Source: Bacillota bacterium
GTDB lineage: Bacteria; Bacillota; Sulfobacillia; JAJZYS01; JAJYTV01
Assembly: GCA_021793645.1 (NCBI GenBank)
Contig: JAJYSJ010000004.1
Span: forward strand, 62,001-126,000
Direction of reading: 5' to 3'
Length of the DNA stretch: 64,000 nucleotides
In this document: positions 1-64,000 of the stretch, piece by piece
Position numbering within the stretch: the stretch's first letter is position 1
Layout: each line of letters begins with the position of its first letter
Made by a program: the position numbers and the translations under genes
Notes under the pieces: generated by a model
Seen by the model: only the letters and a program-made list of their open reading frames with translations
What the model was told of the DNA's origin: nothing
The model's database searches: none

Positions 1-2356
1 CCACGTGCACATCGCGGAGGAGCGGGACTGGCTCCAGCACGCTGCTGAAGGCGGCAGCTACCTGCACGTCGCACCGGAGCGGCAGAGGGAAACGCTGCAG
101 CGGCTCGTGGCGGTGGAGGAGTTCGAGCAGTTCCTGCATCGCACGTTCCAGGGACAGAAGCGCTTCTCGATCGAAGGCACCGACATGCTGGTGCCGATGC
201 TCGACGAGATCATCGACTCAGCCGTGCGGAGCGGTACGCGCGAGGTGACGATCGGGATGGCTCACCGCGGGCGCCTGAGCGTGTTGGCGCACGTGCTCGG
301 AAAGCCGTTCGGTCAAATCTTCACGGAATTCCACGCCGGCCCTGCGGAGGAAGCGGACGTACACGTCGGCTGGACCGGCGACGTGAAGTACCACCTGGGC
401 AGCCGCCGCACAATTCAGGAGCCGGACGGTCCGGTGCAGCTCACCCTTGCGAACAACCCGAGCCACCTGGAGTTTGTGAATCCGGTCGTGCAAGGCCTGA
501 CGCGCGCGGCGCAAGACAACCGCGAGCACGCCGGCCCCGCCCTCCAGGAGGTGGCACGGGCGCTCAACGTGACTGTCCACGGCGATGCCGCATTCCCGGG
601 GGAGGGCGTTGTCGCCGAGACCTTGAACCTCTCGCGTCTCAGAGGGTACACGACCGGCGGCACGATCCACATCATCGCCAACAACCAGGTCGGGTTCACG
701 ACGGACCCGCAGGATGATCGCTCGACGCGCTACGCATCGGACCTCGCAAAGGGATTTGAGATCCCTGTTCTGCATGTGAACGCCGATCAGCCGGAAGCCT
801 GCCTCGCTGCGGCGCGCATCGCGATCGCCTATCGCCAGCTCTTCCACAAGGACGTCCTGATCGACCTGGTTGGCTACCGCCGCTTTGGCCACAACGAGGG
901 CGACGAGCCGAGCTTCACGCAGCCGCTGCTCTACGAGAAGGTCCACAGCCACCCGACAGTGGCCACGCTGTACTCGCAGCAGTTGGAAGCACAGGGCATC
1001 GTGACCGAAGTGCAGGCAGAGGAGATGCGCAAGGCTGCGCAGACCGAACTGCGCCAGGCGTTCGATGATGTGGTGAGCGGCAAGCAGAAGTTCCCCCACG
1101 CGCTGCCGGCGGAGAAGGGCACAATCGAGGAGCCTGCGCCGCCTGGTGAAGATCGGCTGCGCGCCCTGAACGATGCCCTCTTGGCGCGTCCCGGGGGACT
1201 GCAGGCGAACACCAAGCTGGAGCGCCTTCTGCAGCGGCGCCGCGAACTGCTCGAGAAGCCTCAGAGCATCGACTGGGCGCACGCAGAGGCACTCGCCTTC
1301 GCGGCTATCCTCGAGGACGGCACGCCGATTCGCATGTCGGGCCAGGACACCCAGCGAGGAACGTTCAGCCAACGCCACCTCGTCCTGCACGACACCGCGA
1401 CCGGCCGGACCTACGTCCCGCACGATCACCTGCCGCAGGCGCGCGCGAGCTTCGACGTGTACAACAGCCCGCTCTCGGAGACGGCGGCAATGGGCTTCGA
1501 GTACGGCTACAGCCTGCGTGCGCCGGAGGCGTTCGTGCTGTGGGAAGCGCAGTTCGGCGACTTCGCCAACGCGGGCCAGGTGATCGTAGACCAGTTCATC
1601 TCCGCCGCCCGCGCCAAGTGGTCGGAAACCTCGGGCTTGACGCTGCTCCTGCCCCACGGCTACGAAGGCCAGGGACCTGAGCACTCCAGCGGCCGCGTGG
1701 AACGCTACCTGCAGCTCGCGGCGGAGGAGAATCTGCGCATCGCGAACTGCACGACCTCCTCGCAATACTTCCACCTGCTGCGCTTGCAAGCGTCGGCGCT
1801 GAAGGAGCGCCCGCGCCCGCTGATCGTGATGACGCCAAAGAGCCTGCTGCGCCACCCGCTCGCAGCGTCGAGCCTCGCGGATCTCGCCCAAGGGCGCTTC
1901 CAGCCGGTGCTCGACGACGAGGAGGCGACCGCACGCAAGGAGAAGGTGGAGCGGATCGTCTTTTGCAGCGGCAAGATTTCCGTCGAATACCGCGCCGCAG
2001 CGAAGGAGAACAGGGATGCTGAGCGTGGTGCGCTCCTGCGGGTGGAACTCCTCTACCCGTTCCCAGAGGCGGAGATTCGCAGAATCCTCGCGACCTATCC
2101 CTCTGCGCGCGAGTTCGCCTGGCTGCAGGAGGAGCCCCGCAACATGGGCGCCTACGCGTACATCGCAGCACGCCTGCAGGCGTTGCTGCCAGGCGGTGCG
2201 GAGCTCCAGTACATCGGCCGCTCGGAGCGTGCAGCGACAGCAGAGGGGATGCCGGACGTTCACCAGGCGGAGCACGAGCGCATCCTAGTGGAAGCGCTCT
2301 CGGGGAAGATGCCGCTCAAACTTGAGACGCGGGGTGGGAAGAGACGTGCCAAGTGA
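1..2356 (+). CDS. odhA: 2-oxoglutarate dehydrogenase E1 component, 5'-truncated by window edge
   Basis: ORF 5..2356 runs off the left edge; [26 protein letters not shown] and [12 protein letters not shown] motifs of the E1/Kgd family. Confidence 0.95.
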
Positions 2357-3632
2357 GATCACGGTTCCGCAGCTCGGCGAGTCGATCGTCGAAGCGACGA
2401 TCGGCCGGTGGCTGAAGCATCCCGGAGACGCAGTAGCGCAGGGCGATGCACTGGTCGAGCTCGAGACGGACAAGGTGAACCTCGAAGTGCAGGCACAGGA
2501 GTCCGGCGTGCTGTCCGAAGTGCGCAAGGCGGAAGGCGACACGGTGACGATCGGCGAGGTGCTCGGGCTGCTCCAAGAGGGCGGTGCGGCGACGACCGTT
2601 GCGGCGGGCGCTTCTGCTCCCGCATCGCAGCCCGCTGACGCAAGCGCCTCAGCCCCGGCCCCAGCCCCGTCGCCTGCCGAGGAGCCGGGTGGACCGACTT
2701 CGCCCGAGGTGCGACGGCTGGCCCAAGACCTGCAGGTGGAGCTCGCACAGATCGCCGGCAGCGGACCGCGCGGCCGCGTGACGCGCGAGGACGTGCTCTC
2801 CTTCGCGAAGTCGCGCATGCCGCAGGCAGCAGTTCCTTCGCCGGCAACGACAACCCCTGCACCAGCGCCTTCCGCAGCTCCACCAACTCCCGCAACTGCG
2901 ACAGCATCCGCGCCGCCGTTCGACGAGACCGGGCGCCGCGAGGAGCGCAGGCGCATGTCGCGCCGCCGCCTGACGATCGCAAGGCGCCTCGTCGAGGCGC
3001 AGCACCAGGCTGCGATGCTGACTACCTTCAACGAGGTGGACCTTTCGGCGGTCATGGCGCTGCGCAAGGAGCGCAAGGACGCCTTCAAGGAGAAGCACGG
3101 CGTCTCGCTGGGATTCATGTCGTTCTTCGCCAAGGCGACGATCTCGGCCCTCAAGGCCTTTCCTCGCCTGAACGCGGAGATCCAGGGAGAGGAGATCGTC
3201 CTCAAGAGCTACTACGATATCGGCATCGCGGTCTCGACCGACGAGGGGCTCGTCGTTCCGGTGGTGCGCGACGCCGACCGACTGAACTTCGCAGGCCTGG
3301 AGCAGGCGATCGCAGCCCTTGCCGAGAAAGCGCGCAACGGTGCGCTGACGCTGGAGGACCTCCGCGGCGGCACCTTCACGATTACGAACGGCGGCGTCTT
3401 CGGTTCGCTGCTGTCCACCCCGATCCTCAACGCACCGCAGGTAGGCATCCTTGGCATGCACGGCATCGTGGAGCGGCCGATCGCGGTCAAGGGAGAGGTA
3501 ACGATCCGGCCGATGATGTACATCGCCCTCTCGTACGACCACCGCATTGTCGACGGCAGCGAATCGGTGCGCTTTTTGCGGCACATCAAGGACTGCCTCG
3601 AGGACCCGACGCAACTGCTGCTCGAAGGCTAA
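2346..3632 (+). CDS. odhB: Dihydrolipoyllysine-residue succinyltransferase (E2 of 2-oxoglutarate dehydrogenase)
   Basis: Lipoyl domain ([11 protein letters not shown]), Pro/Ala linker, catalytic DHRIVDG; GTG start at 2346 overlaps odhA. Confidence 0.95.
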
Positions 3633-3647
3633 GCGCAGACGATTGCG

Positions 3648-3676
3648 GCGCGGCGGCAGATGCCGCCGCGCTTTTT
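3648..3676 (+). terminator. Rho-independent terminator after odhAB
   Basis: GCGCGGCGGCA-GA-TGCCGCCGCGC followed by TTTTT. Confidence 0.85.
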
Positions 3677-3701
3677 CAGTTGGGCTCGAGGAGGGAAGGC
3701 A

Positions 3702-4883
3702 GTGCTACTTCGGGCCCAACCGGCCGAACGCGTCGCCTGGCTCGGCAACTTGGGGATCGGTCTTCTTGCGACGGCCTACGGCGCCGCACTGCCTGCGCTG
3801 GTGCACGAGCTCCACCGGGGATACGCTGCACTGTCACTGCTCTTTGTCGTGCTTGCGGTAGGGAATACTTTCGCTTACTTCCTCGCGAACCCGCTGATCG
3901 ACCGCTTCGGCGCTCAGCGTGTCCTGCATGTCGGACTCCTGCTCTTCGTGGTCGGCGGTCTCGCACTCGGCGTCGTACAGAGCTTCGCAGCCTGGGTGGC
4001 CGCAACCCTGGTGGCAGGCGTGGCGTTTTCGCTCGTCGACGTCGGCGCTTCGCGTCTCGTAGGCGCGATGTACCGGTCGCATCCAGCCCAGGCGCTGAAT
4101 CGCCTCAACATCTTTTTCGGTATCGGCGCGATTGCTGCGCCTGTGATCATAGGGCTCTCGGTGCATCTCGGGGGTGGGCCACAGCCGGCCTTCCTGGCGA
4201 TCGCGCTGTGCGGCGCCGTCGGCGGAACGGCTCTTGTGCGCATCCCCCTGCCGCCGTCTGAGCCTGTAGTGCACCGCGACCCCGACGACTCGCTGGTCCG
4301 ATACTTTGGCCGGGCGCGCTGGCTACAGCTGCTGACGCTGCTCGTTTTCTTCTACATCGCGGCGGAAGTGGGCTTCGGCAGCTGGATCGCAGCCTACGAG
4401 CATCAACGCGCAGGGATCTCGACGGCGCTTTCGGCGCTCTACCCGGCGGCCTACCAGGTCGGGCTGACCGTGGTGCGCCTGTTCGTCGGCCGCTCGCTCG
4501 CCTCCTTGCGCCTCGAGCGCCTGCTGGCACTCGGCGGCCTCGTCGCCGCAGCGGCAAGCCTGCTTGCAGCCCTTGGCGGTCAGAACCCCTGGTTCGCGCT
4601 CATTGGCGCGTTCCTCGCCGGTGCCGGGTTCGGGCCGGTCTTCCCGATTGCGTTGGGCATCGCGAGCCTGCGCGGCCCCGGCCGGGAAGGCTGGACCTAT
4701 GGCGCAGTCTTCTCGGCGCTCGCTCTCGCTGCCCTGATCGCTCCTTGGTCGGAAGGGCAGGTGTTCAGCCGCATGCCACAGCTCGCGCTTTTGTTGACAC
4801 CGCTCTGCGCCGTGATGGTGGTTGTATTCGCAATGATGCTCGGACGCACGTCCGCCGGGCCTACTGAGGCGGCGCAGGGATAG
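3702..4883 (+). CDS. MFS transporter
   Basis: 12-TM-like hydrophobic ORF; GTG start at 3702 preceded by GAGGAGGGAAGG; the ORF's upstream ATG lies in the terminator. Confidence 0.8.
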   Translation: MLLRAQPAERVAWLGNLGIGLLATAYGAALPALVHELHRGYAALSLLFVVLAVGNTFAYFLANPLIDRFGAQRVLHVGLLLFVVGGLALGVVQSFAAWVAATLVAGVAFSLVDVGASRLVGAMYRSHPAQALNRLNIFFGIGAIAAPVIIGLSVHLGGGPQPAFLAIALCGAVGGTALVRIPLPPSEPVVHRDPDDSLVRYFGRARWLQLLTLLVFFYIAAEVGFGSWIAAYEHQRAGISTALSALYPAAYQVGLTVVRLFVGRSLASLRLERLLALGGLVAAAASLLAALGGQNPWFALIGAFLAGAGFGPVFPIALGIASLRGPGREGWTYGAVFSALALAALIAPWSEGQVFSRMPQLALLLTPLCAVMVVVFAMMLGRTSAGPTEAAQG

Positions 4884-5125
4884 CGGCCTTCGCCGACATG
4901 TGCTTCGTCGAGCATGCATCACCGCAGTGGGGCAGGCGGCAAGGACTGCCTTCGCTCAGCGGGGGCGCGCGAAGAGGTGTGCAGACCAAAGCAGCTCCTT
5001 TCCCGAGGCATTCTCTGGTCTGTGCGCTATGCGCTGCCAAAAAAGGGGTATTGCTCGCGAGCGCGCGACGGCGCGGCACTCGACGAGTATCCTAGAGCAA
5101 GAGGCCGAACGCAGGAGGAAAAGAG

Positions 5126-6199
5126 ATGGCGGGCTTCAGCGAGATGGTCCCGCTTGCCCCGCAGACCACGATCGGTCTGGGCGGGCCGGCGCGGTTCTTT
5201 GCCGAGGCAGGGAGCGACCTTGAGCTGCGCGACGCGCTCCAGGCTGCGCGCTCACAGGACCTGACCGTGCAGATCCTCGGCGGGGGCAGCAATACAGTCT
5301 TCGCGGACGCCGGCTATCCCGGGCTCGTGCTGCACATCGCGCTGCGCGGCATCACGTTTGTTTCGGATGGAGACGCGGTGTTGGCGACCGCTGCGGCGGG
5401 TGAGGACTGGGACGCGTTTGTGGCCCTCTGCCTGCAGCAGGGACTGCAGGGGCTGGAGTGCCTTTCGGGGATTCCCGGTTCTGTCGGGGCGACGCCGATC
5501 CAGAATGTCGGGGCGTATGGGCAGGAGATCTCGCAGACCCTCGTCTCCTTGCGCGCCCTCGACCGCGAACGCCTTGAAGAAGTCTTGTTCGCCTCCGCCG
5601 ACTGCGGCTTCGCCTATCGTGACAGCCGGTTCAAAGGCGAGGACGCAGGCCGCTACGTGATCACCGAGGTCACCTACAGGCTCCAGAAGAATGCCCGCCC
5701 CACCTTGCATTACCCGGAACTCGCTCGAGAGGCGCAGGCACGCGGTGTGGCAGACGCGCCGCCAAAAAAGGCGCTGCAGGAGACGCGCCAGGCAGTAATC
5801 GCACTGCGCCGCGGCAAGTCGATGGTCTACGACCCCCTGGACGCCAATTCACACTCCGTCGGCTCGTTTTTCCTGAATCCCGTGCTGGACGACGCAGCCT
5901 ACCGCATGCTGCGCGAGCGACTGCGCGTCCGATTCCCGGACAATCCACCCGAGCCGCCCTCGTTTCCAGCAGACGGCGGGCGCAAAATACCTGCGGCTTG
6001 GCTGATCGAGCGCGCGGGGTTTGTGCGCGGCCTGCGGCGCGGCGGCGCCGGGATCTCCCTGAACCATACCCTGGCGCTCGTCAACTACGGCGGCACGACT
6101 TCGGAGCTGCTGGAATTGGCAGAGGAGATTGAGAGCGGGGTGGAGCGCGCCTTCGGGGTGCGCCTGCGCCCGGAGCCCGTGATCGTACCCGGTGGCTGA
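5126..6199 (+). CDS. murB: UDP-N-acetylmuramate dehydrogenase
   Basis: FAD-binding TTIGLGGPARFF, GGGSN, GIPGSVGATPIQNVGAYGQEI, SVGSFFLNP. Confidence 0.95.
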   Translation: MAGFSEMVPLAPQTTIGLGGPARFFAEAGSDLELRDALQAARSQDLTVQILGGGSNTVFADAGYPGLVLHIALRGITFVSDGDAVLATAAAGEDWDAFVALCLQQGLQGLECLSGIPGSVGATPIQNVGAYGQEISQTLVSLRALDRERLEEVLFASADCGFAYRDSRFKGEDAGRYVITEVTYRLQKNARPTLHYPELAREAQARGVADAPPKKALQETRQAVIALRRGKSMVYDPLDANSHSVGSFFLNPVLDDAAYRMLRERLRVRFPDNPPEPPSFPADGGRKIPAAWLIERAGFVRGLRRGGAGISLNHTLALVNYGGTTSELLELAEEIESGVERAFGVRLRPEPVIVPGG

Positions 6200-6221
6200 C
6201 CGAAAGCCATCAGCAACGACA

Positions 6222-6246
6222 GCGTCCCCGGCGAACGCCGGGGACG
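6222..6246. terminator. Inverted repeat / terminator after murB
   Basis: GTCCCCGGC-GAAC-GCCGGGGAC. Confidence 0.6.
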
Positions 6247-6263
6247 TCATCTCACTGCAGGCC

Positions 6264-6392
6264 TCAGAACGGACGTACCGTCGTGCCGCCATATGCGACG
6301 AGCAGCACCCCGAATAGGCCGATCACCGATAGCATTGCGAGAACGAGAAAGCTGTGGACGCGTTGGCGCCACGAAGTGCGGCCTTTCTCCAT
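6264..6392 (-). CDS. Small single-TM protein (42 aa)
   Basis: MEKGRTSWRQRVHSFLVLAMLSVIGLFGVLLVAYGGTTVRPF; SD GGAAGGTGATCAC-ATG; absent from the supplied ORF list. Confidence 0.5.
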   Translation of the reverse strand: MEKGRTSWRQRVHSFLVLAMLSVIGLFGVLLVAYGGTTVRPF

Positions 6393-6514
6393 GTGATCAC
6401 CTTCCTCACAGATGGGCGGGTGCAAACGCCGCCTGTTACGCTACCCAGCATGCGCCTTGGAGATGAACGGCTTCTTAGGCCAAGCTGAGAATTCACATAG
6501 AAATGCTTGGTGCC

Positions 6515-8221
6515 CTACTGGTCTGCGGCAGTGTGTGCCGCACGGTGCAGAGCGGAAGCGGCATCCGAGATCGGCAGAACCTCCGCTTCACCGCCCTTGC
6601 GGCGACGCAGTTCGACGCCTCCTGATGCCAGGGACCGCGCCCCGATCGTCACCCGCAGGGGCATGCCGAGGAGATCCGCGTCCTTGAACTTCACACCGGG
6701 CGACACGCTGCGGTCATCGAACAGCACTGCGCTCCCGCCCAGCTGCAGGTAGAGGTCTTCCGCTGCTGCGCGTACGTCTTCGCCCTCGCCAGCGGTGATC
6801 AGGTGGAAGGGATAGGGAGCTGCGGCCAGCGGCCAGACGATCCCCTGCGCATCATGGTGCTCCTCGACGACGGCGGCGAGCAGCCGCGTGATGCCGATGC
6901 CGTAGGAACCCATCACGATCGGCGCTGCCCTGCCGTCGGGACCGGTCGCAAGGGCGCCTAGGGCGGCGCTGTAGCGGGTGCCCAGCTTGAAGATGTTCCC
7001 GAGCTCGATGCCCCGCTCCTCAGCGAGCGGGCGCCCGCAGACCGGACAGGGATCTCCCTCGCGGGCCAGCGCGATGTCGGCGACGATGTCCACGCCCAGG
7101 ACGTCGCGCGCGATCGAGACGCCGACTAGGTGCGCATCCTCTGCGTTCGCGCCGGCGACTAGCCCTTCGGCGCCCTCGAGGTCGTGGTCGAGCACGATAC
7201 GAAGCGGTCCCTGGACCTGCAGGCCGACCGGCCCCGTATAGCCGACGATGAGTCCGCGCGCGCGGCTCTCCTCTGGAGAGAGCGGGCGCACATCCTCGCC
7301 GAGCGACTTCGCGAGCTTTGGCAGACAGACCTCGCGGTTCCCGCGCACGAGGGCCACCAGCGTCTTTTCGCCCGCTTCAAAGAAGACCGACTTGATGGTT
7401 TGCTCAGGCCGGCAGCCCAATTGCTCGCAGAGTGCGGCAATGGTGTGTGCTCCAGGGGTGGCGACGCGGTGCAGCTCCCCCTGCGGTGCAGTGCTGCGCG
7501 CCTGTTGTTGGAGTTCTGCCGCATCGCTGTTCGCCGCGTAACCGCACGTGCAGGTGAGCAGGCGGTCCTCCCCGAGCGGCGAGCGCAGCATGTACTCATG
7601 GCTGGAACGGCCGCCCATGATGCCGCTGTCGGAAGAGACCCGCAACACCGGGAGGGCGAGGCGCGTGAAGATCTTGCGGTATGCCGCGGCGACCGCCTCG
7701 TAGCAGCGATCGAGGTCGTCCTCGCTATCGTGAAAGCTGTAGCCGTCCTTCATCACGAATTCTCGCAGTCTGATGAGGCCGCCGCGCGGTCGCGGCTCGT
7801 CGCGGAACTTGAGCTGGATCTGGAAGAGCAGCAGGGGGAGCTGGCGGTACGAGTCAACGATGTCTGCGACGAGGGCGGTCGCGGACTCCTCGTGGGTCAT
7901 GGCGAGTACGTGTGGGTGGCCGGTCCTGTCGGGGAAGCGCACAAGTGCGTCGTCGATCGACCTGTAGCGGCCGGTCCGCTGCCAGGCTTCCGCCGGCTGG
8001 ACCAGCGGCAGGAGGACCTCCTGCGCGCCGATCGACTCCATCTCCTCGCGCACGACGGCTTCCATGCGCCGCAGTGCGCGCAGGCCCAGCGGCGTCAGGG
8101 AGTAGATGCCGGCACCGACCCGCTGGACGTAGCCTGCGCGCACGAGCAGCCGATGGCTTTGCAGCTCCGCGTCGGCCGGAGCTTCCTTGCGGGTGCGCAG
8201 CAACAGTTCTGACATGCGCAT
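6515..8221 (-). CDS. proS: Prolyl-tRNA synthetase
   Basis: MSELLLRTRKEAPADAEL..., class II aaRS motifs, editing domain; SD AGGAGG before ATG at 8221. Confidence 0.96.
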   Translation of the reverse strand: MRMSELLLRTRKEAPADAELQSHRLLVRAGYVQRVGAGIYSLTPLGLRALRRMEAVVREEMESIGAQEVLLPLVQPAEAWQRTGRYRSIDDALVRFPDRTGHPHVLAMTHEESATALVADIVDSYRQLPLLLFQIQLKFRDEPRPRGGLIRLREFVMKDGYSFHDSEDDLDRCYEAVAAAYRKIFTRLALPVLRVSSDSGIMGGRSSHEYMLRSPLGEDRLLTCTCGYAANSDAAELQQQARSTAPQGELHRVATPGAHTIAALCEQLGCRPEQTIKSVFFEAGEKTLVALVRGNREVCLPKLAKSLGEDVRPLSPEESRARGLIVGYTGPVGLQVQGPLRIVLDHDLEGAEGLVAGANAEDAHLVGVSIARDVLGVDIVADIALAREGDPCPVCGRPLAEERGIELGNIFKLGTRYSAALGALATGPDGRAAPIVMGSYGIGITRLLAAVVEEHHDAQGIVWPLAAAPYPFHLITAGEGEDVRAAAEDLYLQLGGSAVLFDDRSVSPGVKFKDADLLGMPLRVTIGARSLASGGVELRRRKGGEAEVLPISDAASALHRAAHTAADQ

Positions 8222-8248
8222 ACGAGCACCTCCTGAGGAACATAGCAA

Positions 8249-8482
8249 CGCCCCGCCCTATGGAAGGGCGGGGCGGGTTCCCGCGGTGCCACCTTCATTG
8301 GCCATTGGCCATCTCAGCGCGCTCCCCGGAGCGGGAAGCGGACACCCGGTCACGGTGGGCGCCGGGCGGCTCTTCGCCGCTAGCTCCGGGGTGGGATTCA
8401 CGTCCTAGGCGTCCCAGCATTGCACCGTCCGCCGGGTCTCTTGCACGCCAAGGGCCGCTACTGGCCCCTTCCTCGCTCTTTT
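8249..8482 (-). promoter_or_regulatory. T-box leader upstream of proS
   Basis: Antiterminator core AAGGTGGCACCGCGGG (8280..8295), upstream GTGAATCCCACCCCGGAGC, terminator-like stem 8249..8275. Confidence 0.85.
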
Positions 8483-8488
8483 CGGCAC

Positions 8489-8517
8489 AGTATAGGACCG
8501 TGCAGAGGCCACGTCAA
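8489..8517 (-). promoter_or_regulatory. Sigma-A-type promoter of the proS T-box transcript
   Basis: TTGACG - 17 nt - TATACT on minus strand. Confidence 0.8.
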
Positions 8518-10130
8518 GCGCCGCCCATGCTTCTCCTCCACTGGAACATGGAGCGCCATATGCCTTCAACTGCTGCCACCTCGGCTGCCTGGCGCGCCTC
8601 GCTCCAGCCCTGCAAGAGGGCCATCTCCTGGCCGAGGGCTGCGATCTGGGCTCGCGTCTTGCCTGCGGAGAATCGCAAAAAGTCGGTCCTGCGCTGCAGG
8701 ACGTCCGTGAGGTGCAGCGCCATCTCTTCGCGGACGGCATAGCGCAGCCGCATGCGAAGCAGGCGGTGCTGCGGCGGCCCGCTGATGCCGGCGGGCAGGT
8801 CGGCGAGCACCGAAGGCGCGGCGGCGCCGTACGGCGCCAGTTCCCGCGTGAGCAGCGGCTCCGGAACCGAGACGGTCCTTGCCAGGCGCCGCCAGTCCTC
8901 ACTGTGCGGCAGGGGGGCCTCACCGCCTGCCAGGGGACGTCTGCTGCGCAGGCGGACTTCGGCGCTAGGCGTGTTGGGGAACACGCGGTCGATGATGCGT
9001 TCGGCCATCGCGCGAAACGCGGTCAGCTTGCCGCCGACGACGTAGACGAGCCCGTCCGGGGAGAAAACAAGGCGGTAGTCTCGCGAGACCTGCGACGGGG
9101 CGGGGCCAGGCCGCAGGCGGACCAAGGGACGCACGCCGGACCAGGCGCCGATCACGGACGCGGGTGAGATGTTCGCATCGGGGAAGGTACGCCGGATGGC
9201 CGCAAAGATGTACTCTGCGTCATCCGAGGTGATGGAGTCGTCGCCGGGCGACGCCACATCTGTATCGGTCGTGCCGACATAGGTGACAGGGCCGTCGGGG
9301 ATCGCGAACATCAGCCTTCCGTCGGGGCCGCGTACGACGCACGCCGACGAAAGAGGGAGGTCCTCGCGGCGCAAGGTGAGGTGAACGCCCTTCGTGAGGC
9401 GCAACAGCGGCGCCTCGCCTTCTCGTAGCCGGTCGGTCCAGGCACCGGCCGCAATCACGGTGCGCTCCGCCATGATGGGGAAGATCGCCCCGGACTCCTC
9501 GTCGCGCACCTCGGCGCCCCGCACATCGCCGTCCGGGCCCGACAGGAAGCGCAGCACGCGACAGTAGTTGGCGACGGCCGCCCCTTCCCCGGCGGCGGAC
9601 TGGGCCACTGCAAGGGTGAGGCGCGCGTCGTCCGTCAGGGCGTCTTCATAGAGCGCACCGCCACGCAGACCCTCGCTACGCAGGAGCGGAACCTGCTCGC
9701 GCACCGCGTTCGGCGTCATCAGGAGATGGCGCGAGCGTACTGGCAGGCCGCCGAGGCGCTGGTAGAGCGCAACACCGAGCCGCACCAAGGAGAGGGCATC
9801 GGGGTCGCCGCGGAAGACGGGGAACAGGAAGGGCAGAGGCCGTACGAGGTGCGGCGCCATGCCAAGGAGCAGTTCGCGTTCGCGTACCGCCTCCCTGACG
9901 AGCCGCACTTCGCCCTGTCTCAGGTAGCGCAGGCCCCCGTGGATCAGCCGTGTGGACCGACTGGACGTGCCGCTCGCGAAATCTCTCGCCTCCACCAGAG
10001 CTACGCGCAGGCCCCGTAGCGTGGCTTCGCGGGCAATGCCGCTGCCCGTGATGCCGCCGCCAACGACCAGAAGGTCGAACTGCTCGGAGGCCAGGCGCTG
10101 CAGGGCAGCGTGACGGACGAACCCTGTCAT
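8514..10130 (-). CDS. glpD: Aerobic glycerol-3-phosphate dehydrogenase
   Basis: FDLLVVGGGITGSGIAREATLRGLRVALVEARDFASGTSSRSTRLIHGGLRYL; 4-bp overlap with glpK. Confidence 0.93.
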   Translation of the reverse strand: MTGFVRHAALQRLASEQFDLLVVGGGITGSGIAREATLRGLRVALVEARDFASGTSSRSTRLIHGGLRYLRQGEVRLVREAVRERELLLGMAPHLVRPLPFLFPVFRGDPDALSLVRLGVALYQRLGGLPVRSRHLLMTPNAVREQVPLLRSEGLRGGALYEDALTDDARLTLAVAQSAAGEGAAVANYCRVLRFLSGPDGDVRGAEVRDEESGAIFPIMAERTVIAAGAWTDRLREGEAPLLRLTKGVHLTLRREDLPLSSACVVRGPDGRLMFAIPDGPVTYVGTTDTDVASPGDDSITSDDAEYIFAAIRRTFPDANISPASVIGAWSGVRPLVRLRPGPAPSQVSRDYRLVFSPDGLVYVVGGKLTAFRAMAERIIDRVFPNTPSAEVRLRSRRPLAGGEAPLPHSEDWRRLARTVSVPEPLLTRELAPYGAAAPSVLADLPAGISGPPQHRLLRMRLRYAVREEMALHLTDVLQRRTDFLRFSAGKTRAQIAALGQEMALLQGWSEARQAAEVAAVEGIWRSMFQWRRSMGGA

Positions 10131-11620
10131 TGGCGCACGCGCCGCGCCGCATTGAGCGCCTCTCGCCATCTGCTGCGCAAGGCGCTGCGGTCGGTGTCCT
10201 TCCACTGCGGTGTGAAGCGGCGTTCGCTCACCGGGAGTTGCAAGAGATCGTCGGTGCTCCGAAAGAGGCCTGCGCCAAGCCCAGCAGCCAGGGCTGCTCC
10301 CCGCGCGGTCGTTTCGACATCCTGCGGGCGCAGGACGGTGAGGCCGCTTAGGTCCGCCTGGAGCTGAGCCAGTAGATCGGAGTGCGCGACACCCCCGTCG
10401 ATGCGCAGTTCTCCAAGGCTCCCGAGGTCTTCGGCCATGGCCTGCAGGACGTCGTCCGTGCGATAGGCGATCGCGTCGAAGGCAGCACGTGTGAGATGCG
10501 CTTTGGTCGTGCCTCGTGAGAGGCCGAGGATGGCGCCGCGCGCACCGGCATCCCAGTGCGGCGCGCCGAGGCCGCTGTGGGCCGGGACGAGCAGTACACC
10601 ACCCGCATCCGGGACGCTGCGGGCAAGCTGCTCCGCCTCCTCGGCCCCCGACACGAGTCCAAGTTCCGCCTGCAGCCACTCGAGGATGCCGCCGGCGAGG
10701 AAGACGCTGCCCTCAAGGGCGTAGCGGAGCCCATCTCCGAGGTCCCAGGCGACAGTCGTCAAGAGCCCGTTCCCTGAGCGCACCGGAGTCTTTCCTGTCT
10801 GGGCGAGAAGAAACGCCCCGGTTCCGTACGTGTTCTTGACGTCCCCTGGATGAAAGCAGCGCTGTCCGAAGAGGGCGGCCTGCTGGTCGCCCAGTACGCC
10901 GGTGATGGGAATGGCCGCACCAAGGAGGGTAGGGTCCGACGTGCCGAACTCTCCTACGGAGGGCCTGATCTCCGGCAGCAGGGCCAGTGGGATGCCGAAG
11001 AGATCAGCGAGGTCCTCCGCGAATTGGCCCTTCTTGAGGTCCATCAGGAGGGTGCGCGACGCGTTGGAAGCATCCGTCGCGTGCACCTTTCGGCCCGTCA
11101 GGCGGTAGAGGAGCCAGCTGTCGACGGTACCGAAGCGAAGGTCACCTGCTTCGGCATCCTTGCGGAGGTCTGCGTCATTCTGCAGGAGCCAGGCGAGCTT
11201 CGTCGCGGAAAAGTAGGGGTCCAGCACGAGCCCTGTGCGCTCGCGCAGCAAGTCCTCGACCCCTTTGCTGCGCAGGTTGTCGCAGATCTCCTTGCTGCGC
11301 CGGCATTGCCAGACGATTGCCGGCGTGCGCGGCGCCCCCGTGCGCACATCCCACACGATCGTCGTCTCCCGCTGGTTCGCGATGCCGATCGCCGCGACGT
11401 CCGATGCCGGGACGCCTGCCGTTGACAGCACCGCACGGGCAGACTGGAGCTGGGTTTGCCAGATCTCTTCCGCGTCCTGTTCGACGAAGCCGGGATGGGG
11501 GTACAGGCTGACCAAGGGATGGGAAGCCTGCGCGAGGGGCGTCGCGTGCAGGTCGTAGAGGACAGCCCGCGATGCGTGAGTCCCCTGGTCGAGGGCCAGA
11601 AGGTATGGCAAGCGTCGCAT
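10127..11620 (-). CDS. glpK: Glycerol kinase
   Basis: FGGY family: LALDQGTHASRAV, NQRETTIVWD, GVLGDQQAALFGQ. Confidence 0.93.
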   Translation of the reverse strand: MRRLPYLLALDQGTHASRAVLYDLHATPLAQASHPLVSLYPHPGFVEQDAEEIWQTQLQSARAVLSTAGVPASDVAAIGIANQRETTIVWDVRTGAPRTPAIVWQCRRSKEICDNLRSKGVEDLLRERTGLVLDPYFSATKLAWLLQNDADLRKDAEAGDLRFGTVDSWLLYRLTGRKVHATDASNASRTLLMDLKKGQFAEDLADLFGIPLALLPEIRPSVGEFGTSDPTLLGAAIPITGVLGDQQAALFGQRCFHPGDVKNTYGTGAFLLAQTGKTPVRSGNGLLTTVAWDLGDGLRYALEGSVFLAGGILEWLQAELGLVSGAEEAEQLARSVPDAGGVLLVPAHSGLGAPHWDAGARGAILGLSRGTTKAHLTRAAFDAIAYRTDDVLQAMAEDLGSLGELRIDGGVAHSDLLAQLQADLSGLTVLRPQDVETTARGAALAAGLGAGLFRSTDDLLQLPVSERRFTPQWKDTDRSALRSRWREALNAARRVRQ

Positions 11621-11763
11621 CTCCTTGCGCGGTCGGGAGCGTCAGGTTCGGGTATTCGCGGCGTCACGGTCGGCTCCTGGCAGACGCGGTGGATGTGCCT
11701 GAATGGAGAGCCGTTCGCGCGGCATGCTCTAGAAACCCGAAGATCCAGCAAGACAAGAGGAGG

Positions 11764-12717
11764 ATGCGCATGCGCGCGATGGTCATCGACCGCTTCGGCG
11801 GGCCGGAAGTGTTCCAGGAGCGCGAGGTGCCGCGGCCTGCGGCGGGACCGGGCGAGGTGCTCGTGCGGGTCGCGGCGACATCCGTCAACCCGGTTGATGC
11901 CAAGATTCGGGCGGCGGGTGCTTGGGCTGGTATCACGCCGCCTGCCGTGCTCGGCTATGACGTATCGGGAACCGTGGAGGAAGCGGGTCCGGGCGTCGCT
12001 TCGCTCCGGATTGGCGAGGAAGTCTACTTCACGCCCGAGATCCACGGCAATCAGCACGGCAGCTTCGCGGAATTCATCGTCGCTCCCGCGTCGATCGTGG
12101 CGCCAAAACCCGAAGGCCTCGATCATATCGCCGCCGCTGCCATCCCTTTGGCCGGCGGGACGGCGTGGGAGGGCATCGTGCGCAGGCTCCAGGTACGGCC
12201 AGGTGAAACGGTGCTCGTCCTCGGTGGAGCGGGGGGCGTGGGATCCTTCGCCGTGCAGTTCGCAAAGGCGGCCGGTGCGCGGGTGCTGGCGACTGCCAGC
12301 GAAGCGAACCGCGAGACCCTGACGGCGCTCGGAGCAGATGTGGTGATCGACTACCGCACGCAGGACGTAGTCGAGGCGTCACTCGCAGCGACCGCTGGGA
12401 TAGGAGTACACGCGCTGATGGACACCGTCGGCGCACAAGCGCTCTACCCGGCGCTCGGAGCGGTCCGGGCGTTTGGCCGCATTGCCACCATCCTGGGTGG
12501 TAATGGCGACATCGCATCGGTCGTGTTCAAGAACCAGGCGCTCCACGGCATCTTCCTGCCCAGGGAACGAGCGCGGCTCGAGGAGATGGCGCCGCTCTTC
12601 TCTCGCGGCGTCGTCCGGCCGCTGATCGACGAGGTCTTGCCGCTCCGGGAGGTGGCACGGGCGCACCGGCGCTTGGATACCGGGCATGGGCGGGGCAAGA
12701 TCGTGCTGCAGGTGTAG
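11764..12717 (+). CDS. Zinc-binding-type / quinone oxidoreductase (MDR superfamily)
   Basis: MRMRAMVIDRFGGPEVFQEREVPRP, VLGGAGGVGSFAVQFAKAAGARV; SD AGAGGAGG. Confidence 0.88.
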   Translation: MRMRAMVIDRFGGPEVFQEREVPRPAAGPGEVLVRVAATSVNPVDAKIRAAGAWAGITPPAVLGYDVSGTVEEAGPGVASLRIGEEVYFTPEIHGNQHGSFAEFIVAPASIVAPKPEGLDHIAAAAIPLAGGTAWEGIVRRLQVRPGETVLVLGGAGGVGSFAVQFAKAAGARVLATASEANRETLTALGADVVIDYRTQDVVEASLAATAGIGVHALMDTVGAQALYPALGAVRAFGRIATILGGNGDIASVVFKNQALHGIFLPRERARLEEMAPLFSRGVVRPLIDEVLPLREVARAHRRLDTGHGRGKIVLQV

Positions 12718-12745
12718 GCGGAAGAAGCCTATCCAGCAAAGAAAC

Positions 12746-12775
12746 GGCACGGGACCCCCAAGGGGATCCCGTGCC
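12746..12775. terminator. Terminator between converging oxidoreductase and RRM genes
   Basis: GGCACGGGA...TCCCGTGCC stem. Confidence 0.6.
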
Positions 12776-12789
12776 TTGCGCTGATCGGT

Positions 12790-13059
12790 TTAGTAGCGGC
12801 GCGGCGCGCGCTCTTCACGCGGCCGGGCCTCATTCACCGTGAGCTGGCGACCCTGCCAGTCCGAGCCGTTCAAGGCGTCAATGACGGCCTGGGCCTGCTC
12901 CTCGGGAACCTCGACGAAACCGAAACCGCGCGAACGACCGGTCTCGCGATCCGTCGCGATCCGAGCGGCAATCACCTCAGCGTACTGGGCGACCGCCTGT
13001 TGGAGGTCCTCGTTGGTAACGCTCCACGGAAGGTTACCGAAATAAATGGTTTTCTGCAC
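12790..13059 (-). CDS. RRM-domain RNA-binding protein (paralog 1)
   Basis: TIYFGNLPWSV (RNP2) and GRSRGFGFVEV (RNP1); GTG start at 13059 after AAGGGAG. Confidence 0.9.
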   Translation of the reverse strand: MQKTIYFGNLPWSVTNEDLQQAVAQYAEVIAARIATDRETGRSRGFGFVEVPEEQAQAVIDALNGSDWQGRQLTVNEARPREERAPRRY

Positions 13060-13150
13060 TCCGATGCACTCCCTTCGAACCCGTATTCGCCCGGAAGTGC
13101 ACGGAGACAAGGCACGAGGCCTGGATCCATACGGACTCCTAGCGACATCA
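13060..13150 (-). promoter_or_regulatory. Conserved 5' leader of RRM paralog 1 with SD-sequestering hairpin
   Basis: TGCACTTCC (13093..13101) pairs with GGGAGTGCA (13065..13073); block shared with 57119..57225. Confidence 0.7.
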
Positions 13151-13152
13151 TG

Positions 13153-13181
13153 ACTCTACCCCGTCACAGCGCACATTGCAA
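13153..13181 (-). promoter_or_regulatory. Promoter of RRM paralog 1
   Basis: TTGCAA - 17 nt - TAGAGT on minus strand. Confidence 0.6.
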
Positions 13182-13233
13182 GTTGCTTCCTATGCTGGGC
13201 AGGTGCAAGCCTGTTGGACCGAAACGAAGCCGC

Positions 13234-13917
13234 ATGCTACACTTTCGCAAGCAAGTAGTTGCTGTCATTTGTCAGGGGGTCGTTGGCGCGGACAGGGCGA
13301 GCGAAACGCGCGGCCGGATCCTTGAGGCGGCCTTCGAACTCTTCGCAGAGAAGGGTTTCACAGGTGCCACGACGCGAGAGATCGCGGACCGCGCCGATGT
13401 GAACGAGGTGACGATCTTCCGGCACTTCCGTAGCAAGGAAGCCCTCTTTCAGGAGGGCATCGAGTTATACTCGCCGGTAGCCATACTGACGGCGGAACTG
13501 CAGGAGCGGCTGACGGGCGACGATGTGCGATCGAACCTCGCGCATCTCGCGAGTCAGTACCTCAAGGCGGCATTGCCACGTGCCAAGGTGATTCACCTCG
13601 GCATGACGGACGCCGCCCGCAACCCTGAACTGCGACGGATCGTCGGACAGATCCCGCAGCGCCTCGAACAGCATTTGACCGACTACCTCTTCGGCCTTGA
13701 GGGGCAAGGCCGAATCCGGCAGCGGGACTTCGCGCTCGTGGCGCACCTCTTCTACGGCATGCTGTTCCAGCATGTGCTGTCATCGTGCGGCGTCCCGGAC
13801 TGCGTACGGCGTTCTGACATCGTGGACGGCGACCTCGCCGAGACGCTCGCTGATCTGTTTTCCGAATACCTACGGCCGGAGCCGGCGGCTTCAGTACCCG
13901 AAGGAGGAACCCATTGA
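13234..13917 (+). CDS. TetR/AcrR family transcriptional regulator (start uncertain)
   Basis: ILEAAFELFAEKGFTGATTREIADRADVNEVTIFRHFRSKEALF HTH signature; adjacent to efflux gene. Confidence 0.85.
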   Translation: MLHFRKQVVAVICQGVVGADRASETRGRILEAAFELFAEKGFTGATTREIADRADVNEVTIFRHFRSKEALFQEGIELYSPVAILTAELQERLTGDDVRSNLAHLASQYLKAALPRAKVIHLGMTDAARNPELRRIVGQIPQRLEQHLTDYLFGLEGQGRIRQRDFALVAHLFYGMLFQHVLSSCGVPDCVRRSDIVDGDLAETLADLFSEYLRPEPAASVPEGGTH

Positions 13918-15896
13918 GCCAGGACGTCTTCAAGCCGATCACCAGCGAGCAGCGCCTCAGCCTGATCGGCGTTTTTCTCGCGATCTTCCTCGCGGCGCTG
14001 GACCAGACGATTGTAGCGACAGCGCTGCCGAACATCGTCGTCGAACTGCACGGAACGAACCTCTACGCCTGGGTCGCCACGTCGTACCTGCTCGCATCCA
14101 CGGTCGCGCTGCCGATCTTCGGGCGGCTGGCGGAGATCATGGCGCGCAAGTGGGTGCTGCTCGTCGCCGTCGCCATCTTCCTCGTCGGTTCAGCCCTCTC
14201 TGGCGCATCCACGTCCATGATCGCCCTGATCTCCTTCCGCGCGCTGCAGGGCATCGGTTCCGGCGGCATCTTCGCCGTGGGCGTCACTGTGCTGGGCCTG
14301 ATGTTCCCGCCCCGCCAGCGCGGCAGGATCCAGGGGCTCTTCGGTGCGGTGTTCGGCATCGCCAACGTGCTAGGGCCGTGGCTCGGCGGCCTGTTGACGG
14401 ACCATCTTTCGTGGCACTGGATTTTCTACGTGAATATGCCGTTCGGCCTGGTCGCGCTCTACTTCATCGCGGTGCACATGCCGCGTCTGCAGCCTGAGAC
14501 CCGTCACCGCTTCGACTACTTCGGCGCGCTCGCGATTGCCGTGATGACGGTGCCGCTGCTGCTCGCGCTGTCCTGGGGCGGCAGCGCGTACGCCTGGACC
14601 TCGCCAACCATCATCGGGCTGTTCGCGTTGGCAGTGGGCGGCGTCGTCGCCTTTATCGTGGCGGAACAGCGCAACCCGGAGCCGCTCTTCGTGCTGAACC
14701 TCTTCCAGGGCGCGACGTTCCGCTGGGCGATGGTCGGGTCGTTCTTCTTCGGTGCTGCCTTTCTCGGGGCGCTCCTGTTCCTGCCGTTCTACCTCGTGCA
14801 GGTACAGGGCATCTCGGCGACCGACTCCGGTCTCTCGCTCACTCCCTTGACCTTGGGGGTCGTCGTCGGCAGCTTCGTCACCGGCCAGCTCGCATCGCGC
14901 CTCGGCCGCTACAAGGGGCTCCTCATCGTCGGCCTCATCTGGCTGACGGCGTCCCTTTACGTCTTCCACCTCCTGCTGACACTACACACGCCGCTATGGC
15001 AGATCTGGCTCGTCATGGTGCTGATCGGCCTCGGCATGGGGCCTGGCATGCCGACCTACACGCTTGCGGTGCAGAACGCCGTACCCGTCAACCGCTTGGG
15101 TCAGGCGTCCAGCGGGGCGCAGTTCTTCCGCCAGATCGGCTCGGCGCTCGGCGCCGCGCTGATGGGTGCGGTGCTCGTCTCCACGATGCAGGTCGATGTG
15201 CCGAAGTACCTGCCAGCCAGCATGCATGCCGCGAAGAGCCAGTTCGCGACGTCGCAGGCGAGCGGTGCAGGCGCATCGTCGATCGGCAGCACGGTGCACA
15301 CGACGTTCGCCAAGACGGAGCGGCAGATCAATGCGGCGCTGTCCGGCAATGCCAAGGCCTACGGCGCCGTGCAACAGAACAAGGACATTCCTGCCTCCTA
15401 CAAGGCGAAGATTCCAAAGGGCGGCGTGCCGGCCGAGGTGCGCAAGGGCTTCAGCGAGACCCAGGCGCTGATCGCCCAGGCGATGCAGGGCAGCGCGGCC
15501 GCGCAGGCGGCGGTCCAGGCGAACTCCGAAGTGCCAGCCCAGGTCAAGGCGCTCGTCGCCCATCCGCCTCAGAATCCGGCGGTGCGCGCATCCGTGCTGC
15601 AGCAGATCGATCAGGGGCTCAAGGCCGCGGAGCCCAAGGCGATTGCCAAGGCGCTCTTTCAGGCCCAGAGCGCAGTCCGCACGCAGATGCGGACGCTCGA
15701 ACGGCAGATTACGCATGACCTCGTGCGCGGATTCAATGAGGGCATCACCCAAGCGGTGCGTACGATCTTCCTCTACGCCGCGATTCTCGCGCTGCTGGCG
15801 CTTATGTTCGCGTTCCTTCTGCCGAATGAGGAACTGAGCCATCAGCACCAGCCGTCAGACCACGAGCCCGCTGCGCAGCCGACGACAGGGGACTGA
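13914..15896 (+). CDS. DHA2-family (EmrB/QacA-type, 14-TM) MFS drug transporter with long late loop
   Basis: FLAALDQTIVATALPNIVVELHG motif; TTG start overlapping the tetR-like gene; ~180-aa Ala/Gln-rich segment before the last TM. Confidence 0.88.
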   Translation: MSQDVFKPITSEQRLSLIGVFLAIFLAALDQTIVATALPNIVVELHGTNLYAWVATSYLLASTVALPIFGRLAEIMARKWVLLVAVAIFLVGSALSGASTSMIALISFRALQGIGSGGIFAVGVTVLGLMFPPRQRGRIQGLFGAVFGIANVLGPWLGGLLTDHLSWHWIFYVNMPFGLVALYFIAVHMPRLQPETRHRFDYFGALAIAVMTVPLLLALSWGGSAYAWTSPTIIGLFALAVGGVVAFIVAEQRNPEPLFVLNLFQGATFRWAMVGSFFFGAAFLGALLFLPFYLVQVQGISATDSGLSLTPLTLGVVVGSFVTGQLASRLGRYKGLLIVGLIWLTASLYVFHLLLTLHTPLWQIWLVMVLIGLGMGPGMPTYTLAVQNAVPVNRLGQASSGAQFFRQIGSALGAALMGAVLVSTMQVDVPKYLPASMHAAKSQFATSQASGAGASSIGSTVHTTFAKTERQINAALSGNAKAYGAVQQNKDIPASYKAKIPKGGVPAEVRKGFSETQALIAQAMQGSAAAQAAVQANSEVPAQVKALVAHPPQNPAVRASVLQQIDQGLKAAEPKAIAKALFQAQSAVRTQMRTLERQITHDLVRGFNEGITQAVRTIFLYAAILALLALMFAFLLPNEELSHQHQPSDHEPAAQPTTGD

Positions 15897-15989
15897 CTGG
15901 GACGCGCAGGCGCCCGGCCGCCTTTCGGTGGCCAGGGCGCTTGTGGTACGTTCCCCGTAGCGCACTAGACCACGAATCTGGGAGGCACC

Positions 15990-17867
15990 ATGCTGCTCGA
16001 ACTGACGAACGTGGCGGCGGAGGTTTCGGGCCGCACGCTCTTCTCCGACATTTCCGGCCGGCTGCGCGCAGGTGAGCGCATCGGTCTCACCGGACCGAAC
16101 GGCGTCGGCAAGACGACGCTGCTTCGCATGTTGTCCGGCGGGCTGCTCCCCGCAGAGGGGCATATCCGCGTGGCGGACGGCGCGCGGCTTGGCTACCTGC
16201 GCCAAGACCTTGAACTGGGAGACCGCGGCACGCTCTGGGAGTACGCCCTTGCCGCGGGCGGCGATGAGGTCCGCGAACTCGAGCGGCGGCTGCGCCGCCT
16301 CGAGGTAGAGATGGCGGAGGATCCCCAGAAGATGGACGCGTACGGCCGAGCCCTCACCGCCTATGAGCAGAAGGGCGGCTACGCCTGGGAGGCACGGGTG
16401 CGTCAACACCTGCGGGGCGTCGGCTTCACGCCAGAGCAGGAGACGCTCCCCTTGTCCGGTCTGTCGGGCGGGCAGAAGGTGCGGCTTGCCCTGGCGCGTC
16501 TCCTGCTCGAGGCGCCGGAGATCCTGCTGCTCGATGAACCGACCAATCACTTGGATCTGCCGTCGCTCAGCTGGCTAGAGGACTCGCTCCTTGGACTCAA
16601 GGGCGGCATCCTCTTCGTCTCCCACGACAGGGCGTTCCTTCGCCGCATCGCGACACAGGTCTGGGACTTCAGCCCCTTGGGCTTCCAGGTCTATCCCGGA
16701 GGCTTCGAGGCCTACCGCCAGCACCTCAAGGCGTCGATGGAACGACACGAGGCGGAGGCGGACCGCGTGCAGCGGGAGCGTGAGAAGCTCGAGGACTATG
16801 TGCGCAAGTACAAGGCGGGCAATCGTTCGACACAGGCCCACGACCGGGAGCGCAAACTTGCACGCCTGCAGACGGTCCAGGGGCCCCGCAGGGAGCACCG
16901 CCTGCACCTCGAACTGCGCGCAACGCCAGCAGGGGAGCGGCAGATGTTCTTGCAGGTCCTGGGCCTCACGAAGGCGTACGGCGAGCGGACGCTCTGGCGG
17001 AACCTGCACTTCGTCCTGCCAGAAGGCGGGCGACTCGGCATCGTCGGTCGCAATGGGAGCGGCAAGACGACGCTCCTTGGCGCGCTCGCGGGAGAGAGTT
17101 CGCCGGATGCAGGCGAGGTGGTCTGGGCGATCGGCGCACGCCTCGGCTACCTGCGACAGGAGGTGCAGATCGCCGGCGAAACCCCGCTGGATGCGCTGCT
17201 GCGACTGCGCGGACAGACGATCTTCACGGCGAGGCGCCTCTTGGCGCGCCATCTCTTTACCGAAGAGCAGATCGACACGCCGGTCTCTGCGCTATCGGGT
17301 GGGGAGCGCAGCCGTCTGGCGCTCGCGGTGCTGGTCGCGCAAGGGGCGAACGTGCTGCTGCTGGACGAGCCGACGAACCATCTGGACCTGCCGGCGCAGG
17401 AGGAACTTGAGGCTGCCCTCGCAGCCTTCCGGGGGACTGTCCTCCTGGTGAGCCACGATCGCGCCCTCCTGCAGACAGCGGTGCAGCAGTGGCTCGTGCT
17501 GGGAGAAGGCGGAGAATGGTCGCTTGTGCGCGAGTGGCAGGACGTCATCGCCAAGACTGCGCTCGTCCAAGCGGGGTCGGCAACAGCCGCAGCGCAGCGC
17601 CCGCGCACCTCGGAGGCACCTCAGCGCGCGCGCCGAGCCCAGCGGGCGCAGCAGCGGCAGGCGCTCACCCGCGTGGAGCAGGCCATCGCAGACCTCGAGG
17701 CGGAGCGCACCAGACTCGAGCAGGCCCTGCAGGCAGGCTTCGATCCGACCGTCAGCGAACAGCAGGCCTCGCGCTATTCCACGGTGCTCGAGGAACTGGA
17801 ACACGAGTACACGCGCTGGGCGGAACTCTCGGAAAAGACAGAGGCGGAGACCGCCGACAATGAGTAG
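15990..17867 (+). CDS. ABC-F family ATPase (Uup/YdiF-like)
   Basis: Two Walker A sites (GPNGVGKTT, GRNGSGKTT), two LSGG signatures, LLDEPTNHLDLP twice. Confidence 0.93.
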   Translation: MLLELTNVAAEVSGRTLFSDISGRLRAGERIGLTGPNGVGKTTLLRMLSGGLLPAEGHIRVADGARLGYLRQDLELGDRGTLWEYALAAGGDEVRELERRLRRLEVEMAEDPQKMDAYGRALTAYEQKGGYAWEARVRQHLRGVGFTPEQETLPLSGLSGGQKVRLALARLLLEAPEILLLDEPTNHLDLPSLSWLEDSLLGLKGGILFVSHDRAFLRRIATQVWDFSPLGFQVYPGGFEAYRQHLKASMERHEAEADRVQREREKLEDYVRKYKAGNRSTQAHDRERKLARLQTVQGPRREHRLHLELRATPAGERQMFLQVLGLTKAYGERTLWRNLHFVLPEGGRLGIVGRNGSGKTTLLGALAGESSPDAGEVVWAIGARLGYLRQEVQIAGETPLDALLRLRGQTIFTARRLLARHLFTEEQIDTPVSALSGGERSRLALAVLVAQGANVLLLDEPTNHLDLPAQEELEAALAAFRGTVLLVSHDRALLQTAVQQWLVLGEGGEWSLVREWQDVIAKTALVQAGSATAAAQRPRTSEAPQRARRAQRAQQRQALTRVEQAIADLEAERTRLEQALQAGFDPTVSEQQASRYSTVLEELEHEYTRWAELSEKTEAETADNE

Positions 17868-17876
17868 CGATGGGCG

Positions 17877-18758
17877 TCAGCTCGGCGTCAGCAGATCACG
17901 GACGCCGCTTGGGCCGACGTCAAGCATGAGGTTATCAAGCAGCCGCGCGCGGCCGACGTAGGCCGCGACGGCCAGCATCGTGCGCCCTTGGACGCGGTCT
18001 TGCGGCACGAGAGAATCTGCCTGAACGACTGCTGCATAGTCCATGCGCACCGCAGAATCGCCAGTCAGCACGGCCTCCATCGCCTGCTGGACGGCGGCCC
18101 CCCTGCGTTCGCCGGCCTCCAGCAGCGCGCGCCCTGCGAAGAGCGCCCGCGAGAGCGCCAACGCAGACGCCCGAGCGGGTGGATCGAGGTAGACGTTGCG
18201 TGAACTCATCGCCAAACCGTCCGTCTCGCGGACGGTCGGTACGACGTGCACCTCCAGAGGCAGCTGGAGGTCGCGCACCATGCGCCGCACCACCGCAACC
18301 TGCTGGCCGTCCTTCTGTCCGAAGTACGCGATGTCCGGCTGCACGATCGAGAACAGTTTGAGCACCACCGTGGCGACGCCCTGGAAGTGGGTTGGTCTGC
18401 TCTTCCCCTCGAGAGTCTGGGAGAGGGACGGCACACTGACCCATGTCTCCATGGTCTCCGGGTACATTTCCTCTACACTCGGCGTGAAGACGGCGTCCAC
18501 GCCCGTCTGCGAGAGGATGCCGAGGTCTCGATCGAGGTCTCGCGGGTAGCTTTCCAGATCCTCGCTCGGAGCGAACTGCAAGGGATTGACAAAGATGCTC
18601 ACGACGACGAGGTCGCACTCTCGCCTCGCCGTCTCGCAGATGGCGATGTGCCCTGCGTGCAGGTAACCCATCGTCGGCACAAGGCCCAAAGACTTTCCTG
18701 CTTTGCGCGCGCTGCGCATAGCCTCGCGCAGACCTTGGATCGTGGTGTACTGCAGCAC
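17877..18758 (-). CDS. panC: Pantothenate synthetase
   Basis: LGLVPTMGYLHAGHIAI, SRPTHFQGVATVVLKLF, FGQKDGQQ; GTG start at 18758 after GGAGGC. Confidence 0.93.
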   Translation of the reverse strand: MLQYTTIQGLREAMRSARKAGKSLGLVPTMGYLHAGHIAICETARRECDLVVVSIFVNPLQFAPSEDLESYPRDLDRDLGILSQTGVDAVFTPSVEEMYPETMETWVSVPSLSQTLEGKSRPTHFQGVATVVLKLFSIVQPDIAYFGQKDGQQVAVVRRMVRDLQLPLEVHVVPTVRETDGLAMSSRNVYLDPPARASALALSRALFAGRALLEAGERRGAAVQQAMEAVLTGDSAVRMDYAAVVQADSLVPQDRVQGRTMLAVAAYVGRARLLDNLMLDVGPSGVRDLLTPS

Positions 18759-18759
18759 T

Positions 18760-19671
18760 TCAGCGGCTGCCTCCGTAGGGATTGATCTCGACGTCGTCAT
18801 CGCTCGCCTGCCCTTGGTGCCGCTTCTCGACGCGGCGCATCGCCGCGAGGACATCCGGTTCGCTCGGGCCAAGCGAAGTCGCATGGTCACTTGAGGGGAA
18901 CAAGGAAGCGCGCACGTCGCTTGCATAGGCCTCGGCTGCGTCGCGAATGGCCTGCCCGACCTCCGCGTAGCGGTGCGTATGCTTTAGCATGCCGCCCTCG
19001 TTGAGCCCGATCATGTCATGCAGCACAAGCACCTGCCCGTCACAGCCTGCGCCCGACCCGATGCCGATCGTCGGCACATGCAGCCTGCGCGAGATCTCAG
19101 CTGAGACCTCGGCTGGGACGAGTTCGAGTACCACGGCGAACGCTCCCGCCTGCTCGAGCGCGAAGGCGTCCTCCATCAGGCGGGCAGCTGCCTGCGCCGT
19201 CCGGCCCTGCACCCGGAAACCCAGGGCGTGGACGGACTGCGGGGTGAGCCCGATGTGGCCCATCACCGGGATGCCGGTCCGCACGAGCCGCTGCACGGTG
19301 AGGGCGACATCAACGCCGCCCTCCAGCTTCACAGCCTGCGCGCCGCCCTCTTGCAAGAGCCGTCCCGCGTTCCTCAGGGCCTGCTCCGCGCTCACCTGAA
19401 AGGTGAGAAAGGGCATATCCGCTACGACCAGAGCCTGCTGCACTGCCCGCTCGACCATCTTGGTGTGGTACACGATGTCCTCCAGGGTGACAGGCAGCGT
19501 GGTGCCCTGCCCCTGCACGACGTTGCCGAGGCTGTCGCCGATCAGGATGGCGTCGATTCCTGCGGCGTCCAGCAGACGCGCCGTCGGGTAGTCGTACGCC
19601 GTCAGCATGGCGATCTTCTCGCCGCGTTCCTTGCGTTCGAGGAATCCCCGGGCGGTCATGCGTTTGGCCAA
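18760..19671 (-). CDS. panB: 3-methyl-2-oxobutanoate hydroxymethyltransferase
   Basis: KIAMLTAYDYPTARLLDAAGID, IGDSLGNVVQG, GHIGLTPQS. Confidence 0.95.
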   Translation of the reverse strand: MAKRMTARGFLERKERGEKIAMLTAYDYPTARLLDAAGIDAILIGDSLGNVVQGQGTTLPVTLEDIVYHTKMVERAVQQALVVADMPFLTFQVSAEQALRNAGRLLQEGGAQAVKLEGGVDVALTVQRLVRTGIPVMGHIGLTPQSVHALGFRVQGRTAQAAARLMEDAFALEQAGAFAVVLELVPAEVSAEISRRLHVPTIGIGSGAGCDGQVLVLHDMIGLNEGGMLKHTHRYAEVGQAIRDAAEAYASDVRASLFPSSDHATSLGPSEPDVLAAMRRVEKRHQGQASDDDVEINPYGGSR

Positions 19672-20543
19672 CGGTCCCTCACCTCCGCGAGCAGTTGCGA
19701 AATCTCTTCGGGACGCCCTGCGCCTGTGCTTTGCTTCTCTGCAGCCAGGCGTGCGAGGACCGGAAGGAAGGTGCGGTAGACCTCCGCCGGCTGATCCACA
19801 AGCACACTAAGATGCAGGATCACCGTGCCGAGGTCGCCGCGCTCGACGGCACCTGTCAGGGCCATGGGGATGCCAACGGCGAAAACGTTTTTTAGCGTGC
19901 CCTCTGCCAGAGGAAGCAGAAGCCGCAGTGCTTCCTCCCGCTCCGCTGCGTTCGCCTTTGGCCCTGCTGCAGCCTCTGCGGCCACCGCCAGCAGACCGAC
20001 GAGCGCATTGCTCGCAAGAGCAGCCGCAGCGTGAAGCCTCGGCTTCTGCTCCGATGAAATGCGCAAGGGCGTCATCGCCATCGACCGGACGAGCTGCTCC
20101 GCCCTGCCTGCGGCGGGATCGTCTCCTTGCACTGTGCAGATAGCGCCCGCAAAGGCCTCCCGGCCCGCCTGCGGCCGCGCGATCGCCTGCATGGGGTGCA
20201 AGGAGAGCACCTGCGCTCCAAGCTCCTTTGCAGGCGCGAGCACCCCCGCATCGAGCACACCGGAAGTGTGGCAGACGACCTGCCCCTTGCGCAGCGCGCC
20301 GTCCCTGGCGAGCGATGCGCAGACGTCGGCGATGCGTCCGTCAGGAACGGTGAGGTAGATCCAGTCTGCGCTGCGGCAAAGCGCTGCGGCGTCCGAGACG
20401 AGGGGCAGGTGCGTCGCCTCGGCGAACCGCTGCTGGGTTTGTGGATGGCCGCCAGTCGCGCCGAGTACGTCCTGCAGACCGCGGAGCGCCAACGCAAGCG
20501 CCGTGCCTACGCGGCCCGGTCCGACGATCGCGGCACGCTCCAA
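19656..20543 (-). CDS. Rossmann-like + DUF2520 protein (NADP-binding, ketopantoate-reductase-like fold)
   Basis: AAIVGPGRVGTALALAL; LHPMQAI, HAAAALASNALVGLL; TTG start after GGGGGGCGAGGGGC; overlaps panB start. Confidence 0.75.
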   Translation of the reverse strand: MERAAIVGPGRVGTALALALRGLQDVLGATGGHPQTQQRFAEATHLPLVSDAAALCRSADWIYLTVPDGRIADVCASLARDGALRKGQVVCHTSGVLDAGVLAPAKELGAQVLSLHPMQAIARPQAGREAFAGAICTVQGDDPAAGRAEQLVRSMAMTPLRISSEQKPRLHAAAALASNALVGLLAVAAEAAAGPKANAAEREEALRLLLPLAEGTLKNVFAVGIPMALTGAVERGDLGTVILHLSVLVDQPAEVYRTFLPVLARLAAEKQSTGAGRPEEISQLLAEVRDRWPNA

Positions 20544-20613
20544 GCCCCTCGCCCCCCACCCAATTCTAGCATGCATAGCCATCCGGAGGGCGCGCCGCCA
20601 GAACCATTCGGGG

Positions 20614-21249
20614 CTACTTTTGCGACGCTTGCACCGTTGGGCTCGCGGTGCCCGCGGAGACGTTGAAGTGGATCCACATGCCCTGGTCGGCATGTCCCGG
20701 TACGCCGCAGGCGATGTAGTACCTGCCTGCCGCCTTGGCGACGAAGTGGAACTGTGCCGTGCGGCCCGGCGAGATGCCCGACGTCGGATCGGTCGTCGAG
20801 GCGCCGCTGAACACCGGGGCGATGGTCGTTCGGCTTGCGGTGATGACCGCGCTGTGCGGGTACTGCCCATGGTTTGCAAGGTCCACGGTGATGTCCCAGT
20901 CGACCGGCACAGTCAAGGTGACGCTGCCGTTCGAGGCGCCTCCGAAGTTGAATCCGTTGTTGGCGCCGCCGTCACCGGCGATCAGATCGATCGTGACAGT
21001 CCTCTTGGCGGCGTCCACGCCGCCAAGCCAGGTGACGCCCTTTAGCACACCGCCCCCCGTAGCGGCCGCACTAGAAGAACTGCCGTACGAACCGTAGCCA
21101 TACGAGCTCGACGACCCGTAGCCGCCGCTGGACGAGGTGCTGTGGGCCTTGTGGTGGTGCGAGGGAGCGGCAGACGGGCTGTTGCCGCAGCCGCCCGCAA
21201 AAAGCAGTACCGCCGCAAGGGCGGCGCCGCAGGAAAGGCGATGTGCCAA
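20614..21249 (-). CDS. Sulfocyanin-like cupredoxin lipoprotein
   Basis: Lipobox LLFAGGC; Ser/Gly/Tyr linker; C-x4-H-x4-M copper motif (CGVPGHADQGM) plus upstream PHSAV. Confidence 0.75.
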   Translation of the reverse strand: MAHRLSCGAALAAVLLFAGGCGNSPSAAPSHHHKAHSTSSSGGYGSSSSYGYGSYGSSSSAAATGGGVLKGVTWLGGVDAAKRTVTIDLIAGDGGANNGFNFGGASNGSVTLTVPVDWDITVDLANHGQYPHSAVITASRTTIAPVFSGASTTDPTSGISPGRTAQFHFVAKAAGRYYIACGVPGHADQGMWIHFNVSAGTASPTVQASQK

Positions 21250-21329
21250 ATCAGGATCCCTCCTTTACCCGCACCGTACCACGGTCCTGCGGCGAGTCAA
21301 GATGAGGACGAGCGTGCGCTAAGATACGG

Positions 21330-22151
21330 ATGTCGACAACACGCATTTCCGGAGGCGATCGATTGCGCCCGACGTTTCCGCCCAATCCCTTTCGCAGGAT
21401 GCTGGGCATCGAGATCGAGATTCCGCAGCGCGGCCGCTGCGAAGCGACCATGCCAGGCCTCGAGGCGTCGCGTGACGCGACGGGCCTGATCGCCCAAGGG
21501 GCCGTGGCGACGCTTTGCGATATCACGATGGGACATGCCATCGGGGCGCAAACGACGGCGAACGAGCCATTCGCCACCGTGCATCTGCAGATCGCGTTCC
21601 ATGAGGCCGCCGGGAGCGGTCCTTTGCGCGGCGCGGGGCGCTGCCCTGCGCTTTCCCCCGGTTGGAAGGAGGCGATGGCCGCCTGTGAGATCCGGCGCGA
21701 TGACGGCGGACTCGTGGCGACGGCGCAGGGCTTCTTCGCGCGACGGCCGCCCGGGGCTGAACGCCCGGCCGAGCCTCCCGCGTGGGAGGGCGCCGCGCCG
21801 CAGAGCTTGTCCGCGCTGCTCGGGCTGCGGGTCGTGGGCGAGGAACTACGCATGGAGGTAGGCGGAGCGCTTCTCAACCCGGACGCGGTCGGGCACGGCG
21901 GCGCGCTCGCGGCTGCGCTGGACTCGGCGATGCGCCATGCGCTGGCGCAGCGCGGGGCAGGGGAGGCGATCGCCCTGCGCACGCTCGATGTGCGCTACAT
22001 CCTTCCCGCACTTCCGGGTGAGGTGGCGATTGTCCCCCAGGTGGATCGTAAGGGGCGCGCCATCCACTTTGCGCAGGCCCGTGCACTCGGTGCGGATGGA
22101 CGGACCCTTTGCGCCGCCGTCGGCATCTACGGCGGGCGGCTGCGGAGCTAG
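21330..22151 (+). CDS. Tandem hotdog-fold (PaaI-like) acyl-CoA thioesterase family protein
   Basis: GLIAQGAVATLCDITMGHAIGAQT and NPDAVGHGGALAAALDSAMRHAL repeats. Confidence 0.7.
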   Translation: MSTTRISGGDRLRPTFPPNPFRRMLGIEIEIPQRGRCEATMPGLEASRDATGLIAQGAVATLCDITMGHAIGAQTTANEPFATVHLQIAFHEAAGSGPLRGAGRCPALSPGWKEAMAACEIRRDDGGLVATAQGFFARRPPGAERPAEPPAWEGAAPQSLSALLGLRVVGEELRMEVGGALLNPDAVGHGGALAAALDSAMRHALAQRGAGEAIALRTLDVRYILPALPGEVAIVPQVDRKGRAIHFAQARALGADGRTLCAAVGIYGGRLRS

Positions 22152-23431
22152 TCCGTTTTCGAAGCAGCCGGATCTGGCGCTCTACGGAAGAAGTGCGCAA
22201 AGAGGAGTGCGTTTGCCGCCTGGAAGGCCGAGGCGAGTTCGAGCGGCAGGGCCATGAGGTCCAGCGACTCCATGAGCCAGCCTCCGAGGTACGGAGAGAT
22301 GCTTGTCGTGACCTGCGCAGGGAGGGATGAGGCGGAGGAGAGCCGACCACGCTCCTCGGGTTCGACGAGGTCGAGCACGAAGGATTGGCGGATCGGATTC
22401 GCGACCATCTGGAAGGCCATGCGCAGCACGTACACGATGCTGGCCCAGAGAAACGTAGGCGTGAATGGCAAGAGCGCCGTGAACGCCGCCCCCAGCAGGC
22501 GCGTCCAGAGGATCGCCGGGATGCTGCCAACGCGCTCGGCGAGGCGCGCAGCGCCCAGGTAGGGGAGTGCGGTAACGAGGTTGGTCACGGTGAAGAGCAT
22601 TGCCAGCTGTGCTGCGCCTACGCCGAAGCGGACGTGCAGCCAGTACGTTAGGAAGGGGCCGAGGAAGCCGGCACCAAAGCCGTTCAGGCTGTTCGTCAAG
22701 GAGAGCCGCCAGACGGCTCGGCGGGCTTTCACAGAGAGTCTGCGCCCCTCGATCCGGGCAGCCGGCACGGCTGGTGCCTCGCGTACGGGCAGCACGAGCA
22801 GGCCGGCGGCGAGCTGCGCGAGGCCTGCCAGCACCAGGGTGATGGCGTCGCCTCCCGCCCGCGTGATCCCGACGCCTTGCAAGACGTCCGGCAGCGCGGC
22901 CACCAGCGAACCCAGGGCGCCTGCCAGCACGCCCAGCAGTGACATGCGGGCGAATACCTCGTTGCGTGCGCTGCGCGGGACCACCTCGGCGATCAGGGGC
23001 TGCTCGACAGGAGCGAACGGACCCCAGGCCCCGCCAGAACCCGCTACGCCACCGCGCGCAAGGGCGCCGATGAACGCGAAGAGCAGCAGCAGCAGGTAGT
23101 TCGAGGCCAGTCCGAAGCCCACTGTGGCGATGCCCGCGAGCGCCGCGATTGCCAGCAGCACCGGGCGCCGCCCGTAGCGGTCGCCGAGGAAGCCGGCGCT
23201 CAGCAGGATGACTGCGCCGCCGATCGAGGCAAAGGTGAACACCAGCCCGGCTGCGGTCGGGCGAAGCCCGCGCTCCGCGACGAGCAGCGGCAGAACGACG
23301 GTGACGATCGACATCGCAAAGCTGCGCACCACGCGCGACGCGAGCAGGAAAAGATACTCCCTGCGGCGAGGGATGGACTGGTCTGCCGTTGTGCCACCTT
23401 CTTCCGAATGTCCGAGCACGGATGCCTGCTC
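22148..23431 (-). CDS. MFS transporter (start approximate; ORF open to 23710)
   Basis: VVLPLLVAERGLRPTAAGLVFTFASIGGAVILLSAGFLGDRYGRRPVL. Confidence 0.75.
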   Translation of the reverse strand, partial: EQASVLGHSEEGGTTADQSIPRRREYLFLLASRVVRSFAMSIVTVVLPLLVAERGLRPTAAGLVFTFASIGGAVILLSAGFLGDRYGRRPVLLAIAALAGIATVGFGLASNYLLLLLFAFIGALARGGVAGSGGAWGPFAPVEQPLIAEVVPRSARNEVFARMSLLGVLAGALGSLVAALPDVLQGVGITRAGGDAITLVLAGLAQLAAGLLVLPVREAPAVPAARIEGRRLSVKARRAVWRLSLTNSLNGFGAGFLGPFLTYWLHVRFGVGAAQLAMLFTVTNLVTALPYLGAARLAERVGSIPAILWTRLLGAAFTALLPFTPTFLWASIVYVLRMAFQMVANPIRQSFVLDLVEPEERGRLSSASSLPAQVTTSISPYLGGWLMESLDLMALPLELASAFQAANALLFAHFFRRAPDPAASKTD

Positions 23432-24118
23432 GCAATAGACAACACCCTGTACAATGGATGTACCCGTTTGATACTCCTGGGGAGCGTGGATGGGATCAGC
23501 TACGACGTCGTATTCCTGCGTGCCATACTCGGGTCGGTATACCCATGCACTTGGCCTCTGCCCGTCGTGGCGATCGGTCTGGCGGTCGCTGGCGGACAGG
23601 GGGCTACGGTCTCTCGCAACCGCCTGATCGCCTACGCCATCGGGTTCGTCATCGCGTTCACGCTGCTGCACCTCTACGGAACACCCGTCGCGAACTGGCT
23701 TGAGCGCCACCGGATGGTCGGCGAACTCGCCTTGGCCTTCCTTCTGATTTTTGAAGGTCTATTCCTTCTCGGGGTGCAGAACGTCTGGGCCCGCCTGCGC
23801 GGCAAGAGGCCCGGGGAGGATCCCGCCAGCGACGCGACCACAGCGACGCTGCTTGGCCTTGGGATGCCGTTCGCCACGACCCTTTGCCTGAGCACAGCGG
23901 CGCTGGCGGGAGCTTCGGCCTTGGGCGATGCGGGCAATGTAGGCGCCGCGGCAGCCGTCATCCTGATCATCGCCGTCGGTACGGCACTTGGACTTCTGCT
24001 CGTCGGGCACCTGGCCTACTTGGTCTGGCGCCGATTGCCCCCGGCTACCATCATCCCCCGGATTGCGGGCGGCGCCTTCGTCATCCTCGCGATCCTGATC
24101 GTGCTGGGTCGCGCATAG
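23408..24118 (+). CDS. CcdA-like thiol-disulfide transmembrane protein (start uncertain, possibly GTG ~23487)
   Basis: Six-TM-like profile with conserved Cys in VYPCTWPLP and TTLCLSTAAL; followed by a TlpA-like gene. Confidence 0.65.
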   Translation: MSEHGCLLAIDNTLYNGCTRLILLGSVDGISYDVVFLRAILGSVYPCTWPLPVVAIGLAVAGGQGATVSRNRLIAYAIGFVIAFTLLHLYGTPVANWLERHRMVGELALAFLLIFEGLFLLGVQNVWARLRGKRPGEDPASDATTATLLGLGMPFATTLCLSTAALAGASALGDAGNVGAAAAVILIIAVGTALGLLLVGHLAYLVWRRLPPATIIPRIAGGAFVILAILIVLGRA

Positions 24119-24140
24119 CCGAATAGCGGAGGGGAATCGC

Positions 24141-24683
24141 ATGCGCCGGTATCGGCCCTATCTGATCGGAACCATCGTGTTTGCAGCACTGTTGGCAATA
24201 GGCTTTCTCGGCCTGCGCCCCGTGCCGTCCGCGCCGAAGACCGTCGGCATCCAGGTCGGGCAGATCGCGCCGGATTGGAAACTGCCCCGTCTGGACGGGC
24301 ACGGCAGCATTCGCCTCGCCTCCCTGCGCGGGCAGCCGGTCTGGGTCAACTTCTTCGCGTCGTGGTGTCCGCCGTGCAATGCGGAGGCGCCGGGAATTGC
24401 GAAGGTGGCCGCGCAGAACCCAGGCCTCAAGGTGATCGGCGTCGACTTGACAGCCTCAGAGAAGAGCACGGGCGATGTGCAGGCCTTCGTCAAGAAGTAC
24501 CACATCGGCTTCCCCGTCGTGTTGGATACGCAGAATTCGGTCGCAAACCGCTACCAGGTGCAGTTCATTCCGACGAGCTTCTTCATCGACCGGCAGGGAG
24601 TGATCCAGGCGGTGGTGCAGTCCCCGGTCGTCAAGACGATGATCCCCCAGTATCTCGCGAAGATCGGCTTCACGCCGAAGTAG
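24141..24683 (+). CDS. TlpA/ResA-like membrane-anchored thiol-disulfide oxidoreductase
   Basis: N-terminal TM, VNFFASWCPPCNAEAP, FIPTSFFIDRQG. Confidence 0.9.
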   Translation: MRRYRPYLIGTIVFAALLAIGFLGLRPVPSAPKTVGIQVGQIAPDWKLPRLDGHGSIRLASLRGQPVWVNFFASWCPPCNAEAPGIAKVAAQNPGLKVIGVDLTASEKSTGDVQAFVKKYHIGFPVVLDTQNSVANRYQVQFIPTSFFIDRQGVIQAVVQSPVVKTMIPQYLAKIGFTPK

Positions 24684-24702
24684 CCTTCACCGAGTTCCAG
24701 GC

Positions 24703-24732
24703 GAAGGACGCCCCGGATCCGGGGCGTCCTTC
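24703..24732 (+). terminator. Terminator-like perfect palindrome
   Basis: GAAGGACGCCCCGGATCCGGGGCGTCCTTC. Confidence 0.7.
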
Positions 24733-24993
24733 ACGTTCCCGGCCGGTGCCCGATCGGAGGGGACCCCGTCCGATCGACCATGCCAGGGACAAACACCTAC
24801 CGATACGAGGTGCCGACGGTCCTGCCGAACGCCATATACTGGGCCGATTGCGCCTGCAATGTGGGGGAGTTCTGCGCGTCCGAATGGAGATTGCCGCGGG
24901 GAAGCGGTTGTCAGCTAATGATTGTAGGGAGACTGTGTCTACCTGGCCTTCCCATCGCTGCTCTCAAGGGCCGGGTTTGAAGGGTGTGACGCC

Positions 24994-25263
24994 TTGCAGG
25001 CTTCGGTGGACGTGCGGGTCGATGCCCGCGGGAGCGACTGCCCTGCGCCGCTCATGGAGATGATCGGCGCCGTGCAGACGGCGCAGGCCGGACAGGTGGT
25101 GGCAGTCCTCTCGAACGACTCCATGGCTCGTGCAGACATCCCACTCTGGGCCGCGAAGTCGGGCAACGAACTGCTCGCTGTGGAGCGGCACGAAGACTGT
25201 GAAGAGTACATCGTGCGCAAGCTGCCCCATGCCTTGGCACAGCTCGAGGACATCGGGAGGTGA
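24994..25263 (+). CDS. TusA-family sulfurtransferase-like protein (paralog 1)
   Basis: VDARGSDCPAPLMEMIGAVQTAQAGQVVAVLSND; TTG start. Confidence 0.82.
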   Translation: MQASVDVRVDARGSDCPAPLMEMIGAVQTAQAGQVVAVLSNDSMARADIPLWAAKSGNELLAVERHEDCEEYIVRKLPHALAQLEDIGR

Positions 25264-25267
25264 GGCC

Positions 25268-25933
25268 ATGCAGGTAGCACAGCGGGTTCGCGTAGTGACG
25301 ATCGCGGAAAGTACGGTCGTGCGCGCGGGCCTGCGCGCCCTCCTGCAGGACGCGCCGGACATTGAAGTGGTCGCTGACGCGAGAAACGCGAATGAGGCTT
25401 GTCGCGTAGCCCGGGAGGCGGGTGCGGAGGTCGCGGTTCTGGAGGTGCGGGACCCGGCGAAGATTGACGAGAGGACCTGCCAGGAAATCCGCCAGCAGTA
25501 TCCCGCCTGCAAGGTGCTCATCATCACGGCGCGCAGCGACGATGAGACGATCCTCGGCCTGATCATGGACGGTGCTGCGGGCTACCTGTTCGAGGACGTC
25601 ACCGCCGAGGAGCTGGCGAACGCAATCCGCACTGTCTGGGAGGGCGGGGCGCCGATGGATCCGCAGATGGCGTCTGTCGTAGCCGGGCGCCTGCGCGCGC
25701 GGTCCCTTGGAGAGCATAGTCCATGGGCGCCGCTGACGATCGACGAGTATGAGGTGCTGGAGCGCATCGTACGCGGCGAAACGAACCGTCAGATCAGCAA
25801 GGAGCTTAGGCTGGACGACAAGATCATCAAGCACCGCGTCTCCAGCATCCTGAAGAAGATCGGCGCAAAGAACCGCGTCGCGGCGGCAGCGTGGTGGGCG
25901 CGCCACCAGCCGGAACCGGCTCGGCAGGCCTAG
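25268..25933 (+). CDS. LuxR-type response regulator with degenerate receiver domain
   Basis: Receiver-like N-half without canonical DD/D/K; C-terminal HTH LTIDEYEVLERIVRGETNRQISKELRLDDKIIKHRVSSILKKIG. Confidence 0.85.
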   Translation: MQVAQRVRVVTIAESTVVRAGLRALLQDAPDIEVVADARNANEACRVAREAGAEVAVLEVRDPAKIDERTCQEIRQQYPACKVLIITARSDDETILGLIMDGAAGYLFEDVTAEELANAIRTVWEGGAPMDPQMASVVAGRLRARSLGEHSPWAPLTIDEYEVLERIVRGETNRQISKELRLDDKIIKHRVSSILKKIGAKNRVAAAAWWARHQPEPARQA

Positions 25934-25941
25934 GAAGGATC

Positions 25942-25977
25942 AAGGGAAGGACCCGGCGGCTGCCGGGTCCTTCCCTT
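25942..25977. terminator. Bidirectional terminator between converging genes
   Basis: AAGGGAAGGACCCGGC...GCCGGGTCCTTCCCTT. Confidence 0.8.
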
Positions 25978-25989
25978 TGCCTGCTGTCC

Positions 25990-27411
25990 CTAGGCGAAGA
26001 GGGTTTCCGGCTCCCCTCCCGCAAGAGGGGCGCGCAGAATGCGGTGGTTGCCGCTGTCCGCGATGAATAGGGCGCCATCTTGAACCTTGATGGCATGCGG
26101 TTCGCGCAAGCCGTCGAGGAAGGTCTCGATCCTTCCCTCGCGGAGGAGTAGGACACGGATCTTGTCGTTGTACGTGTCTGCGATGTAGAGTCGGTCCCCA
26201 TCGACCGCGAGGCCGCTCGGATGCTGCAGGAGCGCAAGGTCCAACGGGCCGTCGCGGTCTCCGAAGTCGAAAAGCCCCTGGCCGATCAGCGTGCGGACGA
26301 CGCCCTCCCCGGACATTGGCACCTCGCGAATCGCGCTTGACTCGGCGTCGGCCGCGTACAGCGTGTCGCCCTGCGCAGCGAGCCCCATCGGCTGGGCGAA
26401 GCGAGAACGCGCCAACGATGCGTCGTAGAGTGCCTCGTAGCCGCTCCCTGCGTACATGCTGAGGCTCTGGCGGCGCAGGTCGAGACGCCAGATCTGGTGT
26501 GCGCCGGCCATGGCGATGAACAGCTGCTCGCCCTGCAAGTGGACATCCCACGGCGAGCGGAGGTCGGTCGACCTGGGCGGACCGGGCGGCAGCAGATGCT
26601 GGGCTAGGCGGCCGCTCCCGGCGATGGTCGTGACGCCGCCCTGCGGCAGTCCGATCCGGCGGATCGCATGGTTTCCGGAGTCCGCGACGAAGACGTGGCG
26701 CGTGTTCGCGAACAGTCCGTGGGGGTCGTTGAACTGCGCCTGTTCGGCGGAGCCGTCGAGGAAGCCCTCACTGCCGCTGCCAATCGCTTCGAAGGAAGAA
26801 GTCCCGGTGTGCAGCCGCAGCACGCGGTGGTGGCCGGAGTCCGCTACGAACAGGGCATTCCCCTCGCCGAAGGCCAAGCCGCCAGGGTAGCGCAGGATGC
26901 CCCCGACGGCGGCGAGCTTGGCTGAGGGTATGGGCGCGTCACTGAGTATCCCTTGCGACGCGGCGCGCTGTAGTTCGGGCTTGAGAATGCGCGCCAGTTC
27001 CTCCGGTGAGATCTCTCCCTCATGCCGCGCGAAGACCATGCCTTCCGGGTCAAGGAAGATGAGAGTCGGCCAAGCGCGCACTGCGTAGGCCTTCCAGACG
27101 GTGAAGTCCGGGTCGTTCAGGACGGGATGCTCAATGCCCTCGCGGCGCATCGCATCAGCGACGCGGCCGGCGTCGTGCTCGCGGGTGAACTTCCCGCAGT
27201 GCACGCCGATCGCCGCGACGTAGGGCGCGTGGAGCGCTTCGGCCTGCCGCAACTGTGGCAGGATATGATGGCAGTTGATTCAGCCGTATGTCCAGAAATC
27301 CAGGATGACGACCTTGCCCCGCAGGTCTTGGAGATGCACGCCTTGGTGGCCCACCCACTCGAGACCAGCGGGGAAATCGGGCGCGTGAACGCGCGCGCTG
27401 TCAGAAAACAT
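25990..27411 (-). CDS. NHLRC2-like thioredoxin-domain + NHL-repeat protein; in-frame TGA at codon 44 (candidate selenocysteine)
   Basis: Start ATG 27411 after [51 protein letters not shown][TGA][31 protein letters not shown], then the supplied ORF continues in frame with NHL repeats. Confidence 0.75.
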
Positions 27412-27459
27412 GAGGACTCCCCCCTGGCCATCATGACCGAGGCGGAGGGGAGCGGCAAG

Positions 27460-27756
27460 TCAGGGATGGTCCGAGAGGAAGTCCTCGAGCACGTCGGTGC
27501 GGCCGGACGCCACGATCAGACTGAACAGCCGGTCCTTCGCGGAGCGCGGCAGCAGCTCTACCGTACGGGTCGTTGCACTGTCGCACTTTGCGGTCGGGTA
27601 GAGCGAAAGCAGGCGGTCCTTCTGCTCCTCGGCCACGGGCACCGACAGGGCTCGCAGTCCGGCGAACAGGTCCTCCGAGACGGCGCGCAGCTCCTTCGAC
27701 AGCGCCTCGAGCCGCTCCGCACTGAGGAAGACGAGGATGCGGTAGGGTGCGCTCAC
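27460..27756 (-). CDS. Hypothetical 98-aa protein translationally coupled to sat
   Basis: ATGA overlap with sat stop; soluble small protein. Confidence 0.65.
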   Translation of the reverse strand: MSAPYRILVFLSAERLEALSKELRAVSEDLFAGLRALSVPVAEEQKDRLLSLYPTAKCDSATTRTVELLPRSAKDRLFSLIVASGRTDVLEDFLSDHP

Positions 27757-28985
27757 CGCAGGGCTCCCGCCTCAAGCACCGGGTGACGGCGCTCGAGGTA
27801 TTCAGGGCCGACGAATGGAGATCCGAAACCGAATTCCGCAGATGCCGCCTGCACTGTATCGAACACCTCTTTGCGCATGATCAGTCCGGGAGGCTGAACG
27901 CCGTCCAGCAGGATCGAGCGGATCAGACTGCCGGAGAACGGCTGGCGCTCGAGATCGTGACCGCACAGCCCCTGATAGGCGATGCCCTGACATTTCGGGC
28001 AGTAGGCCCATTCCTGTATGAGCACCGGGCGAATGCCCAGGTCTGGCAACTCGTCGAAGATGCGCTGGCTCGCGTACGGATCGTAGTAGTTCCCGACGCC
28101 CGCGTGGTCGCGACCGAACATGTGGTGCGTGCATCCGAGGTTCTTGCGCACGATGGCGTGAAATACCGCCTCGCGCGGTCCAGCGTAGTGCATATCCCAC
28201 AGCAGCAGTGACGTCATGTGCGCTTCAGGCCGGAGGTAGCCCGCCCGTGCGAGCGCGGCATGGCCAAGGACGATCGCTTCGTCGATGTAGTCGCCTTCGC
28301 GCTTCTCGCCGACCACCGCGGAGACTAGGACTCCGTCCGCCTCTGAGGCGAACCAGGCGCTCTTCATCAGCCACTCGTGGCCCGTGTGCGGCACGTTGCG
28401 CGATTGGTGCGCAACGACGCGCCGCCAGCCGCGCCGCGCGATCTCGGCGCGCAGTTCAAGCGGGGTGAAGAAGAAGCGTGTGAAGGGCTCCGCGACCTTC
28501 GGGCGCGCGAGCATCTCCACTGGGCCGGCTATCAGCATCTCGGCGCGCCGCAGCATGCGGCGCACGCCGGGATGGCGCGGGTCCGCAGTGCCATACACCT
28601 GACGCGCGAGCGTCTCGCGGTCCCAGCGGAAGATGTCTTCCACTGTGAGCAGTGCGAAGTCCTGGCCGCGCAGGGTGAGCAGCACCTGGCCGCCTGTACG
28701 GAGGCCGAGGTCTGAGACGGTCTCGAGCGAGACGTCGAGGATCACTGGCAGTGGAAAGACGAGACCGGAAGGCAGGCGCATGCGCTCACCGACAGACGCA
28801 AGCTCCGTGGCGCCCATGAACCCCTTGAGCGGGGCGAAGAAGCCAAAAGCGAGTCCAAGGCACTCTGACGCTGCGCCGCGCGAAAGGGGCAGTCGCGGCA
28901 GCACGCGCTGCGGTAGGGCCTCGGACGGCAGAACCTGTTCCAGGATCTCTCCGCCGTGCGGCGAGAGGGCGTTGTCAGCGTGCAG
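27753..28985 (-). CDS. sat: Sulfate adenylyltransferase (ATP sulfurylase); putative CTG start, GTG at 28904 is the alternative
   Basis: RNVPHTGHEWLMKSA, GRDHAGVGNYYDPYASQ; N-terminal extension ALSPHGGEILEQVL is open in frame upstream of the listed start. Confidence 0.93.
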   Translation of the reverse strand: MHADNALSPHGGEILEQVLPSEALPQRVLPRLPLSRGAASECLGLAFGFFAPLKGFMGATELASVGERMRLPSGLVFPLPVILDVSLETVSDLGLRTGGQVLLTLRGQDFALLTVEDIFRWDRETLARQVYGTADPRHPGVRRMLRRAEMLIAGPVEMLARPKVAEPFTRFFFTPLELRAEIARRGWRRVVAHQSRNVPHTGHEWLMKSAWFASEADGVLVSAVVGEKREGDYIDEAIVLGHAALARAGYLRPEAHMTSLLLWDMHYAGPREAVFHAIVRKNLGCTHHMFGRDHAGVGNYYDPYASQRIFDELPDLGIRPVLIQEWAYCPKCQGIAYQGLCGHDLERQPFSGSLIRSILLDGVQPPGLIMRKEVFDTVQAASAEFGFGSPFVGPEYLERRHPVLEAGALR

Positions 28986-29029
28986 CGAGAATCGCCTCCG
29001 CTACATGCCTTACGCCGGGCGGCCGGTGA

Positions 29030-29608
29030 CTAGACCGCGCTGCTTGCGCTGCTCGTATTGCGGCGCACGCGATCGATGAGGGTGGGGTCTAAACCCACGC
29101 GACTGTCGCACGCCTGCCACAGATCGAAGTGGTACTGGGCGCCGTGCACGAGGTCGACGCGCACACCCTCGTTCTTTGCGGCGAAAACGGCGGGCAGGAA
29201 GTCGCTGTCTCCCGTCACGAGCACGGCGCGCTCAATGCGATGCTTGACCGAGAGCTGCACGAGATCGACGCCCAGTTGGATGTCTACCCGCTTCTGGACA
29301 AAGTTCGGCGAGCCATCCTCGTTGAGCCCGCGACGCTCGAGGCGCCCGAGGCGCACCTCGAAGCACGGCAGGCTGCGCAGGGCGTCAAAGAAGCGCTCCT
29401 TGCCAGAGAAGCGCAACTGCTCCTCCTGGCTCGGAGGATTGCCCTGCCACGGCGGACAGTGGTAGTAGTACGTGCGCAGAATCTCGTCCGTGCCGGCAAG
29501 TGCACGGGCGAACTCTGAGTAATCCAAGCGAGCCATGCCATACTCGGATGCCAGAACCTTGTCGAGGTATCCGCCGTCGATGAAGATCGCGACGCGCCCC
29601 ATGGGCAT
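29030..29608 (-). CDS. NYN-domain (LabA/DUF88-like) PIN-fold nuclease-like protein
   Basis: VAIFIDGGYLDKVL, KRVDIQLGVDLVQLS, AVLVTGDSDFLPAV. Confidence 0.88.
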   Translation of the reverse strand: MPMGRVAIFIDGGYLDKVLASEYGMARLDYSEFARALAGTDEILRTYYYHCPPWQGNPPSQEEQLRFSGKERFFDALRSLPCFEVRLGRLERRGLNEDGSPNFVQKRVDIQLGVDLVQLSVKHRIERAVLVTGDSDFLPAVFAAKNEGVRVDLVHGAQYHFDLWQACDSRVGLDPTLIDRVRRNTSSASSAV

Positions 29609-29762
29609 CCCTCTTTCACAAAAATACCGGGGAGAGCCACGGTAGGCCTCTCCCCGTCGATGAATACCATCCTGTCATCGCGCGAACGTAACGGCAGGGC
29701 GTATGACTGAGGCGAATCTACCAGGGTGCAGGAAAGTTGTCAATGGGTGTCGCTCGGCGGAC

Positions 29763-30428
29763 TCAAAGACCGGACGGCCACCGATAGGAGGGTGGTTTCA
29801 CCGGCTTGTCAAGCGCGAGCGTGATCTCCTCGTGGGCCGTCAGTTTGAGACCGCGCACGTTGCCGTGGAACAGTTTCCCCCCGACGTAGACGTACAGTTT
29901 GCCTTTGTAGCCCGCGAATCCCGCTTGCGTTAGCGGCTCGCCCCAGATGTCGAAGAAGTTGCCGAGGGTAAATGGCCCTGCGATGGGCGACTCAATGTGG
30001 ATGATGCCGCTTGCATCGTGCGTGTGCAGCCAGTAGAGGCAGTTGCCGCTGTCCACGAACCCATTGGCGCCCTTCAACTGCGGCTGCACAATGCCGATCG
30101 CCATCGGAAGCGCGATCTGCTGCCCCTGCACGAACAGGCTGAGGTGCGCGTGGTAGTGGTAGTTGACCTGGCTGCCACTATCACAGGAGATCTGGTCGAT
30201 CGCCTGACCCTGCCCGCCGCTGCCGGTGTCGCCAGCTTGGAAGGCGTTTTTGCCGAGCGCCTTGCCCTGCTGCAGGATGGGAGCACTGCTGGCGGCGCCT
30301 ACGCGCGCGAGCAGCCCGAGAGCCACGATCGCCGCGAGGAAGACAGCGACCCAAACCCATGCCGAGGTCGTCCTTGCCGGGGGGCGGGTATTGCGGCCGG
30401 TGCGGTGGCCCCGTTGCTTGTTTGACAC
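29763..30428 (-). CDS. Membrane-anchored extracytoplasmic His-rich protein of unknown function
   Basis: N-terminal TM; HYHAHLSLF and CLYWLHTHDASGIIHIES motifs. Confidence 0.65.
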   Translation of the reverse strand: MSNKQRGHRTGRNTRPPARTTSAWVWVAVFLAAIVALGLLARVGAASSAPILQQGKALGKNAFQAGDTGSGGQGQAIDQISCDSGSQVNYHYHAHLSLFVQGQQIALPMAIGIVQPQLKGANGFVDSGNCLYWLHTHDASGIIHIESPIAGPFTLGNFFDIWGEPLTQAGFAGYKGKLYVYVGGKLFHGNVRGLKLTAHEEITLALDKPVKPPSYRWPSGL

Positions 30429-30429
30429 G

Positions 30430-32172
30430 TCAGCTTACCGGGACGATGCCCTGGTATACGAGGCTGCGTGCCGCGTCAACCGTGACACTTTCGCCCTCTC
30501 GCAAAATGCCCAGTGCGCCGGAGGCCCCGACGATCACCGGAACGCCTAGCGAGAGTCCAACGATCGCTGCATGAGAAGTCAGGCCGCCCTCTTCGACGAC
30601 TAGCGCTACCGCGTTGGCGAGTGCAGCGACCATGCTGGCATCGGTGTGGTGCGCTACGACAACCGCCCCCTTTCCGATCCTTGCGATGTCGGAAGCGCGT
30701 GCGACGCGAACCACGGGGCCGCTTGCGCGGCCGTCGCCGATCCCGTGCCCGTGCAGCGCGACGTTTCCTACGGTGTGGACTCGGATGAGGTTCGTTGTCC
30801 CTGGAACGCCGACGGGCACGCCCGCCGTATAGACGAGTACATCACCCTCACCGACCAGTCCATTTCGACGTGCGGCCTCGATCGCCTGCGCGGCGACCTG
30901 GTCGCCGGAGTCGCCGGGCTGCACGAGCAGCGGCTGTGCGCCCCAGACGAGCAGCGTTGCACGGGCTGCACGCTCGTCCGGCGTCGCGGCGACAATCTGC
31001 GCCCTCGGCCGATGGCGCGCCACCATGCGGGTCGTATACCCACTCTGCGTCGCGGTAATGATGGCGCGTGCCCCGAGCTGCTGCGCGATTTCCACCGTCG
31101 CCGCGGAGATCGCTTCCGGCACGGTGTCCGGCGTGCGTTCGCCCGGCGGGCGCCGGCCGTACGGGAAGGACTCCTCGACGCGTTCACACAGGCGCGCCAT
31201 GAAACGCACTGCCTGAACTGGGTAGCGGCCCGTCGCTGTCTCTCCAGAGAGCATCACCGCGTCGGAGCCATCAAGAATGGCATTGGCGACGTCGGACGCT
31301 TCGGCGCGGGTCGCCACCGGCTGCGAGATCATCGTTTCAAGCATTTGCGTCGCGGTGATGACAGGCTTTCCGAAGCGATTTGCAGCGTGGATGGCCCGCT
31401 TTTGCATGAGCGGAACGTCCTCTGGCGCGCATTCGACCCCGAGGTCGCCGCGCGCGACCATGATGCCGTCCGCGACCCGCAATATCGCGTCGAGGTTGTC
31501 CATTCCCTCCGGCGTCTCGAGCTTCGCGATCACGCGCGCATCCGAACCCAGATTCGCCAGCGCGTCGCGCACTTCCAGCACGTGCGCTGCGGTCGATGTG
31601 AACGACGCCGCCACGAAGTCCATGCCGAGCTCCGTGCCAAGGCGAAGGTCTGCGAGGTCTTCTTCCGTCAACGGGGGCAGCGGCAGCGAAGCGCCTCGAA
31701 CCGTGACTTTGCGGTTGTCCGTCAACGTGGCGTCTGCACCGGCACGGCAGCGCGCGTGGTCTCGGAAGACCTCAACTACCTCCAGCGGTACGCGGCCGTC
31801 GTCGAGCAGCACCGTCATGCCCGCCCGCAGCACGGAGAACAGACCTCCGAAGGATACAGAAGCCTGCTCTGCGTCGCCCAGCCTGCCGTCTGCTCGCAGC
31901 CAGAAGTCCTGGCCGAGGACGATGTCGGCGCTGCCGCCGGCGAACGCCCCGAGGCGAACTTCCGGTCCGCGTGTGTCGAAGAGCAGGCCGATCGGGCGGC
32001 CCGCGCTGCGCTCCACCGCGCGCAACTCCTGCACACGGCGTACGCGGTCCTCTGTTCTGCCGTGCGAAAGGTTGAGACGCGCCACGTCGAGTCCTGCCGC
32101 GACGAGCGCCTGCAGCACCGCCGGGTCGTCAGTCGCAGGTCCAAGCGTCGCTACAATCTTCGTTCGCCGCAT
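30430..32172 (-). CDS. pyk: Pyruvate kinase with C-terminal PEP-utilizer-type mobile domain
   Basis: RRTKIVATLGPATDD, MVARGDLGVE, GLTSHAAIVGLSLGVPVIVG. Confidence 0.95.
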   Translation of the reverse strand: MRRTKIVATLGPATDDPAVLQALVAAGLDVARLNLSHGRTEDRVRRVQELRAVERSAGRPIGLLFDTRGPEVRLGAFAGGSADIVLGQDFWLRADGRLGDAEQASVSFGGLFSVLRAGMTVLLDDGRVPLEVVEVFRDHARCRAGADATLTDNRKVTVRGASLPLPPLTEEDLADLRLGTELGMDFVAASFTSTAAHVLEVRDALANLGSDARVIAKLETPEGMDNLDAILRVADGIMVARGDLGVECAPEDVPLMQKRAIHAANRFGKPVITATQMLETMISQPVATRAEASDVANAILDGSDAVMLSGETATGRYPVQAVRFMARLCERVEESFPYGRRPPGERTPDTVPEAISAATVEIAQQLGARAIITATQSGYTTRMVARHRPRAQIVAATPDERAARATLLVWGAQPLLVQPGDSGDQVAAQAIEAARRNGLVGEGDVLVYTAGVPVGVPGTTNLIRVHTVGNVALHGHGIGDGRASGPVVRVARASDIARIGKGAVVVAHHTDASMVAALANAVALVVEEGGLTSHAAIVGLSLGVPVIVGASGALGILREGESVTVDAARSLVYQGIVPVS

Positions 32173-32415
32173 TGCGCACCTCGTTTGGGTTGCCGTTTCT
32201 CATCCATGCTATGGGACTTGCGCCAACGCCACAAGCAACACAGCCGGTTTCGACCATCGGGTAACAATTGTCCATCCGTCGGCAGAATCCGCCGAGTATA
32301 CGGCAAAATTCCCACAAACCCGCGCGGGGAGCGTCTTTCGAGCCGCGACTTAGAAACTCTTAGCCGTTACACTGAGACCGCAAACCTATTCGAACGCATA
32401 AGTTGGAGGTTGATC

Positions 32416-33459
32416 ATGAAGAAGCGAGCACTGCTTCCCTGGGCAGTCGCGGCGAGCGTTGTATTGGCGCCGGTCGCGGCGATGGCGCAATCTGCGCCCG
32501 TCTTGCCCGGTGGCGGGATGGAGGCGTACGGATCGACTGGCCGCCAAGTGGCCATCCTACAGGCCGATCTCAGTGCGCTGAAGGACTGGCCCGGGCCGCT
32601 TGACGGCATCTTCGGTCCGAAGACGCTCGGTGCGGTTCGCGCGTTCCAGCGGCAGGCAGGCATCGCGGTGGACGGCATTGCGGGACCCATCACGTGGCGC
32701 GCGATCCACCAGCGGGTCTCCGATTCGTTCCACCTGACGACCGGGACGCTTGCCGCGACCGGCGCAGACTATGGCGACGTCGGCACGCCGGTGCTGCAGC
32801 TTCAGCAGGACCTCGCGTCGAAGGGGTTCAACCCAGGCCCTGAGAACGGCGTCTTCCTCAAGGACACTGCGCACGCAGTGCAGGCCTTCGAGCGTGCGCA
32901 CGGCATCGCGCTGAACGATGCGATTGGCGGTGCGACGCTGACAGCCTTGCAAGGCGGCGCCGTTGACTCGGGTACAACCCAGAACTCTTCTGGGACAAGC
33001 CAGAGTTCCTCAGGTACAACCCAGAGTTCCTCGGGGACAAGCAGTCCTTCCACGGGCGCCGGCGCGGGGGCGGGCACCCGTACGGGCAGCAGTTCTGCTG
33101 CAAGTCCCAGCACCCAGACGATCGACGGACACGCGGTCGTTCGTGAGATCAACCTGACGGCCACTGCGTACAGCCCGAGCCTCAAGGACAACTACCCGTA
33201 CGGACCGGTCGACTACTACGGCAGGCCGCTTGTTGCGGGAGACGTCGCGGTCGACCCTACAGTCATCCCGCTTGGTACTCTGATGTGGGTAACGGGCTAC
33301 TCATCGCCGTTCCTTCCCGCGGGCGGGTTCCTCGCGCACGCGGTGGACACGGGCGGTGCGATCAAGGGAGACCGGCTCGACATCTTCATCAACTCGAGTG
33401 AATCGAATGTCTCGAACTTCGGCATCCAGCCGGTGAAGGCCTATATCCTCGGCAACTGA
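32416..33459 (+). CDS. Secreted peptidoglycan-binding + 3D-domain protein
   Basis: Signal peptide; two PG_binding_1-like repeats; ATAYSPS...DVAVDPTVIPLGTLMWVTGY...AVDTGGAIKGDRLDIF 3D motif. Confidence 0.88.
   Translation: MKKRALLPWAVAASVVLAPVAAMAQSAPVLPGGGMEAYGSTGRQVAILQADLSALKDWPGPLDGIFGPKTLGAVRAFQRQAGIAVDGIAGPITWRAIHQRVSDSFHLTTGTLAATGADYGDVGTPVLQLQQDLASKGFNPGPENGVFLKDTAHAVQAFERAHGIALNDAIGGATLTALQGGAVDSGTTQNSSGTSQSSSGTTQSSSGTSSPSTGAGAGAGTRTGSSSAASPSTQTIDGHAVVREINLTATAYSPSLKDNYPYGPVDYYGRPLVAGDVAVDPTVIPLGTLMWVTGYSSPFLPAGGFLAHAVDTGGAIKGDRLDIFINSSESNVSNFGIQPVKAYILGN
32970..33060 (+). repeat. Imperfect tandem repeat coding for SSGT[ST]Q linker
   Basis: Repeated CAGAGTTCCTC(A/G)GG(G/T)ACAA(G/C)C-like units in the linker. 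Confidence 0.7.
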
Positions 33460-33475
33460 GGAGAGGCAATCCTCA

Positions 33476-33511
33476 GGGAGCGCACGGTGCAAACCGGGCG
33501 CTCCCTTTTTT
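33476..33511 (+). terminator. Rho-independent terminator
   Basis: GGGAGCGC...GCGCTCCC followed by TTTTTT. Confidence 0.9.
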
Positions 33512-33603
33512 GTCGAATAGTCCTGGCCGGTTGTGCCAGGGATTTCTTGGGCGGGGGCGAACCGTTCCACCGATGGCAATTGGCTGCTATAGGAGGCAAC
33601 GGA

Positions 33604-34935
33604 TTGAAGATTTCTCTCGCTGCTCTGCGCGCACCGATGGCCGCACTGGGCGTTGCCGCGCTCGGCGTCTTCGCGGCAGGGGGGATTGCCCAGGCCGCCG
33701 GCGGCAACAGCGCAACGATCACCTATACGGCGAGCCCGCCGAACCACTTCGCGTTCGCGGCCGCGCCTGCCGGGGCATTCCCGACCCCGTCGCAGTGCGT
33801 GACCGCGTTCGGACTCGCCTGCTACACGCCGCAGGAGATCCGCACGGCGTACAACGTACCCTCGAGCCTGACGGGCGCCGGCCAGACGATCGTGATCATC
33901 GACGCCTACGGCAGCCCGACGATTCGGCAGGACCTGGCGACGTTCGACGCGACGTTCGGGCTGCCGAAGGCGCAGCTCAACATCATGTACCCCGACGGCA
34001 AGGCCACGTTCAACCCGAACAAGGCAACGGAGGTCGGCTGGGCGGAGGAGGTCTCCCTCGACGTGGAGTGGTCGCACGCGATCGCGCCCGGTGCGACGAT
34101 CGACCTGCTGATCGCTCCGACGGCAGCGGGCAACGTGCTGAACGACGTGGAGAACTACGCCGTCCAAAATCACCTCGGCAACGTGATGTCGATGAGCTTC
34201 GGTGCGCCGGAGGCGGCGATCGCAGGTGGGGGCAACAACCTCCAGCTCCAGCAGGCGGACCAGATCTACCGTGCTGCGGCCGCAGCTGGGATCAGCGTTT
34301 TCGCTTCGGCCGGCGACAACGGGGCGGGCAACGGATATTCCTATCCGAACGCGCTCTTCCCGGCTTCCGACCCGTACGTCACGTCGGTCGGCGGAACAGA
34401 CCTGTTCATGAGTGACAGCGGACAGTACCAGAGCGAGACCGTCTGGAACGACTCTGACGCGACCCTTTGCCCCTTCGGCTGCGCATACGGGCCGTTCGGC
34501 GCGACGGGCGGAGCCCCGAGCGCGGTCTTCCAGGCGCCGTCCTACCAGGCGGGCGTCACCGGTCAGTCGATGCGCTCCACGTCCGACGTCTCCTACAACG
34601 CGTCCGTGTACACCTCCGTGCTCGTCTACCTGGGATTTTTGGGCCCGAACTCCGGCTTCTACTTCTTCGGCGGCACCAGCGAGGGCGCTCCCCAGTGGGC
34701 CGCGATTACGGCCCTCGCTGACCAGGCTGCGGGCCACCCGCTCGGTTTTTTGAACCCGCAGCTCTACCAGATCGCCCAGAACCCCGCCGCGTACGCGGCG
34801 GACTTCCATGACGTCACGGTAGGACAGAATGGGTTCGGAAGCACCGGCTACTCGGCCGGCACTGGCTACGACCTGCCGACCGGCCTCGGCTCGCCGGACG
34901 TCGCGAACCTGATCAACACGCTTGCAGGGCACTAG
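33604..34935 (+). CDS. Secreted S53 (sedolisin/kumamolisin-type) peptidase lacking a recognisable prodomain
   Basis: ExxxD (EEVSLD), SAGDNG, GGTSEGAP catalytic motifs; TTG start after AGGAGG. Confidence 0.87.
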   Translation: MKISLAALRAPMAALGVAALGVFAAGGIAQAAGGNSATITYTASPPNHFAFAAAPAGAFPTPSQCVTAFGLACYTPQEIRTAYNVPSSLTGAGQTIVIIDAYGSPTIRQDLATFDATFGLPKAQLNIMYPDGKATFNPNKATEVGWAEEVSLDVEWSHAIAPGATIDLLIAPTAAGNVLNDVENYAVQNHLGNVMSMSFGAPEAAIAGGGNNLQLQQADQIYRAAAAAGISVFASAGDNGAGNGYSYPNALFPASDPYVTSVGGTDLFMSDSGQYQSETVWNDSDATLCPFGCAYGPFGATGGAPSAVFQAPSYQAGVTGQSMRSTSDVSYNASVYTSVLVYLGFLGPNSGFYFFGGTSEGAPQWAAITALADQAAGHPLGFLNPQLYQIAQNPAAYAADFHDVTVGQNGFGSTGYSAGTGYDLPTGLGSPDVANLINTLAGH

Positions 34936-34951
34936 AGCCGAGCAAGCCAAA

Positions 34952-34987
34952 GGCGCCCCCGCCAGCACAGGCGGGGGCGCCTCCCTT
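34952..34987 (+). terminator. Rho-independent terminator after S53 peptidase
   Basis: GGCGCCCCCGCC-AGCACA-GGCGGGGGCGCC followed by TCCCTT. Confidence 0.85.
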
Positions 34988-35095
34988 GTGCGCCCGGCAT
35001 GGGTGAATGACCTGGGGGTGCAAGTCCCCTGCGGGGCCTGGTCGTGGCAACCGCAAGCCAATGGCAAGGGCATCCGCCCTTCAGGGCGGGGAGGT
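34988..35095 (+). mobile_element. Remnant resembling the 5' end of a group II intron
   Basis: GTGCGCCCGGCATGGGTG...CTGGGGGTGCAAGTCCCC...CCGCAAGCCAATGGCAAGGGC; no intron ORF present. Confidence 0.5.
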
Positions 35096-36571
35096 TCAAG
35101 TCAGGCGCTGGCGAATGACGTGCTTCAGGAGCTTGCCTGTTGGATTGCGCGGCAGCGCATCGACGATCTCCAGGCGGCGCGGGTGTTTTTGACTCGAGAG
35201 CATCGGACGCACGAACTCTCGCAGTTCGTCGAGGGTCAACGCCTCACCCGGGCGGAGCGTCACGACGGCCGTAACCGTCTCGCCCCAGTCCGGATGGGGC
35301 GTGCCGACCACTGCGGCGTCTGCAACGGACGGATGCCTGAGTATCGCTTCCTCCACTTCGCGTGGGAAGACGTTGAAGCCTCCGGAAAGGATCAGGTCCT
35401 TCTTCCGATCCAGCATCCAGTAGTAGCCTTCCACGTCGCGGAAGGCCATATCGCCCGTGTGGATCCAGCCGTCCTGCAGCACCTGCGCCGTTGCCTCGGC
35501 GTTCTTCAGGTAGCCGCGCATCGCGCTTGGGGTGCGCATGATCAGTTCACCGGGGGCATTGCGCTGTACGTCTGCGCCATATTCGTCGACGAGGCGCACT
35601 TCGGCGTTGATCGTCGGATGCCAGCCGAGGGAGCCGGCGTGATCGGGGTGGTCGCGGTCCTGCAAGGCTATCCCGTTGGGACCCGACTCGGTCAGTCCGT
35701 AGACGCCCATCCACTCGCCACCAAAAGCCTTTCGCACTGCCTCGACCTGTTCCTTTGCCATTGGGGCGCCGCCGTAGATGAAGCGGCGCATGCTGGAAAG
35801 GTCGTATCGCTCGGGACCGGCGCGCAGGGCAAGCAGGTAGGCGACTGGTGCAGCAAAGAGGTACTTGGCCTTATGCGCCTGGATCGTCTGGAGCAGCGCC
35901 GCAGGTTCCCGTGGATTGAAGCTGTCGAGGACGATGCAGCTTCCGGTGGCGATTGCGCCGACCAGGAAGAGATTCAGGGGCGCGGAGTGCGTCAGAGGCA
36001 TGGCGATCAGCACGCGCTCTAAGGGGCGCATGCCGAATTCGTAGGCAGCCATCGCTGCTGTCTCGCAGGCTGCAGCGTTGGTGAGGAGCGCCCCCTTTGG
36101 GCTGCCCGTGGTGCCTGAGGTGTAGAGCACCTCCGCATCGTCCTCTGCCTTCGGGTAGGGGAGAGGCTCTGCGGGCTGCCCAATCAGCTCCTGTGGATCG
36201 AGGAGCACCGCCTGCCGTTCTGCTGGGACGAGATCACGGAAGGGCTTTTGTGCGACGACGGCCTTCACTTCTGCGTGGTCCAGCAGCGCAGCGATCTCCG
36301 CCTGGGTCAGACGGGGATTGAGCGGCACCGCGACGGCGCCCAGGCGAAGGATGCCGAGAAAGGCGATCGGAAAGTCGATCGTGTTTCCGACCAGCAGCGC
36401 GACGCGATCTCCAGGATGAACGCCCAGGCGCCCCAGCACACCGGCTGCAGAGAGCGCGGCTGCCTGCAGCCCCGCGTAGCTCAGGGTTCGGTTCTCTGCT
36501 GGCGACAGGATGGCGGGATGCTCCGGAAAGTTTGTGGCGGCTCGGTCCAGAAGCTGCGGCACAGTCGTCAT
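35096..36571 (-). CDS. AMP-dependent acyl-CoA synthetase/ligase
   Basis: LYTSGTTGSPKGALLT; YGLTESGPNG; GWIHTGDMAF; PRNPTGKLLKHVIRQ. Confidence 0.92.
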   Translation of the reverse strand: MTTVPQLLDRAATNFPEHPAILSPAENRTLSYAGLQAAALSAAGVLGRLGVHPGDRVALLVGNTIDFPIAFLGILRLGAVAVPLNPRLTQAEIAALLDHAEVKAVVAQKPFRDLVPAERQAVLLDPQELIGQPAEPLPYPKAEDDAEVLYTSGTTGSPKGALLTNAAACETAAMAAYEFGMRPLERVLIAMPLTHSAPLNLFLVGAIATGSCIVLDSFNPREPAALLQTIQAHKAKYLFAAPVAYLLALRAGPERYDLSSMRRFIYGGAPMAKEQVEAVRKAFGGEWMGVYGLTESGPNGIALQDRDHPDHAGSLGWHPTINAEVRLVDEYGADVQRNAPGELIMRTPSAMRGYLKNAEATAQVLQDGWIHTGDMAFRDVEGYYWMLDRKKDLILSGGFNVFPREVEEAILRHPSVADAAVVGTPHPDWGETVTAVVTLRPGEALTLDELREFVRPMLSSQKHPRRLEIVDALPRNPTGKLLKHVIRQRLT

Positions 36572-38361
36572 CTCAGTGGCACCTCCACACGGGTCGCGGG
36601 GAGTGCGACAGCGTCGAGCGGCAGGTAGGTGACGAGCGCGGAGTAGGCGGCGCCGAGCCAGCTGACATCCTCCCCGAGGCCATGCAGCGGTGCCGGGGCG
36701 AGGTGAAGCCGCGCCAGCCACCAGCTGAGCACCAGCTTGCGACTGCTGGTTGGCAGTTCCAACACCGCCTCGTCGAGCAGCAGGGCGAACTCGAGGATCT
36801 CGGCGAGCCAGTCGCTGAGGCGCCGCGCGTGCTGCTCCTGGCTCTCTGGGTGGATGCGCAGCCAGCCGATCGCTTGCTCTGCCATCTGCCACTGCGTGCG
36901 CAGCATGCGGCCGAGGTCCCGTGCCGCAGGCATCGCTTCGGCTCGATCGATGGTCTCCTTGATCCGTTTGGACAGCGTTTCGTCGGCGTGCCAGCGGGGT
37001 GCGAAGGTTCGCAGGACCTCGAGAGCCTGTATATTCGCAGGGCCTTCCCAGACCGGCAGCACTTGGGCCTCGCGGAACATGCGAGCGGTGACGTACTCCT
37101 CGACGTAGCCGTTGCCGCCCAGAACCTCGATGGCACGGCTCGCGTTTCGCACCGCGACTTCCCCGGTGCGGTACTTTGCCAGGGCGGTTGTCAGACGGTG
37201 CCAGCCGTGCCTCTCCGGCGTCGGATCCTTGATGTAGTCGTCCAAGGCCTGAGCGGCGCAGAAGGCGAGCGCTGTGGCCGCTTCGAGCTCTGCGAGCATA
37301 GTCACGATGGTTTCCTGGACCATCGGGAATCGGTCGAGGGACTGCCCGAACGCAGAGCGCTGGGCCGCATACAGCTGGGCCTCGAGGAAGACGCGCCGGT
37401 GGATGCCGGCTGATGCGATCGCGTTGGCGATGCGTGAGAATTCGAGTGCCTCGAGCATGTGCTTGAAGCCATCCGGCGATGGGGTCACCAGTTCGGCAAG
37501 CGCCCCGTCGAGATCGATCTCGCCGGTGGCGAGGCCGGTTGTTCCCAGCTTGTCTTTCAGCCTGCGAATGCGGTAGGCATTCACCGCTCCGTCGCCCAGG
37601 AGCCGCGGCAGGAGGTAAAGGGCCAGGCCGCGCGTTCCGGCTTCGGCCCCGGGCGGGCGCGCCGTCACGAGACTGAAGTCCGCGTCGGCGTTGCTCGCGA
37701 ACCACTTCTCGCCACGCAGGGAAGCAAGCTGGGCATCCGGGTTCAGCCCGTAGCGCGCGAGGGCGGCTGCACGGTCCGCGTCGGCGATCGGCACCGCCTG
37801 CGTCGTTGCGGCGCCGGCATCCGAGCCGCCCTGCTTCTCCGTGACCCAGGTGGCTCCGTCGGCGAAGGGGCCCTCCTCGCGCACCGCGAGCTGGGGAAGG
37901 TAGCGTCGACGCTGCTCTTCACTGCCATGGCGAGCAATCACGAAGGCGGCGGAGGCGGTCAAGGTCACGGGACAGGCAAGCCCTGGGTCCGACTCGCTGA
38001 GAAGGTACAACAGGCCAAAGTGGGCGCTGTACGGCAGAGCGCTTGGTCCGTAGTTGCAGCCGATCGTCCCAAGGCCATAGACCTGGCGAACGGACTCCTC
38101 ATAGAGTGGGTTGTAACGCACGTGATTGACGACATTGCCCTGCCGGTCGTATGTCTCGAGCACCGGCCGCGCCACGCGGTCCGTATACTCCGCCTGGCGA
38201 TCGATCGCATCGCCGGAGAGCGCGCCCATGCGCTCTAAGAGCGGAAGCGCCCTTGCGTAGTCCCCATCGCCCAGGGTGCGCCGCAAATGTGCCTGAAGGT
38301 TCGGATCGATCGCAAAGAAGTTTTGCCCGCGGCCCTCCGGCCGCTCGTCGTGCACGCCCAC
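36568..38361 (-). CDS. Acyl-CoA dehydrogenase family protein (AidB-like)
   Basis: WVTEKQGGSDAGAATT; RAIEVLGGNGYVEEYVTARMFREAQVLPVWEGPANIQALEVLR; GTG start at 38361. Confidence 0.88.
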   Translation of the reverse strand: MGVHDERPEGRGQNFFAIDPNLQAHLRRTLGDGDYARALPLLERMGALSGDAIDRQAEYTDRVARPVLETYDRQGNVVNHVRYNPLYEESVRQVYGLGTIGCNYGPSALPYSAHFGLLYLLSESDPGLACPVTLTASAAFVIARHGSEEQRRRYLPQLAVREEGPFADGATWVTEKQGGSDAGAATTQAVPIADADRAAALARYGLNPDAQLASLRGEKWFASNADADFSLVTARPPGAEAGTRGLALYLLPRLLGDGAVNAYRIRRLKDKLGTTGLATGEIDLDGALAELVTPSPDGFKHMLEALEFSRIANAIASAGIHRRVFLEAQLYAAQRSAFGQSLDRFPMVQETIVTMLAELEAATALAFCAAQALDDYIKDPTPERHGWHRLTTALAKYRTGEVAVRNASRAIEVLGGNGYVEEYVTARMFREAQVLPVWEGPANIQALEVLRTFAPRWHADETLSKRIKETIDRAEAMPAARDLGRMLRTQWQMAEQAIGWLRIHPESQEQHARRLSDWLAEILEFALLLDEAVLELPTSSRKLVLSWWLARLHLAPAPLHGLGEDVSWLGAAYSALVTYLPLDAVALPATRVEVPLR

Positions 38362-38362
38362 T

Positions 38363-38785
38363 CTACCGCTTCCCTTCCTCGGACTGCTGCCTGAGCCTAC
38401 GCTGCAACTGCACGCCCAATTTGCGCTCCCAAGCGCGGAGCTCCTCGATCGCCTCCGAGATCGCGGCACGCTTGCTCTCCAGCTGGCTGATCTTCTGGCG
38501 GCCGTAGGCGAGGGTGCGCTCGAGCTGTGCAACCTCGGAGGGGTCCAGGTCGTAGAGGTCGATCATCTCGGCGATCTCGGAGAGGTTGAAGCCGAGCGAA
38601 CGCCCGCGCAGCACGAGCCGCAGACGGACGCGGTCGCGCTCGCTGAACACGCGACGCTGGCCTTGTCGGGCCGGCTCTACGAGGCCGCAGCTTTCGTAGT
38701 GGCGGATGGTGCGAGCCGTGACGTCGAACTCTTGGCAAAGCTGGGTGATGGAGTAGACGCGCCCGCCGTTTTCTACGCAGATCAC
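38363..38785 (-). CDS. MerR-family transcriptional regulator
   Basis: YSITQLCQEFDVTARTIRHYESCGLVEPARQGQRRVFSERDRVRLRLVLRGRSLGFNLSEI. Confidence 0.92.
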   Translation of the reverse strand: MICVENGGRVYSITQLCQEFDVTARTIRHYESCGLVEPARQGQRRVFSERDRVRLRLVLRGRSLGFNLSEIAEMIDLYDLDPSEVAQLERTLAYGRQKISQLESKRAAISEAIEELRAWERKLGVQLQRRLRQQSEEGKR

Positions 38786-38814
38786 CTCCTCCGGTACACT
38801 GCTCTCCTGCCGTC

Positions 38815-38843
38815 ACCGTACCTTACGTTAACGTAAGGGTCAA
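38815..38843 (-). promoter_or_regulatory. MerR-type promoter with palindromic operator
   Basis: TTGACC - 17 nt - TACGGT with CCTTACGTTAACGTAAGG (38821..38838) filling the spacer. Confidence 0.8.
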
Positions 38844-38931
38844 TGTGGTGTGCGGCCGCGAGGAATCACTGCGCAGACGGGGAACTACTCGAACGCAGGG
38901 GCCAATTGGACCGCACGGGGAAGGGAAAGCC

Positions 38932-39687
38932 TTGATCTACCTCAAGAGGCCGCAAGAGATCAAACGCATGGGCGAGGGAGGCCGTATCCTGGCCACCGTC
39001 ATGGAGGACGTCCACCGGGAGATCCGCGCGGGGATTACGCCGCAGCAACTCGACACGCTCGCGCGGCGCGGTATTCGCGCGCGCAGGGCGCTGCCGGCCC
39101 AGCTTGGCTACCGCAGCTACCCGGCCAGCATCTGCGTCTCGCCGAACGAGGTCGTGGTGCACGGCATACCCGACGACCGGCGCTTCGTGGACGGTGATGT
39201 CGTCTCGATCGACTTTGCCATCATTTATGACGGCTACTATGTCGACATGGCCCGGACCTATCCGGTCGGTACCGTCTCAAAGGAGGCCATGCACCTGATC
39301 GAAGAGACGCGGGAGGCCTTCGCGAAGGGATTTGCCGAGGCCCACGCAGGGAACCGGATCGGGGACATCGCGCACGCCATCGAGACGCACCTTGTGGCGC
39401 AGAAGCTCTTTGCCGTGCGGGAGTTCATCGGGCACGGCATCGGCCGCTCGTTCCATGAAGAGCCGGACGTGCCGAATGTCGGGGAGGCAGGCCGTGGAGC
39501 GCCCCTACGCGTGGGGTTGACGCTCGCGATCGAGCCGATGGTCACGGTGCACGAGCCTCGCGTCGAGATCATGGAGGACGGCTGGACCGCCACGACAGGA
39601 GATGGCAACCTCGCCGCACATTACGAAAACACCGTGGCGATTACCGAGGACGGACCGATCTGCCTGACGGCAGGCGCCGAACACTAA
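38932..39687 (+). CDS. map: Methionine aminopeptidase type I
   Basis: GYRSYPASICVSPNEVVVHGIPD, GHGIGRSFHEEPDVPN; TTG start at 38932. Confidence 0.95.
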   Translation: MIYLKRPQEIKRMGEGGRILATVMEDVHREIRAGITPQQLDTLARRGIRARRALPAQLGYRSYPASICVSPNEVVVHGIPDDRRFVDGDVVSIDFAIIYDGYYVDMARTYPVGTVSKEAMHLIEETREAFAKGFAEAHAGNRIGDIAHAIETHLVAQKLFAVREFIGHGIGRSFHEEPDVPNVGEAGRGAPLRVGLTLAIEPMVTVHEPRVEIMEDGWTATTGDGNLAAHYENTVAITEDGPICLTAGAEH

Positions 39688-39748
39688 CCTGTTCCCGCGC
39701 GGGCCTCTGCTATAATGCAGGGGAACTTTGGGCCGCTGGAGGAACTAC

Positions 39749-40777
39749 ATGTCCCCTGACTTCCTCGCGGCTTGCCGGCGCCAGCCGGCGGGCGGCACGC
39801 CGGTCTGGTTCATGCGCCAGGCGGGTCGCTATCAGCCGGAATATCGGAAGATCCGCGAACGCCGCTCGCTGCTGGAGATCTGCGCTTTGCCGGATATCTG
39901 CACCGAGGTGACGCTCCTTCCTGTGCACCAACTCGGTGTCGATGCCGCGATCCTCTTCTCCGACATCACCGTGCCGCTGCTTGCCGTCGGCGTCCACCTG
40001 CGCATCGAGGAGAATGTCGGGCCCGTCATCGAGCGGCCCTTTACCTCTGCGCAAGACATCGAGCGCCTGCGCCCACTCGTCCCGGAGGAAGACGAGCCCT
40101 ACGTGTCGGCGGCTGTGGGGCAGATTGTTTCCGAACTTAATGGACTGCCCCTGATCGGCTTTGGTGGCGGGCCGTTCACCCTTGCGAGCTACCTCGTGGA
40201 GGGTGGGCCGTCGCGCCAGTATCTGAAGGTCAAGGGCTTGATGTGGGAAGACCCGGCAACCTTTCGGCGCCTGCTCGAACGCCTCGCGGAGATCACGTTC
40301 GCGCACCTCGAGGCGCAGGTACGCGCCGGGGCTGCGGCGCTGCAGATCTTCGACAGCTGGATCGGCAGTCTGACGCCGTACGATTACCGCACCCATGTCC
40401 TGCCTGTGATGCAGGGACTGTTCGCCCGCCTGCGATCTCTTTCTGTGCCGACGATCTACTTCGGCGTCGAGACCGCGGGGCTGCTGCCGCTGATGGCCGA
40501 GGCCGGCGCCGATGCCCTCGGCGTCGATTGGCGAGTCGATCTTGCGGAAGCTTGGCGCGTGGTAGGAACCCGCCATGCCATCCAGGGCAACCTAGATCCG
40601 GCGCTGCTCTTGGGGCCTTGGCCCGAGGTGGAGCGCGGTACGCGCAGGGTGCTCGCGGCAGCGAACGCTCGGCCCGGACACATCTTCAATCTCGGGCACG
40701 GCGTATTGCCCACGACCCCGCCGGATATCCTGCGGCGCGTCGTGGATCTCGTCCACGCATCGCCTGCGGAGATGTAG
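39749..40777 (+). CDS. hemE: Uroporphyrinogen decarboxylase
   Basis: PVWFMRQAGRYQPEYRKIR, GFGGGPFTLASYLVEGGPS; SD TGGAGGA. Confidence 0.96.
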   Translation: MSPDFLAACRRQPAGGTPVWFMRQAGRYQPEYRKIRERRSLLEICALPDICTEVTLLPVHQLGVDAAILFSDITVPLLAVGVHLRIEENVGPVIERPFTSAQDIERLRPLVPEEDEPYVSAAVGQIVSELNGLPLIGFGGGPFTLASYLVEGGPSRQYLKVKGLMWEDPATFRRLLERLAEITFAHLEAQVRAGAAALQIFDSWIGSLTPYDYRTHVLPVMQGLFARLRSLSVPTIYFGVETAGLLPLMAEAGADALGVDWRVDLAEAWRVVGTRHAIQGNLDPALLLGPWPEVERGTRRVLAAANARPGHIFNLGHGVLPTTPPDILRRVVDLVHASPAEM

Positions 40778-40789
40778 GGAGGTTTTCGG

Positions 40790-41713
40790 ATGGAGAAGCC
40801 CCATGGCGTCCTGGTCATGGCATATGGCACACCGAAGAACATGGAGGAGGTGCCCGCCTACTACACCCACATCAGGGGTGGCAGGCCGCCCAGCAGAGAA
40901 TTGCTGGAAGAGCTTGAGGGCCGGTACCGCGCGATCGGTGGCCATTCGCCGCTGCACGAGATCACCCGCGCGCAGGCGAAGGGCATCGAAGATGCGCTGC
41001 GCGAGGACGGGGAGGGCCGGTACAAGGTATACCTCGGCATGAAGCACACCGCACCCTTCATCGAGGACGCGGTCGATGAGATGCGTGAGGACGGCATCGA
41101 ACGTGCCGCAGCGCTGGTGCTTGCGCCCCACTACTCGAAGATGAGCGTCGGGAGCTACTTCGAGCGCGTCCGCAGCCACAACGCGGACAAGAAGCCGGAG
41201 TTCCACTTCATCGACCACTGGCACGCTGAGGAGGACTTCCTGGACTTCGCCGCGCAGCGGGTCGAGAAAGCGCTGCAAGAGTTCCCCAAGGAGGTCCGCG
41301 ACGACGTACGCGTGGTGTTCTCGGCGCACAGCTTGCCCGCACGCATCCTGCGCGAGGGGGACCCGTATGCGGACCAGTTGCACGAAACAGGCGACCTGAT
41401 CGCGCGCCGCCTCGGGCTGCGCCACTGGCTGTTCGGTTGGCAGAGTGCCGGCCGCACCGACGACGAATGGCTGGGACCGGACATCCGCGAGGTGATCAAG
41501 GAACTGCGCCGCGACGGTCATGGCCATGTCCTGCTGTGTCCCGTAGGATTCGTCGCGGACCATCTCGAGGTGCTCTACGACGTCGACATCGAGGCGCAGG
41601 CACTGGCGAAGGATCTGGATCTTGTGCTCCACCGCACCGAGTCGCCGAACGCGGACCCCGCCTTCACGCATGCGCTCGCGGGCGTGGTGCGCAGGCGCCT
41701 TCAGCAGCCATGA
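40790..41713 (+). CDS. hemH: Ferrochelatase (coproporphyrin-type)
   Basis: GVLVMAYGTPKNMEEVPAYYTHIRGGRPP; FSAHSLPARI; CPVGFVADHLEVLYDVDIEA. Confidence 0.95.
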   Translation: MEKPHGVLVMAYGTPKNMEEVPAYYTHIRGGRPPSRELLEELEGRYRAIGGHSPLHEITRAQAKGIEDALREDGEGRYKVYLGMKHTAPFIEDAVDEMREDGIERAAALVLAPHYSKMSVGSYFERVRSHNADKKPEFHFIDHWHAEEDFLDFAAQRVEKALQEFPKEVRDDVRVVFSAHSLPARILREGDPYADQLHETGDLIARRLGLRHWLFGWQSAGRTDDEWLGPDIREVIKELRRDGHGHVLLCPVGFVADHLEVLYDVDIEAQALAKDLDLVLHRTESPNADPAFTHALAGVVRRRLQQP

Positions 41714-43122
41714 GCCGCATTGCGATCGTGGGAGGGGGCATGGCCGGCCTCTCGGCAGCCTGGGAGATCCAGCGGCAAGGGTCGGCCGAGGCGGTCGTCC
41801 TGGAGGCGTCGCGGAACTTCGGCGGCAAGCTGAGGACCGAGCGCGTGTCCGGGTTTCTCCTGGAGGAGGGCCCGGACTCCTTCCTCGTTCGCAAGCCTGC
41901 GGCTGTCCAGTTGTGCCGCGAGATCGGGATCGGCGATGAACTGGTGCCGATCTCGGCCAACGGACAGGGGAGTGCCATCTACAGCGGCGGCAGGCTGCAC
42001 GCGATTCCTCCCGGCTTGATGCTGGGTCTGCCGACGGAAATCTGGCCATTTTTGCGCAGCGGACTGCTGTCCTTTGGAGGGAAGGCGCGGGCGATCGGCG
42101 ATCTGCTGATCGGCCCGGAAGGGGCGGAGGGGGACCGTCCCCTCGGTCCGTTCGTGGCACGCCGCGTCGGGCGTCAGGTATTGGAGCGGCTTGTCGAGCC
42201 TTTGCTTTCCGGCATCTACGCGGGCGATGTCGCAGCGATGAGCACCGAGGCGACATTCCCCCAGCTGCTGGAACTGGAGCGCCGGGACGGCTCGCTTCTG
42301 AAGGGAGCGCGGCGCATGCGCCGGACTGCCCCACCGGTCAAGACGCCGCGGGAACCGATGTTCATGACGCTGCGAGGCGGCCTCGGCCGGCTGCCGGAGG
42401 CGCTTTGCGCAGCGCTGCCCGCAGCCTGGCTGCGGCAAGAGAGTCAGGTAGCGGCGGTCCATGCCGCAAATGACGGCTACCTTCTGACGCTCGTGGACGG
42501 TGAGGAGATCGCCGCGGACGCGGTCATCCTCGCGCTGCCTGCGCCGAAGACAGCGCTCGCTGTGCAGGAGATCGCGCCGCAAACGGCGCTTGAGCTGTTC
42601 TCGATCCCGTACGCCTCGCTGGCCGTGGCTTCGCTGGCATTCGCGGCCGAAGACTTTTCCGCCCCGCTGCGCGGTTCCGGGTTTCTCGTGCCGCGCGGTG
42701 CTGGGCTGCAGATCACTGCCTGTACCTACGTCGTCAACAAGTGGCCGCACGAAAGCGAAGGCGGCGTTCTCCTGCGCTGCTATGTCGGGCGGGCGAACGA
42801 GAGTCCGCTGCAGCAAGGAGATGAAGAACTGCTTGCTGCGGTGCGCGAGGACCTGCGCAGGGTGCTTGGGGTCACGGCGCAGCCGCGCCTTGCGCGGGTC
42901 TTCCGCTGGCCCGACGCGATGCCGCAGTACACCGTCGGGCACCTTGCACGCATCGCCCGAGCCCGTGCGGGTCTGGCGAAACACCCGCGCATCCAGTTGT
43001 GCGGCTCTGCCTATGACGGGGTGGGCATCCCGGATGTCATCCGTCAGGGCCGCGAAGCGGCGCAGGCAGCACTCTCGGCATTGAAGGAGCCGGCAAGGGA
43101 GGAGTCGACACGCAAGAGCTAG
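41710..43122 (+). CDS. hemY: Protoporphyrinogen/coproporphyrinogen III oxidase
   Basis: IAIVGGGMAGLSAAWEIQRQG; EEGPDSFL; ATGA overlap with hemH. Confidence 0.94.
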   Translation: MSRIAIVGGGMAGLSAAWEIQRQGSAEAVVLEASRNFGGKLRTERVSGFLLEEGPDSFLVRKPAAVQLCREIGIGDELVPISANGQGSAIYSGGRLHAIPPGLMLGLPTEIWPFLRSGLLSFGGKARAIGDLLIGPEGAEGDRPLGPFVARRVGRQVLERLVEPLLSGIYAGDVAAMSTEATFPQLLELERRDGSLLKGARRMRRTAPPVKTPREPMFMTLRGGLGRLPEALCAALPAAWLRQESQVAAVHAANDGYLLTLVDGEEIAADAVILALPAPKTALAVQEIAPQTALELFSIPYASLAVASLAFAAEDFSAPLRGSGFLVPRGAGLQITACTYVVNKWPHESEGGVLLRCYVGRANESPLQQGDEELLAAVREDLRRVLGVTAQPRLARVFRWPDAMPQYTVGHLARIARARAGLAKHPRIQLCGSAYDGVGIPDVIRQGREAAQAALSALKEPAREESTRKS

Positions 43123-43870
43123 TGGACGCGGAGCGGAGCCGCCTTTCGGCCCGCTTTCCCGAGATTGCGAAGACACCCGTCCCGCCCCCTGCGCCGCGTA
43201 GGCCGAGCTGTGCGGAGGAACTGGGTGCACTGATCGATCACACGCTCCTCAAGCCGGAGGCGACATGGCGCGACGCTGAGGAGACCTGTCTTGAGGCGAT
43301 CGCAATGCGGTGCGCTGCGGCGTGCCTGGCGCCGCGCTTTGCGAAGAGGGCCGGGGCAATTCTCCGGGGAAGCGGCGTTAGGCTATGCGTGGTCGTCGGC
43401 TTCCCCCACGGCAACGAGACACCTGAGCAGAAAGCGTTCTCGGCCGCGCAGGCGACTGCACAGGGAGCGCAGGAAATCGACATGGTCCTCTCGATCGGTG
43501 CACTGCGCGAGGGCGAGTTCCTGGCCGTATATGAGGAGATCCAAGGCGTACGGGCTGCGGCGCAGGACGCACTGCTCAAGGTCATCCTGGAAACCGCCGC
43601 GCTGACCGATCAGGAGAAGGTTCAGGGGGCGCTGCTCGCTGCCTGGGCCGGCGCGGACTACGTCAAGACCTCGACCGGATTCGGCGCCGGAGGCGCCACC
43701 GTGCGCGACGTCGCACTGCTGCGCACTGCGGTGGGGGGGCTCAGCGGTGTCAAGGCGTCCGGCGGCATCCGCAGCCTTGAGGATGCACTTGCGATGCTCG
43801 AGGCCGGTGCGAGCCGCCTTGGCATGAGCGCAACCCGCCAGGTGCTGGTGCGCTATGAGGAGGCGCGCTG

Positions 43871-43871
<1 letters not shown>
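43122..43871 (+). CDS. deoC: Deoxyribose-phosphate aldolase
   Basis: LIDHTLLKPEATW; VVVGFPHGNETPEQKAFSA; VKTSTGFGAGGATV. Confidence 0.95.
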
Positions 43872-45180
<1,309 letters not shown>

Positions 45181-45184
<4 letters not shown>

Positions 45185-45597
45185 CAGAACTGCACCCGCC
45201 GGAGGATCTCCTGGAAGCGGCACGGGCCGCACAGTCCAGAGCGTACGCTCCGTATTCTCGCTTTCACGTCGGCGCGGCGGTGCGACTGGCGGACGGCAGC
45301 GTCGTATCCGCTGCGAACGTCGAAAACGCATCCTACGGCCTTTCCTGCTGCGCTGAGCGGGCGGCAGTCTTTACCGCCGTTGCCCAGGGCGCGCGCGAAC
45401 TGCGCGAAGTGCTGGTGGTCGCCGATACAGACCGCCCTGTACCCCCTTGCGGCGCCTGCCGCCAGGTTTTGTCGGAGTTTTTGCCGGCGGATGCCGCCGT
45501 ATGGCTTGTCGGTCGCAATGGACGATCCTCTCGCACCACGATGGGAGAGATCCTGCCTGGCGCATTCGGCCCGCGCGATCTTGGCATGGGCATCTGA
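45181..45597 (+). CDS. cdd: Cytidine deaminase
   Basis: YSRFHVGAAVRLADGSVV, NVENASYGLSCCAERAA, PPCGACRQVLSEF. Confidence 0.95.
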
Positions 45598-45615
45598 ACG
45601 AGCACCGAAAAGAAG

Positions 45616-45644
45616 AGATCCGGGCTGGGCAGGCCCGGATCTTT
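45616..45644 (+). terminator. Terminator after cdd
   Basis: AGATCCGGGC...GCCCGGATCT-TTC. Confidence 0.7.
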
Positions 45645-45717
45645 CACTTTAGAGCGTCGGGCATGGGTCCGGATCGAGAGGATCAGTGCTTGGAGGCAAT
45701 CCTAAAGCGGCGATGTG

Positions 45718-46656
45718 TCAGCGCCCGACTGCACGCCGGACGATGCGGCTTTCGCAGATCGCAGCGAGGGCGCAGGTGCCGCAGCCGTCGCAGTCGTCTT
45801 TCGCGGACTGCAGGGGTTCACTCTGGCTCTTCTCCCTTTGCGCGCGCCGGGCGGCAAGGTCTACGGGATCCGGGTCACGGGACGGATCAGTGCCGGACCC
45901 GCCTCCATCTGGCCCACCGTCGAGGCCGATCCGACGAGAGTGCATCTCGATGTCGTGCGCCACTCGTGCCAGCATGTCGTCTCCCGAGAAGCCGAGCACT
46001 TCGGCGTCCGCTCCCAGCGCATCTTGCATTTCCTGCATGATCCGCAAAAGCTCGTCGCGCATATCCCTCAGCGCCGTGCGGCGCTGAGGTGAAAGCTTCG
46101 GCAGCGCACGCGAGAGATACTCATCGCAGAATGCCTGATGACGTGACTCGTCGATCAGGATGCGCTGAGACATGTCGCCGAACAGGGCGTCCTGCCGCGT
46201 CTTCGAGAAGAGCTGGTAGAACTGCTTGGCGAAGAGGTCGGACACGAGGATGCCGAAGACCCAGTCGACCCGATCGCCTTGGCGCAGCCGGTGGTGGTAC
46301 CGGAGCATTGCAGGGAGCTTGCGGATCGCGATGGGATCGTGCTGCAGTCGGTGGTACAGACGCGTCAGAACCTCGAAGTGCCGCGCCTCGTCGAGGAGAA
46401 AGGTGGATAGGTAGAGCTGGCCGGTCGCTTCGCCGGCTAATGCGAGCTGCGGCAAGACGTTCGCCGCGCCCAGCATGGCGGACTGCTCCCCGAGGTAAAC
46501 AGGGCTCAGGACACGCGCCAGCGCTTCACTCTCCCGGTCGGAAAGCTCTACGGGCGCCTGCCAGTCGATGTCGTCGGAAGTCCAGCCGACGTGGGCGCCC
46601 TTGTGGTAGAGGCGGAGCAGGAGGTCATCGCTTAGATCAGGCATAAGACGGAACAT
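45718..46656 (-). CDS. Ferritin-like diiron (R2-like/AurF-like) oxidase with C-terminal Cys cluster
   Basis: GEQSAM...LLDEARHFE...LIDESRHQAFCDEY metal motifs; C-terminal CDGCGTCALAAIC. Confidence 0.75.
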   Translation of the reverse strand: MFRLMPDLSDDLLLRLYHKGAHVGWTSDDIDWQAPVELSDRESEALARVLSPVYLGEQSAMLGAANVLPQLALAGEATGQLYLSTFLLDEARHFEVLTRLYHRLQHDPIAIRKLPAMLRYHHRLRQGDRVDWVFGILVSDLFAKQFYQLFSKTRQDALFGDMSQRILIDESRHQAFCDEYLSRALPKLSPQRRTALRDMRDELLRIMQEMQDALGADAEVLGFSGDDMLARVAHDIEMHSRRIGLDGGPDGGGSGTDPSRDPDPVDLAARRAQREKSQSEPLQSAKDDCDGCGTCALAAICESRIVRRAVGR

Positions 46657-46970
46657 GTACAGCCTCGCTTTCGGGGCCCGCAGGCCCTTCGAAAATGAAA
46701 GCCCACTTTACATTACCATACCGGTCGTCTCGCCGCCGTTCACAGGACCCTGTTCGCCTGGGCGAGCGTGTTCTTCCTCGTAGGCTCCGTCCTCGTATGG
46801 CAGGAAAGGTGCGATAATCGTCCGTCCCAGCTGCGCATTGAGGGATCATCCCACATGGCGCAGCCGGCACTGCACCTCTTCGACGAGGCGAAGACGGGAT
46901 GCGAGCCGCCCAGGGGCTGAGAGGCACCGAACACGGTTTTTGGAGCGACGGTTTCGGCGGCCCATCGGTT

Positions 46971-48185
46971 CTACTCCTGCGAGAGCAGCCCAAGCCGTGC
47001 CGCCAGTGCGCGCGTCGTCGGCACTTGCAAGATGACCGTGACAAGCAGTGCGACCGTCACCGTAGCTGCGATCTGGGGTGCGCCGGGTGTACCTGAAGCG
47101 AGAAGCAGCGCTGCGAGGGCTGCAGGAACAACGCCTGTTTCGCGTACCCAGGATGTGAACAGGATTTCCTTTCCCGTCCAGCGTGCACGGCGATCCAGAC
47201 GCAGGAGCTGGACCGTCAGGGGCCTGGCGACGAGGATCAGGACGAGGACAACACCGAATGCGGGCAGCCACAGGGGCAGTACGACATGCAGGGAGAGACT
47301 CGCGCCGAGCAGGGTGAAGACGAGGATGCGCACGGCCCGTCCGGTAGTTCCGGCATGGTACTCGTAAAAGTTCAGCGCCACCGGGTCCGCGCGGCCTGCA
47401 CGGCGGTGCGCGCGACCGGTGAGCAGGCCGGCAACGAATGCGGAGAGGAAGCCGCTCGCCCCGAGTGCCGAAGCCAGCCCGTAGGAGAGGAGCACCGCGA
47501 CGAGTGCGACGAGGGGCCGGACCGTATGCGCCCTTTGGCCCAGCCTCCGCTCCGCGATGTGGCTGACGGCACCGAGTACGACGCCGACGGCGGCTCCGAC
47601 GAGGAACTGCCAGAGCAGTGTTCCACCTGCCGCGAGCAGGTCGAGCCGGCGGCTTCTGACGACTCCTGAGGCGACCGCGGCTAGCGATGCGGCGGTGGCG
47701 TCGTTCGCCGCGGACTCGGCGAGTGCCAGTGCAGCGAGACGGCGCCGGATCGGCAACGCCGCGAAGAGCGGCGCGATGACCGCGGGATCGGTAGGAGCCA
47801 CGACCGCGCCGAGCAGCAACGAGATTGGCCAGGACACGCCGAGCAGGTAGTGTCCGGCAACGGCCACGATCCCACCCGTCAGGAGGACACCGACGGTTGC
47901 GAGCCAGAACACCCCGGCCGCAGCGCTGCGAAGGTCGTCGCCGTTCAGGCTTCGACCCCCCTCGAACAGCAGATACGCTGCGCCGAACAGCACGATCACT
48001 TGGGTCAACACCGGAAAAGCATGCGGCACAAGGAGACCGACGCCTGGTCCGAGGACAATGCCCAGCAGAAGGAAGAGGACGATGTCGGGCAGGCGGAGAA
48101 GATTGGCAAGCTCTCCGAGCGCCACGCCTAGCATGATGGCAAGCCCAAGGCCCAAGAGGGCCGCGGAGACGGCGGGATCCGCCAT
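46971..48185 (-). CDS. Cation:proton antiporter (CPA1/NhaP-like)
   Basis: LLGAVVAPTDPAVIAPLFAALPIRRRLAALALAESAANDATAA. Confidence 0.9.
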   Translation of the reverse strand: MADPAVSAALLGLGLAIMLGVALGELANLLRLPDIVLFLLLGIVLGPGVGLLVPHAFPVLTQVIVLFGAAYLLFEGGRSLNGDDLRSAAAGVFWLATVGVLLTGGIVAVAGHYLLGVSWPISLLLGAVVAPTDPAVIAPLFAALPIRRRLAALALAESAANDATAASLAAVASGVVRSRRLDLLAAGGTLLWQFLVGAAVGVVLGAVSHIAERRLGQRAHTVRPLVALVAVLLSYGLASALGASGFLSAFVAGLLTGRAHRRAGRADPVALNFYEYHAGTTGRAVRILVFTLLGASLSLHVVLPLWLPAFGVVLVLILVARPLTVQLLRLDRRARWTGKEILFTSWVRETGVVPAALAALLLASGTPGAPQIAATVTVALLVTVILQVPTTRALAARLGLLSQE

Positions 48186-48267
48186 GGCTCGCCCTCCCTT
48201 CGACAAGGACTTCTTGGCGTGTGTGTCCCCTACCTCCTGTGGCAAGTACTCGAAAAGGGGTGCCTCC

Positions 48268-49176
48268 TTGCCGCGAGCGATAGACTTGCGCATCAGTGTT
48301 CTCGTTCCTGCCTACAATGCGTCGAAGACCATCTCGGCTGCGCTGAAGAGCGCGTTCAACCAGGAACTCGCACCGCTCGAGGTGATCGTCGTCGACGACG
48401 GCTCCGAGGACGGTACGGCGGACCAAGTTGCGCGCGAATTCCCCGCGGTGCGGCTGCTGAGGCAGAAGAATGCGGGGCCGAGTGCTGCGCGCAATGCAGC
48501 GGCGAATCTTGCGCAGGGGAATTGGCTAGCTTTCCTCGATGCAGACGACCTGTGGCTGCCGCAGAAGCTGCGCTTGCAGTCGCTTGCTCTGCGGGATGCA
48601 CCGGATGTCGGGATGTGCTCGACCAGTTGGGTACGGGATGTGTCGCAGGCGCCACAGACATTTGATGCGCTGTCAATGCCGACGCACCGTTTCGCTTGGC
48701 AGGACATCCTGCGCCTCAACCGCTTTCAAACGTCGACCGCACTCGTCCGCAAGGACCTCTACGACCTGGTGCAGGGATTCCGCCCAGAGATCGACGGGAC
48801 GGAGGACTGGGATTTCTGGATGCGCGTCGCGCAGCACACGGACGACCTGCACCTAGACCTTCCGCTCGTGGTCTACACCGATGAACAGGCTAGCTACAGC
48901 AAGAACTCGCGACGCGTATACGACGCCATGCACCGCATGCTGAAGACGCTCGGCCCACCTGACGGCCCGGTTCCCGCCGCTGAGATGCGTCGCCTCATTG
49001 CCTGGCACGACATCCGGTTCGCCTATGCGTTTTGGCGCCTGCGCCGCCAAGAGGATCTGCAGTTCGCGCTGCGGCATGGGCAAAAGGAGGCGTCCGGTTG
49101 GTTGATGATCCGTGCGGTGCTCTTCGAGTTCCTCCCCTATATCCTCGGTCGGGGAGCGCGCAAGGTGGCGCGCTAG
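48268..49176 (+). CDS. Family 2 glycosyltransferase
   Basis: ISVLVPAYNASKTISAALKSAFNQ, VIVVDDGSEDGT, AFLDADDLW. Confidence 0.9.
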   Translation: MPRAIDLRISVLVPAYNASKTISAALKSAFNQELAPLEVIVVDDGSEDGTADQVAREFPAVRLLRQKNAGPSAARNAAANLAQGNWLAFLDADDLWLPQKLRLQSLALRDAPDVGMCSTSWVRDVSQAPQTFDALSMPTHRFAWQDILRLNRFQTSTALVRKDLYDLVQGFRPEIDGTEDWDFWMRVAQHTDDLHLDLPLVVYTDEQASYSKNSRRVYDAMHRMLKTLGPPDGPVPAAEMRRLIAWHDIRFAYAFWRLRRQEDLQFALRHGQKEASGWLMIRAVLFEFLPYILGRGARKVAR

Positions 49177-49910
49177 GATGCGGCACGCGCCGTCCTGAGG
49201 AGTTCTCCGACACTGCAGATCTTGTAGCCTTTCGCCTCGAGTGCAGGAATGATGTGCCGCAGCGCGGCAAGGGTCGGTTCCCGGCCTGTCGCGGGCCCAT
49301 CGTGCATCAGCACGATGGTTCCTGGAGCCGCATGGCGCAAAACTGTTTGCGTAATCTGTGTGGAAGACGTGCCGCGGATGGAGTCGCGCGGGTCAATCGA
49401 CCAGCCGATGATGCGATACCCGAGCGCCCCGACCGCACTGCGCGTTCTGGGACCGCTAATGCCGCCGGGAAGTCGGTAGAGAGATGGCCGCGACACGCCA
49501 GCGCTTAGAATTGCCCGCTCGCCCTCGCGCACCTCCTGCGTCGCGAGCTCCGGGTTGTCGGAGCGCAGGTAGCGGTGTCGCATGCCGTGGTTAGCGATCT
49601 CCATTCCCGCCGCATTGAGCTGGCGAATGATCTGCGGGTTCTGCTGCGCCTCGTAGCCGATCAAGAAGAAGGTGGCGTGGGCGTCGTAGCTTTTGAGCAG
49701 TGCAATAAACTGTGGCGTGAAGCGGACGTTCGGCCCGTCGTCGAAGGTAAACGCAATCCGTTTGTCCTGGACCGGCACCCGGCTGATTACCGGCGGTGGT
49801 GTGGTCTGCGGAACGGCGCCCTGGGTCAGCGCGGCGATCGCGCGAAACACGATGACGAACAAGAACACGAGCATGCCTCCCAGTGGAAAGTGGCCGACGC
49901 CAGATAGCAT
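49173..49910 (-). CDS. Polysaccharide deacetylase (NodB domain), membrane-anchored
   Basis: IAFTFDDGPNVRFTPQ, HGMRHRYL, YRLPGG, GTIVLMHDG. Confidence 0.93.
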   Translation of the reverse strand: MLSGVGHFPLGGMLVFLFVIVFRAIAALTQGAVPQTTPPPVISRVPVQDKRIAFTFDDGPNVRFTPQFIALLKSYDAHATFFLIGYEAQQNPQIIRQLNAAGMEIANHGMRHRYLRSDNPELATQEVREGERAILSAGVSRPSLYRLPGGISGPRTRSAVGALGYRIIGWSIDPRDSIRGTSSTQITQTVLRHAAPGTIVLMHDGPATGREPTLAALRHIIPALEAKGYKICSVGELLRTARAAS

Positions 49911-49985
49911 CTCCGACCCTTGCTCCGTGCACCACTCGCGGCGCCGACCCATACCGTACGGTCGGAACAAGCGGAGGTGAGCAGT

Positions 49986-50687
49986 TTGCCGGAGGATGCG
50001 GCGCAGACCTGGATCAGTGGGGGCACGCTGCCGATCGGGCAGGTCAAGGTGGAACGGCTGCTGGCCAGGGTGCCCTTGGTGCGACCCGGGCAGGATCTGC
50101 GACCGATCCTGGAGGCCCACCTGAAGACGCGCGTGCGGCCAGGCGACATCGCGTTCATCTCGGAGAAGGTGGTCTCGATCACCCAGGGAAGAGTGGTCGG
50201 CATGTGGCAGATCACGCCGCGGCCACTCGCGAACTTCCTGTCGCGCTTCGTGCGCAAGACGCCGCATGGGTTGGGCGTGCGCCAGCCCGTTGTAATGGAA
50301 ATGGCTATGAGAGAGGCGGGACCGGCCCGCATTGTCTTTGCCGCGATCATCGGCGGCATGACGCGGGCGATCGGGCGGAGCGGAGACTTCTACCGCATCG
50401 CGGGACGCAGGGTTGCCGCGATCGACGGACCGAACCGCCACACGGTGCGGCCCTATGGATACTACGTGATCCTCGCTCCGGAGGAGCCGGACAAGGTGGC
50501 GGAGGAGATCGCCCAGATCCTCGGAGTGTCGGCAGCCGTGGTGGACTGCAACGACCTCGGGAGCGAGGTGCTCGGGGCGAGCAGCGGGGTGGACGTCGGG
50601 TTCGTGCGGCGGGCGCTGCGGGGCAACCCGATGGGGCAGGGGCATCAGCGGACACCGATGGGTGTGTTGCGGCTCCAGGGGCAGTAG
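49986..50687 (+). CDS. CofE-like coenzyme F420-0:L-glutamate ligase family protein
   Basis: VRPGDIAFISEKVVSITQGRVV; GPNRHTVRPYGYYVILAPEEPDKVAEEIAQILGVSAAVVDCNDLGSEVLG; TTG start. Confidence 0.8.
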   Translation: MPEDAAQTWISGGTLPIGQVKVERLLARVPLVRPGQDLRPILEAHLKTRVRPGDIAFISEKVVSITQGRVVGMWQITPRPLANFLSRFVRKTPHGLGVRQPVVMEMAMREAGPARIVFAAIIGGMTRAIGRSGDFYRIAGRRVAAIDGPNRHTVRPYGYYVILAPEEPDKVAEEIAQILGVSAAVVDCNDLGSEVLGASSGVDVGFVRRALRGNPMGQGHQRTPMGVLRLQGQ

Positions 50688-50701
50688 ATATGCAAATTAA
50701 T

Positions 50702-50737
50702 CTGGGCGTGCGTCAAGACAGCATGGGGCACGCCCAG
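50702..50737. repeat. Perfect 10-bp inverted repeat just after cofE-like gene
   Basis: CTGGGCGTGC ... GCACGCCCAG, no T-run. Confidence 0.75.
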
Positions 50738-50785
50738 CCTGTTGTCGTGGACTGTATGGCGGTGTGCCGCCGTGTAGGAAACCTA

Positions 50786-51058
50786 GAGATTTAAACCCGT
50801 CCTTCGAAGGTGGCTGCGGGTTAGGGTGTCGCGTGGGCGGAGATTGCCCGGTATTCGGGCCGTGAAGGGCGTAGGTTAGCCACGAAGGTTCGAAGGTCGC
50901 GTCGCACGACGCGGCGGCCCTCGTGCTGAACTGTAGCTAAGCCGGAGCCGCAGGTCGGCTTCGGCGTCAGGGCATCGGGGTGAGCAGGTGAGGGTGTCGA
51001 GGCGTCTTCGTATGCCTCGAATTGGCCGTTGGGCCGGTACTGACGGTCGAGCGCAGGT
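50786..51058 (+). ncRNA. Candidate structured noncoding RNA (class unverified)
   Basis: Dense nested complementarity: AACCCG/CGGGTT, GCCCG/CGGGC, CACGA/TCGTG enclosing GCGTC/GACGC, GCCG-AGCCG/CGGCT-CGGC, GTCAG/CTGAC enclosing CGAGGC/GCCTCG and GGCC/GGCC; no credible ORF. Confidence 0.6.
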
Positions 51059-51202
51059 TTTACGGCGCCGCTGATAAAATTCTAGGCCTGCTCTTTTGCC
51101 CCCCGGCACCCCTCAGGCCCGCGAATCTCACGCCAATACAGGTATGAGTTCCCAGATGTCGAAACGGAGCCCATTATCATGGGTATCTGGAGGTACGACA
51201 AC

Positions 51203-53809
51203 GTGGCAGTCAAAATGAAAAGTGAATTTGAGAATGTTGTCGACTGGTACGCGCGTCACGGTGACTGGCAAAGACGCGGTGCACTTGCTATCGTAATATA
51301 CTTCCTTTCACACGTTCTGCTGAGCCTCTGGCCTATTGTTAACTCGCAAGTAATGGTCCTGTGGTCGCTGCTCGCTGCCCTCGCAACATTATGGCAGCCA
51401 CGCATGGTTCTGTTCGGAGTATTGATCGGATTTGCAGCTAGTCTTTTGTACACGTCCGGATCGCTTGCCATTATATTCACAGCCCTGTTGATACTTGGGC
51501 TCTTGATCCCTGGGATCTCGGATACGCCACTGAAACTAGCGATGATTCTTGCGGCCCCAATTGCGTTCCAGCACTGGTGGTTCTTCTTTCCTGCGCTCCT
51601 CATGGGACTGGTTTACGGAACGGGTGGGGTTGCGCCAGCTGCTTTCGGTGCCGTATTCGGGCTCTTTGTCGACTGGCTTGAGGGCGTGCACATTATAGGC
51701 GTATTTCCGCCACACTATCCGTTAGTAGTTGCTGCGCCATTCACACTGCCGTTTTTGTCCTGGGCGGCATTGAAGCTGCAGCAGCCTGACTGGTCTTCCT
51801 TGATCCACATGGCTGCAGGTATACGGCCGTATGCTGTCACGGTGGTTTCCGTGCTTATCATCGTACCCTTGGTGACACGAACAGCTGACGCTTTGCGTAA
51901 GAGCCGGAGGCTGCGCGATGATGTGCTTGCCATAGGTCTAACGAGCGTCGGAGCACTGGTAGCGTGGGTGCTGGTAGCAGACGGCTTTCACCCAGGCGAG
52001 GCCGTGGCTTTCGCTCTCCTGCCGCCAACCCTATTAGGCGCTGCTGGGACGTTGGTAGTGGGTCGGCTCGTCCCTTCAGCCGTTGTCCGCCGCAAGGGCA
52101 ACGAGCCTGACGTTGAGCCAATGACGGAGTCGAGGAGACTTCGCATGGCTGGTTGGGACGATATAGCTGGCTACGATGACGTGAAGCAAGAACTTCGGGA
52201 AGCGATTCAGCCCTATACCGACAAGAGTATTCGCCGCAAGCTAGAGAGCCAAGGACTGCCCTTGGTACGTGGCGTCCTGCTCTACGGACCTCCGGGCACG
52301 GGAAAGACTCTCTTCGCGCGGGTTCTCGCGTCGGAGACCAAAATGGAGTTCCTCAGCGCGTCGGGGCCTGAGTTTTTCTCCAAGTGGGTCGGAGAATCCG
52401 AGACAAAGCTGCGGGGCCTGTTTCAGCAAGCCAGGGACCGCGCTCCGAGCCTCATCTTCTTCGACGAGGTGGAATCGTTTCTGCCGCCAAGAGATCAAGT
52501 GGACGGTGGCTCTGGAGGAGGGCAAGTGTCACAACGTGTCGTGGCGACCTTCCTTTCTGAAATGGATGGGTTGATGGACCGTGGCGACGTATTCGTGGTG
52601 GCCGCGACCAACTATCCGGATCAAATTGACCCGGCCGCCGTGCGCCCAGGGCGATTCGACCAGGTGATCTTTGTCCCCCCGCCCGACGCCGAGGCACGGC
52701 GGGCTATCTTCACCCAGGCCTTGCGGGATCGTGCGGACGATGGAGCGATCGATATCGAGCCTCTCGTGCAAATGACCGAACGATACACGGCCGCGGACAT
52801 TTTCGGTGTTGTGACCAACGCCTACCGTGGAGCAGCGCATCGAAACGCACCCGTGACGCAAGACAAACTGGAGGCGTTGTTCCATCACACCAAGCCAACC
52901 GTCAGTTTGCATATGCTGGATCGCTACGAGAAGCTTTCCGACAAGTACGGTAGACGCAGTGTGATCTCGGAACGAGCGGATGTAGTCACCCACGAACGCC
53001 TTGGTTGGGACGATATCGGCGGCATGGAGCGAGTTAAGGCAGCATTGCAAGAATCCGTGGAACTACCGCTGCTCTATCCTGAACGTTTCAAGGAGTGGGG
53101 AGTGCGGCCGCACAAAGGAATACTCCTCTATGGCCCTCCCGGCTGTGGGAAGACGATGTTCGCGAAGGTCGTCTCGGACACAGCGCAGGTACGCTTCTAC
53201 ACGGTGAACGGACCGGAACTCCTCGGCGGAGGATCAGGGGCAGCCGAGGAGCGGCTGCGCCACCTGTTTGAGACAGCCAGAGAGAATCGTCCAGCGGTAG
53301 TGTTCTTTGACGAAATTGACGCGATCGCAGGCAGCCGGGACAGCTTTGCTACCAACCTGCAGGGCTCTATCGTCCAACAACTCCTGACCCTGATGGACGG
53401 GAAAGAGGCTCTCAATGGGGTGGTCGTGATCGCAGCTACGAACCGGCCCGATGGACTCGACAGTGCGCTCCTTCGTCCCGGCCGGTTCGACCGGTTGATC
53501 TACGTCCCGCTGCCGGACGAGGGTTCCCGTCTGGCTCAATGGAGGCAGCGCCTTCGTGGGAAACCTGGCGCGGAAAGCATCGACTTCGCCCTCCTGGCGT
53601 CGGCGTCCGACGGGTACACTGGCGCAGAGATCCAGCATGTCGCGAATAAGGTGGCTCTTGCAAAACTGAAGGCATCCTTTGTCGACAGCGACGTGGAGGT
53701 CGCCTTGACCACCGAGGATGTTCTATCGGGAATCCAGGAGTTGGCCCCCCAGGTATCGTCAGAGGAAGTAGCTGCCTACGAGGCAATTGCGCGAGATCTG
53801 ACGCGCTGA
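51203..53809 (+). CDS. Membrane-anchored tandem AAA+ ATPase (CDC48/p97-like D1-D2)
   Basis: ~290-aa multi-TM N-terminus; Walker A GPPGTGKT and GPPGCGKT; Walker B LIFFDEVE and VVFFDEID; GTG start after TGGAGG. Confidence 0.9.
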   Translation: MAVKMKSEFENVVDWYARHGDWQRRGALAIVIYFLSHVLLSLWPIVNSQVMVLWSLLAALATLWQPRMVLFGVLIGFAASLLYTSGSLAIIFTALLILGLLIPGISDTPLKLAMILAAPIAFQHWWFFFPALLMGLVYGTGGVAPAAFGAVFGLFVDWLEGVHIIGVFPPHYPLVVAAPFTLPFLSWAALKLQQPDWSSLIHMAAGIRPYAVTVVSVLIIVPLVTRTADALRKSRRLRDDVLAIGLTSVGALVAWVLVADGFHPGEAVAFALLPPTLLGAAGTLVVGRLVPSAVVRRKGNEPDVEPMTESRRLRMAGWDDIAGYDDVKQELREAIQPYTDKSIRRKLESQGLPLVRGVLLYGPPGTGKTLFARVLASETKMEFLSASGPEFFSKWVGESETKLRGLFQQARDRAPSLIFFDEVESFLPPRDQVDGGSGGGQVSQRVVATFLSEMDGLMDRGDVFVVAATNYPDQIDPAAVRPGRFDQVIFVPPPDAEARRAIFTQALRDRADDGAIDIEPLVQMTERYTAADIFGVVTNAYRGAAHRNAPVTQDKLEALFHHTKPTVSLHMLDRYEKLSDKYGRRSVISERADVVTHERLGWDDIGGMERVKAALQESVELPLLYPERFKEWGVRPHKGILLYGPPGCGKTMFAKVVSDTAQVRFYTVNGPELLGGGSGAAEERLRHLFETARENRPAVVFFDEIDAIAGSRDSFATNLQGSIVQQLLTLMDGKEALNGVVVIAATNRPDGLDSALLRPGRFDRLIYVPLPDEGSRLAQWRQRLRGKPGAESIDFALLASASDGYTGAEIQHVANKVALAKLKASFVDSDVEVALTTEDVLSGIQELAPQVSSEEVAAYEAIARDLTR

Positions 53810-53832
53810 GGTGAAGTGCCCAAGACTATGGA

Positions 53833-54092
53833 GCGATCATCGGCGGCATGACGCGGGCGATGCGGTAGAGCGAAGACTTCTACCGCATCGCAGGACTAGG
53901 GTTGCGGCGATCGACGGGCCGACCCGACACACGGTGCGGCCCTCTATGGGTACTACGTGATCCTCGCCCCGGAAGCCGGACAAGGTGGTCGAGGAGATCG
54001 CACAGATCCTCGGCGTCTCGGCGGCGGTCATCGACTGCAACGACCTCGGCAGCGAGGTGCTGGGGCGAGCAGCGGGGTAGACGTTGCGTTCG
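53833..54092 (+). pseudogene. Degenerate cofE-like fragment (copy 2)
   Basis: Near-identical to 50343..50602 with frameshifts and stops (gcgatcatcggcggcatgacgcgggcgat... ctgcaacgacctcggcagcgaggtgctgg). Confidence 0.92.
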
Positions 54093-54184
54093 CGAGCGTT
54101 GCGAGCGAATCCGGGTAGCGTTTGGTTCCAAGGACTAGGCGCTGAGTTGTGGCACAGTCATGGTCTGGACAACGCAGATCGGCC

Positions 54185-55447
54185 CTAATTGCGTGAAGCC
54201 GTTACTGAAGGGTGCCTACTGTGACGTGAGACCAGGAGTCCAACCATGCTGGGAAACGTCGTCACGGCGACACTGGCTGCCAACAGAACCGGCGCCCACG
54301 CGGGACGCCAAAGAATACCGGCGAGTAGACCCCCGATTGGGGCCGCAGTGTGGAGTGCGGTGCGGATGTAGGCTAGCATCGGCGGACGTTCCGCCTCGCG
54401 AATTAGGTCAAAGCGCAGTCGCAAGACCCAGGTCGCAGTGGAGACACCGATGGCGGACGAGGCGAACAACGCGACAAAGCTCCAGGTTGGGGACATGAGG
54501 CCGGGCAGCAGCAGCAGCATCGCAAGGCCCGCCGCGAGTTCGCCGATGAGGACCCGACGCAGTAGAGAACCCCTTCCTGTCCACCCCGCGAGACTCATGC
54601 TGCCGACCAGCCCGCCGACCGACTCAACCGTCAGAAGTGCTCCATAGAGCGTGACAGACCCATGCCAGAACCTTTGGACGATAAGGGGCCAGAGCACCGC
54701 AAGGAAACCGGAGACGAGATTTGTGGTCCAGAAGACAACCGTCGTCAGCCACAGAGCCTGTTCTCCTCGAACCCTTGCCCACACCGCAGCAAGGTCAATT
54801 GCAGGTGGCGGTGAGGACTCCTCGGCGGCGGAGGTCTTCAAGGGTACCGTAGCCAAGTTGAACGCAGTCAGTCCGAAAACGACTGCCGTCAGTGTCACGA
54901 TAGCTGGCAGCCCGATCAGGTTGATCAGGAGTCCGGCTGAGAGCGGGCCAAGCAAGGTGCCTACGTTCCACCCGATCTGCTCAGCTTGGATGGCTTGGCC
55001 TATCGCTGAACTAGGCACGAGACGGGGCCAGAGATTCGGCCCGCCTGCCGAAGTGGCCATGAACACTACGGCATTGGAGCACGCGACAAAGTCAAACGTC
55101 CACCAGTGAACGACGTGATTTGGTGTGACCAGGAGAGAGACGGCGAGAAAACCATAGCCAAGGGTTCTGATCGCCAGGTCGAACACCATGACGGTCCGAA
55201 TTTTGAACCATCTAAACAGAAAGGCAATGAGGGGTCCACCAACTACTACCGGAGCCGCAGTCGAGAAAGCGTACCATCCCAATGCATAAGCAGAGTGGCC
55301 GTACTTAGCCAAATACCACAGGATTGCAACCTGGGTGAGTTGATCGAATAGGCCACTCGCCAAGTCGCCCGTCCAGTAGCGTGCGTATGCGGGGATGGAT
55401 AAGATACGCCAAAAAGGCATAATAATCCCCTCGCAGTATGCGGACAT
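54185..55447 (-). CDS. MFS transporter (enterobactin-exporter/MFS_3-like)
   Basis: 12-TM-like profile; FWRILSIPAYARYWTGDLASGLFDQLTQVAILWYL. Confidence 0.85.
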   Translation of the reverse strand: MSAYCEGIIMPFWRILSIPAYARYWTGDLASGLFDQLTQVAILWYLAKYGHSAYALGWYAFSTAAPVVVGGPLIAFLFRWFKIRTVMVFDLAIRTLGYGFLAVSLLVTPNHVVHWWTFDFVACSNAVVFMATSAGGPNLWPRLVPSSAIGQAIQAEQIGWNVGTLLGPLSAGLLINLIGLPAIVTLTAVVFGLTAFNLATVPLKTSAAEESSPPPAIDLAAVWARVRGEQALWLTTVVFWTTNLVSGFLAVLWPLIVQRFWHGSVTLYGALLTVESVGGLVGSMSLAGWTGRGSLLRRVLIGELAAGLAMLLLLPGLMSPTWSFVALFASSAIGVSTATWVLRLRFDLIREAERPPMLAYIRTALHTAAPIGGLLAGILWRPAWAPVLLAASVAVTTFPSMVGLLVSRHSRHPSVTASRN

Positions 55448-55619
55448 CAGCGCATAGCATTGCGAGGGTGCTTAGGGCGGAGTTATCAACTGAGAGGTTT
55501 CAGGGTGGACCAACCGATGATGCATGGGTTGGACCTCCCCTTCCCCTCAAAATCATGCCCAGCATAGCGTTTCAGCAGCAGGTGCGCAACGAGACTTGTC
55601 GGGCCGGACGAGACCGCTG

Positions 55620-55800
55620 GGACCTGCTGTGGGTGGTAGGCCAACAGAGCCGGCGGCATCGGGAAGGCCCTGACTGGTGTGAACCGGGCCGCAGAACTAC
55701 GTGCGAAAGCGGCAGAAGCAAAACCGCGCCGGCGCTTCCACCGGGGCACTGGTTCTTGGGGCTGGAGCCCCACTTACTTGGTAATCACAATATACCCGCC
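55620..55800 (+). mobile_element. Possible remnant of a mobile-element end (IS200/IS605 right-end-like)
   Basis: GTGAACCGGGCCGCAGAACTACGTGCGAAAGCGGCAGAAGC... GGGGCTGGAGCCCC hairpin; resemblance from memory only. Confidence 0.25.
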
Positions 55801-55913
55801 GGACCGGCCCCCGGTTGTCTACGTGCGATCGACCTGACGATGGTGTCGGATATGCCATCCGAAACCGGGCAGGGGGCCACCGTTGCCCGGCCCGTTTGAA
55901 CACGTCGCTTTGG

Positions 55914-56043
55914 TACTGCAACGACCTTCGCTACGTACGAGCTATTACGCGCGAGCGCTGGGGTAGATGTGGTTTTCGTGTGCAGGGCGCCTGGCGGCAA
56001 TCCGATGGGGCAGGGGCTCCAGCGTTCGTCGATGGGCGTTCTT
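55914..56043 (+). pseudogene. Degenerate cofE-like 3'-end fragment (copy 3)
   Basis: tactgcaacgacctt...ggggtagatgtggttttcgtg...ggcaatccgatggggcaggggc...tcgatgggcgtt matches cofE-like 3' end (50546..50675). Confidence 0.88.
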
Positions 56044-56760
56044 CACCGGCGAAGGTGGCATTTGTTCCGTAACCGCCGGGATCTTATAGTACGCCACGAC
56101 GCCACGCGCGACCGCCTGTGCCAACTGGCGCTGGTAGCTGGGTTGGGTCAAGAGCTGCCTCTCGCGGTCGTTCGAGATGAAACCGAACTCGATCAGTACG
56201 GCGGTCACCTTCAAATGGCGCATCAGGTAGAGTGGACGTCGGCCGTCGATCATCCGTTGACTATTCGTGAGCGGTCCGAGTTCCCGCATCAAGCTCTCCG
56301 CGAGGCGCTGTTGGTCGGGAGTGGGCGATTCTCCCAGGAAGACCTGCGCGCCGTGGGCTGCGGGATACTCCGGATACTTGTTGGTGTGCACACTGAGAAA
56401 GAGGTCTGCCTTGACGCGGTCTGCGAGCGCGACGCGGGCGGCGAGGTTCTGGCGCTGCAGGTTTCCTCCGTGTGCGGTAGCCTTCAGGTTGTTCTGGTCC
56501 TCCCGGGTCATCACGACCTTTGCGCCCTCCTCGCGCAGTGCGGCCGCCACGACCTTGCCGATCGCTAGAACAATGTCACTCTCGAATAGGCCGCCCGCTC
56601 GCGCACCGGAATCCCGCCCCCCGTGGCCGGGATCGACGACGATGACATGACCGGCGAGGGGCTTTCTCTGCGTCTGCGGTGCCGACATCAATAAGGCCCC
56701 GGCGGCGAGGGCTGCGATGAGAGGTTTCATGGTGAACAGTGTGTCCGTCCAAGCGGTCAT
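55945..56760 (-). CDS. N-acetylmuramoyl-L-alanine amidase (CwlD-like, Amidase_3)
   Basis: GHVIVVDPGHGGRDSGARAGGLFESDIVLAIGK; VHTNKYPEYPAAHGAQVFL; VLIEFGFISNDRER. Confidence 0.92.
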   Translation of the reverse strand: MTAWTDTLFTMKPLIAALAAGALLMSAPQTQRKPLAGHVIVVDPGHGGRDSGARAGGLFESDIVLAIGKVVAAALREEGAKVVMTREDQNNLKATAHGGNLQRQNLAARVALADRVKADLFLSVHTNKYPEYPAAHGAQVFLGESPTPDQQRLAESLMRELGPLTNSQRMIDGRRPLYLMRHLKVTAVLIEFGFISNDRERQLLTQPSYQRQLAQAVARGVVAYYKIPAVTEQMPPSPVKNAHRRTLEPLPHRIAARRPAHENHIYPSARA

Positions 56761-56803
56761 CTATGGGGATTCGTGCGGCGCCCGGGCAGGATTTAATGCC
56801 AAA

Positions 56804-56827
56804 CGGACCCGGCATAAGCCGGGTCCG
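56804..56827. terminator. Terminator-like stem after RRM paralog 2
   Basis: CGGACCCGGC-ATAA-GCCGGGTCCG. Confidence 0.65.
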
Positions 56828-56842
56828 CGATTGGTTACTGGT

Positions 56843-57118
56843 CTAGTAGCGGCGGGATGCCGGCGCGCGATTCTCGCGCGGGCGAGCTTCGTTGACCGTA
56901 AGCTCGCGGCCTTCCCAGTCCGCGCCGTTCAGGGCGTCGATGACTTCCTGGGCCTTGTCACCAGGAACCTCGACGAACCCGAATCCGCGGGACCGACCGG
57001 TCTCGCGGTCCGTCGCGATACGCGCGGCAATGACCTCGGCGTACTGCGAAACGGCCCGGGTGAGGTCGTCGCTGGTCACAGACCAAGGCAAGTTGCCGAA
57101 ATAGAGGGTTTTGACCAA
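56843..57118 (-). CDS. RRM-domain RNA-binding protein (paralog 2; TTG start proposed, ATG 57202 alternative)
   Basis: TLYFGNLPWSVTSDDL and GRSRGFGFVEV. Confidence 0.9.
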   Translation of the reverse strand: MVKTLYFGNLPWSVTSDDLTRAVSQYAEVIAARIATDRETGRSRGFGFVEVPGDKAQEVIDALNGADWEGRELTVNEARPRENRAPASRRY

Positions 57119-57225
57119 GTCTTCTACTGCACTCCCTTCGTTATAGTCGTTCGCTTGGAAGTGCACGGAGACATGGCCAGAAACCCGAGCCAGTGGATCC
57201 ATACGAACTGCCCAAAGCGACGTTT
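57119..57225 (-). promoter_or_regulatory. Conserved 5' leader of RRM paralog 2 with SD-sequestering hairpin
   Basis: TGCACTTCC (57157..57165) pairs with GGGAGTGCA (57128..57136); shared GTATGGATCCA block. Confidence 0.7.
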
Positions 57226-57227
57226 CA

Positions 57228-57256
57228 ACTATAGCGCCTCAAGGGCGGCCGCGCAA
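57228..57256 (-). promoter_or_regulatory. Promoter of RRM paralog 2
   Basis: TTGCGC - 17 nt - TATAGT on minus strand. Confidence 0.6.
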
Positions 57257-57268
57257 GGCAGGCCCGGC

Positions 57269-57418
57269 TCAGTCGTCGGCAGAGCCAGCCTCTGGCTCAG
57301 CGTCCTCCGCCGCCGGCGCGGTCTCCGCCTGGCGGCCGCAGCACTCACCGTATACGAGCCCCGAACCACAGGGGCAGGGCTCGTCTGCGGCAGGCTCGCG
57401 ACGGTTCTCCTCATCCAT
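57269..57418 (-). CDS. SEC-C motif mini-protein (49 aa)
   Basis: MDEENRREPAADEPCPCGSGLVYGECCGRQAETAPAAEDAEPEAGSADD; SD GGGAGGTGATCC; frame not in supplied ORF list. Confidence 0.75.
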   Translation of the reverse strand: MDEENRREPAADEPCPCGSGLVYGECCGRQAETAPAAEDAEPEAGSADD

Positions 57419-57709
57419 TGGATCACCTCCCGACTCTCTGTCCTGCGAATTGCTATGCGATGACCAAGCCGTCTATGCAAAACTGACCCTTAAATCCGGT
57501 ACTGATACGGTCATAGGTATACGAACCAAAGGCCCAAAGGGCCGGGGGAAACCCCCCAAACGGCGGTATACTTGCCGGGTGGCACCATGGAAGCTGTAAT
57601 CAGGCGATACAAATGGCGCATGCGGGGTCCCGTTTGGACGTGGTCGGTACGGCAAGGCGGACTGCCCCATGGGCCTTCGTTCCGCCAACAGACCAGGGGG
57701 GAGTGCTCC

Positions 57710-57946
57710 ATGGTAGAAGAGGCCAGCCGTACGATCGACGCGAGAGGAAGTTTCTGCCCAGGGCCTCTGATGGAAATGATCCGTGCGATCAAGGCGGCGG
57801 AGATTGGCGACGTAGTGGCCGTGCTCTCGAACGACTCGGGATCACGGACAGACATTCCCAAGTGGGCACAGAAGGCTGGCCAGGAACTCGTCGCCGTGCA
57901 GAGCGGCGAGGAGGGCGACTCGATCCTCGTGCGCAAGGTGAAGTAG
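57710..57946 (+). CDS. TusA-family sulfurtransferase-like protein (paralog 2)
   Basis: IDARGSFCPGPLMEMIRAIKAAEIGDVVAVLSNDSGSRTDIPKWAQKAGQEL. Confidence 0.87.
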   Translation: MVEEASRTIDARGSFCPGPLMEMIRAIKAAEIGDVVAVLSNDSGSRTDIPKWAQKAGQELVAVQSGEEGDSILVRKVK

Positions 57947-57957
57947 GGGGCGGCGCG

Positions 57958-59103
57958 ATGAGCAAGAAGCTGCTGATCATCGGATCCGGCACCGCGGGAT
58001 TGATGGTTGCGAACCTTGTTGCACGGCAGCTGCGCGGTCCCGTCGCGCACCGGGACATCGAGGTAACGGTGCTTGGCGAGCGCGACGAGTACGTGTACCA
58101 ACCGGGGTTCCTGTATGTGGCGTTCGATCTTTGGGAGCCGGACAGTCTGCGGCGGAAGGTGGCGGACCTGTTGAGCCCGGGGGTGCGCTTTGTGCATGAC
58201 CGCGCGGAGCGCATTGATGCGGCGGCGCAGAGCGTGACGACGCGCACCGGACAGACTCTTCAATACGATTATCTTGTAATCGCCACCGGCTCCCAGCTAA
58301 ACCTTACAGAGATTCCAGGACTAGAGGAAGGCGCGCACTGGTTCTACACGCTCGAGGGTGCCTTGCGTCTCCGCGAGGCGCTGAAGTCGTTCGAGGGCGG
58401 CCGCCTGGTTCTTTCGGTTGGGATCCCGCACAAGTGCCCCGTTGCACCGGTGGAATTCACGATGATGTTCGATGATTGGGCCAGAGCCCGCGGTATCCGG
58501 GAAAAGACGGAGATCACCTACACCTACCCGGTCGCGCGGCCCCATACGATCGCGTCCGTGGCGGACTTCGCGGACCGCGAGTTCACGGCGCGCGGTATCG
58601 AGATTGAGACGTTCTTCAACATGGACTCGATCGATGCGCAAGGGAAGGTGCTCCACAGCCAAGAGGGCACCGATGTGCCCTATGACCTACTGGTCGCGAT
58701 TCCGCCGCACATGGGGGACACGCTGGGCGCCGCATCCGGACTCGCCGAAAAGGGCAACTGGTACCCGACCGACCGCAACCTTCTGCGCGTCGGAGCATAC
58801 AAGAACATCTTCGCCGTCGGCGACACGACCAATATCCCGGTGTCGAAGGCGGGTTCCGTTGCGCACTTCGAGTCCGAGGTGCTGGCGGACAACCTGGTGG
58901 GCCTTCTGACCGACGGCAGAGAGCCCGGACACGCCTACACCGGGCGTGCATTCTGCTTCATCGAGACGGGTCTCGAACAGGCAACCTACATCTCGTTCGA
59001 CTTCGCACACCCGCCGACGGTTCCCACTCCAAGCCGGTCCATCCACCTTTTCAAGCAGACCTACAATCGCATCCACTGGGCCAACCTCAAGGCCGTGATG
59101 TAA
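57958..59103 (+). CDS. FAD/NAD(P)-dependent oxidoreductase, sulfide:quinone oxidoreductase-like
   Basis: LLIIGSGTAGLMVANLVARQL; VYQPGFLYV; GIPHKCPVAPVEFTMMFDDW; VGDTTNIPVSKAGSVAHFES. Confidence 0.88.
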   Translation: MSKKLLIIGSGTAGLMVANLVARQLRGPVAHRDIEVTVLGERDEYVYQPGFLYVAFDLWEPDSLRRKVADLLSPGVRFVHDRAERIDAAAQSVTTRTGQTLQYDYLVIATGSQLNLTEIPGLEEGAHWFYTLEGALRLREALKSFEGGRLVLSVGIPHKCPVAPVEFTMMFDDWARARGIREKTEITYTYPVARPHTIASVADFADREFTARGIEIETFFNMDSIDAQGKVLHSQEGTDVPYDLLVAIPPHMGDTLGAASGLAEKGNWYPTDRNLLRVGAYKNIFAVGDTTNIPVSKAGSVAHFESEVLADNLVGLLTDGREPGHAYTGRAFCFIETGLEQATYISFDFAHPPTVPTPSRSIHLFKQTYNRIHWANLKAVM

Positions 59104-59116
59104 GGGGGTACCGAGT

Positions 59117-59551
59117 TTGCCAGGTGAAACCAAGGAGTACCAGACACCAAGTCCGGAACTCAGTGTGGAAGGTCTCAACGTCGTGAACGCCGTCTTTGCT
59201 TCCCTTACCCCGCACATGGTCGCGCGCTTCGGCGAGGTCGCCGAGAGTGCCACGACTGCGCTCGACTATCTTGTCAGCCCCGAGCTCCTCAGCCTCTTGC
59301 GCCGCACCCAGGAAGTCGCGCCACTGCTCGAGCAGGGACTCTCGGTACTTGCGGCGCTGGGCGCGGCGATCGACATCGAGTCGGCTGCCCCCCGCGTCGA
59401 AGCGGCTGCACGCGCCGCGCGCAAGGAGGCGGAGCAGAGCAGCCGGTCGGTCGGACTCTTTGCCCTGCGGCGGCTGCAGAAGGACCCTGGCATGCAGTAC
59501 GCCCTGCGCTTTTTGCTCTCGTTCGCCGCGAACCTGCGACAGAACGCCTAA
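59117..59551 (+). CDS. DUF1641-family helical protein
   Basis: Helical protein ending SSRSVGLFALRRLQKDPGMQYALRFLLSFA; location directly after SQR-like gene. Confidence 0.7.
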   Translation: MPGETKEYQTPSPELSVEGLNVVNAVFASLTPHMVARFGEVAESATTALDYLVSPELLSLLRRTQEVAPLLEQGLSVLAALGAAIDIESAAPRVEAAARAARKEAEQSSRSVGLFALRRLQKDPGMQYALRFLLSFAANLRQNA

Positions 59552-59562
59552 GGAGGTAGCCC

Positions 59563-59979
59563 ATGTCCGTGGAGCGCATGTCCGTGATCCTGGCGTCGGG
59601 CGACGCCGACAAGCTTCTGCCGGTTGGTGTTCTCGCCTCGGGAGCTGCTGCGATGCAGCTGGACGTCGAGATCTTTCTGACCATGTGGGGGGTACTCGCG
59701 TTTCGAAAGGGCGCGATCGGCGACATGCCAGTCTCGGCCACCTTCAAGGAGCGCGAGGCGGAGTTCAAGGATCTTCTCGTGCGCCACAAGGTGCCGAACC
59801 TCATTGAGATGCTGGAGACGGCGAAGGAGATCGGCAACGTCCGCGTTGTCGCGTGCGGCATGACGCTCGACCTCTTCGGACTCAAGCGCGAAGACCTCGA
59901 GGACGTTGTGGACGGGGTTGCGGGCGTTGGCGAGTTTATCGAGTCAGCCAAGGAAGGCAAGCTCACGCTGTTCATCTAG
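59563..59979 (+). CDS. DsrE/DsrF-like sulfur-trafficking protein
   Basis: MSVILASGDADKLLPVGVLASGAAAMQLDVEIFLTMWGVLAFRKG; VRVVACGMTLDLFGL. Confidence 0.85.
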   Translation: MSVERMSVILASGDADKLLPVGVLASGAAAMQLDVEIFLTMWGVLAFRKGAIGDMPVSATFKEREAEFKDLLVRHKVPNLIEMLETAKEIGNVRVVACGMTLDLFGLKREDLEDVVDGVAGVGEFIESAKEGKLTLFI

Positions 59980-59991
59980 TCTTGCGCCAGA

Positions 59992-60027
59992 GGAGCCGCC
60001 GTTGCCCGAGGGCAGCGGCGGCTCCTT
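59992..60027. terminator. Terminator after dsrE cassette
   Basis: GGAGCCGCC...GGCGGCTCC-TTC. Confidence 0.7.
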
Positions 60028-60040
60028 CGCGCGTAACCGC

Positions 60041-60350
60041 CTAGACAGTCAGCCGCAGCGCGTAGAAGCCGCGGGGTGCGAAGCGCAGCGACAATGCGCC
60101 ATCCACGCCGTCGCAGGGAAGAGCGCCTTGGTCGGGAAAGGGCTCCTCACGCACCGGGTCGACGAGTTCGGCGTTTCGCACGCGAACTGCAAGCGCAAGG
60201 TCGCATCGCCGCGGTCGCCCCACATCTCGGCGAGGTGGAGCACGAGCCCGTCACCGTCCTCCGCCGCCTTGAGCGAGAGGATGCGCAGGTTTTGCGGATC
60301 ACGGGGTGCCTCCTTTGCGCGCAGCGCGCCGCGGCAGGATTTCCCCTCGC
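60041..60350 (-). pseudogene. Frameshifted remnant resembling the C-terminus of a GH38-type alpha-mannosidase
   Basis: LRAKEAPRDPQNLRILSLKAAEDGDGLVLHLAEMWGDRGDATLRLQFACET, then another frame RNAELVDPVREEPFPDQGAL...LRFAPRGFYALRLTV. Confidence 0.45.
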
Positions 60351-60411
60351 CTGCGTGCCATCCCTGCCGGACGTTCGGCCTGCTATCATGGAAAGGTCGG
60401 GGGGATCGCTT

Positions 60412-62160
60412 GTGAATGTGAAAGAGCGAACCGAACTCATGGGAGTCGCACGGGGTGAGGCCAAGGCAGACCTCCTGCTCCGTGGTGCGAAGATCGTAAA
60501 CGTGTATTCCGGAGAGCTTCTCGATGGCGACGTAGCAGTCTACGGCGGGCGGATCGCCTTCGTTGGCGATGCGCATCGCCTGCAGGCGGCCGAGGTGCAT
60601 GAGATGGGCGGCCGTTACCTTGCGCCGGGACTTGTGGAGCCGCACGCGCATCCCTGGATCCTCTACAATCCCCGCAGCTACGCGCAGGCGCTCTTGCCGC
60701 GCGGCGTGACGACGGCGGTTGCGGACGACCTGCCGCTGCGCGCCGCCTACGGCGCCGAGGGACTTGGGCCTGTACTGGGAGCATTGTCTTCCTTGCCGCT
60801 AAGGTACTACTGGCTGCTGCGCATCGGGTTCTACGGACCGATGGAGATGGCGCACGACGGCCCTGGGGAGGCCATCCTGCCGCTTGAGGAGGTGGCTGAG
60901 GCCCTAAGGATCCCTGGGGTGCTAGGAATCGCTGAATTGAACCGGTGGCTGAGCGTCCTTCCGGCTCCGCAGGAGATCTTGGACGCCTTCTCCCTAGCCC
61001 GCGCGCGGGGACAGATCGTCCAAGGCCACACGTCCGGCGCTTCAGCCGCACAATTGAACCTTCTCGCGCTGAGCGGGATCGACTCGTGCCATGAAGCGAT
61101 CACCGCGGAAGAGGTGCTCACGCGCCTGCGCTTGGGCCTCTACACGATGCTGCGCCACAGTTCCCTGCGCCCGGACCTGCCACAGCTGCTGCCTGCGCTG
61201 CAGATGCCTGACGTGGACACCAGCCGCATCATGCTCACGACAGACGGCTCTTCGCCAGCCCATATTGCTCGCGAAGGCCACATCGACGGCATGGTGGAAC
61301 GCCTGCTCACAGCCGGCATCCCACCTGTCCGGGCGCTGCAGATGGCGACGCGCAACCCCGCCGTATACCTCGGCCTCGATGCTGAGGTGGGAGGCATCGC
61401 ACCTGGACGCCATGCGGACCTCGTAGTCCTCGACGACCTAGACCGCTTCCGGCCGCAGGAGGTGTACGTGGGAGGCCGAAAGGTCGCGCAGTTCGGGGCG
61501 CTTACGGTTCCGGTGCCGGAGCTGAACTGGACCGATCTCGGCCGCGTGGAAGGATACCGCCTGCCGCGGGATCTGCGGGCGGAGGAACTGCTGCTCCCCT
61601 GGCAGGAGGATGTGACGGCCATTTCCTTTTACAACAGCGTCCTCACGCGAAATGAGCAGCTGCGCCTGCCTGCGCGCGCTGGGAGCTTCGACCTCTCGTC
61701 GCAGCCCGCATTGCTCTATGCTACCGTCGTTGCGCGCGACGGACGCTTCCTCTCGCGGGGCCTCGTGAAGGGACTCTTGCGCGATGTCGGCGGGTTTGCG
61801 ACGAGCTACACGCTGAACGGGCACCTGCTGGCACTGGGCAGCAGCGCCGAAGACATGCTGCGGGCCCTTCAGGAGGTGGCGGGTCGGGGAGGCGGGTTCG
61901 CCCACGTCCAGGACGGCGTCCTGTGCTGGTTCTTGCCGCTGCAACTGCTCGGAGGGATGCGGACCGGCTCGTTCGATGATGCTGTGGAGGCATCGCGGGA
62001 GCTGGAGTCCTTCGCGCGTTCGCATGGATACGCTTTCGAAGATCCGGCGTACAGCCTGCATTTCCTAGAGGGGGACTTCCTGCCCGGACCGCGGCTCACG
62101 GCGCGCGGCGTCGTCGATGCGAAGAGCGGCCGCGTCATCTACCCGTCCATCCAGCGCTAG
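60412..62160 (+). CDS. Adenine deaminase family amidohydrolase
   Basis: LLLRGAKIVNVYSGELLDGDVAVYGGRIAFVGD; GLVEPHAHPW; GHTSGAS; TTDGSSPAHIAREGHID; GTG start after GGGGGG. Confidence 0.88.
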   Translation: MNVKERTELMGVARGEAKADLLLRGAKIVNVYSGELLDGDVAVYGGRIAFVGDAHRLQAAEVHEMGGRYLAPGLVEPHAHPWILYNPRSYAQALLPRGVTTAVADDLPLRAAYGAEGLGPVLGALSSLPLRYYWLLRIGFYGPMEMAHDGPGEAILPLEEVAEALRIPGVLGIAELNRWLSVLPAPQEILDAFSLARARGQIVQGHTSGASAAQLNLLALSGIDSCHEAITAEEVLTRLRLGLYTMLRHSSLRPDLPQLLPALQMPDVDTSRIMLTTDGSSPAHIAREGHIDGMVERLLTAGIPPVRALQMATRNPAVYLGLDAEVGGIAPGRHADLVVLDDLDRFRPQEVYVGGRKVAQFGALTVPVPELNWTDLGRVEGYRLPRDLRAEELLLPWQEDVTAISFYNSVLTRNEQLRLPARAGSFDLSSQPALLYATVVARDGRFLSRGLVKGLLRDVGGFATSYTLNGHLLALGSSAEDMLRALQEVAGRGGGFAHVQDGVLCWFLPLQLLGGMRTGSFDDAVEASRELESFARSHGYAFEDPAYSLHFLEGDFLPGPRLTARGVVDAKSGRVIYPSIQR

Positions 62161-62301
62161 ACTTCGGACGGGCGCACGCAGGGCGCCTTGCACCGCAAAT
62201 TCAGCCCGCGCGACCCTGGCGTCGTAGCCGGGAGCAGGGGTACGATGGGGACGAGCAACTTGCGACGGCGGGCTGAACCCGCGTCGGGAGGAGGTTCTGG
62301 G

Positions 62302-62709
62302 ATGCGGATCCTCTTTGCGACCGATGCGTCCGACGGTGCGCTCTCAGCTGCGCGCTACGTGGCGAAGGTGTTTCCCCTGGATGCGGAGATCACCCTGGTA
62401 AACGTCTTGCGCAACCCCGTCGAATACTTTCCGGATGCTGCTGTGGCCTACAATCCCGATATCTGGCGCCAAGAGGGTATGAAGTTCTCGCAGGGCGTCT
62501 TCCAGACGACGCGCGAAGCCCTTGGCGGGCGCGCCGTAAAGGAAATCTTCCGTGAGGGCGTCCCGCACCAGGTCCTTCTCGACATGTCGCGCGACTACGA
62601 TCTCGTGGTGGTGGGCAAGCGCCGCAAGCCAAGCCTTTCGCGTCTTGTGCTTGGTTCGGTGAGCCAGTCACTCGCACACAACCTCCAGGTGCCGCTGCTG
62701 ATCGTCTAA
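62302..62709 (+). CDS. Universal stress protein (UspA family)
   Basis: MRILFATDASDGALSAARYVAKVF; DYDLVVVGKRRKPSLSRLVLGSVSQSLAHNLQVPLLIV. Confidence 0.93.
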   Translation: MRILFATDASDGALSAARYVAKVFPLDAEITLVNVLRNPVEYFPDAAVAYNPDIWRQEGMKFSQGVFQTTREALGGRAVKEIFREGVPHQVLLDMSRDYDLVVVGKRRKPSLSRLVLGSVSQSLAHNLQVPLLIV

Positions 62710-62775
62710 AGTCACCGCCTGAGCGCCGCGTGCCGGGGATGATCCCGGCAGGCGGCGCTCCATGCTGTCCTTCAC

Positions 62776-63966
62776 TCAGGCTGGCGGTGCCGCTCCCTGC
62801 GCCTGGGCATGCGGACGCAGCAGAATGACCAGGGGTGTCGCGGCCAAAGCCATGGCTCCGCAGACGAGCACCATGCCCTGGAGACCGATCCCCGCTGCAA
62901 GAGCCGTACCAAGAGCGGGGCCGGCGAACCAGGCGATCTGCTGCGGCAGCAAGGACAGGTTCATTACGGCCGCTCGCCGATCTTCCGGTGCGGCCTCGGC
63001 CAAAAGCGCCATGAGATTTGCGCTCACGCCGCCGCGGAAGAAGCCTTGCGCGAGCTGCCCGAGGGAGAGCAGTGCAAGCGTGGGGACGGCCTGCAGAACG
63101 AAGAAGACGCCGTTGCCCAATAGGCTGATGAAGAGTGTGCGTCGGGAGCCGAGTTGATCGCCAAGCCACCCGAGGACGGGCGTGCCGATGGCCATGGCGA
63201 TGCCTCCGAGCGTCAGTACGAGGCCGATCAGGTAGGCGGGAGGTCCCATGAGCAGCGCTGGCACTCCCCTTCGGGCAACGGCGTGGATCCACAGCGGCAT
63301 GAAGGGCTGGACGGCAGTGACCCCGAGGGCGAAGAGCAGGTAGATGATGAAGAGACTGCGCACAGCGGGCAACTGCAGGACGTCGCGCAGCGACTGGAGC
63401 GCGAGGCTGCTCATCGTGGACGTGCTGCGCGTGCGCGGTGCTTCATGCAGGAACGTGAGGAGCAGGAGGGCGCTCAAGGCGCTAAGGCCCGCATCCAGGT
63501 AAAACAGCGCACGCAGGCCGAGCCCTGAGGCGACGATGCCCCCCAGCAGCGGCCCAGCCGCAATGCCGATCGCCGGCCCGGAACTGACCCACGCGATCGC
63601 CAGGCCCATGTGCTTCGGCGGCGTCACTTCCGATTGCAGCGCCATCATCACACCGGTGTTGCCAAGGACGAACCCACTGAGGAAGCGGGCGAAGGCGAGC
63701 ATATAGGGGGAGTGCGCGCTGCCTGCGATTGCGATCAAGACGACCTCGATGATTGCACTGCGCAAGATGATCGGTTTGCGCCCCCACCGCTCTGCGAGCG
63801 CTCCCCAGAGCGGAAGCAGCGGCAGGCCGACCACGCTGCCCAGCACGCCGAGCACGCCGGTCCAAGCCGTGATCGACACCGTGGGCACGCCGATCTGGCG
63901 CAAAAAGAGCGGTGTAAACGCTTGGAAGTGGCCGAAAGCGAGGGATTCCGCGAATCCCGTGAACAA
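62776..63966 (-). CDS. MFS transporter (5' end may extend past window)
   Basis: 12-TM-like profile; GVLGVLGSVVGLPLLPLWGALAERWGRKPIILRS. Confidence 0.85.
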   Translation of the reverse strand: MFTGFAESLAFGHFQAFTPLFLRQIGVPTVSITAWTGVLGVLGSVVGLPLLPLWGALAERWGRKPIILRSAIIEVVLIAIAGSAHSPYMLAFARFLSGFVLGNTGVMMALQSEVTPPKHMGLAIAWVSSGPAIGIAAGPLLGGIVASGLGLRALFYLDAGLSALSALLLLTFLHEAPRTRSTSTMSSLALQSLRDVLQLPAVRSLFIIYLLFALGVTAVQPFMPLWIHAVARRGVPALLMGPPAYLIGLVLTLGGIAMAIGTPVLGWLGDQLGSRRTLFISLLGNGVFFVLQAVPTLALLSLGQLAQGFFRGGVSANLMALLAEAAPEDRRAAVMNLSLLPQQIAWFAGPALGTALAAGIGLQGMVLVCGAMALAATPLVILLRPHAQAQGAAPPA

Positions 63967-64000
63967 GAAAAGGGCCGCAGTGAACCGCCAGTCCGTGACC

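Follow-up and report, generated by a model that had tools for sequence, protein, structure and literature searches.

The closest described systems to the gene reported here are human NHLRC2 and Arabidopsis SOQ1, which share a thioredoxin-like (Trx) domain followed by an NHL beta-propeller. In NHLRC2, a CCINC motif lies in the inter-domain cleft beside a cis-Pro (PMC6107167). Whether the Trx domain is redox-active in NHLRC2 and SOQ1, and which cysteine reacts, is unsettled (PMC6107167, PMC10173003).

A gene of this type was found on the minus strand of the window, i.e., the whole stretch of 64,000 nucleotides of the genome of an uncultured Bacillota bacterium that was analysed. An ATG at 27411 opened a frame of 473 residues that was closed by a TAG at 25992..25990, and the single interruption of this frame was a TGA at 27282..27280 (codon 44) within DFWTYG-U-INC. 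A preliminary description of this DNA had proposed a single in-frame TGA with the frame intact into the NHL propeller and an ATG with a Shine-Dalgarno sequence, and frame reading bore out both. It had also pointed out that the mechanically listed ORF, which begins at TTG 27252, is without the active site; this proved correct, and that start falls within the loop of the SECIS hairpin. The features were as follows:

25990..27411, minus strand: probable selenocysteine (Sec)-containing Trx-NHL gene, 473 aa with U44, from frame reading and homologues.
27424..27417, minus strand: Shine-Dalgarno-like GGGGGGAG, 5 nt ahead of the ATG; the ATG of the relatives L016 and L017 is also preceded by one.
27280..27282, minus strand: in-frame TGA, codon 44, first position of UxxC, read as selenocysteine; TGA in 47 distinct full-length homologues and TGC/TGT in 47 others.
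27271..27273, minus strand: codon of Cys47, the proposed resolving cysteine of UINC, invariant in an alignment of 33 sequences.
27243..27262, minus strand: putative SECIS stem-loop CCTGCCAC-AGTT-GCGGCAGG, loop 27254..27251, 25 nt from UGA to loop, one A.C mismatch, hairpin alone -10.5 kcal/mol.
26962..27387, minus strand: thioredoxin-like domain, residues 9-150, from Pfam (AhpC-TSA, Thioredoxin_8) and the structure model.
25993..26901, minus strand: NHL beta-propeller, residues 171-473, from Pfam NHL (3.4e-31), the model (pLDDT 94.9) and Foldseek matches to 6gc1 and 7djk.

An AlphaFold2 model built from 33 family members (pLDDT 94.9, pTM 0.93) placed U44 directly ahead of helix alpha-1 (residues 45-60), and Foldseek aligned it with 6gc1 (NHLRC2) and 7djk (SOQ1) at TM 0.92-0.93. 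The top PDB sequence match was Arabidopsis SOQ1 (2.1e-85), followed by human NHLRC2 (1.6e-67), which adds SOQ1 to the nearest characterised relatives given in the preliminary description. With human NHLRC2 (32% identity) the window protein shares the Trx-like domain, the six-bladed NHL propeller behind it and a redox motif located in the inter-domain cleft, but NHLRC2 carries CCINC, with Cys in place of Sec, and a C-terminal beta domain, whereas the window protein carries GUINC and is without that domain. Sec aligned with the second Cys of CCINC, which is human Cys90. The lumenal region of SOQ1 (7djj, 7djk) has the same Trx-NHL order with the motif in the same place; it differs in its CCINC and its C-terminal domain, and SOQ1 is membrane-anchored, lumenal and equipped with a HAD domain, whereas the window protein is probably cytosolic, since no hydrophobic N-terminus was found in it. 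The residue preceding U was Gly in the window (GUINC) and Cys in most Chloroflexota forms (CUINC), and neither shows the CC(I/V)NC of the NHLRC2/SOQ1 family. All Sec Trx-NHL forms ended 406-469 residues after U (429 in the window), compared to 532-626 in many Cys forms: a C-terminal domain after the propeller was present in many Cys homologues and absent in the Sec forms, as it was in short-type bacterial Cys homologues.

Several described selenoproteins, namely Redoxin/Prx-like 3, Prx-like thiol:disulfide oxidoreductase and thiol-disulfide isomerase-like protein (PMC13188914 Table 1), also combine a Trx fold with UxxC, but their descriptions include no NHL propeller, and it is by description only that they are set apart here. 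The gene could thus be a real selenoprotein that has already been counted in a generic family, either 'Redoxin family protein' (Prx-like 3, PF08534) or 'thiol-disulfide isomerase-like protein' (Thioredoxin_8/COG0526), both of which are listed as UxxC. Its Trx half matched PF08534 (5e-6; 26.8 bits against a cut-off of 26.6) and PF13905 (9e-11) in Pfam, and metagenomic reads might reveal the Trx half alone. On the other hand, the described fusion partner of Prx-like 3 is a CxxC domain rather than a propeller; none of the NCBIfam models, including those for selenoproteins, scored over its cut-off for the Trx-NHL protein; the inventory of prokaryotic selenoproteins of May 2026, with 119 families, contained no NHL protein; the main texts of the GOS paper and deep-Sep, and reviews including one of 2022, made no mention of NHL; and a literature search for NHLRC2 together with selenocysteine returned nothing relevant. 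We consider earlier counting possible but rather unlikely. The earlier suggestion that this is not a described selenoprotein family consequently holds with respect to the inventory and NCBIfam, and is qualified by the lesser chance that part of the protein was detected before under one of the generic entries.

The distribution of the family was assessed by scanning GTDB genomes with a query whose Sec column was masked; the 80 loci considered scored best among more than 580, and the Sec share among them is therefore no census. Among these best 80, TGA forms outside close Bacillota MAGs occurred in Chloroflexota (Dehalococcoidia, SAR202, Anaerolineae and others), Thermomicrobia/Sphaerobacter and one NC10 genome, an extension beyond the preliminary description, and TGC/TGT forms in Acidobacteriota, Armatimonadota, Planctomycetota, Pseudomonadota and others. 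The tree set comprised 47 distinct full-length Sec rows and 47 Cys rows; the latter had TGC/TGT at the very codon occupied by TGA, and their alignment contained DFWTY(C/G)CINC, both as had been predicted for a replacement of the redox Cys that yields UxxC. Bacterial Cys Trx-NHL proteins such as L066 (Fimbriimonadales), L098 (Blastocatellia) and L091 (Rheinheimera) were full-length homologues with approximately 39-46% identity, but had TGC/TGT at the Sec codon, no hairpin of the Sec type and, in many cases, the C-terminal domain.

When 400 genomes were sampled evenly from the phylum of L056, a strict nucleotide pattern (FWTY[C/G]U[I/V]NC) matched in 20 of them and had no matches in reverse controls. 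Fourteen of these matches were Trx-NHL genes (4 of them known already) and 6 were a different standalone protein. This latter, found in six genomes (L144-L149), was a lipoprotein-type redoxin of ~190 aa that contained FWTYGUINCxNDIP and had a hairpin of its own downstream of the UGA, with a GGUCU loop that resembles the one of E. coli fdhF; it is a candidate for a second, related Trx with a Sec form.

The host genome (3.4 Mb, 96% complete) encoded selA (535.5 bits), selB (305.6 bits over 1-357, its C-terminal part following in that frame), selD with an in-frame TGA of its own (ASGUGCK) and a tRNA-Sec (selC) with a UCA anticodon (69.3 bits; ARAGORN concurred). All four genes that the preliminary description had proposed searching for were therefore present, and the lack of Sec machinery that it had named as grounds for refutation was not observed. 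The selA gene adjoined selD (L009, L010; G000:C40:60408-62775), the product of which is itself a selenoprotein. Of the genomes from the same GTDB scan, those with the Sec form had selA over the cut-off in 25 cases out of 28 and those with the Cys form in 7 out of 22 (Fisher p=6e-5, a value that overstates independence because the genomes are related). Two of the three Sec genomes without selA over the cut-off had selB over it; the third, G074, had neither, probably due to MAG incompleteness. Because selA was common in the host's class (over the cut-off in 44 of 61 genomes), its co-occurrence inside Bacillota was uninformative; it was found in 9/9 Bacillota genomes with the Sec form, including G004, where it was a contig-edge fragment only and a complete selB lay elsewhere.

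According to the bSECIS model, a bacterial SECIS element has a loop of 3-9 nt with G in the first two loop positions, an upper stem of 4-16 bp, a distance of 16-37 nt from the UGA and an MFE of at most -7.5 (PMC13188914). The hairpin of the Sec forms lay within all of these bounds, the window copy with one A.C mismatch. It read CCGC-AGUU-GCGG nearly always, with the loop 25 nt past the UGA, and was absent after the corresponding codon of the Cys forms. Variants were mostly compensatory, e.g., TCGC/GCGA (L077), TCCC/GGGG (L063, L070), CCCC/GGGG (L150) and CCCGC-GTT-GCGGG (L123 group), while in L072 the hairpin was built differently (CCAGAGC-TGGAC-GCTCTGG) and the second loop position was G. In a covariation test of 35 sequences, from which L072 and L123 had been excluded beforehand as their hairpins are in another register, stem cells were paired in 97.1% vs. 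85.5% in shuffles and doubly changed in 32 cells vs. 9.3; the covariation score was reached by 0 of 500 shuffles, and shifting the stem partners abolished pairing. Four imperfect hairpins (L015, L069, L085, L102) escaped a simple search for perfect stems; the AGTT loop and inner stem were seen in them by eye, though the default fold of L085 favoured another structure. Rfam gave no match at gathering score over the window or at E up to 1 near the gene, which is uninformative since bacterial SECIS elements vary.

In the window, the element reads CCACAGTTGCGG, and its A.C mismatch results from a Pro codon CCA instead of CCG. Among the Bacillota family members the mismatch occurred in the window copy alone; it may make Sec insertion less efficient in this one genome, or the mismatched base may be an error.

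The hairpin also constrains the protein, a point not made in the preliminary description. Residues 8-11 after U were PQLR in 32 of 37 Sec forms and PDLK or PELK in 30 of 48 Cys forms, indicating from the coding sequence that the hairpin shapes the protein at this site. The Leu codon in the hairpin loop was TTG in 36/37 Sec forms vs. 6/48 Cys forms; TTG makes up 2-12% of Leu codons in the Bacillota genes analysed.

The same TTG bears on the alternative that UGA44 is read through otherwise, by near-cognate Trp or by Cys via the Sec pathway, or serves as a switch, with termination and re-initiation at TTG27252 or later yielding a propeller-only protein. That start sits in the SECIS loop, and UGA/SECIS sites often terminate partly. 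However, the TTG is fixed as part of the hairpin, and the hairpin together with the full Sec machinery provides a simpler account, which makes this alternative improbable.

Within the genus or family of the host, eight full-length Trx-NHL genes (L016-L022 and that of the window, L015) had exactly one TGA each, at codon 44, as did L024 from another family of the same class; in all nine the frame was otherwise open. The genome of L025, a congener of that of L024, had TGC at the Sec codon, and the two form a natural Sec/Cys pair within one genus. By NG86 on the codon alignment, dN was well below dS both upstream (L015/L016: dN 0.18, dS 1.49) and downstream (dN 0.16, dS 0.92) of the TGA, i.e., the sequences point to purifying selection on either side of it. 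Nine loci with an identical single TGA and dN below dS on both sides place the TGA at codon 44 beyond chance. The further TGA-containing orthologues and TGC/TGT homologues that the preliminary description had suggested looking for thus exist both near (nine loci in genus, family or class; L025) and far (47 Sec and 47 Cys rows), and the random stop with decay in close relatives that would have spoken against it was absent.

A pseudogene, in which TGA44 would simply end translation early and the frame after it would be a remnant, is very improbable: TGA is a stop in table 11 and most close orthologues terminate with it, but the same TGA occurred in distant phyla, more than 420 further codons stayed open, selection was purifying on both sides and the hairpin was conserved. 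A sequencing or assembly error (TGC to TGA) has a negligible probability, since, although most of the genomes are MAGs, assemblies made independently in many projects agreed and the error would need to track both the hairpin and the selA-bearing genomes. Pseudogene, error and non-Sec readthrough were all rejected. With UGA44 at the position of an active-site Cys, a stem-loop at the position of a bacterial SECIS and Sec machinery in the genome, the gene product is very probably a true selenoprotein that represents the NHLRC2/SOQ1-type Trx-NHL family in its Sec form, in agreement with the preliminary reading.

Parsimony on a quick tree required 3 Sec/Cys changes. After masking of the residues encoded by the SECIS, a tree with a single Sec clade fitted at least as well and was retained by the AU test (p=0.567). 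Together with the shared 12-mer, this makes one origin of Sec, followed by transfer or losses, plausible.

The gene neighbourhood gave no functional lead except for a LuxR-type response regulator (25130-25933, plus strand), which converges on the Sec gene and kept its place in six same-family loci (L017-L022). A TlpA/ResA-like thioredoxin gene (WCPPC; 24141-24683, plus strand) lay nearby, adjoined by a gene for a membrane protein without a Pfam match (23408-24118, plus strand); homologues of both occurred near the Sec gene in L017 and L055.

For the selenoprotein, the following mechanism may be proposed. SelB and Sec-tRNA would bind the AGUU-loop hairpin and decode UGA44 as Sec. Sec44, ahead of helix alpha-1, would be the nucleophile and attack an oxidised or disulfide substrate in the cleft between Trx domain and propeller; Cys47 would resolve the intermediate to a selenenylsulfide, which a general reductant, either thioredoxin or a low-molecular-weight thiol, could then recycle. 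It counts against this scheme that even for NHLRC2 and SOQ1 the question of redox activity is unsettled (PMC6107167, PMC10173003).

Ordinary gene calling truncates Sec Trx-NHL genes, because the UGA cuts the active site off the predicted ORF. The Sec form would add a family to the selenoprotein inventory. The chances appear evenly balanced for the wider reading, in which an undescribed, widespread Sec-NHLRC2/SOQ1 family with a near-fixed 12-nt SECIS (CCGCAGUUGCGG) arose once and spread among Bacillota, Chloroflexota and others, and in which Sec reveals the catalytic nucleophile of the NHLRC2/SOQ1 family as a whole. Mice cannot do without NHLRC2, which is mutated in FINCA disease of humans; in plants, SOQ1 controls photoprotection. 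That evolution put Sec exactly at the second position of C-C-I-N-C argues that this residue would be the nucleophile and that the family would be one of true redox enzymes.
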